From the IMG/VR virus record IMGVR_UViG_3300046010_003304, positions 1 through 33,212 of that record: a stretch of DNA of 33,212 nt. One strand, written 5' to 3'. The notes under the pieces are model-generated. The model saw only the letters and a list, made by a program, of their open reading frames with translations. It was not told where the DNA came from and searched no databases. The stretch is from a virus. A program made the position numbers and the translations under genes. Positions 1 through 33,212 of this stretch are shown one piece after another (position 1 is the stretch's first letter; each line of letters starts with the position of its first letter).

Positions 1-106
1 ACCACTGGTCGATCTTCCACAGGGCAGCCAGCGCCTCGCTCCCAAGCCGGGCGGCGTCGAACTCAGCCTGTTCGTCGGGCAGGTTGAATCGTAGCGTGGC
101 GATCAT
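1..106 (-). CDS. Partial small protein, start of a leftward gene
   Basis: The reading frame opens at an ATG (104-106) and runs off the left edge, giving 35 visible residues that begin MIATLRFNLPDEQAEFDAAR. The pattern of a short beta strand (TLRFNLP), then DEQAEFDAA and a Leu/Trp-rich helix, resembles small phage proteins of unknown function. There is no clear Shine-Dalgarno sequence. The ATG lies 7 nt downstream of a good -10 box (TAGAAT, 114-119), so the message could be leaderless or nearly so. It is the first gene of a unit that appears to be controlled by the same operator type as the early region. I cannot assign a function. Confidence 0.6.
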   Translation of the reverse strand, partial: MIATLRFNLPDEQAEFDAARLGSEALAALWKIDQW

Positions 107-113
107 GGCTTAG

Positions 114-141
114 ATTCTACCGCAGCGGTCACGCCGCGCAA
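114..141 (-). promoter_or_regulatory. Candidate regulated promoter E with operator-like inverted repeat
   Basis: On the minus strand TTGCGC (136-141), a 16-nt spacer and TAGAAT (114-119) form a promoter-like pair directly upstream of the partial gene at 106. The spacer carries an ACCG/CGGT inverted repeat whose end overlaps the -10, as in modules A, B and D near 14 kb. Here the centre is 3 nt rather than 4 and the outer arm is imperfect, so this is the weakest of the leftward modules. Confidence 0.45.
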
Positions 142-172
142 TGCCATCTCGGCCGTTTGCGTGGCCGTTGCA

Positions 173-206
173 AAACCTCTGCCGGAATCGTTGCAAGTAG
201 AGGTTT
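173..206 (-). terminator. Possible terminator hairpin in the 107-287 gap
   Basis: AAACCTCT (173-180) and AGAGGTTT (199-206) can pair with an 18-nt loop. Read leftward, the second arm runs into TTTTGC, a short T-run. It lies downstream of the gene at 288-653 and could end that transcript before promoter E. The large loop and short T-run make it a weak call. The rest of the 180-nt gap holds GGCC-rich short repeats and no convincing gene. Confidence 0.35.
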
Positions 207-251
207 CGTAACAGTCGCGGCCGGTTGTTTGGCCGACTCAACTCTGGTGCA

Positions 252-287
252 AGAGCGCACATTCACAACATAAGGTGTAGAGCGCAC
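252..287. repeat. 9-bp direct repeat AGAGCGCAC
   Basis: AGAGCGCAC occurs at 252-260 and again at 279-287, immediately before the stop codon of the gene at 288. The function is unknown and chance is possible. Confidence 0.4.
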
Positions 288-653
288 CTACGGTGAGGGC
301 GGCACCGCCCACGCCGTAGACCGCGACGGGTTCACGCCGCAGTCAATCGACCGCTGCCACACCTCGCCGTTGATGCTCGCCTGGAGCGTCATCGTCCAGC
401 CGTCTGGCTTGCCATAGGTGTCAATCCGAAGGCGGCTCCGCATCGTCGCAGGCAATCCCGCGACAGGTGCGGGAGCCTGCCCCACTGGCACGGCAGACAG
501 ATTGTCAGGCGTGCTCGGGCCGGTCGGCGGCGAGGTGTGCGTCCAGAGCATTTGGTAGAACACGCCATGCTCCGCGAAGTACGCTTCTTGCTGCGCCGTC
601 ACAGACGGCAAAAGCGCGGCCAGCGTGGCGTCGATCTGCTCGGTCGCGCTCAT
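288..653 (-). CDS. Hypothetical protein downstream of the LamG protein
   Basis: This 121-residue protein starts at the ATG at 653, which overlaps the stop of the LamG gene (ATGA), so the two are probably co-translated. The N-terminal half is predicted helical (SATEQIDATLAALLPSVTAQ), a Pro-rich linker follows, and the C-terminal half looks like beta strands (RLRIDTYGKPDGWTMTLQAS). I do not recognise the family. Its position suggests an accessory to the receptor-binding or tail-fibre protein upstream, such as a chaperone or fibre tip partner. That role is inferred from context only. Confidence 0.75.
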   Translation of the reverse strand: MSATEQIDATLAALLPSVTAQQEAYFAEHGVFYQMLWTHTSPPTGPSTPDNLSAVPVGQAPAPVAGLPATMRSRLRIDTYGKPDGWTMTLQASINGEVWQRSIDCGVNPSRSTAWAVPPSP

Positions 654-1411
654 ACCACGAGGCTCCTGCCGTTGCCCTTGTTCCACAGGGCGGAAACCTC
701 ATTGGCGGATAGCGTGCGGTTCCATTTTCCAAGTTCGTCGATTTTGGCATCTGTCGTTTGAGTTGCCATTGAGTTTGTATTCGGAGTTCCGATTATCGTG
801 TGTCGCGCGCCCGTCGCCCATGTGCCTGTGCGCGTGCCGGTGCCAATCAGGCTCCCATCGCGGTAGTACGAGACAGTGGTGCCGCTATTCGTAAGAACGA
901 TGTGATGCCAAGTGTTTGCCAGCAACGCATTGAACTGCGTGAACGTGATGGTGTTTGCACCGTTGACGCTGAGATTCGTCACGCTCACGGAGCTGTTGAA
1001 AAACAGCGCTACCGAAAATTCGCCAGCCGCAAAACTGCCGCTGCTGTCCACGTTGCGAGAAATTATTGTGGCGTTGGTTGCCGTCGTCGGCAGCGGGCCG
1101 GTCAGATTCAACCAAAACTGGAGCGACCAATTTCCACCGCCGAACGCCAACAGCGAACTGGTGCTGCCGCCGAGAAGGTGCGTCTGGTTCGCTTTAACGA
1201 ACTCTCTGGCGTTACCGACCTTGCCTGCGGTTGAAAGTACAGAGTTGACCGATGTGAAGTTGAAGCCATTGCCGCTGTTGTCTGTTGCGGTCACGTTGCC
1301 GCTGGTCGCCGTCTCATTTAGCGGCAGATACAGCGCCAGGCTCTGGCGCAGTTGGCCGGTGCTGATGCCGCCCGCGCGGGGGCGAAGCAATCTCGGACTC
1401 ATCGGGCTCAT
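650..1411 (-). CDS. LamG / concanavalin-like jelly-roll protein, probable host-contact protein
   Basis: The protein has 253 residues. It reads as a laminin-G-like jelly roll: an opening strand with SLALYLPLNE near residue 25, NWSLQFWLNL near 95, WHHIVLTNSG near 165, a YYRDGSLIG strand pair and the closing KIDELGKWNRTLSANEVSALW. Such domains bind carbohydrate or act as adhesins and are frequent in phage tail fibres. The frame is open upstream to 1573, but only the ATG at 1411 follows the end of the previous gene (1437). Its ribosome site (AAGAG) is weak. Binding to a surface glycan is inferred from the fold. Confidence 0.85.
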   Translation of the reverse strand: MSPMSPRLLRPRAGGISTGQLRQSLALYLPLNETATSGNVTATDNSGNGFNFTSVNSVLSTAGKVGNAREFVKANQTHLLGGSTSSLLAFGGGNWSLQFWLNLTGPLPTTATNATIISRNVDSSGSFAAGEFSVALFFNSSVSVTNLSVNGANTITFTQFNALLANTWHHIVLTNSGTTVSYYRDGSLIGTGTRTGTWATGARHTIIGTPNTNSMATQTTDAKIDELGKWNRTLSANEVSALWNKGNGRSLVV

Positions 1412-1436
1412 GGTGCGCTCTTGTGGTGATGTGGTG

Positions 1437-1712
1437 TCAGTTGGTCCCGGCGTCGTCCAACGCCTCGACTGTACGCAGGCCCACGACAGGCTTGCCGCTC
1501 TGCATGGCCAGGAGCAGCTTGGTCTGGTCGCTAATAGCGTCGGCAATCTCGCGTTGCGTCTCTCGAATCTCACGCAGCGTTAGCCGGTGCTCCTCGAGCA
1601 GCGGCAGCAACAGATCTTGGCGAATGAAGAAGGCCAGCCCGAGGGCCACCAGCGTTGGAAAACCCCAGCGCTCCATTATGCCAAGAATGCCTTCCCTAAC
1701 GTCGTCGGTCAT
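1437..1712 (-). CDS. Small membrane protein with coiled coil, holin candidate
   Basis: This 91-residue protein has one membrane segment near residues 12-27 (RWGFPTLVALGLAFFIRQ), then an amphipathic Leu/Glu/Arg-rich coiled coil (EEHRLTLREIRETQREIADA). This layout, a short helix, a membrane span and a charged coiled coil, matches BhlA-like holins. The ATG at 1712 overlaps the upstream stop (ATGA). It follows a lipoprotein and another small membrane protein downstream of a peptidase, which fits a lysis cassette. The holin role is an inference. Confidence 0.75.
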   Translation of the reverse strand: MTDDVREGILGIMERWGFPTLVALGLAFFIRQDLLLPLLEEHRLTLREIRETQREIADAISDQTKLLLAMQSGKPVVGLRTVEALDDAGTN

Positions 1713-2053
1713 CGTGTCATCTCCGTTTGCCACCCTAGCATCAGTGCCCTGTTTCTTGCAGACGCCAGCCACCACGCCAGCACTGCTTTCACGATCTCCG
1801 AAATGAGCGCCGACAGTACCAGCGTCAGGATGATGCCCATGCCGTAGTTTTGGCGTTCACTGCGGTCGATGCTTCTAGCAATTTCGGCAGTAACCGTGCC
1901 GTAAGCGTCTGGCCTGGCCTCGAGCATTAAGGCGTGCGGCCACTTGCGGACCACTCGCCTGGTAAGCCGTGCCACGAGCGGCCTGCCTGCGGCGTAGCGG
2001 CGCGGGGACAGCTGGCCCCACACGTAGGCGTCGAGTTCGTCTTCCAGGCTCAT
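1709..2053 (-). CDS. Small membrane protein of the putative lysis cassette
   Basis: The protein has 114 residues. A soluble basic N-terminal part (residues 1-75, Arg-rich) is followed by one hydrophobic span (GMGIILTLVLSALISEIVKAVLAWWLA, split here as two half segments, near 77-104) and a short tail. The ATG at 2053 overlaps the stop of the lipoprotein gene (ATGA) and has GGAAG upstream. No family is recognised. The context suggests a holin partner or spanin-like protein. Confidence 0.7.
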   Translation of the reverse strand: MSLEDELDAYVWGQLSPRRYAAGRPLVARLTRRVVRKWPHALMLEARPDAYGTVTAEIARSIDRSERQNYGMGIILTLVLSALISEIVKAVLAWWLASARNRALMLGWQTEMTR

Positions 2054-2298
2054 GGTTTCTTCCCTGTGCCCTTGCAGACGGGACAAACGGTGACTATGCG
2101 GCCATCGCCAAGTTTCCCGGTGCCGTCGCAGTTCGTGCACTTGTCAGACGCCGGGGCTGGGGCCATCTCCTGCGACAGCTTCACGCTCATGCGTGCCGTC
2201 TCGCACGCCATGTCGGCAACGATGTCGGGCCGATCGACGGCGGTCGCGTTGACGCAGCCGGCGACGAGGGCCAGGAGGAGGATGCGGGAAAGCCTCAC
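2050..2298 (-). CDS. Small lipoprotein with DnaJ-type CxxCxGxG zinc motif
   Basis: The protein has 82 residues and starts at a GTG (2298) that overlaps the peptidase stop (GTGA), with GGGAGG 6 nt upstream. Residues 1-15 form a lipoprotein signal ending in the lipobox LVAGC, so Cys15 should be lipidated. The C-terminal third holds Cys54-x2-Cys57-xGTG and Cys72-x2-Cys75-xGTG, which resembles half of the DnaJ central zinc domain. A Gly-rich zinc ribbon on a lipid anchor next to a peptidase and small membrane genes suggests an envelope-disruption role (outer spanin or chaperone-like). That function is inferred. Confidence 0.8.
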   Translation of the reverse strand: MRLSRILLLALVAGCVNATAVDRPDIVADMACETARMSVKLSQEMAPAPASDKCTNCDGTGKLGDGRIVTVCPVCKGTGKKP

Positions 2299-3206
2299 AG
2301 CACGCCTCCCGTCCAGTCTGGCAACAGCCTTGGCGGGAAGCCCTGGTAGCCACTCAGGGCGAATGAATCGTCCCCACTGACCATGCGCGTGAAATCCTTT
2401 GCACGCACCCAGCCCGCAGACTTCTGGAACTGCGGCGGCAGGTTCTTATCAACCGTCCCGCCGTAGCAATCCGCCCAGCTGTTCACAACCAAGATGGCGG
2501 GCTCGGGGTTCCATTTGACGCCCGCTGCCATCTGGCAATGCATCCAAGTGCCCATGGGCGACATGTAGCCATCACGCAGCGTCATAGAAAAGCCCATGGA
2601 GCTGCAGATGGCCGTTGGATAGCCCGACTGCAAAGCCTTTGCACAGTCCTCAAAAGACCGAATGAGGGCAGTGCTCTGCACCTTGTGCTTTGCGGCGTAG
2701 GGCTCGAGCTCGTCGGGCACGCCATCGCGGCCCCAGTTCTTTTCGCGTGTGCCGCTGTTGTCGGTGAACCGCTGCCCGCCGTAGTCGATGCCGTAGTGCA
2801 GCGTGCCAAACCTTGTGACAGCCTTGGCGGCAGCGCCCCCGTAGGAACCGTCGCCTCCAGTGTTGCGGCTGCCACGCACCTCGACGCGAGAGAACCCGTA
2901 CACGCTCGCCTCGAGCACACGGCCGCCGTAACTCTCCGTTTCACGGCGTAACAGGATGTCACATGCGGCAAGGATGTCGCACGACAAAGCCCAACCCCAG
3001 CCGACGCAGCTGCCGATTTTCTGAGCGCCACGTTTCCATGCCGGGTCGCATTGCAAGAGGTACTGCCCAAGGAACACGTCTCGGCTTTCGTCCAGCACGA
3101 GATCCGGCCCGGCCTGCGCGAGCGTCGGTCGGGCGAGCGTGGCCAGAAAGTTATCCGTGCCCTGGCGGTCGGGCACGTACCCCATGAGTGGCAGGAAGTC
3201 GGCCAT
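2295..3206 (-). CDS. Papain-like (C1-type) cysteine peptidase, endolysin candidate
   Basis: This 303-residue protein shows the papain signature in order: Gln62 then Cys67 in QKIGSCVGWGWALS, His223 in GTWMHCQMA, and Asn242 in VVNSWADCYGG with the classic NSW. There is no signal peptide. The start is the ATG at 3206, behind GGAGGGG 6 nt upstream. The frame is open further up, but that would overlap the previous stop. It sits between a membrane protein and a lipoprotein and no lysozyme or amidase is visible, so it may cleave peptidoglycan peptides or envelope protein at lysis. A virion-associated peptidase is the alternative. Confidence 0.8.
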   Translation of the reverse strand: MADFLPLMGYVPDRQGTDNFLATLARPTLAQAGPDLVLDESRDVFLGQYLLQCDPAWKRGAQKIGSCVGWGWALSCDILAACDILLRRETESYGGRVLEASVYGFSRVEVRGSRNTGGDGSYGGAAAKAVTRFGTLHYGIDYGGQRFTDNSGTREKNWGRDGVPDELEPYAAKHKVQSTALIRSFEDCAKALQSGYPTAICSSMGFSMTLRDGYMSPMGTWMHCQMAAGVKWNPEPAILVVNSWADCYGGTVDKNLPPQFQKSAGWVRAKDFTRMVSGDDSFALSGYQGFPPRLLPDWTGGVL

Positions 3207-3208
3207 GC

Positions 3209-3814
3209 CTAGCCCCTCCCAATGCCAGCCCACGCTATCGCCTTGCACGCCTCGGCATACGCACGCCGCAGCTCGGGCGTCACCGGCTTCACGTCGAGGC
3301 CGACAACGTCTCCCAGCGCCTTCTCCGTGGCTTCCCGCAGGCCGGCGTACTTGCCAGGCTGGTTACCGCCGAGCCGCCGCCAGGCGATGTCGAGGGCCAA
3401 CACCGTAAACGTGCGAAGGCTGCGGGTATCCGTGAATGCCACGTCGGTGGCGACGGCGTCGCCGGCCACGACCGTGGCGGCCTTGTCCCAGACACTTGCC
3501 CACAAGGCACGATCGGCCGCGTTGGCACCCTTGAGCGCCGCCGCAACGCCCGCAACCTTCGCCTGCAGTTCCACGCTAGGTGCCTCCACGGTGATCGCTG
3601 CGGCCGGCAGGGCACTCGGTAGGTGCGGCAGCTGCACGCCGGTTGCTGCGGCCAGCAGCAACAGCGCCGCGCCCCACCGCATCAGGCTGCCGCCGTTGGC
3701 TCGGAAGGCTTGGGCGGCGCGCTCGGCCGCAGATCGGATTTCCGACCAGTACGGCGCAGCTGCGAGAGCAGCCGCAGCAACGACGCAGCAGGCGCGAAAA
3801 AGAGAGTCATTCAC
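3209..3814 (-). CDS. Membrane protein with two hydrophobic segments
   Basis: The protein has 201 residues from a GTG at 3814 (GTGA overlap with the upstream stop; GAGG 7 nt before). Hydrophobic stretches lie near residues 4-20 (SLFRACCVVAAAALAAAPYW) and 42-60 (LMRWGAALLLLAAATGVQLP). After them comes an Ala-rich, mostly helical soluble domain (about 70-200). A longer frame exists to 3940 but lacks a start that fits the spacing. It directly precedes the peptidase, so it may help peptidase release or anchor it. The family is unknown. Confidence 0.75.
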   Translation of the reverse strand: MNDSLFRACCVVAAAALAAAPYWSEIRSAAERAAQAFRANGGSLMRWGAALLLLAAATGVQLPHLPSALPAAAITVEAPSVELQAKVAGVAAALKGANAADRALWASVWDKAATVVAGDAVATDVAFTDTRSLRTFTVLALDIAWRRLGGNQPGKYAGLREATEKALGDVVGLDVKPVTPELRRAYAEACKAIAWAGIGRG

Positions 3815-4119
3815 TTCGCGGCCTCTGCTTGAAGAAGACAAAACCGAACGAGCGCCTCGCCTTGCGGCGTCTTCAGGATGTCGGCGAGAAGCCGCACCAG
3901 CTGGTCGTCCGCCTGGGCGTTGGTCTTGCTTGCGAGCCATTCCGCGAAGTCGCTCACTACAAGGGATTTCTTGTACGGGTCGATCTCGTTAACAAACCTT
4001 TGGCCGTAGCCAACCAGCGGAGCCCACGCCTGGAGCAACGCCAGCTGTTGCCAGATGTTGAGGTTGGCCCCGTACTTGGCGTATTCGTCGGCGGTGCCCT
4101 GATAGTTCGGCGTGGTCAT
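3811..4119 (-). CDS. Hypothetical helical protein
   Basis: This 102-residue protein starts at the ATG at 4119 with GGAG 7 nt upstream. It is soluble and mainly helical, with a Tyr/Asn-rich opening (MTTPNYQGTADEYAKYGANL) and a Leu-rich C-terminal half (LVRLLADILKTPQGEALVRF). The stop overlaps the next start (GTGA), so it belongs to the same unit as the lysis-like genes. I do not recognise it. Confidence 0.7.
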   Translation of the reverse strand: MTTPNYQGTADEYAKYGANLNIWQQLALLQAWAPLVGYGQRFVNEIDPYKKSLVVSDFAEWLASKTNAQADDQLVRLLADILKTPQGEALVRFCLLQAEAAK

Positions 4120-4172
4120 GGCGTGTCTCCTGCATGGATTGTGCCTTTGCGGGTGCCACTCCTTGCAGCCGG

Positions 4173-4556
4173 TCACGGGTCGCCAAAGTTGTCCATGAGG
4201 TTTTCCAATGCGTCTTCGCCGCGCTCTTGCGTGTGCTCAATGCGGAACTGCACAAAATCAACCTGCGTGCGGTATTGCCGCGCCGGTTCGTTGCGTCGCT
4301 GCTCGAGGTGCTTGGCTCGGATTTCGGCGCAGGCTTTGGCAATTTCCCGTGGCGTCGGGTCGCGCTGCCGTGGCGGCTTCTTCCTCTGGCTACGGTCTAG
4401 CCGTAACGGCAGCTGCAGTTTGTCGCGCAGGCGAAATAGCTGGTCTTTCGTGACGCCGAGAAACAGCGTCATTTCGGAATAGGTGGAGCCCGAGGCCCAC
4501 ACGCTACGCAGCGTTGCTTGGAACGTCTTGCACGCCGTGCTCACGGTTCCCGGCAT
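4173..4556 (-). CDS. Small HTH protein, GcrA-like fold, copy 1
   Basis: This 127-residue protein has a helix-turn-helix-like N-terminal part (about 15-52), with a Trp, a YSEM helix, LGVTKDQLFRL and a terminal LPLR. That pattern recalls GcrA-type recognition domains, which end in RLGLPxR. A basic linker (RSQRKKPPRQR) and a helical tail follow. The protein at 7741-8076 shares both the LRxVW...RL...LPxR head and the AExRAxHxxQRxxEP tail, so the two look like paralogs. The ATG at 4556 has GGAGG 6 nt upstream and overlaps the preceding gene by 53 nt. DNA binding is inferred. Confidence 0.7.
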   Translation of the reverse strand: MPGTVSTACKTFQATLRSVWASGSTYSEMTLFLGVTKDQLFRLRDKLQLPLRLDRSQRKKPPRQRDPTPREIAKACAEIRAKHLEQRRNEPARQYRTQVDFVQFRIEHTQERGEDALENLMDNFGDP

Positions 4557-5421
4557 TGTCGTCCTCCAGCCAGTGCATAAGCGTTCGCTGCGATGGATTT
4601 AAAAACATCGTCTTTCCCGTGGCGTTTCGGATGCTTTGGTGAAACGTGACGTGCTCGCAGTCGGTGGTGCCGTCGTATGTGCCAGCCAGGTAGGCATCGG
4701 CGCGATAGACGGCCATGCCGCCAAACGCAGACGCCACTTGAATGGGCTCTGACCCAATCGGCGGGAAAAACCAAAAGCCCCAAGCGGCATACCCGTTTTG
4801 GTATTGGTCGAAGTACGTCAGCGGTTGGCCGACGCCACGAAGAGCCCATAGGTCGTAATGACGCCACTCAACATTTTGATTCTCAACCCACTGATACAGC
4901 GACACGCTGGCCATGCCTGCCGCTTGCGGAATGCCTTGCAACCATCCGATGGCGTTGGCGATCGAGTTTGGTTCCCACCCTCCCCACATGTCCCAATCCA
5001 CAACCACGACGTAATCACACTCAGGCGCACACGCCCGCACCCACCGCTGACATGTGTCTCTGTACTCAGCCAGCGCAATGGTGCGGCGGCCGGCAAACTC
5101 CGCCGAGCAATGCGGCCTGCCATTGTCGTGGTAGTGGAACGTCGCCTGGCGGTGCGTGCTGCAAAACTTGGCCAGCACGTCCAGAGTGTTGTCCGTGCAG
5201 TCGTTGCTCTCAATGTGGGATTGCCATTTGCCGCACTGCTCGCCCGCCTGCTTCATCCGGTCGAGGTTTCCAAACAGCTCCCGCCCGCAGTTTCTTGCCA
5301 GCCCGACAAACGCCACTGAAGACCGGCCCATGACCTGGCTGCCCAGTTCTGTCACGTTCCGATACTGCTCGGCGAACGCATCGGCGGGCGTGTTCCACAG
5401 AACAGCTGGCAATTCAGCCAT
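4504..5421 (-). CDS. Glycosyltransferase-like protein with DxD motif
   Basis: The 305-residue protein carries VAFVGLARNC (37-45), HIESNDCTDNT (69-79) and DYVVVVDWDMWGGW (136-149). Asp142 and Asp144 are the likely metal and nucleotide-sugar ligands of a GT-A fold. The pattern of an opening strand, an ESND turn and a VDxDMW motif resembles CAP59-like transferases. It overlaps the family-2 glycosyltransferase upstream by 8 nt, and a methyltransferase precedes that gene, so the three may act together on one glycan or on modified DNA or virion protein. The acceptor is unknown. Confidence 0.75.
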   Translation of the reverse strand: MAELPAVLWNTPADAFAEQYRNVTELGSQVMGRSSVAFVGLARNCGRELFGNLDRMKQAGEQCGKWQSHIESNDCTDNTLDVLAKFCSTHRQATFHYHDNGRPHCSAEFAGRRTIALAEYRDTCQRWVRACAPECDYVVVVDWDMWGGWEPNSIANAIGWLQGIPQAAGMASVSLYQWVENQNVEWRHYDLWALRGVGQPLTYFDQYQNGYAAWGFWFFPPIGSEPIQVASAFGGMAVYRADAYLAGTYDGTTDCEHVTFHQSIRNATGKTMFLNPSQRTLMHWLEDDNAGNREHGVQDVPSNAA

Positions 5422-6181
5422 AGGGCACCTGGCGTTTCAGACAAATGAACTGTTTCACGTCGTGCGGTAGATCCACCGCATCAACAAACTTGCGGACGGC
5501 TGCGTGATACATGCCGGCGTCTGCACCGTCCCTGCCTTGGGCTCCGTAGCCAGCAGGGTCCACCGTGAACACCGCGCCCTTCTTTGGGGCAAACACGCAG
5601 CCGTTTAGCGCAGCCACCACGGCGTAACCGATGGCGTCTGACCACGGCCCCATCAGCCAAAACTTTTGGTCGGCCAACCATCGCAGCACGTCGGCGCGTA
5701 TGCCGCTGCCTATGCCCGTCTCGCTTGCATATGGGTGCGTGCGAATGCGGTGCATCATTTCTTCCGGCCCGAAAGTCACGGGCTCCTGAAATCCGTTGTG
5801 CACCAGGCCGGTGATGTTGTCGTCTGTGTCGGCCACCCAATAGTCGTGGAACACAACTGCAGCGTTCGGGTATTCGTTCACGCTCCCAACCACGCAATCT
5901 GTCAAGGCGTCATCGGCACCCATGCACACGACGTGCGTTCCCAGTAGCGACGGGTACACCTCGGCAGCGGCGGCCTGCCAATCGGCACTTTTCGTGGCGT
6001 GACGAATCAAACGCAACGACGAATACTGGCCGCACATCTGCTTGACGATCTGCGGCGTGTCGTCGGTGCTGGCATCGTCAACGACGACCACTTCGCAGGG
6101 GTTCTGTTCGCATGCACTTCGGACGGCACGAGCAATTGTCCTAGCGTGGTTTCGCACTGGGATGATAACGCTGACGCTCAC
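5414..6181 (-). CDS. Family 2 glycosyltransferase
   Basis: The protein has 255 residues from a GTG at 6181 that overlaps the methyltransferase stop (GTGA), with GGGG 7 nt upstream. It opens directly with the GT2 nucleotide-binding strand VSVSVIIPVRNHARTI, followed by VVVVDDASTDDT (about 30-41) and a GADDAL motif near 85 in the place of the DxD. These are standard GT-A family 2 signatures. It probably transfers a sugar from a nucleotide donor in the cytoplasm. The acceptor could be virion protein, surface glycan or DNA. Confidence 0.88.
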   Translation of the reverse strand: MSVSVIIPVRNHARTIARAVRSACEQNPCEVVVVDDASTDDTPQIVKQMCGQYSSLRLIRHATKSADWQAAAAEVYPSLLGTHVVCMGADDALTDCVVGSVNEYPNAAVVFHDYWVADTDDNITGLVHNGFQEPVTFGPEEMMHRIRTHPYASETGIGSGIRADVLRWLADQKFWLMGPWSDAIGYAVVAALNGCVFAPKKGAVFTVDPAGYGAQGRDGADAGMYHAAVRKFVDAVDLPHDVKQFICLKRQVPYG

Positions 6182-6834
6182 AGTTTCGCCCCAGTGCAGA
6201 TGGCAAGCCGGTAATGGCACATCGCGCCAAACCCTGTGTGCAGCGTCTCATCGTTGAGCCCGAACAGAAACACGTTTCTGAAATACTTCCGCAGCGTCTG
6301 CCGCAGCTGGTCTTCCGTTTTGCAGTTCACGTGCCCGGCCCGGCTCAACTCGCTGGCGTAGGGCTGCGATTCCAAGGAAGGCATGCCGCAGATGAACGTG
6401 CCGTGCTGGCCAATGGCCATGCAGATGTTGCCAATGAATGCTGGCTCCATCTCGGGCCGCACGTGCTCCAGCACGTCGAGCGAGTACGCCGCGTCGAAGT
6501 GACACAGCAGACGATCAGGCCGGTAGCAGACGCCGCGCGTGATGTCGTGCTGTAGCCATACGACGTTCTTGATGCGTCGCTCTCTGGCGTTGGCCAGCAG
6601 CTGCTCATCGGCGTCGATCGCCGTGATGGTGTCGACAGCGGCCGCCACGATCGCCGTGGCCCAACCGTCACCGCAACCCACCTCGAGCACGTTGCCTTTG
6701 CCGGCCAGCATCTTGGACACGAACTTGTAGCGGGCCAGAGTGAAGCCCAGCCGCTTCGGGTCAATGATCCACGTATGCCCGGCCATGGCACCGAGCGTTT
6801 GCGGCGGCGTTTGGTGGCACACGTCCCACGTCAT
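6178..6834 (-). CDS. Class I SAM-dependent methyltransferase
   Basis: The protein has 218 residues. Motif I is VLEVGCGDGWAT (about 49-60). The acidic ribose-binding residue lies in TAIDADEQ (about 71-78), the adenine region in WLQHDIT (about 93-99), and DAAYSLDVLEHV (about 115-126) follows. This is a methyltransferase_11/23 type; it lacks the DPPY or PCQ motifs of DNA methylases, so a small molecule or glycan substrate fits better. The ATG overlaps the RusA stop (ATGA), and glycosyltransferases follow. Confidence 0.88.
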   Translation of the reverse strand: MTWDVCHQTPPQTLGAMAGHTWIIDPKRLGFTLARYKFVSKMLAGKGNVLEVGCGDGWATAIVAAAVDTITAIDADEQLLANARERRIKNVVWLQHDITRGVCYRPDRLLCHFDAAYSLDVLEHVRPEMEPAFIGNICMAIGQHGTFICGMPSLESQPYASELSRAGHVNCKTEDQLRQTLRKYFRNVFLFGLNDETLHTGFGAMCHYRLAICTGAKL

Positions 6835-7232
6835 GTGATACGCACCGTCGTGCGGGCCTCCGTGCCGTAGCTCTTCTCCACCACCAGGCGGCGCACCTGG
6901 CTGTCGTCTCCAAGAATCGGGCCGATTGCATCGAGCACGGCCTTGGCCACGTTGTCCACGTCGGGGCGTGGCAGTGCCGGTGCCGTTGGCTTCACGCCTT
7001 TTTTTGTGATGTGCGATTTTGGCCGTGCGTAGACGGCGTCAATGATGATTTCCACGGTGCCGCTGGATTTCTCTAGCCCTGCGTCGATGGCTGCGACTTG
7101 CAGCCGGTGGCGGTAGCCGTGCACAGGGTGTTTCTTTGGCACGTAGACGCGAGCGAACCCGCCCGCAGTCGAGACTCTTGCTCGAGGCTGCGGCACGGGA
7201 TCGCCCGGCACTGAGAACGTGATGGCGTTCAC
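6831..7232 (-). CDS. rusA: RusA-family Holliday junction resolvase
   Basis: This 133-residue protein starts at a GTG at 7232 that overlaps the upstream stop (GTGA), with GAGG 5 nt before. The family hallmark RPDVDNVAKAVLDAI lies at 89-103, with Asp91 and Asp93 as metal-binding catalytic residues and a further acidic pair at 109-110. The N-terminal FSVPGDPVPQPRARV strand is typical. RusA cuts four-way junctions produced by recombination or replication. It fits with the Bet/RecT protein and the sliding clamp in the same operon. A longer upstream frame exists but its sequence is out-of-frame Arg/Ala-rich noise. Confidence 0.93.
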   Translation of the reverse strand: MNAITFSVPGDPVPQPRARVSTAGGFARVYVPKKHPVHGYRHRLQVAAIDAGLEKSSGTVEIIIDAVYARPKSHITKKGVKPTAPALPRPDVDNVAKAVLDAIGPILGDDSQVRRLVVEKSYGTEARTTVRIT

Positions 7233-7378
7233 GATGCCCTCGCCGCGAGGTATAGGCCGACGTTGGCAAACGCATACCCGAGGTAGGCCAGACCCAGCCC
7301 TGCTTTGCCATGCAGGGCCAGGTCTGCCGCTACCACGAGATAGATGCCTCCCGTCACGGCGATCAGCCACGGTGCCAT
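7229..7378 (-). CDS. Small two-span membrane protein
   Basis: This 49-residue protein begins at the ATG at 7378, just after the stop at 7381. It is almost entirely two hydrophobic segments (WLIAVTGGIYLVVAADLAL and LAYLGYAFANVGLYLAA) with a short GK-containing loop. The stop overlaps the rusA start (GTGA). The ribosome site is weak, so translation may depend on the upstream gene. It could be a holin-like or superinfection-exclusion protein, or a neutral membrane peptide. Confidence 0.6.
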   Translation of the reverse strand: MAPWLIAVTGGIYLVVAADLALHGKAGLGLAYLGYAFANVGLYLAARAS

Positions 7379-7380
7379 AA

Positions 7381-7674
7381 CTAGCGATACCGGATGACGG
7401 CGTACCAGCGGCGAGTAATGGGCGAGTAGGCAACTCCTTCTTCGACGATCTGCCGCTTGCCGAAGAAGCAGCAGTTGCGGCGGGCCGCCTCGGGCGTGCT
7501 GCCCGTTCCGATCCCCTCGTACTGCGAGCACTCGCTGTGCACCAGCGCACCACGCCTGGCGATGATGGTGGCGTGATCCTGGGCCGTCACGACAGCAGGG
7601 CCACGCACAACCACGGTCTGTGCCTGGGCAACGACTGCGACGCAGGCGATGAGAAACGCAAACACGAAACGCAT
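7381..7674 (-). CDS. Secreted small Cys-containing protein
   Basis: The protein has 97 residues. Residues 1-19 are a Sec signal peptide (MRFVFAFLIACVAVVAQAQ) with a likely cut after AQA. The mature part holds a Cys in HSECSQYEGIGTGSTPEAA, then RRNCCFFGKRQIVEEGVA and a Trp-Tyr-rich end (RRWYAVIRYR). I recall similar EGxG...NCC(F/Y)(F/W)G(Q/K)R...WYA proteins in planctomycete genomes, but no function. The ATG at 7674 has GGAGG 7 nt upstream; that site is partly inside a hairpin. A periplasmic exclusion or envelope role is possible. Confidence 0.8.
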   Translation of the reverse strand: MRFVFAFLIACVAVVAQAQTVVVRGPAVVTAQDHATIIARRGALVHSECSQYEGIGTGSTPEAARRNCCFFGKRQIVEEGVAYSPITRRWYAVIRYR

Positions 7675-7683
7675 GACATGTCC

Positions 7684-7719
7684 TCCGATGACACGCCCGG
7701 TGTCCGCCGGGCAATCGGA
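7684..7719 (-). promoter_or_regulatory. Two-tier hairpin overlapping a Shine-Dalgarno site
   Basis: TCCGAT (7684-7689) pairs with ATCGGA (7714-7719), and inside it GCCCGG (7695-7700) pairs with CCGGGC (7707-7712). In the leftward message the ribosome site GGAGG (7682-7686) of the secreted-protein gene overlaps the outer arm. The structure could limit initiation unless a ribosome arrives from upstream. There is no T-run, so it is not a simple terminator. Confidence 0.5.
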
Positions 7720-7740
7720 AGATGCCATGCCTGTCAAACG

Positions 7741-8076
7741 CTAGGCCATGTGCCGGCCAGCCGATGGCTCGCAGATCTCGCGCCGCCACTTGCTCACCTT
7801 GCTCTGCGTGGTGGTCACAGGCTCGGCCATGCGCTGCTGGATGTGCATAGCGCGGCACTCAGCCTTTCGGCGCTCCTGGGCGGCGCGCTCGTCTGCATCC
7901 GGCTCGTCGTTGGCCTCTGCGTTGCGTTGCACAAAGTGCCGTGGCGGCAGCCGATGCAGCGAGGCCAGCCGCCGCAGCTCTGGCTCATTTAACAGCAGGA
8001 TGGCAGCCACCTCGTCTGTGGTGAATTTGCGATTCATCCACACTCGGCGCAGCCTGTCTGGCGGTATGCGTCTCAT
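7741..8076 (-). CDS. Small HTH protein, GcrA-like fold, copy 2
   Basis: The protein has 111 residues from the ATG at 8076 (GGAG 7 nt upstream), 4 nt after the clamp gene. The N-terminal 46 residues form an HTH-like unit: LRRVW, TTDEVAAIL, EPELRRLASL and the closing HRLPPR. A charged linker and a helical tail (AECRAMHIQQRMAEP) follow. Head and tail both match the protein at 4173-4556, which suggests duplication. It sits in the early operon, so a regulator of phage or host transcription is a fair guess. Confidence 0.7.
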   Translation of the reverse strand: MRRIPPDRLRRVWMNRKFTTDEVAAILLLNEPELRRLASLHRLPPRHFVQRNAEANDEPDADERAAQERRKAECRAMHIQQRMAEPVTTTQSKVSKWRREICEPSAGRHMA

Positions 8077-8080
8077 GGCG

Positions 8081-9184
8081 TCACTCCGCTGCCATGGGCA
8101 TGACAACGCCCGTGTGGCAATCCGTTCGCAGGATCACGGCCGACTGCCCGTCCTTGGCCTGGACGCTGACTGTTGGCTCGCCGTCCGCCGGCAGCCCTTC
8201 AAGCCACTGCCGCACGTAACGCGGGTCCAACTTCACGGTGCACGCCGTGCCGGCCTCCACGAGATCGCACGTCACGCTCGACTCTCCGGCCTCGCTCGAC
8301 TGCCCGTGGAGCCACAGCCCCTTGTCAGAGAAGGCAAAGTCGATGCCCCGGCTGGCCTCAGTCGTGACGATCGCCGCCGCCTTCACGCTGGCCAGCAGTT
8401 GCTCGGCAAGCACAGTGGTGGGCTCGCAGTCCAGATCCGGCACCACGTCGCGCCACCGGGGGAAGCGCCCTTCAATGAGCCGGGCCGTGACGGTCGCCGT
8501 GCCCACAGTGGCCACCAGTTCCTTGCCCGTCGCCTCGAGCTGCACCGAACCGTCTGAGTCAGCCGCCGCCAGCCGCGACAGGATCGCCATGACACGGCTT
8601 GGCACGAGCGTGGTGGAATCGTCCACCGCCAGGTCGTGCTCGCACTCCACGAGCGAGAGCCGCCGGCCGTCCGTTGCCACGAAGCTGACCGTCTCGCCTT
8701 TCACTTCGATCAGCACGGCCCCGAGGGCAAACCGGCTGGAGTCATCGTCCGTGGCAAACACAACGCCACGCACAGCACGGCAGAACTGATCCGCCGGCAG
8801 TCTCGTCACAGGCTTCGCGTCGGCAGGCTCCCACATCGGGTATTCGCTGGCGTTCTCGGTGGGCAGCGTCCACGTGCCGCTGCCAGCCTTCACCACGCAG
8901 CTGGTGTCGCCAGGCTGGAGCGTTACCGTGTCGCCCGTGGCTGCCCCGAGGATCTGCGACAGCCTGCCGTGTGGCAGCAGGATCGCGTCCCCGTGGTAGT
9001 CGAGGGCCACGTCGATCCGCACTTCACCGTCCGAGCCTGTGAGCAGACCGTCGCCCAGACGCACGGCCTGGTAGATGGCCTTCGGTGCTCGAGTTGGCAC
9101 GGCTGGCGAGACTGCGGCCAACGCAGACTTCAGGTCGGCAGACGCCAGTTCAATTCCGGTTCTCTTCTTCGTTGCGGTTGCCAT
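8081..9184 (-). CDS. dnaN: DNA polymerase III beta subunit (sliding clamp)
   Basis: The 367 residues match the full length of bacterial DnaN (about 366). The three clamp domains can be followed: the first around 10-115, the second opening with RLPADQFCRAVRGVVFATDDDSSRFALGAV-like sequence (split near 130-158) and containing SFVATDGRRLSLVE, and the third with EGRFPRWRDVVPD near 243-255 and ending at HTGVVMPMAAE. The dimeric ring tethers DNA polymerase and repair enzymes to DNA. No polymerase gene is visible nearby, so it probably recruits the host polymerase. Start ATG at 9184; AAGGG lies upstream. Confidence 0.95.
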   Translation of the reverse strand: MATATKKRTGIELASADLKSALAAVSPAVPTRAPKAIYQAVRLGDGLLTGSDGEVRIDVALDYHGDAILLPHGRLSQILGAATGDTVTLQPGDTSCVVKAGSGTWTLPTENASEYPMWEPADAKPVTRLPADQFCRAVRGVVFATDDDSSRFALGAVLIEVKGETVSFVATDGRRLSLVECEHDLAVDDSTTLVPSRVMAILSRLAAADSDGSVQLEATGKELVATVGTATVTARLIEGRFPRWRDVVPDLDCEPTTVLAEQLLASVKAAAIVTTEASRGIDFAFSDKGLWLHGQSSEAGESSVTCDLVEAGTACTVKLDPRYVRQWLEGLPADGEPTVSVQAKDGQSAVILRTDCHTGVVMPMAAE

Positions 9185-9293
9185 TGTCAGATTCCCTTCG
9201 TTTCAAAGAACAACCCACCAGAATCCCGGTGCCGAACGTCAGCAGCAGGACAATTTCTCCGAGGCTCAGCATCACGAAGTCACGCACGCTCAC
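9150..9293 (-). CDS. Small single-span membrane protein
   Basis: The protein has 47 residues from a GTG at 9293 that overlaps the upstream stop (GTGA). One membrane span (FVMLSLGEIVLLLTFGTGILVG) is followed by a charged Arg/Asn/Glu tail (SLKRRESDNGNRNEEENRN). It overlaps the clamp start by 35 nt. It may simply provide translational coupling for the clamp gene or be a small exclusion or signalling peptide. The family is unknown. Confidence 0.6.
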   Translation of the reverse strand: MSVRDFVMLSLGEIVLLLTFGTGILVGCSLKRRESDNGNRNEEENRN

Positions 9294-9529
9294 GCCGCAC
9301 CCCCTTTTTGTGAGCCGAAGGCGGCCCTTCGCATCAGCTCGTAGTCGAGCTCCAGCCGCTCGTTGCGGGCCACCAGGCGGCCGTTGTGACGCAGCAGCTG
9401 CTCGATGGTGTCGGCGCACCACTCGTGGTACATCCGCGAGTCGTCGTCGATGCTGTCAGCCCATGCGTGGATGCGAAGCATATGCACGAGCACGCTTGGT
9501 GCCGGCGGTGGGTACGGGTTGTCGCTCAT
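9290..9529 (-). CDS. Hypothetical small protein
   Basis: This 79-residue soluble protein starts at the ATG at 9529 (ATGA overlap). A Pro-rich N-terminus precedes His/Asp-rich helices (HAWADSIDDDSRMYHEWCADTIEQLL) and a coiled-coil-like segment (RHNGRLVARNERLELDYELM). It lies between a LexA-like DNA-binding protein and a membrane peptide in the early operon. No function can be given. Confidence 0.7.
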   Translation of the reverse strand: MSDNPYPPPAPSVLVHMLRIHAWADSIDDDSRMYHEWCADTIEQLLRHNGRLVARNERLELDYELMRRAAFGSQKGGAA

Positions 9530-9747
9530 GCCACCACCTCAATTCCACGTGTCACCTTCGGGCGACGCCGGATGTAGCCCTTCTTCTCCAACGCATTCAG
9601 GTGGGCCACTACGCCGTTTGGCGAGCGGATGCCGAACTCGGCTGCAATCTCACGTACGGCGGGGCCGTACATGCCAGAGTTCGCGCGGATGAACTCGAGC
9701 ACCTGGCGTTGCTTGTCTGTCAGCGGACGTGGTGTTTGCGTGGTCAT
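9526..9747 (-). CDS. LexA-type winged-helix DNA-binding protein without peptidase domain
   Basis: The 73 residues align with the N-terminal domain of LexA: LTDKQRQVLEFIRANSG (9-25), the recognition helix region VREIAAEFGIRSPNGVVAHL (31-50), then the wing EKKGYIRRRPKVTRGIEV. LexA normally continues with a self-cleaving peptidase and dimerisation domain; this protein stops after the wing. It could compete with host LexA or bind phage operators. The ATG overlaps the upstream stop. The domain call is firm; the target is unknown. Confidence 0.88.
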   Translation of the reverse strand: MTTQTPRPLTDKQRQVLEFIRANSGMYGPAVREIAAEFGIRSPNGVVAHLNALEKKGYIRRRPKVTRGIEVVA

Positions 9748-10223
9748 GTTGCGTCTCCGTAAACGTTTCCTCCAGCCAGTCCCAGCCGCTCGAGCAGATA
9801 GCGAACAAGCCGATACGCCGTCTGCATTTCAACCTGCAATGACGCGGCCTTGTCTGCTATCAGGTCGATAATGTCTTGCTTTTCTGCAGGCGTTGCGGCC
9901 TGAATTACGTCACGCAGTTCCGCGCCAATGCGTGCGTCCGACTCTTTGCAAATTTTCACAGGCTTCCTTGGTTCGTTTGTTCCAGGCGCAGGCTTAAGCA
10001 GGAACTGCTTCATGCGGTAAAGGTGGCGATACTCGTCCATGATCCACTTGAGCTGCGGATACAACGTCTCGCGCGTACGCTTTACGTTTCGCAGTGAGTC
10101 GTACAGCACGTCTTGGTCGAGTGCCGAAAGGTCGTCGTTCAGCAACCGGCGCTCCTCGTCGCTCCATTGGCACTGTGGCCAGAGCTGATTCATGGCCTGC
10201 TTGTTCTGATCCCACGTCCTCAT
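9744..10223 (-). CDS. Hypothetical helical protein
   Basis: This 159-residue charged helical protein starts at the ATG at 10223, overlapping the DUF1376 protein stop (ATGA), and ends in an ATGA overlap with the LexA-like gene. The N-terminal half contains Trp/Tyr-rich helices (QLWPQCQWSDEERRLLNDDL, LKWIMDEYRHLYRMKQFLL). The C-terminal half holds AATPAEKQDIIDLIADKAAS and a Leu-rich end. I do not recognise it. Its place between replication-type genes suggests DNA metabolism. Confidence 0.75.
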   Translation of the reverse strand: MRTWDQNKQAMNQLWPQCQWSDEERRLLNDDLSALDQDVLYDSLRNVKRTRETLYPQLKWIMDEYRHLYRMKQFLLKPAPGTNEPRKPVKICKESDARIGAELRDVIQAATPAEKQDIIDLIADKAASLQVEMQTAYRLVRYLLERLGLAGGNVYGDAT

Positions 10224-10954
10224 AGGTTCCCTCCTATTGGCTGCCTGGCTCTGCTTCGATCTTGCTTGGCGTTGTCAAACTCGCCGGCCAGAATGCGGTC
10301 CACGTACGTGAAGAACCGTGTGACAGCCAGCGGCGTGTCAAAGAAGTGACACTGAGGCAGGCGGGCCATGGCCTGGTACGCCTTCTCCAGCCAGGCCGGA
10401 TAGGCAGCGTTATTCACCCAGCCATCGGGAGCCATCAGGCCAGGCCAAGGCTGAGCCTTCTCTGTCGAGTTCCAAACGTCAACGAACCGCTGCCATTCAG
10501 TGGCTGCCCATCCTGGCTGTCGGAATTCGTCGCCGTCTCCGTGTGTGTGTGTTTTGTCTTCTAAGGGAAGGCTAGGGGAAGGATAAGGGGCTTTAGTTTT
10601 GCTTTCGTTTTGCTTTTCGTTTGCTTTTGGTCTGCCGCCCTTTCGGCCAGCCTCAGACCGCTTCTGCCGGATCTCGGCGACGGCCACACGCTCGAGCTCA
10701 AGCCGCTGATGCGTAAGCCTGCCGTCATCCAACTGCACAAGCCGCTCACGGATCGTCTGCCAGTCGCCTGGCTCTAGGCCGCCAGTGATGCGTGTGCACG
10801 CCGCCTCGCTGTCTGGGATGCCGCCACGGGTCCAGGCGTAGCACAGCAGTCGCATGTACGCGCCGAAGCAGGCCGGCGTCATATCGACGCACGATGCGAT
10901 GAGGTCGTCGCAGAAAAGCGGCAGGACGTGGAGGCTATCAGGCTTGCGTGCCAC
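10220..10954 (-). CDS. DUF1376 (YdaU-like) replication-associated protein
   Basis: The protein has 244 residues from a GTG at 10954 with AAGGA 7 nt upstream. Residues 11-50 form the DUF1376 motif: LPLFCDDLIAS, then MTPACFGAYMRLLCYAW and GGIPDSE. A Lys/Pro-rich linker (RKGGRPKANEKQNESKTKAP) joins it to a C-terminal Trp-rich part (WQRFVDVWNS, PAWLEKAYQAM). DUF1376 proteins of lambdoid phages stand in the place of replication initiator O and probably help load the host helicase. No helicase or primase is visible, so host machinery is likely used. Confidence 0.85.
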   Translation of the reverse strand: MARKPDSLHVLPLFCDDLIASCVDMTPACFGAYMRLLCYAWTRGGIPDSEAACTRITGGLEPGDWQTIRERLVQLDDGRLTHQRLELERVAVAEIRQKRSEAGRKGGRPKANEKQNESKTKAPYPSPSLPLEDKTHTHGDGDEFRQPGWAATEWQRFVDVWNSTEKAQPWPGLMAPDGWVNNAAYPAWLEKAYQAMARLPQCHFFDTPLAVTRFFTYVDRILAGEFDNAKQDRSRARQPIGGNL

Positions 10955-11023
10955 GAATGATTCCTTTCCATTCCGCCCCGCCGCGTCGAAGCGGCTTCGT
11001 GCCTATCACGAGGGCGGCGTCGG

Positions 11024-11881
11024 TCAGTCCAAGTATCGAAACGGGTCGCATTTTGGTGAGCGACTAAGCATGGTGCGGTCATCTTTTACCCACCTGTCAA
11101 TGCAACCCAAGCCGATACACACAGCATCATGGAAGTGTGTGAATCCTCCCCCAGACTGCTTTCTGTTTTCATCGATGGCATTAGAAAACATCTGCACGCA
11201 GTCTTGGGTTCTGCCAAGCTTCATGCCGGCGTTTTCCTTGTAGCGAGTAAAAAACTCGTCAATTGCCTTGCCGTGCTTTTTGCGAGCCAACAAGAAGCAA
11301 CAAATTGCGCAGCCAATGGCCTTGTCCTTTGATAAGTTCAGCCGATCAAGCGCAATGATCTCTTCACGAAAAAAGCCAACGCCGTCGTGGACCGGCGGCT
11401 TTTTTCCTCCGGTCGGCACATTCGCGTTGGTCGCGTAGCTGTGGGCAGTGCGAACTGCATTAGTAAAACGACAGCCTGCCACCAGCGAAGATTCGGCGGT
11501 TATGCCGTGCTCTCGAAGAGCCCCAAAAAGCCTGTCTGTGACGTTTTCCACTTCCTCCTTGCTGTTGAACTGACCGTACAATCGCTTGGCTTCTTCTTCA
11601 TCTCGCACGATATAAACACGCACCTCAACTGACTCCGGTGCGATTTCTGGCATGTCTGTCCACACCTTGCCGCGAGTGTGCCCTTCAAGCTTGCACCTGC
11701 CAGTGTCCCATTCGGCCATGTGAACTAGCGTGTGTGCCGCCTCAAGCGTGTGTAGGTGCTTTGCGGTTTTCGCCCGTCGATCCGTGTCCCTCTGCCTAGG
11801 GTTGTCAGGAACATTAGCCCACTCTTCCGGCGTCATGGTTGTCATGTAAGTTTCAATCAATGCAGAAATTGCTGTGGCCAT
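11024..11881 (-). CDS. ParB/sulfiredoxin-like protein
   Basis: The protein has 285 residues from the ATG at 11881 (AGGAGA 6 nt upstream). Residues 15-130 look like a ParB/sulfiredoxin nucleotide-binding fold: TPEEWANVPDNPRQ, an acidic LVHMAEWDTG turn, the GHTRGKVW box in the place of the DGxHR motif, then VEVRVYIVRDEEEAKRLYGQFNSK. The C-terminal half is helical with several Cys and a conserved-looking KHGKAIDEFFTRYKENAGM. Possible roles are CTP/ATP-dependent DNA clamp, nicking or regulation. The assignment rests on motif resemblance only. Confidence 0.65.
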   Translation of the reverse strand: MATAISALIETYMTTMTPEEWANVPDNPRQRDTDRRAKTAKHLHTLEAAHTLVHMAEWDTGRCKLEGHTRGKVWTDMPEIAPESVEVRVYIVRDEEEAKRLYGQFNSKEEVENVTDRLFGALREHGITAESSLVAGCRFTNAVRTAHSYATNANVPTGGKKPPVHDGVGFFREEIIALDRLNLSKDKAIGCAICCFLLARKKHGKAIDEFFTRYKENAGMKLGRTQDCVQMFSNAIDENRKQSGGGFTHFHDAVCIGLGCIDRWVKDDRTMLSRSPKCDPFRYLD

Positions 11882-11927
11882 ATTTCATCTCCTTTGCTTT
11901 TATGTCCTTTCACCATCCACGGCAGCG

Positions 11928-12407
11928 TCAACGCGACGCGGCCGTTGTTCTCAATTCATCCACGCCGTGCAGCTCTGCCGCTGGCACGAAGTACGCTGCC
12001 GGCCTGCCGCCGTACGTCTTTAGAAACTCAGGACGCTTTGCGTCGGCGCCGCTGATCCAGCCATGCACGCGGTACTCCGGGCACCGGCCAGTAACGAGCA
12101 CCCAGCACGCCTGGTCGTCGTCGTGCGGACGCACGATCAAGTCGAAGTCGTGGCGGCTGCGAGTGCGGATCTGCAGGCCCGGCAGGTCGTGGGCCTTCCA
12201 CGTGTTCACGCTGCCATCCCAAAAGATGCCAAGCAGCTTGGCTACCGCCATCTCGCCGCAGGCACCTTCGATGTGCTCACTCCAGCCTTCGCCGTCGTAG
12301 CCGTGGCAGTCTTGCTTGCCAGCCTTTACGGCAGACAGCTGACGCATCCAGCCGACGTGGCTTGCCATCGCGGCCTCGTGCCAGCTCAGCGTGACTTCAG
12401 TGCTCAT
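11928..12407 (-). CDS. Hypothetical phage protein, possible PD-(D/E)XK-like fold
   Basis: The protein has 159 residues from the ATG at 12407 with AAGGA 5 nt upstream. The sequence GACGEMAVAKLLG, then HDLPGLQIRTRSRHDFDLIV, CWVLVTGRCPEYRVHGWISG and PAAYFVPAAELH has the layout of a small alpha/beta nuclease fold (an Glu helix, Asp, then QxR strand), but the usual ExK is replaced by QIR. The N-terminal helix carries WHEAAMASHVGWMRQ. The frame extends in-frame upstream to 12512 with a hydrophobic stretch, which I judge untranslated. Activity is uncertain. Confidence 0.7.
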   Translation of the reverse strand: MSTEVTLSWHEAAMASHVGWMRQLSAVKAGKQDCHGYDGEGWSEHIEGACGEMAVAKLLGIFWDGSVNTWKAHDLPGLQIRTRSRHDFDLIVRPHDDDQACWVLVTGRCPEYRVHGWISGADAKRPEFLKTYGGRPAAYFVPAAELHGVDELRTTAASR

Positions 12408-12530
12408 AGGAATCCTTCCCGTGTGTATTGGCCCGTTTCGCTGGGCTGCGCCGGTGGTTACTCGCCACTCCCGGTAGGCGACCCATGCGGCCCCGATGCA
12501 AGCCGCAAGCAAGGGTGTGCCGGCTGTGAT

Positions 12531-12785
12531 TCACCATTCGCCGCCGTAGCGGGCCTTCATGCGGTTGCTGTACTCGTCCTCGCGCCCTGCTTCCGCAGCC
12601 GCTCGAGCGTGCTGCGAGCCGGGCTTGATAACCAGCGGCGTCTCGATCGCCTTGCCAATGTCCGTGGTAAACGTCGCCTTGGCGGCTTGCTCCTCACGGA
12701 TCTCGGCGTCGATGTCCGCCAGGTACTGGTTCCACAGGCGGCGGTTCCGCTCACGGTCTTGGCTGAACTCAATGGGCGTGCTCAT
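12531..12785 (-). CDS. Hypothetical small charged protein, RecT neighbour
   Basis: This 84-residue acidic, mostly helical protein starts at the ATG at 12785, overlapping the recT stop (ATGA). The N-terminus (QDRERNRRLWNQYLADIDAEIREE) is a likely coiled coil. The C-terminus ends NRMKARYGGEW. The coupling to recT suggests it works with or near the annealing protein, perhaps as a small exonuclease or single-strand binding accessory. No catalytic motif is visible. Confidence 0.7.
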   Translation of the reverse strand: MSTPIEFSQDRERNRRLWNQYLADIDAEIREEQAAKATFTTDIGKAIETPLVIKPGSQHARAAAEAGREDEYSNRMKARYGGEW

Positions 12786-13450
12786 GCGCGGGCCTCCGCT
12801 GCGATCTCGGCTGCGTCGAAGTGCTCCACGTCGGTGTCCTCGGCCTCGACCGTGTGGGCGATGCGGGCCACCTGCTGTCGGGCCTGCTGGACGTTCACGG
12901 CCACGTTGACGCTGGGCCGCATGCGGTCAGCCTCGTCTGGGTCAACGATTCCGCTGAAGCCGAAGGCGTAGCGGATCGCCTGAATGGCCGCCTTGTGCCG
13001 CAACATGCGGGCGGGCCACTTCTTCCACGGCTCCGTGCCCTGGCGGCACTCGGTCAGGTACTCCGTGACTTCCACCGGGTGGCTGCGGTCCTTGCGGTGC
13101 ACCTGGGCCGTGATGGCAAGCAGCTGCCCGTCATCGCTCAGCCGATCCACGAACGTGATGCCGTCGTAGGCCGGGTGGTTGTTGGCCATGGTCATCCAAC
13201 CGTCGATTCCAACAATGGGCTGGATGCCGCCGCCCCGAGTCGGGAAAGCGTAGATCTCCTTCGTCACGGGGTTCAGCCCGTACTCGTTTGCGACCAGGAG
13301 AAAGGCAGCGAACTGCTCCTTTGTCGCCTTGTCGCACCCGCAGGTAGCCCGCACCGTCTGCTCGAAGGCAGCGGGCTCCATACCAAATTTCGTAGCCATC
13401 GAGAGCAGGATGCTCTTGCGGTCCTGCGTGTTTGCAATCGTCGTGGTCAT
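12782..13450 (-). CDS. recT: Phage recombination protein, Bet/RecT family
   Basis: The protein has 222 residues from the ATG at 13450 (AAAGGGA 6 nt upstream). An in-frame extension to 13537 exists but has no ribosome site. The Bet/RecT core is clear: ATKEQFAAFLLVANEYGLNP, TKEIYAFPTRGGGIQPIVGIDGW (split at IYAFPTRGGGIQPIVG), SHPVEVTEYLTECRQ, and KWPARMLRHKAAIQAIRYAFG. These proteins anneal complementary single strands during phage recombination and repair. No RecE/Exo-type partner is certain nearby. The RusA resolvase and the clamp are in the same operon. The C-terminal tail is acidic (EAEDTDVEHFDAAEIAAEA). Confidence 0.93.
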   Translation of the reverse strand: MTTTIANTQDRKSILLSMATKFGMEPAAFEQTVRATCGCDKATKEQFAAFLLVANEYGLNPVTKEIYAFPTRGGGIQPIVGIDGWMTMANNHPAYDGITFVDRLSDDGQLLAITAQVHRKDRSHPVEVTEYLTECRQGTEPWKKWPARMLRHKAAIQAIRYAFGFSGIVDPDEADRMRPSVNVAVNVQQARQQVARIAHTVEAEDTDVEHFDAAEIAAEARA

Positions 13451-13544
13451 CTCGCGTCCCTTTCTTGCGTGATGTGAAAGCCGCTTCCCCATCCTGGCTC
13501 GGCGGCAGAGTCCCTTCCTTGGCAATCCCGGTTCCACCGGGCTC

Positions 13545-13769
13545 CTAATGCGTGATGTCGTAGAGCGGCACGCTCACCCAAGCGCCGCCGACGTTGACGC
13601 AGGCGAACCCGCGCTCAACCCACTCGACGTGGCCGCTCCAGGGGCGGCCCTCAGTGACTCCAGAAATAAAGTCGCCAACGGCGGGCTCTTGGCATCGAGT
13701 GCGTGGCGTCTGTTCGTGGATGGCGGCGGCAGCGGCGAGGTATTCGGCGTGATGTGCGTCTGCGTTCAT
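13545..13769 (-). CDS. Small hypothetical protein, first gene of the early operon
   Basis: The protein has 74 residues, from the ATG at 13769 with AAGGA 7 nt upstream. A helical Ala-rich N-terminus (HHAEYLAAAAAIHEQ) is followed by an SH3-like beta segment (VGDFISGVTEGRPWSGHVEWVERG, then ACVNVGGAWVSVPLYDI). It is the first gene downstream of promoter D with its two operator-like sites. That makes it likely to be expressed first on induction. A short hairpin (CCCGG at 13527, CCGGG at 13537) follows the stop, without a T-run. Confidence 0.75.
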   Translation of the reverse strand: MNADAHHAEYLAAAAAIHEQTPRTRCQEPAVGDFISGVTEGRPWSGHVEWVERGFACVNVGGAWVSVPLYDITH

Positions 13770-13880
13770 GGCGATTTCCTTTCGTATGGGTGGCGTAATG
13801 TACGGCCGTATAGGCCAGAGTCAAGGGAGCAGATCGTCAAAATGAGGGGACTCAAACTTCTGTACACTGGTTGGCGTTTC

Positions 13881-13933
13881 TGCCGGTATCGGTAATGTGG
13901 TGCATAGAATACCGATAGCGGTAAACCAGTCAA
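13881..13933 (-). promoter_or_regulatory. Candidate early promoter D with two operator-like repeats
   Basis: Reading leftward, TTGACT (13928-13933), exactly 16 nt, and TATTCT (13906-13911) form a promoter-like pair. The spacer and -10 carry inverted repeat AATACCG-ATAG-CGGTAAA (13908-13925). A second related repeat, TGCCG-GTAT-CGGTA (core 13881-13894), lies just past the expected transcription start. This is the only module with two sites, and it faces the long recombination and replication operon. It is a good candidate for the main lytic promoter held off by a repressor. Confidence 0.65.
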
Positions 13934-14073
13934 CCAAGAAATCTGGCAAGGGTGCCAAGAACAAAGTCGATGGAATGGGCGACCGCCTGGGCCAGTTCGC
14001 TGGTCGTGCCGAGCTCTTGGCCCAGCCGCACGCAAAGCAGCGAGTGCAGGGCGGTGTTCCAGTAGCGGTTCAT
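13930..14073 (-). CDS. Small hypothetical protein (47 residues)
   Basis: The reading frame starts at the ATG at 14073 with GGAGG 7 nt upstream and overlaps the stop of the preceding gene (ATGA). The protein is helical and somewhat hydrophobic (ALHSLLCVRLGQELG, AQAVAHSIDFVLGTLARFL). Its stop codon overlaps the -35 of promoter D. The amphipathic end could be a membrane-contacting or protein-binding helix. Function is unknown. Confidence 0.6.
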   Translation of the reverse strand: MNRYWNTALHSLLCVRLGQELGTTSELAQAVAHSIDFVLGTLARFLG

Positions 14074-14237
14074 TGGGCGGCCTCCATGGCTCGCAGGGTG
14101 TCGCGGGCTTCGTCCTTCGTGTCGCAGACGGCGACCGTCTCGGTCTGGCCGGTAGCGGCGTCGCGGGCCTCGATCTCCCACCAGCGGAAGCCAGGGGTGC
14201 GGGGGTCTTTGATCGTGATGATGCGGTAGGTGGTCAT
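14070..14237 (-). CDS. Small hypothetical protein (55 residues)
   Basis: The frame runs from the ATG at 14237 (AGGA 6 nt upstream) to a TGA that overlaps the next ATG. The sequence MTTYRIITIKDPRTPGFRWW, then EIEARDAATGQTETVAVCDTKDEARDTLRAME, suggests a beta-beta-beta-alpha fold, like small phage proteins with a DUF-type ferredoxin or dsRBD-like layout. It is part of a unit of three small genes under promoter A. No function is known. Confidence 0.65.
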   Translation of the reverse strand: MTTYRIITIKDPRTPGFRWWEIEARDAATGQTETVAVCDTKDEARDTLRAMEAAQ

Positions 14238-14256
14238 GGCGTGTCCTGTGGGGTGT

Positions 14257-14282
14257 GCCCGGCGGCGTGATTGCCGCCGGGC
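14257..14282. repeat. Perfect 10-bp stem hairpin between small early genes
   Basis: GCCCGGCGGC (14257-14266) and GCCGCCGGGC (14273-14282) pair perfectly around a 6-nt loop. It lies between the stop at 14291 and the start at 14237 on the leftward transcript. No T-run follows, so it is more likely an RNA processing, stability or attenuation element than an intrinsic terminator. Confidence 0.7.
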
Positions 14283-14290
14283 GTGCTCAT

Positions 14291-14536
14291 TTAGGCAGCG
14301 AAGCAGCTGAGCGGCAAACGGATCGTCGCCTTGTCGATCCCCTTGCCAATGGTGCGGAAGTCAGGGCTGACGGTCAGGACATACTCGCCGATGATCTGTG
14401 CCCACTCAACGCTGCGGACAACGTAGTGGCCGCCACCGTTCTTGGTGCGAATCTCGTCGCCAGCCTTGATCGAGCAGCCACCAGTAGCCATCTTGTCGGC
14501 AACCATCCGAATCCCCTTGAGCGTTGCAGCGTTCAT
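14291..14536 (-). CDS. Small hypothetical beta-rich protein
   Basis: This 81-residue protein starts at the ATG at 14536 with GGAGA 7 nt upstream. A short N-terminal helix (MNAATLKGIRMVADKMA) precedes a beta domain (CSIKAGDEIRTKNGGGHYVV, RSVEWAQIIGEYVLTVSP, ATIRLPLSCFAA). It is the first full gene under promoter A. A 10-codon ORF (MTRAIETRRR) lies in its leader directly after the -10. The family is not recognised; small early-expressed phage proteins of this kind often inhibit host functions. Confidence 0.75.
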   Translation of the reverse strand: MNAATLKGIRMVADKMATGGCSIKAGDEIRTKNGGGHYVVRSVEWAQIIGEYVLTVSPDFRTIGKGIDKATIRLPLSCFAA

Positions 14537-14590
14537 CGTTTCGTCTCCCAGTTAGCGTCTGCGGGTCTCAATCGCCCGCGTCATGCCCAT

Positions 14591-14618
14591 AGTTTACCGG
14601 TATCGGTAAAGATGTCAA
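14591..14618 (-). promoter_or_regulatory. Candidate regulated promoter A with perfect operator
   Basis: On the minus strand a consensus -35 TTGACA (14613-14618), a 16-nt spacer and TAAACT (14591-14596) precede the small-gene unit at 14.5-13.9 kb. The spacer and -10 contain the perfect inverted repeat TTTACCG-GTAT-CGGTAAA (14593-14610). A protein bound there would cover the space RNA polymerase needs. It is the best example of the operator consensus. Confidence 0.75.
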
Positions 14619-14661
14619 CAGGGCATGAAAGATTTTTTTGGAACCCGGAAAACGCCGGGAG

Positions 14662-14928
14662 TTAGCGGGCTTTCCGCCGCTTGCCCTTGGCTTTGGCGGC
14701 GGACGCCTGGGATTCCGCCTCGGCCTTCCTGACGTTTGAGTGCGGGGCGAGCTCCGACCGCATGGCTTTGCAGCCCTCCACGCTCACCATCCACGCCCGC
14801 TCGTTGGCCTTGAAGCCAGCCAGCCGCCCTTCCCTCAGGCGCAGCCGGATAAGCCCGTCTGTGCAGCCGGCGATCTCGACCGCCTCCTCGACGCTGCACC
14901 ACTTCCCGTCAGGTGTCATTGAAACCAT
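14662..14928 (-). CDS. Excisionase-like HTH protein
   Basis: The protein has 88 residues if it starts at the ATG at 14928, or 85 from the ATG at 14919. A MerR/excisionase-type helix-turn-helix fills residues 10-53: WCSVEEAVEIAGCTDGLIRL, LREGRLAGFKANERAWMVS, then a second helix. The tail is Lys/Arg/Ala-rich (KAKGKRRKAR). AGGAG lies 1 nt before the first ATG and 10 nt before the second, so 14919 may be the real start of a short-leader message. Divergent from the integrase gene, it is the natural candidate for the excision factor. Confidence 0.75.
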   Translation of the reverse strand: MVSMTPDGKWCSVEEAVEIAGCTDGLIRLRLREGRLAGFKANERAWMVSVEGCKAMRSELAPHSNVRKAEAESQASAAKAKGKRRKAR

Positions 14929-14934
14929 GCTCCT

Positions 14935-14962
14935 ACTCTACCGCCAGCGGTAGACAAGTCAA
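14935..14962 (-). promoter_or_regulatory. Candidate regulated promoter B of the excisionase-like gene
   Basis: TTGACT (14957-14962), a 16-nt spacer and TAGAGT (14935-14940) form a leftward promoter. The perfect inverted repeat TCTACCG-CCAG-CGGTAGA (14937-14954) lies in the spacer and overlaps the -10, with the same geometry as modules A and D. The expected transcription start is at or within a few bases of the ATG at 14928. Confidence 0.72.
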
Positions 14963-15042
14963 ACCCGCCCAATTTGCCCCAGCCCTCCGACCGCCCATAC
15001 GATCGGTTGGCAAAGGTCAATGTTTGAGTGGAGGCGGCTCCC

Positions 15043-15070
15043 CTTACAGAGTTGTATACTGGTGTACACT
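15043..15070 (+). promoter_or_regulatory. Tentative integrase promoter region
   Basis: CTTACA (15043-15048), 16 nt and TACACT (15065-15070) make a weak rightward promoter, with the integrase ribosome site AGGAGAGG at 15081-15088. An alternative -10 is TATACT (15055-15060), which lacks a good -35. The two -10 candidates lie in the palindromic words GTATAC and GTGTACAC (15062-15069), which could be a protein site. The operator repeats of modules A-E do not occur here. Confidence 0.4.
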
Positions 15071-15092
15071 CACGCACCAAAGGAGAGGCAGC

Positions 15093-15986
15093 ATGGAACC
15101 TATGAAGTTGGCGGAACTGTTTGAACGATACGGCGATCTGCGGAACCTCGACGCAAAGACCATGAGGCTGTACGGCATGCTCCTGGAACGCCTGCGAGCG
15201 TTTCTAGGACACGAGCCAACCGTGGCCGACTTGGATGACCTGGTCATCAGTCGCTACCTCAGAGCCCGTGCCACGCAGTCGTGCCGTGGAAAGCAGGTGC
15301 GGCCTGCGACGGTGCAGAAAGACAAGGTGATGCTTCAGGCAGTCTGGAACTTGGCAGCTCGCAAACGGTGGGCGGCAGAATTTCCAGAGCTGCCACGCAT
15401 CAAGGTGGCCAAAAGCCTGCCAACTGGCCGGGCCTACACCAGCGACGACGTGGCCAAACTTGTTAGGCGGGCGATGCTCCGCAAGGGCCGCACAGGTGGC
15501 AAGCCGTCGTGCTGGTGGTGGTCTACGCTCATCTACATGGCGTACTGCTCGGGAGAGCGCCTGTCGGCCCTGCTCGCCCTACGGTGGCGTGAGGTGGATC
15601 TGGTGCGGCGGCGCGTCCGGTTTCTCGGCGACACCAGGAAAGGCCGCACGCACGACATCGAGCGGGACTTCACCCAGCAGCTGGCTGACATGCTGGCGTC
15701 TCGAGAGGGCAAGCCGGACGAACTGGTGTGGCCATGGGACAGGCAGACAGCCAGCCTGTGGACAAGCCTCAAACTGCTCTGCCGGCTGGCCGACGTGAAA
15801 TACAGAGGCTTTCACGGGCTGCGGCGGACGCGGGCCTCCTACGCTGCCTTGGTCGGCGGAACGGCCGCAGCCACTCAGGTGCTGGATCACAGCGACCCGA
15901 AGCTGCAAGAGCGATACGTCGACTCAGCCATCTGCCCCAGCGAGCAGAGCAGCGTTGACGTGATGCCGCCACTCGACATCGGATAA
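15093..15986 (+). CDS. int: Tyrosine recombinase (phage integrase)
   Basis: The protein has 297 residues from the ATG at 15093, 4 nt after AGGAGAGG. The N-terminal SAM-like arm domain covers about 1-100. The catalytic domain has the complete set: Arg156 in CSGERLSALLALRW, Lys183 in the beta turn, His241-x-x-Arg244 in FHGLRRTRAS, His266 in VLDHSDP and the nucleophile Tyr275 in ERYVDS. It should integrate and, with the excisionase-like protein, excise the phage. It is the only + strand gene. Open frame extends upstream to 14913, but that overlaps promoter B and has no ribosome site. Confidence 0.96.
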   Translation: MEPMKLAELFERYGDLRNLDAKTMRLYGMLLERLRAFLGHEPTVADLDDLVISRYLRARATQSCRGKQVRPATVQKDKVMLQAVWNLAARKRWAAEFPELPRIKVAKSLPTGRAYTSDDVAKLVRRAMLRKGRTGGKPSCWWWSTLIYMAYCSGERLSALLALRWREVDLVRRRVRFLGDTRKGRTHDIERDFTQQLADMLASREGKPDELVWPWDRQTASLWTSLKLLCRLADVKYRGFHGLRRTRASYAALVGGTAAATQVLDHSDPKLQERYVDSAICPSEQSSVDVMPPLDIG

Positions 15987-15987
15987 A

Positions 15988-16056
15988 CCGGGCAAGCGGG
16001 GAGGCAGCGCGGGGGAAAGGGAGGGAACCCCTGCGATGCCTCAACCCGCCGCCCGG
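15988..16056. terminator. 69-nt extended hairpin between convergent genes, bidirectional terminator candidate
   Basis: Nearly the whole gap between int and the leftward gene at 16058 folds on itself: CCGGGC (15988-15993) with GCCCGG (16051-16056), GCGGG (15996-16000) with CCCGC (16045-16049), GAGGCA (16001-16006) with TGCCTC (16037-16042), and CGCGGGGG (16008-16015) with CCCCTGCG (16028-16035; one G-T pair). The loop is 12 nt. There are only small bulges. No T-run is present on either side, so it may stop or stabilise both transcripts by structure alone. Confidence 0.65.
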
Positions 16057-16057
16057 C

Positions 16058-16267
16058 TCACGGATACCAAGACGCCGAGTGGTAGATCTGCTCCTCGTAT
16101 CGCGCCCGCTGCACGGCCAGCTCGCCGTTCAGCCTGGCGATCTCGGCCAGCAGCCGCATGACGTGGGCCGCCAGCGTGCCGCTCGTGCCCTGGTCCCAGC
16201 AGCCCGAGAACTTGCGGGCGTCACGCTCAGCCTTCGTCATGTATTCCAGCGTCAGTGGCTCAGCCAT
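16058..16267 (-). CDS. Hypothetical coiled-coil protein, last gene of the late block
   Basis: The protein has 69 residues from the ATG at 16267 (GAGGGG just upstream), overlapping the previous gene by 8 nt. The N-terminus carries KAERDARKFSGCWDQGTSG. A long Leu/Ala/Arg helix follows (HVMRLLAEIARLNGELAVQ), probably a coiled coil. It is the last leftward gene before the large hairpin and integrase. Function is unknown. Confidence 0.65.
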   Translation of the reverse strand: MAEPLTLEYMTKAERDARKFSGCWDQGTSGTLAAHVMRLLAEIARLNGELAVQRARYEEQIYHSASWYP

Positions 16268-16733
16268 CGCGCCCCTCTTCAAATAAGACGATCGCCAACA
16301 AGCTATAGGCCGCCAGATCCTTCAGCGTGTCGATCACGCCTTCGTGCACCAGGCGGCCCGTGCGGCAGTACGTCCGCAATCGCTGGACCTTGTCGGCAAT
16401 GCGCACCATGCACCCACGCCACGGCTCAATGCACACGAAATCGGCCCCTTGGCGAATGTTGGCCAGCGGGTCTTCCTCGCTCCCGTAGTCGGCGCTCTTG
16501 GATTCGTGGAGCTGCTGCATCTCGTTGAGCAGTCGCACGAATGCGGCGCTGCTCGGGTGGCGTGCTGGCTCGCCAGCAAAGCGCTGAATTATGTCATCCG
16601 CCGTCGCTCCGCCTTTCGCCTGCATCTGCTCATACCAATGCTTATGTGGCACGCCTGCGTCCTGAGCGGCGCGTCGCTGCTCAACTGCGTGGCGTAGGTC
16701 TTCGTTGGCTTTGTCCAAGAGTGCTGCGGTCAT
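16260..16733 (-). CDS. DUF1599-like (nucleotide modification associated) protein
   Basis: The protein has 157 residues from the ATG at 16733, with AAGGG upstream. A TTG at 16781 overlapping the previous stop is the alternative start. The C-terminal two thirds contain HESKSADYGSEEDPLANIRQ, GCMVRIADKVQRLRTY and GVIDTLKDLAAYSLLAI, which fits the DUF1599 pattern of K-x2-DYG, DKxxRL and DTLxDLAxY. Members often sit beside DNA modification or nucleotide metabolism genes in phages and may be MazG-like helical hydrolases. It follows a metallophosphoesterase here. Confidence 0.7.
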   Translation of the reverse strand: MTAALLDKANEDLRHAVEQRRAAQDAGVPHKHWYEQMQAKGGATADDIIQRFAGEPARHPSSAAFVRLLNEMQQLHESKSADYGSEEDPLANIRQGADFVCIEPWRGCMVRIADKVQRLRTYCRTGRLVHEGVIDTLKDLAAYSLLAIVLFEEGRDG

Positions 16734-16777
16734 CTGTGCCCTTTCGGTAGAGGTGAGCAGCCAGCATGCGGCGCGCG

Positions 16778-17779
16778 TCAAGCGGAACGCACGGTGCCGT
16801 CCGCCATGATGCGAAAGTTATGCACGTCGAATGCCCCGCCTTCGTGAACGGCGACAACAGCGCACCCATGGTTCCACGAGTTCACGCGCGAATACTCAGG
16901 CGTGAGATCGCACAGGCAGCCGACAGACCATGCGGCTGTCTCTCTGTGCTTCCAATCGGATTCGGTGTGGTTGCTCGAGCGGTGATGGTGGCCGACCAAG
17001 CCAGTGCCCTTCAGCCGCATCCACACACCACGGGCTGCGTTGACCGGAGCCGCCATTCCACGCGGCAGCTCGTGCCCGTGGAAGACAGGAAGTTTTCCCA
17101 GCATCACCGGGCGCTGGTCTTCGACCAGCTCGATGTTCTGCTCGCCCAGGTTCAGCCAAGCGTGCAGGCTCATTCGTGGATCGTCAGAGATTTCGGCGGC
17201 GTGCTGAAACAGCCAATGCTGCCAGCGCTCTTCATGGTTTCCGAGTTTGTAGATGATCGGAATGCTGGGAAACTCAGCCCGTAAATACGCCAGAAAGTCA
17301 CGCACAGACTCCAACTCCGATTTGAAGTCTCTTTGTTTCGGGTCTTTCATGTACCGACTGATGCTGTAGAAGTCGGCGATGTCGCCGTTCAAGAGCAACG
17401 CCGCCAACTCTTGCCGCCGCAGACAGCCGACAGCCGCAGCCACGGCGATTTCCGAGTGATACGGTACGTGCACGTCGGATAGGATTCCCACCGAGCCACG
17501 CACGTTGAGCACGTACGGACTCCACGACTCGGCCACGCTCTTTGGCATCGGCATCTGCACGCCAGCCTTGCGAGCTGCTCGAGGTGCCACGGCTTTTATT
17601 TTCTTTCGGTGCAGCTTGCCGTGCTGCCCGAACTGCCGCTGCATCCGCATGCGGGCCTGGTGCAGCGTGATCGCACCGTTGCACTCTTTGACGAGCCGGC
17701 GTGCGAGAGTCTGGCACGGGGCGTCTGGGTGCATGCGGGCGAGACGCCGCGACATCTCGGTGATCGGGTCACCGCCCAT
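16778..17779 (-). CDS. Calcineurin-like metallophosphoesterase
   Basis: The protein has 333 residues from the ATG at 17779, with GGAGG 7 nt upstream. An N-terminal helical region of about 90 residues with many Arg and Lys is followed by the phosphoesterase motifs in order: SDVHVPYH (Asp102, His104), GDIADFYS (Asp133), GNHEERW (Asn181, His182), FHGHE (His234, His236) and GHHH (about 263-266). All the metal ligands expected of the family are present. It could act on nucleic acid ends, nucleotides or phosphoproteins. A position after the tail genes is unusual for a repair enzyme. Confidence 0.9.
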   Translation of the reverse strand: MGGDPITEMSRRLARMHPDAPCQTLARRLVKECNGAITLHQARMRMQRQFGQHGKLHRKKIKAVAPRAARKAGVQMPMPKSVAESWSPYVLNVRGSVGILSDVHVPYHSEIAVAAAVGCLRRQELAALLLNGDIADFYSISRYMKDPKQRDFKSELESVRDFLAYLRAEFPSIPIIYKLGNHEERWQHWLFQHAAEISDDPRMSLHAWLNLGEQNIELVEDQRPVMLGKLPVFHGHELPRGMAAPVNAARGVWMRLKGTGLVGHHHRSSNHTESDWKHRETAAWSVGCLCDLTPEYSRVNSWNHGCAVVAVHEGGAFDVHNFRIMADGTVRSA

Positions 17780-17957
17780 GCTTTTTCCTCCGTGCCTTGG
17801 CCTTCGGCTTCCGCTTGGCGGCACCGCGCCGCAGAATCATGTTGCCGTCATCGTCCAGGATGCCGAGGCCCGTAGCCTCTTCATCATCGAAGTCGAGCTC
17901 GGCGAGATTAGGCCGCTGGGCCTTCGGCTGCGGCTGCTGCTTGGGCTTCTTTGGCAC
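17769..17957 (-). CDS. Small basic/acidic linker protein
   Basis: The protein has 62 residues. I choose the GTG at 17957 because GGAGG lies 6 nt before it; an ATG at 18023 would add 22 residues deep inside the upstream gene. The protein is low-complexity: a Lys/Pro/Gln-rich start (PKKPKQQPQPKAQRP), an acidic middle (LDFDDEEATGLGILDDDGN) and a Lys/Arg tail. It overlaps the metallophosphoesterase start. It looks disordered and may bind nucleic acid or a virion protein. No family is known. Confidence 0.6.
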   Translation of the reverse strand: MPKKPKQQPQPKAQRPNLAELDFDDEEATGLGILDDDGNMILRRGAAKRKPKAKARRKKHGR

Positions 17958-18408
17958 GGCGGGCCTCCGCTTTGCGGGCGTTGGCAATCGCCCGCCTGAC
18001 AAGCATCCTGCCAGCCACGTCAAGGAATGGCAGGCCGCGCTCCTCGGCAGCCTCGCGCAAAAAGCCCATGATCTCGGTCATGCCTTCTGGAGAATCGCAC
18101 CAGTCGCAGCCCTTGGCGTCCATGTAGGCGGCGCGGGATGTGCATTTGCAGTCGGGCGTGGCGACGATGCGAAAGGGCCAGCCGGCGAGGAGGGATTTTA
18201 GTTCGGTGCCTGGGCCGTGCGAGGGCTCTGGTGGGCCGGGTGGCGGCGGCTCGAAACCTATTTTCGGCTCCTGCGGATATGCTGCATGGTTAACGTCAAT
18301 CGTCCATTGGTCGCCGTCTTGCGCGATGACGCACGGCATCACCGCTTCAAGCGTGTAGCCACGCTCGCGGCATCTTGCCTCTAAGTATTTTCTGTGGCAT
18401 GTGGTCAT
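17908..18408 (-). CDS. Tail-region protein with CxC...CxxC motif
   Basis: The protein has 166 residues from the ATG at 18408, which overlaps the upstream stop (ATGA); a GTG at 18438 is the alternative. Residues 1-30 hold CHRKYLEARCRERGYTLEAV and CVI. A Pro-rich linker follows, then GPGTELKSLLAGW, the Cys motif CKCTSRAAYMDAKGCDWC, and helices FLREAAEERGLPF and LLVRRAIANARKAEARR. I recall similar GxGTELK...CxC...CxxC proteins in planctomycete phage-like loci without known function. The four Cys could bind metal. Confidence 0.75.
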   Translation of the reverse strand: MTTCHRKYLEARCRERGYTLEAVMPCVIAQDGDQWTIDVNHAAYPQEPKIGFEPPPPGPPEPSHGPGTELKSLLAGWPFRIVATPDCKCTSRAAYMDAKGCDWCDSPEGMTEIMGFLREAAEERGLPFLDVAGRMLVRRAIANARKAEARRAKEAQAAAAAEGPAA

Positions 18409-18944
18409 GGAAGCGGATTTGCTGAGAGCTTTATCCACTCTGGAAAAATAGGATCATCGTCTGGATTCACGTCGCACTTGTAAGTAGTGCCTGCGTCGGT
18501 TTCGTCATAGGTGACTACAAAATCGCTACGGGTCAGCGTAATGTCGCCGGTCGGGAATGCGTAGAAACAATCGCCCAAATTTTCCATTCCATCTGTGCTG
18601 AAGATACTTGTTTTGTTCGCGCAGTTGGTGCTGGACCCTTTCGCTATTTCGTTGGAATCAAGGTATTTGTAATGCCTGAGAGTATTGGTGCCTCTAACTG
18701 GATATCCCTGCAGAGTATAAACTCTCCATCCGCCGCCCATGCACGAGCCAACCAGATAGCCGGATTCAAAATTCTGCGGGGTGCCAAACTCATCGCAAAC
18801 ACCATTAACGATGAAGGCATTTGCAGTACACCAAGTGATTGTCCGCACTGCGCGCGCGCCTGGATAGATTAGCGGCGGCTTTATGTGTACGTATGCGTTG
18901 CTGCATGTGCACACGCCACCACCACCACCACAACAACATGCCAT
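18405..18944 (-). CDS. Cys/Gly-rich tail-region protein
   Basis: The protein has 179 residues. It starts MACCCGGGGGVCTCS, five Cys in fourteen residues, and then becomes a beta-rich, Tyr/Asn/Thr-rich sequence typical of surface-exposed virion proteins, with further Cys (WCTANAF, GVCDEFG, GSCMGGGW, NCANKT, GDCFYAF, KCDVNP). The many Cys suggest disulfides or metal sites. It lies 2 nt after the previous tail gene and may be part of the tail tip or fibre. No family is recognised. Confidence 0.7.
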   Translation of the reverse strand: MACCCGGGGGVCTCSNAYVHIKPPLIYPGARAVRTITWCTANAFIVNGVCDEFGTPQNFESGYLVGSCMGGGWRVYTLQGYPVRGTNTLRHYKYLDSNEIAKGSSTNCANKTSIFSTDGMENLGDCFYAFPTGDITLTRSDFVVTYDETDAGTTYKCDVNPDDDPIFPEWIKLSANPLP

Positions 18945-18946
18945 GG

Positions 18947-19495
18947 TTACGCCTTGAACCGAACGAACGTGGAAGTAAACGTGGAAGACACAATCGTGAC
19001 CGAAGTTGTCACGAGCGTCTTCCCGATGCTGATAGTGCAGGCAGACGTGTTGAGCGAAGCCGACAGCGTCACGTCTGTCATTACTGCCGTAGATGATGTT
19101 GCTCTAACAAAAACCGCCGTCGCCGTCTCAAACGGCACGTCGATCAGAAACCAGGCCGTGCCGTCCTTGGCGATGGCACAGTCCGTAGTCGCGTTGGTCG
19201 CAGCAGAGAGCGGGAAGAACAGATTCACCGCTACCGCCGTGTTTGGCGTGTTGGTCTGGTTCTTGAACGTCACCGTTTTTGTGGCACCGATCGACCACGC
19301 GCCGGTAAAGGTGCAGACGCGGAAAACTTTTGCGCCACCCGGCAGCGGGTGGTCAAACGTTAGCCCAGGCTGTTCCCGGTTGCCGCCCTCCACCGTGCGT
19401 ACGGCATCGGCAATCCGCTGCGCCGATTGGCGCGTGAATTTGACGTACTGGTTGCCAGCCGCCTGCGGTCCGCTGTTCGCCTTCTGGCTGCCCAC
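18947..19495 (-). CDS. Beta-rich tail-region structural protein
   Basis: The protein has 182 residues, from a GTG at 19495 with GAGG 6 nt upstream. It contains the recurring phage/planctomycete motif QSAQRIADAVRTVEGG near residues 24-39, then a Thr/Ser/Ala-rich beta sandwich-like sequence (AWSIGATKTVTFKNQTNTPN, LSASLNTSACTISIGK). Low charge and the Thr content fit a virion tail-tip or fibre component. The exact role is inferred from its position downstream of the tape measure. Confidence 0.72.
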   Translation of the reverse strand: MGSQKANSGPQAAGNQYVKFTRQSAQRIADAVRTVEGGNREQPGLTFDHPLPGGAKVFRVCTFTGAWSIGATKTVTFKNQTNTPNTAVAVNLFFPLSAATNATTDCAIAKDGTAWFLIDVPFETATAVFVRATSSTAVMTDVTLSASLNTSACTISIGKTLVTTSVTIVSSTFTSTFVRFKA

Positions 19496-19496
19496 G

Positions 19497-19874
19497 TCAG
19501 CCCTCGACGATCGTAATGACCAGTTTGGTGCCGGTTAGGTTTGACTGGCAGGCGTAGCTGCCAGCCGCCAGGCGGCCAACGGCAGCCTCACCGCCGAGCA
19601 GCGATACGGTGGGCACCATTGCCCCAGCTGACAGCTGCCCGAACGACACAGACGCCGTCTGTACCGTGGATAGGTTGCGAGCAAAGAACACGCCCACGGT
19701 GGACAACGACGCCGTGCTGATCGCAGACGTGCCCGCTGCGTTCGTGCCGGGCGTGAGCGTGAGCGTAGTCATGCCCGTGGCGTTCATTGAGGTTGTGACG
19801 CCAGCCGCAGAGAACGCCTGCGTCAGCTGGTCCTTGGTTATGTTGCCGGTGATGGTGTAGACGATGTCTGGCAT
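19497..19874 (-). CDS. Small beta-rich tail-region protein
   Basis: This 125-residue protein starts at the ATG at 19874, with AAGGA 6 nt upstream. It opens VYTITGNITKDQLTQAFSAA and continues with Thr/Ser/Gly-rich strands (TTLTLTPGTNAAGTSAISTA, ARNLSTVQTASVSFGQ, LAAGSYACQSNLTGTKLVI). The composition resembles Ig-like or sandwich modules in virions. It lies between two tail genes. A minor tail or decoration role is inferred. Confidence 0.7.
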   Translation of the reverse strand: MPDIVYTITGNITKDQLTQAFSAAGVTTSMNATGMTTLTLTPGTNAAGTSAISTASLSTVGVFFARNLSTVQTASVSFGQLSAGAMVPTVSLLGGEAAVGRLAAGSYACQSNLTGTKLVITIVEG

Positions 19875-19883
19875 GGCGAATCC

Positions 19884-20747
19884 TTACGATGGTGGTGTGC
19901 CGAAATACGAGTTGAATGCGACCTGGCGGTGCACGCGGCGTTCGATGATGTCGGGAGCGCCGGTCTTGATGCCGCCGCCAGACGTGAGCGGTTGCGGGTT
20001 GGATGATGGCACCCTGTCTCCGCTGTCGGCGTCAATCACGTAAACGCGCTTTTTCGTGCTGCCGTCCAGGTAGTTCCACCCGACGTTGGGAAGTTGCAGG
20101 GTCCACTTGTCGGGGCGGTACTCGAGCGAGACTTCGATTTGCCAATACCGGATTTCCACTTCGTTGACCACTTCAACGGCCGGCTGGCCAGAGATGCCCG
20201 AGCACTTCCACGTGCCGGGAGCGCCTCCCAAATAGCCGTCTTGGTTTACGGTGTTGGTGACGAGCGTCGCGCGCGCGTAATCGAAGTTAGGCCGGTTGCC
20301 GCTGATGGACGCCTGCAGCGTCGAGATGTCGGTGGTGGCACCCTCAAAGAAATCACCTGCGGTGTTTTGCAGCACCTTTATCACGTCGCCCGTGTCGTAG
20401 TAGTAGAGCGCCGGAACGCTGAGTCCGCCTGTTGTCCACTTCCAGATGTCGGCCCGAGCCAGCGGGTTGGGATCAACGTTGGCCTGCTTGGGAAGTTCGT
20501 AGTCCCACGTCACCTCGTAGTGCCAGCGTGAGCCGTTGTAGTTGCCCACGGCCACGTTCATGGCAAGGCAGTAGTACGCCTCCGGATGGCCCTGGAGAAA
20601 CTGCACGCCGCATGCGTTGCTAATTTCCGTTTGCGAGGTGGTCGGAGTGTCCACCTCCACAACCCACTTGCGTTGAAACGTGGGTGGCTCGCCGAATTTG
20701 CGAGACGCTGACACGGTGGGTAGCTCGCTCACGCGGACGATTCCCAT
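19884..20747 (-). CDS. Tail protein downstream of the tape measure
   Basis: The protein has 287 residues. The start overlaps the tape measure stop by 1 nt (TAATG). It is a Trp/Tyr/Asn-rich beta protein (WHYEVTWDYELPKQANVDPN, ADIWKWTTGGLSVPALYYYD, VNEVEIRYWQIEVSLEYRPD). The gene after a tape measure usually encodes the distal tail protein that closes the tail tube, so that is the leading guess. The repeated alternation of strands and the VEVDTP / YWQIEVSLEYR segments could be two related halves. No motif proves it. Confidence 0.7.
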   Translation of the reverse strand: MGIVRVSELPTVSASRKFGEPPTFQRKWVVEVDTPTTSQTEISNACGVQFLQGHPEAYYCLAMNVAVGNYNGSRWHYEVTWDYELPKQANVDPNPLARADIWKWTTGGLSVPALYYYDTGDVIKVLQNTAGDFFEGATTDISTLQASISGNRPNFDYARATLVTNTVNQDGYLGGAPGTWKCSGISGQPAVEVVNEVEIRYWQIEVSLEYRPDKWTLQLPNVGWNYLDGSTKKRVYVIDADSGDRVPSSNPQPLTSGGGIKTGAPDIIERRVHRQVAFNSYFGTPPS

Positions 20748-22630
20748 TACGCAGCAGCTCCAAGGATGTCCACGGCCTGGGCGTTGAGCGCCCGCAGCTC
20801 CGCTTTGAGTTCGTCCAGCTTCATCGTCTGCTTGCGGTACTCGGCAATGGCGGGATCTTCACGGCCCGTGGCCAAGGCGAGGAACTGCGACATGCCCTCG
20901 CTCGAGCGGATGTCGTTGGCCTTGAGGGCCTCGTTGGACTTGCCGCCGAGGGCTGCTGCACGCTCGGATTCAACATTGGCAATCTCTGCCTGTTTTTCTA
21001 CAGCCTTTTCTTGAATTTTTGCCGCTTCTTCTGCTCGTTTCGCTTCGGCGTCTCGCAGCTTCTGTTCGTTTTCCCTCTGCGCAGCAAATAACTGCATTTG
21101 AAAATCGAACTGCTCTTGTTCTTCTTTTTTACGAGCCGCCGCCAGCGCTTCTTCGTTTGCCTTCCGGGCTTGGTAAATGTCCATCTCCGTGGCCAGCTTT
21201 TCGTCGGCCGCTTTTTTGCTTGCGTCTGCTATGGCCTCTTCGTTGGCCTTGCGTGCGTTGTAAATCTGCAGCTCTAGGTCTAGTTGCTCTTGGGACATTT
21301 CGGCCGCGCCGGCTGCTGGCCCGGCTTGAGCGCCCGCTGCGTTTGCCGCTTCTGGCCCTGCCGCAAACGCGCCGCCAATCACAGGCACCTTGGCCATGAA
21401 GGCGTAGAAGTCCTGAATCTTCTTGCTCGCCCAGTCGATCCGTTCCCCGATGAAATCAAACGCAGCATTCATGCCGGCTCGAATTGTTTCCACAAGGTTC
21501 GTCCATCCGACGATGACGGGCGAAAGCAGCGTGCGAATAAACGCCCCAGCGACCTTCAGCACAACGCCAAACAAGTCGAGCAATACGCCTGCCAGTTTCA
21601 TGACGCCTTCAACGACGGTTCCGACCAATGTGAAAATCGGCTGCAGCACCTCGGCAATTGGCGAGATAATGGACGTGATGCCCTCAATCGTGCTGGACAT
21701 GCCGTCCGTAAGACCTGCCAGGCCGGATTGAATGGCCGCAAAAGCGCCAATGAACGGAGTCACAAATACGTCCGAGAATCCAGCGAACGCTTTCTCCGAC
21801 CGCTGCCCGGCTGCGTCCAGTTCTTCAACGGCAAAAGCAAGGTTGTCAATCTGTTGAGCCTGCACTTTTCCTAGCTCTGCGTTGAGCTGCTGCACGGTCT
21901 TTGTGCCGCTGGTTATGGCGGCGGCCATCTCAAACGCACGTTCCTTGGCAGCAAGAAACGCACGGCTGAGGTTCAGCGTTAGAAGAGCGCCTCCAATTAG
22001 CGGATTGGTTAAACCAAGAATCGCCGCAGCTGCCGTTCCCGCAGCGCCACCGCCAATAGCCAAGCCAATGCCAAGGGCTTTGGCGGCCAGAATCATGGTG
22101 CGAGCAGCCATAGTGGCTTTCAATGCACCAATGGCAAAATCTTTCAGGCCAGCCGGGCTGCGAACGGCCTGAAAGACTTTCCATTGCAGGTAGGTCCAGG
22201 CAACGTCCTTGCCAAATTTGATGACGCTGACGCCAGCATCTGCGACTGATTTTGTGGCGTCGCCCACGCCGCGAATTGCACCCGTGGTGCCGTTCAGGAT
22301 TCGTTCCGCCAAGCTGGCCCTGCGGCCAAGCTCCTCCATGCTCGAGGTGGCGGCCTTCAATTCGGCGTCAGCCTTGGCCAAAGCCCGGTTGTAGATTTCT
22401 TGTGTGACCAGCCCCCTTTGCATGAAACTGTCGAGCTTGGCGACAGTGTCGGCGTATTTCTCGGCCGGCGTTTTCAGTTCCTGCGTGATTTTCGCCGCTT
22501 GGCGAAATTCCGCAGACGTGGCGCGTGCGCTGGCCCCAACCTTGGACAGTTCCTTGTCCGCTTTGGCAACGCCGGCAGCCATGCCGCTGGCGTTTGCCGT
22601 CAACTGAAATGCGAGGTCAACTTTGGCCAT
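20747..22630 (-). CDS. Tape measure protein
   Basis: The 627-residue protein has the usual tape measure plan: helical, coiled-coil N-terminal part (1-115), long hydrophobic segments near 163-222 (Ala/Gly/Ile/Leu-rich, including LAAKALGIGLAIGGGAAGTA) and 335-370, and a charged helical C-terminus (445-620). By the rule of about 0.15 nm per residue, the tail would be near 94 nm. It follows the G/T chaperone genes, as expected. The start ATG at 22630 lies 14 nt inside the T-like gene and has a poor ribosome site, so it is probably coupled. Confidence 0.93.
   Translation of the reverse strand: MAKVDLAFQLTANASGMAAGVAKADKELSKVGASARATSAEFRQAAKITQELKTPAEKYADTVAKLDSFMQRGLVTQEIYNRALAKADAELKAATSSMEELGRRASLAERILNGTTGAIRGVGDATKSVADAGVSVIKFGKDVAWTYLQWKVFQAVRSPAGLKDFAIGALKATMAARTMILAAKALGIGLAIGGGAAGTAAAAILGLTNPLIGGALLTLNLSRAFLAAKERAFEMAAAITSGTKTVQQLNAELGKVQAQQIDNLAFAVEELDAAGQRSEKAFAGFSDVFVTPFIGAFAAIQSGLAGLTDGMSSTIEGITSIISPIAEVLQPIFTLVGTVVEGVMKLAGVLLDLFGVVLKVAGAFIRTLLSPVIVGWTNLVETIRAGMNAAFDFIGERIDWASKKIQDFYAFMAKVPVIGGAFAAGPEAANAAGAQAGPAAGAAEMSQEQLDLELQIYNARKANEEAIADASKKAADEKLATEMDIYQARKANEEALAAARKKEEQEQFDFQMQLFAAQRENEQKLRDAEAKRAEEAAKIQEKAVEKQAEIANVESERAAALGGKSNEALKANDIRSSEGMSQFLALATGREDPAIAEYRKQTMKLDELKAELRALNAQAVDILGAAA
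21011..21271 (-). repeat. Three coiled-coil repeats in the tape measure protein
   Basis: Residues 454-483, 484-512 and 513-540 are three related units of about 28-30 residues. Each is built on (I/L)(Y/F)xA(R/Q)xxNE(E/Q)xxxxAxxK. The first two are most alike (IYNARKANEEAIA and IYQARKANEEALA). They suggest recent in-frame duplication and a possible way to vary tail length. Confidence 0.75.
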
Positions 22631-22898
22631 TGCTTGAAAGGTTCAGTTTTGAAAGTTCAGCGGCGATTTCTTCGGCGCTCATTGGTGGTTTACGCACCGG
22701 GATAAAGTCGGCGGGCTTCGGCGTTCTCCCTTTAACGTGTGGTGCAATCGTCAAAGCGGCAATTGTGGCGGTTTGCTCCCATTGCCTGCCAATTGGCTCC
22801 ACGTATCGGTCAAATGCCAAAAATTCCTTGTAGGTGGTGAGCGGCAGCGATTCGACGTACTCCAACGTCCAGCCGGTTGCCAAACACAAACGAATCAT
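22617..22898 (-). CDS. Tail assembly chaperone, gpT-like
   Basis: The protein has 93 residues. Its N-terminus (MIRLCLATGWTLEYVESLPL, then TYKEFLAFDRYVEPIG) matches the gpT/DUF4035 layout: a Trp-containing helix, then an aromatic (W/F)xxFxxxEP(I/F)G end. In lambda-type phages gpT is made by frameshift fusion to gpG. Here it has its own ATG that overlaps the upstream stop (ATGA), so it is a separately initiated, coupled protein. It should help load the tape measure for tail tube assembly. Confidence 0.8.
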   Translation of the reverse strand: MIRLCLATGWTLEYVESLPLTTYKEFLAFDRYVEPIGRQWEQTATIAALTIAPHVKGRTPKPADFIPVRKPPMSAEEIAAELSKLNLSSNGQS

Positions 22899-23269
22899 GA
22901 AGATCCGGCCGTCAGGCCGGGCTCGGAGTTTTTTGCCAGTTCCTCAATTGACTGGTCGGAAAGGTTGTTGTGCTCCATGGCGGCCATCCACACCCGATTC
23001 ATGACGCGAGCCGATTTCTCGGCCAGCTTGGTCACGTCGCCGTTGTCAAACAGCCGCCGCCCCTTCTCATCTACTAGGCATCGAACAAGAAACTTTGTGC
23101 GGAAATCGTCCACGCCGGTTTCTTTTTTGCGTTGCCATTCATTTTCATAGGCATCACGCTCACCCACGGTCATCACTCTGATGAACACGTCGCCTCCCCA
23201 TTCTGGGACATGCAGTTTGAGCAGCCCCATGTCGTCGGCGGCTAGAATCTGGTCTTTGGTCAATGCCAT
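22895..23269 (-). CDS. Tail assembly chaperone, gpG-like
   Basis: The protein has 124 residues from the ATG at 23269 (AGGG 6 nt upstream). Features are MALTKDQILAADD, then KLHVPEWGGDVFIRVMTVGERDAY, and helices ending LSDQSIEELAKNSE. This ILAADDxxxxxVxVPEWG...V opening is common in small phage tail chaperones encoded between tube and tape measure. It partners the gpT-like protein immediately downstream. Confidence 0.82.
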   Translation of the reverse strand: MALTKDQILAADDMGLLKLHVPEWGGDVFIRVMTVGERDAYENEWQRKKETGVDDFRTKFLVRCLVDEKGRRLFDNGDVTKLAEKSARVMNRVWMAAMEHNNLSDQSIEELAKNSEPGLTAGSS

Positions 23270-23272
23270 ACG

Positions 23273-23626
23273 TCACCCTATGAGTTTGAAGGTTACGGAA
23301 TACGTCTGCAGCTCGCCGACGCTTGCCTGCCACGACAGGTTCTCAAACAACGCAGAATTAAACGACCACGAAGCGGCGGGACCAGTGATAGATAACGTGT
23401 TCGTCAAACCCACGTTGGTAACGGTCATGCCGTTGGTGCCGCGCACCGTCACCTGAACGGTGCCCAAGTCGGTGTCAGAGCGGCTGAACACCTTGTAGCG
23501 GCTGGTGGCCGTGCGTGCCGTGGTTTCGACGGTGTCAGCAGAAACACCGTCCACAGACACGGAAACCACTTCGCCGAGCGTGACGCTGCCCCACGTAATC
23601 GTCGTGCCTTGCGAAACGTTCGCCAC
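23273..23626 (-). CDS. Tail tube candidate protein, copy 2
   Basis: The protein has 117 residues, from a GTG at 23626 with GGAGG 5 nt upstream. It is all beta: GTTITWGSVTLGEVVSVSVD, then TVETTARTATSRYKVFSR, DLGTVQVTVRGT and a C-terminal LQTYSVTFKLIG. Its plan resembles the preceding gene (23642-23965): both open with a short TxxGxxT strand and end with SVTFK-type strand after SVGEL. They are probably paralogs that form the tail tube or tube plus terminator. Confidence 0.72.
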   Translation of the reverse strand: MANVSQGTTITWGSVTLGEVVSVSVDGVSADTVETTARTATSRYKVFSRSDTDLGTVQVTVRGTNGMTVTNVGLTNTLSITGPAASWSFNSALFENLSWQASVGELQTYSVTFKLIG

Positions 23627-23641
23627 GCCGGCCTCCCCGGC

Positions 23642-23965
23642 TCACGCTACCTTGAATGTGAGGCTTTGCTTGACGAGTTCGCCGACGCTGTAGGCCACGC
23701 TCGAGCTGGACACCGTTGCCGTGTACGTCACCGAAGCAAACGACAGCGAACCAGAAGTGCCGATTTGCACGATGGTCGTGCCTAAAGCCTCCACGCTGAT
23801 CTCGTTGTCCTTCAGCGCCGGTGCCTGGTAGAGACGGTTGGCCCCGCTGGCCTGGCCCATGTGCGACTGGTCGAGCAGGTCGCCGCCGGGCGTCACGGTG
23901 ACGCTGGTCACGGTGTAGGTGGAGCCGCCAAAGGCAAACGTAGAGCCCTGAGAATCGGTAGCCAT
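23642..23965 (-). CDS. Tail tube candidate protein, copy 1
   Basis: This 107-residue beta protein starts at the ATG at 23965 with AGGAG 9 nt upstream. It opens STFAFGGSTYTVTSVTVTPG, contains DLLDQSHMGQASGANRLYQA, and ends SVGELVKQSLTFKVA. The LDxSHMG-like loop and DNEISVEALG strand are typical of major tail (tube) proteins with one beta barrel per subunit. Placement between gp10/DUF3168 genes and chaperones agrees. Confidence 0.75.
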   Translation of the reverse strand: MATDSQGSTFAFGGSTYTVTSVTVTPGGDLLDQSHMGQASGANRLYQAPALKDNEISVEALGTTIVQIGTSGSLSFASVTYTATVSSSSVAYSVGELVKQSLTFKVA

Positions 23966-24040
23966 GTAGAAGTTCTCCTAATGGATTGCGGGCGGCACGC
24001 CCTACTGTCAAATTAGGCGACAGACGCCAAATCCTTGCAG

Positions 24041-24493
24041 TTAGAGTGCCTTGCCTACTGCTTTTTGAACCAAGGCTTCCAGCTGCGATTTCAGCGCCTG
24101 TTCCATGATTTCCCGGTTTTGGAAAAATGCACTCCAGGCAAAACGGCGGGCCGTCACTTTTCCGCGATTGAAACGTGGCGGCGTTCCTCTTTCGATGGAG
24201 ATGGCGTGCGGCGCGACGCCAGAACGGTATCCGACAAGGCCGACAATCGTGAAAAACGGAGCCTTGCCGTACTTGCGGGTGACGATCGCCGGGGAACGCC
24301 TAAGCCTGCCTGTTTTGGCTCGCACTTGCTGCACGTTGCGCTGTAACGCCATCAGCCCGGGCTGCATGCTGTTTAACACGGCCACACGCACTTCTTCAGG
24401 CGTGAGCTTTACGGTTTGCTGCAGCACCCCACCCCGCACCCACTTGGCGTCCTTCAGCGTGGTATTGAGTCCAAATCGTACGCCGTCAGCCAT
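24041..24493 (-). CDS. HK97 gp10-like head-tail joining protein
   Basis: The protein has 150 residues. The ATG at 24493 overlaps the DUF3168 gene stop by 1 nt (TAATG). It shows the gp10 pattern: a helical front, then VRAKTGRLRRSPAIVTRKYG, ...VGLVGYRSGVAPHAISIERG and a C-terminal helix REIMEQALKSQLEALVQKA. The TGxLRxS and (A)PxAxxxExGTPPR elements are characteristic. The protein joins neck and tail. Confidence 0.85.
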   Translation of the reverse strand: MADGVRFGLNTTLKDAKWVRGGVLQQTVKLTPEEVRVAVLNSMQPGLMALQRNVQQVRAKTGRLRRSPAIVTRKYGKAPFFTIVGLVGYRSGVAPHAISIERGTPPRFNRGKVTARRFAWSAFFQNREIMEQALKSQLEALVQKAVGKAL

Positions 24494-24915
24494 TACGTCG
24501 CCTCGTTGATGCGAAACTCAAACGACTGTTGCACGCTGTAGTACGGCAACATCTGGTCGTCCTGCGGCATTTCCACGCCGTCAGATTCCCCGGTGAGCGT
24601 TGTCCGTTGAATGGTCACGCTGGCCGTCGTGCCGGTCCAGTTGTCCACAGCCAGGCGAACCGCCCGGGCAATCGACTTTACCGAGGTGTACGACGTGCCG
24701 TAGGTGGTCAACTGCAGCGTCACTACAGGGTTTCCCACGTTGCCGGTGAGCGATCGCGGCCGATCCACATTGGTGCGCTGAAACACCACCAGCGGCAGCG
24801 GCGTTCCAGTTGGGGCAATCAGCGGAAACACCCGTTGGCCAATGAGCGAAGACACCGCCGATTGGCTAGTCAGCCTTTGAAACAAAAACGCTTCTGGCGC
24901 TTCGGGCAGGCTCAT
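24493..24915 (-). CDS. DUF3168 tail completion protein
   Basis: The protein has 140 residues from the ATG at 24915 (ATGA overlap). It matches the DUF3168 layout (APEAFLFQRLTSQSAVSSLI, GQRVFPLIAPTGTPLPLVVF, VVTLQLTTYGTSYTSVKSIA, AVRLAVDNW, then a strand YYSVQQSFEFRIN). The family forms the tail terminator at the head-proximal end of the tube. The order DUF3168 before gp10 is swapped from many phages. Confidence 0.85.
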   Translation of the reverse strand: MSLPEAPEAFLFQRLTSQSAVSSLIGQRVFPLIAPTGTPLPLVVFQRTNVDRPRSLTGNVGNPVVTLQLTTYGTSYTSVKSIARAVRLAVDNWTGTTASVTIQRTTLTGESDGVEMPQDDQMLPYYSVQQSFEFRINEAT

Positions 24916-25241
24916 CCGTCAGCCCTCTTTTCCGTGCAGATGATTTCCTGGTGCCAGAGTCTGTCTCGCTCAATGATCTGGCCTATCTCGAGCGTGCGCG
25001 TGCGGTAGACGATTCGCATGGCGCTTGTGAGCCCGTCCAGGTAGCGGATCTTCACGCGGTGCGTCATAAATCCCACCGTCTCGGCAAACCGTTCTGTTTC
25101 TCGTGCGGACAGCGAGTCCACCTCGGCCCATACCTCGGCAAACGTTGACCAACTCAGCACCGTCTCGCCCACTTGATTCTGCGATTTGGTCGGAGTTTCA
25201 ATAGTGATCCGCGTCCACATGTCGCCAGCGTGCAGGGGCAT
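24912..25241 (-). CDS. Head-tail adaptor protein (SPP1 gp16 / DUF type)
   Basis: The protein has 109 residues from the ATG at 25241, whose first base overlaps the stop of the connector gene (TAATG). The frame is open to 25340 but those extra residues overlap the connector. Features: DMWTRITIETPTKSQNQVGE, then LSWSTFAEVWAEVDSLSARE, FMTHRVKIRYLDGLTSAMRI and the closing strand. The VWAxVxxxxxxE and THxVxIRY segments are hallmarks of phage head-tail adaptors (stoppers). Confidence 0.87.
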   Translation of the reverse strand: MPLHAGDMWTRITIETPTKSQNQVGETVLSWSTFAEVWAEVDSLSARETERFAETVGFMTHRVKIRYLDGLTSAMRIVYRTRTLEIGQIIERDRLWHQEIICTEKRADG

Positions 25242-25981
25242 TAACGGTAGCTCCCCCAACGCAACGTGTCGAGCAAAGCCTTGGCACCAAACGGAATTTC
25301 GGCCAACGCCGTTTCCGTGGACGCATCGCGGTTGCTCCACAGATGGCCAACCAGCAGCTTGATGGCGGCCTGCAAAACCTCTTTGTTGTGGTTGCCGTAC
25401 TTTGGGCCGTTTCCTTTATCTTCCCAATACAAGGTCGGTCCAGCCGCCCAGGTAATCGTTACGCTGTTCTGATCTACCAGATGCGTGGGCCACGTCTGCC
25501 CGTAAAGCGGGCGGCACACCGCAGGCATGGAGTCGTAATCAACGCGGTAGCTGGATGACGACAATGTGGTGAGCGCAGATCCTTGTGCCGGGTAGTAACG
25601 AATAACCACGCCGGAAGTGATGTACTCGCCCTCGTTGTCTGTGTAGGTAGGCGACGCCAGCGGTCGTGGCAGTTCAATGTCCAGGTTCGGGACCGTCCCT
25701 TGCCGGCCTTCGATGTTGTTGCCGTCCGCTCGCAAGCCAAACTGCACAGGCGAGCCAATGGCCCCGTAAAACGAGTCCATCTTCATCGTCCACAGCGTCA
25801 CCACGAACGTGCGATCGCAATAGTCCTCGGCATATCGACGCGCAGCGGTGATTAACGATGAAATCAAGGTGTCGTCGTCACTTGAATCGACGCGCAGGTG
25901 CAGCTTGGCGTCAGCCAGCAACACAGGTTCGTTGCCGCCTACCTGCAGCAATTCGTAACGGGTGAGGCTGCGGTATCTCAT
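25241..25981 (-). CDS. Head-tail connector (phiE125 gp8 / HK97 gp6-like)
   Basis: The 246-residue protein begins with the family signature VLLADAKLHLRVDSSDDDTL, then SLITAARRYAEDYCDRTFVV (about 40-60), which is the gp6-like helical adaptor that binds the portal ring. A C-terminal extension of about 180 residues contains beta strands and ends with YGNHNKEVLQAAIKLLVGHL, as in the longer phiE125 gp8 group. The ATG overlaps the upstream stop (ATGA). Confidence 0.9.
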   Translation of the reverse strand: MRYRSLTRYELLQVGGNEPVLLADAKLHLRVDSSDDDTLISSLITAARRYAEDYCDRTFVVTLWTMKMDSFYGAIGSPVQFGLRADGNNIEGRQGTVPNLDIELPRPLASPTYTDNEGEYITSGVVIRYYPAQGSALTTLSSSSYRVDYDSMPAVCRPLYGQTWPTHLVDQNSVTITWAAGPTLYWEDKGNGPKYGNHNKEVLQAAIKLLVGHLWSNRDASTETALAEIPFGAKALLDTLRWGSYR

Positions 25982-26223
25982 TGCCGGGCCTTCCTTCCTC
26001 GACGGCGTGGCGCGTCGGCCGTCTCAACGGCGCGTCGCTCGGTCATGGCCACCTCAAGCAGCGGCTGCTCTGGCTCGCTCACAAGTTCCACCGCGCCGGC
26101 GGCCAGCAGGCTTTTGGCGGGGCCGCGCGGGTACTCAATCACGGCCCCTTTGCTGTAGCCATTCATGGACCGAGTAAATCGCAACAAAACGTGGTCAGGT
26201 CTTGCCAAGGCTAGATTCTCCAT
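25978..26223 (-). CDS. Small head-module protein
   Basis: The protein has 81 residues from the ATG at 26223, overlapping the previous gene by 29 nt. The core is VLLRFTRSMNGYSKGAVIEY, then PRGPAKSLLAAGAVELV. This FTxxxxGYxxGxxxxxPxxxAxxLxAAGxxE pattern is common in tiny phage proteins between capsid and connector genes. The tail is Arg/Lys-rich. The role is unknown; it may be a capsid or connector accessory. Confidence 0.75.
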   Translation of the reverse strand: MENLALARPDHVLLRFTRSMNGYSKGAVIEYPRGPAKSLLAAGAVELVSEPEQPLLEVAMTERRAVETADAPRRRGRKARQ

Positions 26224-26968
26224 GCTCGCGGCTTCCCCAGGCTTCAGGCGGCCGGTTGCCGCCTGTGTTCCAGTATTGGCTGGGAGACTGGTAAACGGGC
26301 CGCAGATCGCGCCCTGGCCACGTCAGTTTCAATTCGGCGTGTCCAATCGCCACCTGCGGGGCAATGCCCAACTTGTGTCCAGCCTTCTTAAAGTTCTTCC
26401 AGAAGTGAATGTCTGGATCGACGCGGTGCACTGTCTCGCCCGGGGGCGCGTCGCCCCAGTGGCCGTCCGGCCGTGGTGTGCCCAGAAACCACGGAGCCGG
26501 CGTGGCCTTGAGCGCGGCTGAGCGAATCAGCGTGCAGCCGAAGTGCGCCGAGTCCACCGGCTGAATCACTGCCTCAAACCACTCGTTGGGCAGCTGCACC
26601 TGGCCGATGCTGCCGTCGTGGCCTTCGGGCGTGAACATAGGCATGCCCTCGTCGCGCTTGGTCTGCAGCGGAGCTACGGCGTCATAGCCAGACACAAGTG
26701 CCGCCGTCATCAGCCGCTGTACGGTGTCAGCCTCGAAGGTGCTGTCGTAGTCGCAAACCAAGATCCAATCAGTACGGTCCATCATGTCGACCAGGACACG
26801 ATCCAGGCATTGTTCCCAGAACGCCCCGGTGAATTTGGTCGGGCGGATGCCCAACGGCATGAGCGACTGCATGACGCAGAAGAAATTGTCCATGAACCCC
26901 AGCCGGGGCACGGAGAATGCGGCCTCCACGGCCAGTTCGTGTTCAACGTTGCCTATGCGAACTTTCAC
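26195..26968 (-). CDS. Glycosyltransferase-like protein inside the head module
   Basis: The protein has 257 residues from a GTG at 26968 with GAGG 7 nt upstream. It carries WILVCDYDSTFEADTVQRLM (68-87) with Asp73-x-Asp75 as probable DxD motif. Downstream come GYDAVAPLQTKRDEGMP, VDSAHFGCTLIRSAAL and DPDIHFWKNFKKAGHKLGIA, which resemble the acceptor half of GT-A enzymes. It lies between the small capsid-adjacent gene and connectors, an unusual place. Glycosylation of capsid or tail protein is a reasonable guess; nothing in the sequence names the acceptor. Confidence 0.75.
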   Translation of the reverse strand: MKVRIGNVEHELAVEAAFSVPRLGFMDNFFCVMQSLMPLGIRPTKFTGAFWEQCLDRVLVDMMDRTDWILVCDYDSTFEADTVQRLMTAALVSGYDAVAPLQTKRDEGMPMFTPEGHDGSIGQVQLPNEWFEAVIQPVDSAHFGCTLIRSAALKATPAPWFLGTPRPDGHWGDAPPGETVHRVDPDIHFWKNFKKAGHKLGIAPQVAIGHAELKLTWPGRDLRPVYQSPSQYWNTGGNRPPEAWGSREHGESSLGKT

Positions 26969-26992
26969 GTGTGTTCCTCTGTAAACGCCAAA

Positions 26993-27020
26993 CGGGCGGC
27001 CGGGCGAACCCAGCCGCCCG
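26993..27020 (-). terminator. Hairpin with T-rich tail after the capsid-adjacent gene
   Basis: CGGGCGGC (26993-27000) and GCCGCCCG (27013-27020) form an 8-bp GC stem with a 12-nt loop. On the leftward transcript it is followed by TTTGGCGTTT. It lies between the gene ending at 27051 and the gene starting at 26968. A partial terminator would lower expression of downstream genes relative to the capsid genes. Confidence 0.55.
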
Positions 27021-27050
27021 CCGTGGGCGTTATTGCATATGCGTCAACTG

Positions 27051-27497
27051 CTACACGCTGGCGACGTTGTTCACGTTGGCCTCGGACACCGTGACGGCGT
27101 GCTGGTCGGCCTTGCTGAGTCGGACGGCCGAGATGATTGCCACAGTGGTGCTGGGCGTGACGCGAACCGTGAGGTAACGCCGGCGGCCACGCAGATCCAC
27201 GTTGAACCGGGCGATAGCGCCGATGTCGGCCCCGGTGCTTGCCCCGGTTGAGGCAATCGTGAAATCCGTGCCGCCCACCAGGCCGGAAACGTTGGTGCCG
27301 GCGGCCCCGGACGTATCGGCCTCGCTGACGCGGAGCACGTTGGCAATCGACACGTTGCTGGCCGTGTACGGCGAAAACAGCACGTCGACGCTGGCGTACT
27401 TGAATCCGGCGCAGTCGATTTCATGCGTAAACGTCGCGCTTGCGGCAACGCTTGCCGTGTGCTTGGCAAGGCTCTTGGCACCCGATGCGTGATTCAT
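27051..27497 (-). CDS. Putative capsid-associated or decoration protein
   Basis: This 148-residue protein is Ser/Thr/Ala/Val-rich and all beta (TFTHEIDCAGFKYASVDVLF, IANVLRVSEADTSGAAGTNV, IARFNVDLRGRRRYLTVRVT). It starts at the ATG at 27497, 30 nt after the capsid gene, with GGAG 11 nt upstream. A beta-rich gene right after the major capsid protein is often a head decoration or fibre-like protein. I see no diagnostic motif. Confidence 0.7.
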   Translation of the reverse strand: MNHASGAKSLAKHTASVAASATFTHEIDCAGFKYASVDVLFSPYTASNVSIANVLRVSEADTSGAAGTNVSGLVGGTDFTIASTGASTGADIGAIARFNVDLRGRRRYLTVRVTPSTTVAIISAVRLSKADQHAVTVSEANVNNVASV

Positions 27498-27527
27498 GGT
27501 CTAGGATTCTCCGGGGATGGTTCAGGT

Positions 27528-28916
27528 TTAGGCGAGCTTGAGGGCAACGACCGGGCCGGCTTCGGAATTTGTCCCAAGCGAATGGTGGGTGATGTCCGCA
27601 CGGTAGGTGACACGCCACGCGGTCTGGTCAACCTCGAAATACCGATCGGTGCTCGAGGCAATCTGCATGTCGCCCTTCGTCGCCATGATGGACGAAAGCG
27701 AAATGTCGCCGACGTAGGCGGCAATCTGCGTGGTAGTCGGTGCCGAGTTCATCTTGAGCACCCACACCACGGGCAGGCCGAGGAACGTGTTGGGCGTGCC
27801 CTGAGCGAGGTTCTGGGCGGTGTTGCCGCCGGCAAGGGCACCGATGGTGCCGCTGCCCGCCGTGCCGCTCGACAGCATCATGCGCTGGACGCTCTGGTGA
27901 TACACCGCCGGGTGCATGTACCAGGCCGATGTGCCGATTGCGTAGCGGGGCAGAGCAGCGAGCGCCCGCAGGTAATCGTCAATGTCGAGCGACGCCAGCG
28001 TGGTGTTGCCGCTCGCGGCCGTCACCACCGAGGAAGTGTGCGTGCCGTCGTTGATCTGCGACAGGCCGCGAATGCCGCCGTAGGTGCTGGTGCCGTCACC
28101 GTTAAAGAATGCGTCGTCCAACGTTCCGCTGATCGTCGTGGCGTATTCCTGCACAAGCCACTGGGCCACCGAAATGGCGTTGTCGGCCAGCAGCTCGTTG
28201 CTCACGCGGGTGGCCGCTGCGAGCTTCTTCAGCACCAGTTGCACCATCGTGGCGGTTGGGTCCGAGGTGGTGATGGTCGAGTTTTCGCCGAGCCAGTAGC
28301 CCGTGATGCCCGAAAGACGCTTGGGCACCAAGAGCGTGTCGGACGACACCGTGACCCGCTGGGCCAGGTTCATTGACACGCCGAATTCCTCGACTAGGCG
28401 GATGAGCGACGAGCCAAAATCCTCAAACACAAGGCTGCCGCCGAGCGAATTGGCCTGGCCTCCGAGATCACGCGACTCAATGCCGAGGTTGTCGCGGCAC
28501 CACTGGCGGGCCTGAACGTCGCCGTTCAGGCTCTTCAGCCACTGGCCGCAGCGGTGGGCCTGCTCGGGCGTCTCAAAGATGCCGGGCTTGTAGCCACGAT
28601 AGGACACCGCCTCAATGCGGGGCTTGTTCATGTCGGTCGTCTCCACGGGGGCCGGCGCGGCCCGGTTCAGAACCTTGAGCAGTTCGGCCTTGCGGGCCTC
28701 GCGGGACTCTTCCTTGGCAATCGCGGCCTTCAGCCGCTCAGCCTTCGCCAGCAGTTCGTCGTACTTGGCTTGGCGGGAGTTGGTTTCTTCGGCGGGCTTT
28801 TCGTCGCCCTCCATCGCCGTCTCCACCGCATCGTCTTGCGTTTCCTCAAGCGCGCCCATTTCGGCGAGAACAGAGGCGAGTTCGTCGAGCAGTTCCTTGA
28901 CGCGGCTGGCGGCCAT
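27528..28916 (-). CDS. HK97-fold major capsid protein with N-terminal scaffold domain
   Basis: The protein has 462 residues. Residues 1-90 are a charged coiled coil (VKELLDELASVLAEMGALEE, YDELLAKAERLKAAIAKEES) that acts as the delta/scaffold domain and should be removed by the prohead protease. From about 130 come HK97-fold features: LGGSLVFEDFGSSLIRLVEE, WLGENSTITTSDPTATMVQL, SNELLADNAISVAQWLVQEY, AFFNGDGTSTYGGIRGL and GLPVVWVLKMNSA. The ATG at 28916 has AGGAG 9 nt upstream; that site is partly within a hairpin. Confidence 0.95.
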   Translation of the reverse strand: MAASRVKELLDELASVLAEMGALEETQDDAVETAMEGDEKPAEETNSRQAKYDELLAKAERLKAAIAKEESREARKAELLKVLNRAAPAPVETTDMNKPRIEAVSYRGYKPGIFETPEQAHRCGQWLKSLNGDVQARQWCRDNLGIESRDLGGQANSLGGSLVFEDFGSSLIRLVEEFGVSMNLAQRVTVSSDTLLVPKRLSGITGYWLGENSTITTSDPTATMVQLVLKKLAAATRVSNELLADNAISVAQWLVQEYATTISGTLDDAFFNGDGTSTYGGIRGLSQINDGTHTSSVVTAASGNTTLASLDIDDYLRALAALPRYAIGTSAWYMHPAVYHQSVQRMMLSSGTAGSGTIGALAGGNTAQNLAQGTPNTFLGLPVVWVLKMNSAPTTTQIAAYVGDISLSSIMATKGDMQIASSTDRYFEVDQTAWRVTYRADITHHSLGTNSEAGPVVALKLA

Positions 28917-28922
28917 GTGTAT

Positions 28923-28969
28923 CGGCTCCTGTGTGCGGTAGGTGGTGACCTATTCGCACGGTAGAGCCG
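28923..28969 (-). promoter_or_regulatory. Three-tier hairpin at the capsid gene ribosome site
   Basis: CGGCTC (28923-28928) pairs with GAGCCG (28964-28969), GTGCG (28933-28937) with CGCAC (28955-28959), and TAGGT with ACCTA in the centre around a GGTG loop. In the leftward mRNA the Shine-Dalgarno AGGAG of the capsid gene (26-30 of 28900) overlaps the outer arm. The structure could set capsid translation or processing. It fills about half of the gap between the 57-residue gene and the capsid gene. Confidence 0.6.
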
Positions 28970-29010
28970 GGCATGCCACTCCTTGCAGAACGCAGGCGTG
29001 GCGTCAGTAC

Positions 29011-29184
29011 CTAGTTAGGTACAGAACGTCGGCGTATCTCGCACGACTTCACGACGTGCTTTGCCGTCTTGCGGCACGCGGGACATCGCAGATAGCGAGT
29101 GCAGACGCCGCCCTTGTCCACCGACGCATACACGCCATAGCGTGCCGCTCGGCACTCGCAAACGTCACCGGACTTTGTGGCCAT
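29011..29184 (-). CDS. Small Cys-rich zinc-ribbon-like protein (57 residues)
   Basis: The frame runs from the ATG at 29184, overlapping the protease gene by 20 nt, to a TAG at 29011. The sequence has Cys9-x-Cys11, Cys28, Cys34-x2-Cys37 and Cys48 in a basic setting (CECRAARYG, YLRCPACRKTAKHVVKSCEI). CxC plus CxxC suggests a zinc ribbon. A tiny zinc protein between prohead protease and capsid is uncommon. It may help assembly or bind nucleic acid. Confidence 0.6.
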   Translation of the reverse strand: MATKSGDVCECRAARYGVYASVDKGGVCTRYLRCPACRKTAKHVVKSCEIRRRSVPN

Positions 29185-29797
29185 GCTGCCTCAGAAACCT
29201 ACGGATCTTCTTTTCGGTCTTCGCGTCCCGTCGAAGTGCCGGCAGCTTCAGCGCCGGTCGGTGCGATTGTAGGAACCGCTCATAGCTCCGCTGGACGATG
29301 GTGGCCGTGGCATCTTCGTACGCTGGACTTAGAACTGGCGAAACGTCGTAGACGCCGTCCACCTCATGCACGTACCGCACGGCCTGGCCGTCCTCTTCAG
29401 CCCACGACTCGCCGTTGCGGCTGCCGATGACGAACGCAAACGAACTGCCCCAAACGTCGCCTCGAGAAATCAAAACTTGGAGATCCCGTCCTAGCGATGT
29501 ATCGGGCACCTCGACGCTGTATTGCATGCCGTTGTCGTCCGTGCCCACTTCCAGCGTGCCGCTGCGAGTCGAGCCCAGCACGTGGTTACTGTCGTGGTTC
29601 CAGAGCGCGACGATTGGGTGCGACTGCTCACGCAGGGCGCGGTCAAACGCCCCCGGCTTGATCTCTTCGCGGAAGTTGTTTCCAAGCAGCGTGGAACGGA
29701 CGTTGTACTTGGCGGCATACCCTCTGATGTACGTTTTGCCGTTGGCACGAGTTTCGACGTTCAGCGGCAGCTGCGAGTGCAGGCGTTCGCGGTTCAT
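29165..29797 (-). CDS. HK97-family prohead protease
   Basis: The protein has 210 residues; the ATG overlaps the portal stop (ATGA). Family signs are TYIRGYAAKYNVRSTLLGNN, EEIKPGAFDRAL, LWNHDSNHVLG with catalytic His68, and GDVWGSSFAFVIG with the Ser118/Ser119 nucleophile position. The VYDVSPVLSPAYEDATATIV end is characteristic. It cleaves the capsid scaffold domain and itself during head maturation. Confidence 0.94.
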   Translation of the reverse strand: MNRERLHSQLPLNVETRANGKTYIRGYAAKYNVRSTLLGNNFREEIKPGAFDRALREQSHPIVALWNHDSNHVLGSTRSGTLEVGTDDNGMQYSVEVPDTSLGRDLQVLISRGDVWGSSFAFVIGSRNGESWAEEDGQAVRYVHEVDGVYDVSPVLSPAYEDATATIVQRSYERFLQSHRPALKLPALRRDAKTEKKIRRFLRQHGHKVR

Positions 29798-31131
29798 TTC
29801 TTTTTCCTTGTGCTGCGGCGGGCTCGAGGTGCTGGCGCTGGCGGCGTTGCCAGAAGGTTGTCTGTGTACGACTGCGGTGCTGCGTCAGCCACCGGCACGG
29901 GCTCGCCGGCGTCTCCGGCGGCAGCGTCTGCGGCAATCCCCTGCATCGTGGTCAGGTTCATCTGCATGTACCGCTGGTCGCCCTCGGGGCCAATCGGGTT
30001 CATGTTCAGAACCTCGCGGCACTCGTTTACCGAGTAGATGCCGGTATTCAGCATCGTCTGCAGCCAGTTGGCCTGGGCGGCCAAATCGCCACGCAGCAGG
30101 CCACGGGTATCAAACTCCGCGAAGTACACGTCGTCCTGCACGACCAAGTCGCGGGTGATTGCCGATTCCCACCGCCGGAACCACGGCAGCAGCGTCTGCT
30201 GCACCAGGTCGATGGCGGCCTGCTCTTGGCTGGCGTAGCCCACCTTCGTCTTGTCCTGCACGTAGGACGGGTCCACGCGGTACGCTCGGCAAATCTCAAT
30301 GGTCTGGTACGCCCTCGTCTCCAGAAATTGCGAAGCCTCGTTGGTGCTCTGCACGTCTTTCCAGTGCACGCCCTGTGGCAGCACAGCCGTGCGGTGGGCA
30401 CGATCCGCGCCCCTGTGCATCCGCTCAAACTGCTCACGCAACCGCTCGGCCGTCTCCACCGTAATGGGGTTGTCAGATTCCATCAGTCCCGACAGCCGGC
30501 ATGCGTTGCCGAAGTACGCACCGCCGTGCGTCTCCAACGCTTGAGCCAGCGCGATGGCGTCACGCGAGAGCGTGATGGGCAGCATCCCAGACACGCCGTC
30601 ATTCGACAGCCACCGCAGGTGAAAAATCTGGTCTTGCCTGTAGATCGTCTCGCGGCCGTTCTGCTCGCGGTAGCAATACCGCAGCGTCCCGTCCTCGAGC
30701 TGCTCTGGCCTCATCCGTGACGCATGCAGCGGCCACAACTCTGACACGGCACCTTTCGCCCCGCTGCGAATCTCGGCGTATGCGTTGCCGTAGAGCAGGC
30801 AGTGAGCCGTGAGCATTTCCCGAAACTCAAACGACGTTTGCCAACCGTTGGGCTGCTGCTGCAAAAGCCGGTACAGCGGCAGATCCCGGGCGCGTTCTTT
30901 GCCGCCCTCTGGCAGCCGGCGGTAAAGGTGCAGCGGCACCGTGGCCACGTTTTCGGCAATGAGTCGCACGCACGCCAGAACCGTCGAGCACTGCAGCGCC
31001 GTGTCGGGCGTGATGCGGACGCCAGCCGGGCCGCGAGCCGGCGATTCGTTCCAGCCGTCGCTGTACCCGCCACGCAGATCGATGATGCGGTATCCCTTGC
31101 TGTCTTCCGGCGTCTCGGCTTGAGCGATCAT
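29794..31131 (-). CDS. Phage portal protein, HK97 family
   Basis: The 445-residue protein starts at the ATG overlapping the terminase stop (ATGA). Diagnostic segments: ALQCSTVLACVRLIAENVAT and VPLHLYRR (about 48-75), YGNAYAEIRSGAKGAVSELW (about 114-133), IFHLRWLSNDGVSGMLPITL (about 168-187), then VDPSYVQDKTKVGYASQEQA and LLPWFRRWESAITRDL. The C-terminal end is Ala/Pro-rich and basic, probably inside the head. Twelve copies form the vertex for DNA entry. Confidence 0.95.
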   Translation of the reverse strand: MIAQAETPEDSKGYRIIDLRGGYSDGWNESPARGPAGVRITPDTALQCSTVLACVRLIAENVATVPLHLYRRLPEGGKERARDLPLYRLLQQQPNGWQTSFEFREMLTAHCLLYGNAYAEIRSGAKGAVSELWPLHASRMRPEQLEDGTLRYCYREQNGRETIYRQDQIFHLRWLSNDGVSGMLPITLSRDAIALAQALETHGGAYFGNACRLSGLMESDNPITVETAERLREQFERMHRGADRAHRTAVLPQGVHWKDVQSTNEASQFLETRAYQTIEICRAYRVDPSYVQDKTKVGYASQEQAAIDLVQQTLLPWFRRWESAITRDLVVQDDVYFAEFDTRGLLRGDLAAQANWLQTMLNTGIYSVNECREVLNMNPIGPEGDQRYMQMNLTTMQGIAADAAAGDAGEPVPVADAAPQSYTDNLLATPPAPAPRARRSTRKKK

Positions 31132-32747
31132 ATGGCGACGATGTCCCAGTTTTGTTCAGGCTTTGGCGCCGTCGCCGTTTGCCACAGGCCAAGGGCTTCA
31201 ACCAACGCCACCATGCCGTCGATGCGTTCCGTAGATTTGCTTTTGCTTGGCTTGATGTCGCCGGCGTGGTTCATCTCGATCGACACGTTGTTTGCCATCC
31301 ACGACAGCATCGGGTGATTGGCGTGCCGCAGCCGGCCGGAAAGCGTGAGCGTCTCCAAAAATTTGCAGGGGCTTGAGAAACTGCCGAAGCCCTGTCTAAA
31401 CGCTACTATTTCGTAGCCATCTCCTTGCAGTTGCTGGGAGATGTGCTGAGCGTTCCACGGGTCTATTCCCATCTGCCGAATTACGAACCGCTTGCTTATC
31501 TCGTTGATGTCTCGCCGCACGGTGTCGTAGTCCGTGGCGTTGCCGTCCGTAAGCCGCAAGAGCGGCCCGTACTCATTGCGTTCCTTGGCCCAATCCAGAT
31601 AGGGCACCTTATCCCGGTGGGCTCTGGCCTGGGCGTTCTCGGCGGCAGCCCAGAAGAACGGCAGGACGTCAAAGGTGCCGTCTGTATCTGGGAAGAGGTA
31701 CACGGCACACGTCAGGTCCGTGGTGCTGGACAGGTCAAGCCCGACGTACGCTTGGCGGCCGTCAAGCGGACGCAGCGGGCCACCACATGCCGCCCACTTG
31801 TCCGGCAGAATCCACCGCACGTCAGAGCTGGTGGCAATGTCCAGCCGGTAACGCAAAAACGAATTCAGCTTTGAAGGGCTGTTCTTCGCCTCCAAGGCGT
31901 CGGCGGCAAACGACTCCAGCGTGATGGTGTGCCCCAGCGACGGGTTGGCCTTCCGCCACGTCGCTTCGTCAAACGGGTCATCCGCCTCGTCGGCCTTGTA
32001 GACGCAGCCGTAGAAAGACGGGTCTAGGGTCGGGTCTGCTTTGCACCGCTCGGCATACGTCCGTTGCTCCCACCAGAGCGCTTTGCGGTCCAGCTCGCCG
32101 GCTGTGGTGATCGATAGCAGAAGCGGCTGCCGCCGGGCTGCGCCGCCGTACCGCAAGGCGTCATACAGCCGACGATCGCGCTGGGCGTGCATCTCATCGA
32201 AGAGAAGGGCGTGGATGTTCAGCCCCTCGGCACGGAACGCATCGGCCGAGAGCACACGATAAAACGAGTTACTCGCCCGGTGGATAATTGTTTTTCGGCT
32301 GTCCACCACCTCGAGCACCTTGGACAACGCCGGCGAGGCCCGCACCATAGCGGCGGCTTCGCGGTAGATGATGCCGGCCTGCTCGCGGTCGCACGCCGCA
32401 CCGTACACCTCGGCCCCAGGCTCTTCGTCGGCCAGGAGCATGTACAAGGCGATGCCCGCCAGCAGCGTGCTCTTGCCGTTCTTCTTTGGCACTTCGATGT
32501 ACGCCACACGATGCTGCCGGGTGCCGTCCGGTTTCAGCACGCCAAACAACTCGCGGAACACGTCGTGCTGCCACGGCAATAGCTTGAAGTGCTGCCCGGC
32601 GTGCTGGCCCTTGGAGTGACGCAGCACGCCTTCAAAGAAGCGCACCACCCGGCAGTATTTTGCTTCGCCTTCCGGCGTCAGCTTACGCGCCTTCGGCGGC
32701 GAAGAACGCTTCGAGATCGTCTTTCGGCGCTTCGGCTTTCGTGCCAA
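31128..32747 (-). CDS. terL: Terminase large subunit
   Basis: The protein has 539 residues. Walker A is IEVPKKNGKST (84-94) and Walker B LLFDEMHA (181-188), with the catalytic Glu185. The nuclease half starts with YVGLDLSSTTDLT (334-346, Asp338 and Asp344) and continues with MGIDPWNAQ and a final acidic ERIDGMVAL. It pumps and cuts DNA. The start is a TTG at 32747 preceded by AGGG, so it overlaps terS by 65 nt; later GTG codons have no ribosome site. Confidence 0.95.
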   Translation of the reverse strand: MARKPKRRKTISKRSSPPKARKLTPEGEAKYCRVVRFFEGVLRHSKGQHAGQHFKLLPWQHDVFRELFGVLKPDGTRQHRVAYIEVPKKNGKSTLLAGIALYMLLADEEPGAEVYGAACDREQAGIIYREAAAMVRASPALSKVLEVVDSRKTIIHRASNSFYRVLSADAFRAEGLNIHALLFDEMHAQRDRRLYDALRYGGAARRQPLLLSITTAGELDRKALWWEQRTYAERCKADPTLDPSFYGCVYKADEADDPFDEATWRKANPSLGHTITLESFAADALEAKNSPSKLNSFLRYRLDIATSSDVRWILPDKWAACGGPLRPLDGRQAYVGLDLSSTTDLTCAVYLFPDTDGTFDVLPFFWAAAENAQARAHRDKVPYLDWAKERNEYGPLLRLTDGNATDYDTVRRDINEISKRFVIRQMGIDPWNAQHISQQLQGDGYEIVAFRQGFGSFSSPCKFLETLTLSGRLRHANHPMLSWMANNVSIEMNHAGDIKPSKSKSTERIDGMVALVEALGLWQTATAPKPEQNWDIVAI

Positions 32748-33144
32748 GTCTCACCCTGCTGCTGGGCGTCAGTCCAAATTCACCCATCAGGCTGGCCTGA
32801 AGAACCACAAGCCCGCGATACAAACTGCCAGCCGGATTCGGTTTCACGCCGCCAAGATCCGTTTTGATTGTCGGCCCGCTGGACCGCAGCTCGAGCAGAC
32901 ACACCTGGGCTGCGGCGTACACCTCACACAATGTGGCGAGCGCCTCACCGTCGCCCGTGGTCAGCACGCCCATCTTCGACAAGATGTCAACAAGTTCTTT
33001 CCATTTGGCGACGGCCAGCGGCTCAACTTTCAATCGCTCAGGCATCGGCGGTGCGCCGGGCGGCGCGGACGGCTCGCGCTTCGGCGCGCCACGCTGCGTG
33101 CCCTCCAAAATCTTGATTGCCGTGGGCTTCGGTTTGCGTCCCAT
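32683..33144 (-). CDS. terS: Terminase small subunit, P27 family
   Basis: The protein has 153 residues from the ATG at 33144 (GAGG 8 nt upstream). It has the P27-family opening MGRKPKPTAIKILEGT, followed by PSAPPGAPPMPERLKVEPLA and AVAKWKELVDILSKMGVLTT, then DGEALATLCEVYAAA and the end near EFGLTPSSRVRL. It recognises phage DNA for packaging with TerL downstream. Confidence 0.93.
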   Translation of the reverse strand: MGRKPKPTAIKILEGTQRGAPKREPSAPPGAPPMPERLKVEPLAVAKWKELVDILSKMGVLTTGDGEALATLCEVYAAAQVCLLELRSSGPTIKTDLGGVKPNPAGSLYRGLVVLQASLMGEFGLTPSSRVRLGTKAEAPKDDLEAFFAAEGA

Positions 33145-33149
33145 GCGAA

Positions 33150-33212
33150 TTACCTCAAAAACAGCGTGGAATTTCTGCGGCGCGCACGCATGAGTAAGCC
33201 GGGCGTTTTTTT
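33150..33212 (-). CDS. Possible C-terminal end of an upstream gene
   Basis: A minus-strand frame open from the right edge ends in TAA at 33150-33152 and reads KKTPGLLMRARRRNSTLFLR. In many phages an HNH endonuclease gene lies just before terS. This basic tail could be its end, but 20 residues are not enough to say. Confidence 0.25.
   Translation of the reverse strand, partial: KKTPGLLMRARRRNSTLFLR

Follow-up and report, generated by a model that had tools for sequence, protein, structure and literature searches.

Phage endolysins occur as cytoplasmic enzymes and in N-terminally anchored forms such as the SAR endolysins, and in holin-endolysin-spanin cassettes small membrane proteins and a lipoprotein are encoded beside the enzyme. 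The CHAP and NlpC/P60 phage endolysins belong to the papain-like superfamily. Cysteine protease domains have also been described in a phage lysis enzyme, the mycobacteriophage LysA (N4 and N5; PMC3314691), where they are reported mostly within an enzyme of three domains, of which one is a further catalytic domain and one serves binding. Furthermore, a papain-clan protease of the C10 type, Bfp3, is carried by Bfgi2, a siphovirus-like Bacteroides prophage with an amidase and a holin of its own, and the authors of that study treat Bfp3 as mobile cargo (PMC2873492). Among the matches listed for planctomycete phages and papain-like lysis in the titles and abstracts of open-licence PMC papers, there was no description of a cassette such as the one reported here.

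In the present study we have analysed the IMG/VR record IMGVR_UViG_3300046010_003304 from position 1 to 33,212; "the window" denotes this whole stretch of 33,212 nt. It encodes a papain-like cysteine protease, here called C1, within a run of six genes (Table 1). This cassette resembles the SAR and holin-dependent layouts in having anchored and anchorless forms, membrane proteins and a lipoprotein, but differs from them in a papain-type protease, an exported thiol/zinc protein and the lack of a recognised holin or spanin. C1 shares with CHAP and NlpC/P60 endolysins the superfamily and the position expected of a lysin, but it lacks their profiles, has a complete papain set and gives protein-cutting fold matches. 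It is comparable to the LysA N4 and N5 domains as a cysteine peptidase in a putative lysis function for an unusual envelope, although it stands alone with exported partners, and to Bfp3 as a papain-clan protease found on prophages. Its closest solved folds are those of C1A peptidases (xylellain, 3ois, and cathepsin B), which are alike in predicted fold, in the Gln-Cys-His-Asn order and in the NSW motif; C1 is however only 14% identical, has no Pfam C1 match or recognised propeptide, and lies in a phage operon. Proteins of uncultured Caudovirales deposited as 'Peptidase_C1' (A0A6J5TCZ4 and others, in BFVD) also have the papain-like fold (E 3e-8), with identities of at most 18%.

Catalytic residues and predicted fold of C1

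The preliminary description had placed Gln62, Cys67, His223 and Asn242 of this protein in papain order, and the four residues are found exactly there, as parts of the motifs QKIGSC, WMHC and NSW. The window C1 has neither a signal peptide nor an N-terminal TM segment. In IMG/VR a single-protein query found 36 loci related to the window C1 and a more distant query found 75, partly on the same contigs, while 262 of 295 matches to a C1 pattern gave an alignment (80 kept), so that at least 262 uncultivated viral loci carry the gene. The analysis of 33 near-full-length sequences (37 aligned rows minus four partial or interrupted ones) demonstrates that Q62, G65, S66, C67, H223, N242, S243 and W244 are unvarying (33/33). 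Gln, Cys and His do not change in any of the 156 viral ORFs (280 aa or longer, some contigs being present twice) or of the 17 cellular relatives. The Asn242 position is kept in 155 of the viral ORFs, the remaining one showing a gap, and in 14 of the cellular relatives. Thus, the Gln (oxyanion)-Cys-His-Asn order of C1A peptidases is present and conserved, with Asn replaced by Gln (QSW) in 3 of the 17 cellular proteins (G419, G431 and G341), whose Gln, Cys and His are unchanged. Judged from these alignments, the conservation of the catalytic residues is far beyond chance. In one capsid-related record (G436, the record of L308) C1 is split across several frames, and L037 has a stop within the C1 range; both may reflect sequencing error or decay. 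Long branches meet in the C1 tree, and it was therefore not used to order the chromosomal and phage lineages.

Searches with the C1 sequence in Pfam, PHROGs, NCBIfam and the PDB gave no convincing match, and five C1 queries found none in 50,697 cultured-phage records. The NCBIfam 'amidase' matches were so weak (E 0.0017; 17 bits, the cut-off being 458) that they were attributed to chance. There was no match to the CHAP and NLPC_P60 family profiles, no wall-binding domain was seen in the Pfam scan, and no C1A propeptide was recognised. None of 28 C1 members matched the Pfam Peptidase_C1 model at E values up to 1, and C1 is therefore treated as a papain-fold relative, not as a Pfam C1 member.

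In the AlphaFold2 model, obtained with 28 sequences (pTM 0.80, mean pLDDT 70), Cys67 opens the helix 67-86 and a beta-rich half bears His223 and Asn242; the loop 60-65, just before the cysteine, is of low confidence. Foldseek comparison of this model with the PDB gave 134 matches at E ≤0.001, with cathepsin B and xylellain on top, and VIA-align superposed it on xylellain with a Z of 17.3 and an rmsd of 3.3 over 232 residues (14% identity). The papain-like fold suggested at first reading is thus borne out by the predicted model, and in the comparison of papain with NlpC/P60 folds that had been recommended the closest solved structures are protein-cutting C1A enzymes, not NlpC/P60 or CHAP. Among the viral models of BFVD, the uncultured Caudovirales proteins mentioned above were the best matches. 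According to the model, C1 is a papain-fold enzyme with a complete catalytic set, outside current family models.

The cassette and its genomic setting

The six genes follow the order c21, c11, C1, c49, c26, c29. Neighbouring genes overlap by 4 nt at four of the five junctions, c21/c11 and C1/c49 among them, and are 2 nt apart at the remaining one. Because the 168 viral loci include contigs present twice, they were clustered at 90% identity into 47 C1 clusters, and clusters with too little flank were omitted from the counts. Upstream of C1, c21 was found in 43 of 43 clusters and c11 in 42 of 43; of the 42 clusters assessed downstream, all have c29, 40 have a zinc-knuckle ORF and 38 have c26. 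The same neighbours were found again in 28 records chosen for carrying C1. In a set picked by capsid and not by C1, consisting of 15 of 59 capsid-related loci (the longest records or those of other interest), C1 is present in 6 of 6 records longer than 29 kb and in 2 of 9 shorter ones. By this capsid-homology sampling C1 is a core phage gene.

Table 1. Positions of the cassette genes and of other features (window coordinates unless a locus or record is named)
Feature	Position	Strand	Description
c21	3811-4119	minus	About 102 aa, no TM; first conserved cassette gene; start ATG by eye
c11	3209-3814	minus	GTG start; two hydrophobic segments, then a helical domain of about 110 aa
C1	2295-3206	minus	Papain-like cysteine protease, 303 aa; ATG at 3206, stop 2297-2295
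c49	2050-2298	minus	82 aa, predicted exported lipoprotein; zinc knuckle CxxCxGxG...CxxCxGxG
c26	1709-2053	minus	114 aa, single TM segment at the C-terminus; possible membrane component
c29	1437-1712	minus	91 aa, one N-terminal TM segment, then predicted coil
Laminin_G_3 protein	about 650-1411	minus	Lectin-like; next downstream of the cassette
Glycosyltransferase-like and methyltransferase genes	4504-6834		Just upstream of the cassette
DNA polymerase III beta clamp	8081-9184		Phage-borne
Peptidase_S78 prohead protease	29165-29797		Gene separate from C1
C1 cassette without visible phage genes	L155:8740-12020		
C1 cassette without visible phage genes	L157:8846-11292		
C1 cassette without visible phage genes	L264:11780-14907		G403
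C1 cassette without visible phage genes	L265:10442-13881		G194
QSW-type cellular C1	L262:10438-11373		
QSW-type cellular C1	L260:14835-15830		
QSW-type cellular C1	L261:13530-14528		
Split C1	G436:2896-3810		Record of L308

Predictions for c11, c49, c26 and c29 agree with the lysis-like neighbours, membrane proteins and a lipoprotein, that had been noted around C1. No holin family was matched by 58 cassette proteins in Pfam and PHROG, and one of them matched PF04226; by its layout c29 is a holin or spanin candidate. The N-terminus of the c11 protein carries an anchor, a signal or a lipobox in 14 aligned relatives, and its domain can be aligned between the cassettes of phages, prophages and chromosomes. 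The helical domain (window 3212-3616) gave a confident model (pLDDT 91) with no Foldseek match at E <1, and the best VIA-align Z of 5.8 is no evidence of kinship. It is possible that c11 takes the place of the propeptide, which was not recognised in C1; that it acts as a propeptide-like inhibitor of C1 is speculation.

A hydrophobic stretch at the N-terminus was found in all 40 knuckle ORFs and a strict lipobox-like motif in 29 of them. In the Pfam scan the window c49 has no thioredoxin domain but a zinc knuckle alone; a DnaJ-like match was weak and below the Pfam cut-off, and nothing beyond the knuckle was assigned to c49. Elsewhere an exported thioredoxin takes the place of the knuckle protein or is joined to it in one gene: Pfam Thioredoxin (PF00085) matches 5 of the 58 cassette proteins (best E 4.6e-9) and PHROG thioredoxin 4 of them. 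L155 and G431 encode an exported cysteine-knuckle protein fused to a thioredoxin-like domain, and G236 and G403 have CxxC proteins at the place of the knuckle gene. The preliminary description had not recognised that several genes are conserved together in this cassette, among them an exported zinc-knuckle or thioredoxin partner and the universal helical c11.

Family searches found in the window HK97-type head genes, an S78 protease, an integrase, RecT, RusA and a sliding clamp. The genomes are mosaic, since 27% of the window aligns with G001 (the record of L003) although the C1 of G001 is 94% identical. The clamp (PF02767, E 1.3e-16) is present in 24 of the 28 C1-carrying records, and one glycosyltransferase-like cluster was found again in 24 of 28; the glycosyltransferase-like and methyltransferase genes of the window perhaps have a role in surface or DNA modification. 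Other phage proteins, among 76 scanned, gave single matches to trypsin, to a Tet_JBP oxygenase and to a TET-associated glycosyltransferase, a possible sign of DNA base modification in some of these phages. The Laminin_G_3 gene probably serves as a tail fibre or in adsorption and was taken as outside the cassette; its other weak matches, below cut-off, were read as a shared lectin fold.

In the window group C1 is placed between glycosyltransferase and fibre-like genes, and its position ahead of the latter would suit a virion protein, that is an entry or maturation protease acting, for instance, on a surface layer during infection. We consider this very unlikely. C1 is not a Peptidase_S78-type prohead maturation protease adjoining portal and capsid genes, that protease being encoded by a separate gene (Table 1). 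Moreover, the N-terminally anchored relatives and the lipoprotein and thioredoxin partners fit the envelope rather than virions, and no fibre gene was recognised beside C1 in prophages of the Blastopirellula marina type.

Planctomycete carriers and the search for another lysin

A pattern scan of 84,980 species genomes found four C1 relatives, all of them in Planctomycetota (Blastopirellula marina DSM 3645, a Fimbriiglobus MAG and two other Planctomycetota MAGs). A C1 profile search was positive in 11 of 392 planctomycete genomes and a broader profile in 18 of 392, with 13 below E 1e-46; five weak cellular matches (E 2e-10 to 7e-4) were left out. The planctomycete host that had been proposed is supported independently by these cellular relatives. 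The cellular set comprises 17 loci, 14 strong ones together with L155, L157 and L158, and 13 of the 17 adjoin phage genes, as judged by family matches (57 prophage proteins, 25 of 28 families listed) and by inspection of translations by eye. By hydropathy an N-terminal TM segment is present in 10 of the 17 cellular C1 proteins and in 0 of the 156 viral ones. The gene order in the B. marina prophage is a small protein, a TM protein, a c11-like signal-anchored protein and a C1 with an N-terminal anchor, which are followed by a TM protein, an exported thioredoxin (WCPYC), a small exported protein and then the terminase genes.

Around four of the 17 cellular loci (L155, L157, G194 and G403) the sequence that was read contains host genes and no phage gene. 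Each of these cassettes includes an anchored helper, and three also have a neighbour that is thioredoxin-like or of the CxxC type; they are possibly domesticated or gene-transfer-agent release modules. These loci would also agree with an exported, non-lytic system, serving envelope remodelling in non-lytic release, superinfection exclusion or lysogenic conversion, which the bacteria would use too. Chronic, non-lytic release is reported for another planctomycete phage (PMC10945688), and the C10 papain-like protease bfp3 is described on a Bacteroides prophage with ordinary lysis genes (PMC2873492). We nevertheless regard such a non-lytic function as improbable: with its presence in all six long capsid-related records and its fixed operon C1 is not accessory, and the carrier phages would then lack any recognised lysin.

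Neither lysozyme nor amidase nor CHAP-type lysin had been visible in the window at first, and Pfam scans supported this. Matches of 48 window proteins fell into 23 families, none muralytic; 19 further entries (six from the window) gave 31 families, with none muralytic among the 25 listed; and 76 proteins (cluster representatives), for which all families were shown, gave none. The scanned pool was made of 134 proteins from the window and eight records, with ORFs below 60 aa and two piece-crossing ORFs excluded. Amidase_2, SLT, Peptidase_M23, Phage_lysozyme, NLPC_P60, Amidase_3 and CHAP were each found in 0 of 39 records, and every control search was positive in reference genomes. A muralytic gene elsewhere in the genome, which together with C1 in virions would have spoken against the initial reading, was found neither in these 39 records nor in four with exact terminal repeats of 99-127 nt, which on account of those repeats look complete. 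In complete genomes C1 is the sole recognised candidate for wall or envelope degradation; a muralytic enzyme of unrecognised fold among the unannotated phage proteins is possible.

The lack of another recognised lysin in 39 of 39 records also fits a true endolysin, in which C1 would cut the peptide cross-links of peptidoglycan as NlpC/P60 and CHAP enzymes do, and the thiol partner would only keep its cysteine reduced. Papain-like folds are described as common in wall hydrolases (PMC10318531), planctomycetes are reported to have peptidoglycan (PMC4432640), and some BFVD relatives are deposited as 'Peptidoglycan binding-like', 'N acetylmuramidase' and 'Endolysin'. This explanation seems unlikely to us, as the closest solved folds belong to protein-cutting C1A enzymes with the full Q-C-H-N set, C1 has no wall-binding domain, and peptidoglycan genes are reported to be largely dispensable in one planctomycete (PMC10632474).

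A proposed role in host release

In genomes where no lysin is recognised, a core operon encoding a protease (exported or exportable), an anchored helper, an exported thiol protein and small membrane proteins is best read as a release cassette. Thus, we propose that C1 is the effector of a cassette by which phages of Planctomycetota open the host envelope for release, a proposal that we hold to be, by a small measure, probable. In the initial suggestion of C1 as a lysin, the papain-like fold, the setting like that of a lysis cassette, the lack of a recognisable lysin and the planctomycete host are all supported, whereas lysis of the host or the cutting of a wall polymer is a conjecture. We infer the release role, the substrate of C1, the identity of the holin and the roles of the partners from sequence.

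In this mechanism the small TM proteins would breach the membrane in the phage group of the window and so let C1 into the periplasm, whereas in some of the prophages its own N-terminal anchor would bring it there. The membrane- or lipid-anchored c11 may then hold it in the periplasm, and the exported zinc-knuckle or thioredoxin partner may keep it reduced or help to open the disulfides of the substrate. C1 would then cut protein or peptide links of the envelope, leading to the opening of the cell. As the substrate we favour a cysteine-rich, disulfide-stabilised protein layer, the peptides of peptidoglycan being possible as well. Planctomycete walls have been described as cysteine-rich, disulfide-stabilised protein (PMC3035269; also PMC2754498), and transposon data are reported to class most peptidoglycan synthesis genes of P. 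limnophila as non-essential (PMC10632474). Planctomycetes are also reported to possess peptidoglycan, and lysozyme to break their cells and sacculi, so that these hosts would be susceptible to a muralytic lysin (PMC4432640). The thiol helper fits a disulfide-bonded protein layer, and it also fits an enzyme which merely needs a reduced cysteine.

A fixed cassette in place of a wall-cutting enzyme suggests that these phages open the bacterial cell in a manner hitherto undescribed. In its fullest form, which we put forward tentatively and hold to be less likely than not, planctomycete phages would lyse by 'reduce and cut', a papain-type protease and an exported thioredoxin or zinc-knuckle protein acting on a disulfide-stabilised protein layer and not by cutting peptidoglycan, and some planctomycetes would retain the cassette chromosomally for their own purposes.

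Whether protein, peptidoglycan or both bear the load in planctomycetes has been argued for decades, and the target of phage exit is a natural probe of the load-bearing layer. Blastopirellula marina DSM 3645 is a named carrier of the cassette. If C1 cuts the peptides of peptidoglycan, it would represent a new endolysin family; if lysis by proteolysis is true, it would point to the structural layer and provide a tool to open planctomycete cells. In either reading, a conserved module present in at least 262 viral loci and unrecognised by Pfam and PHROGs gains a testable function.
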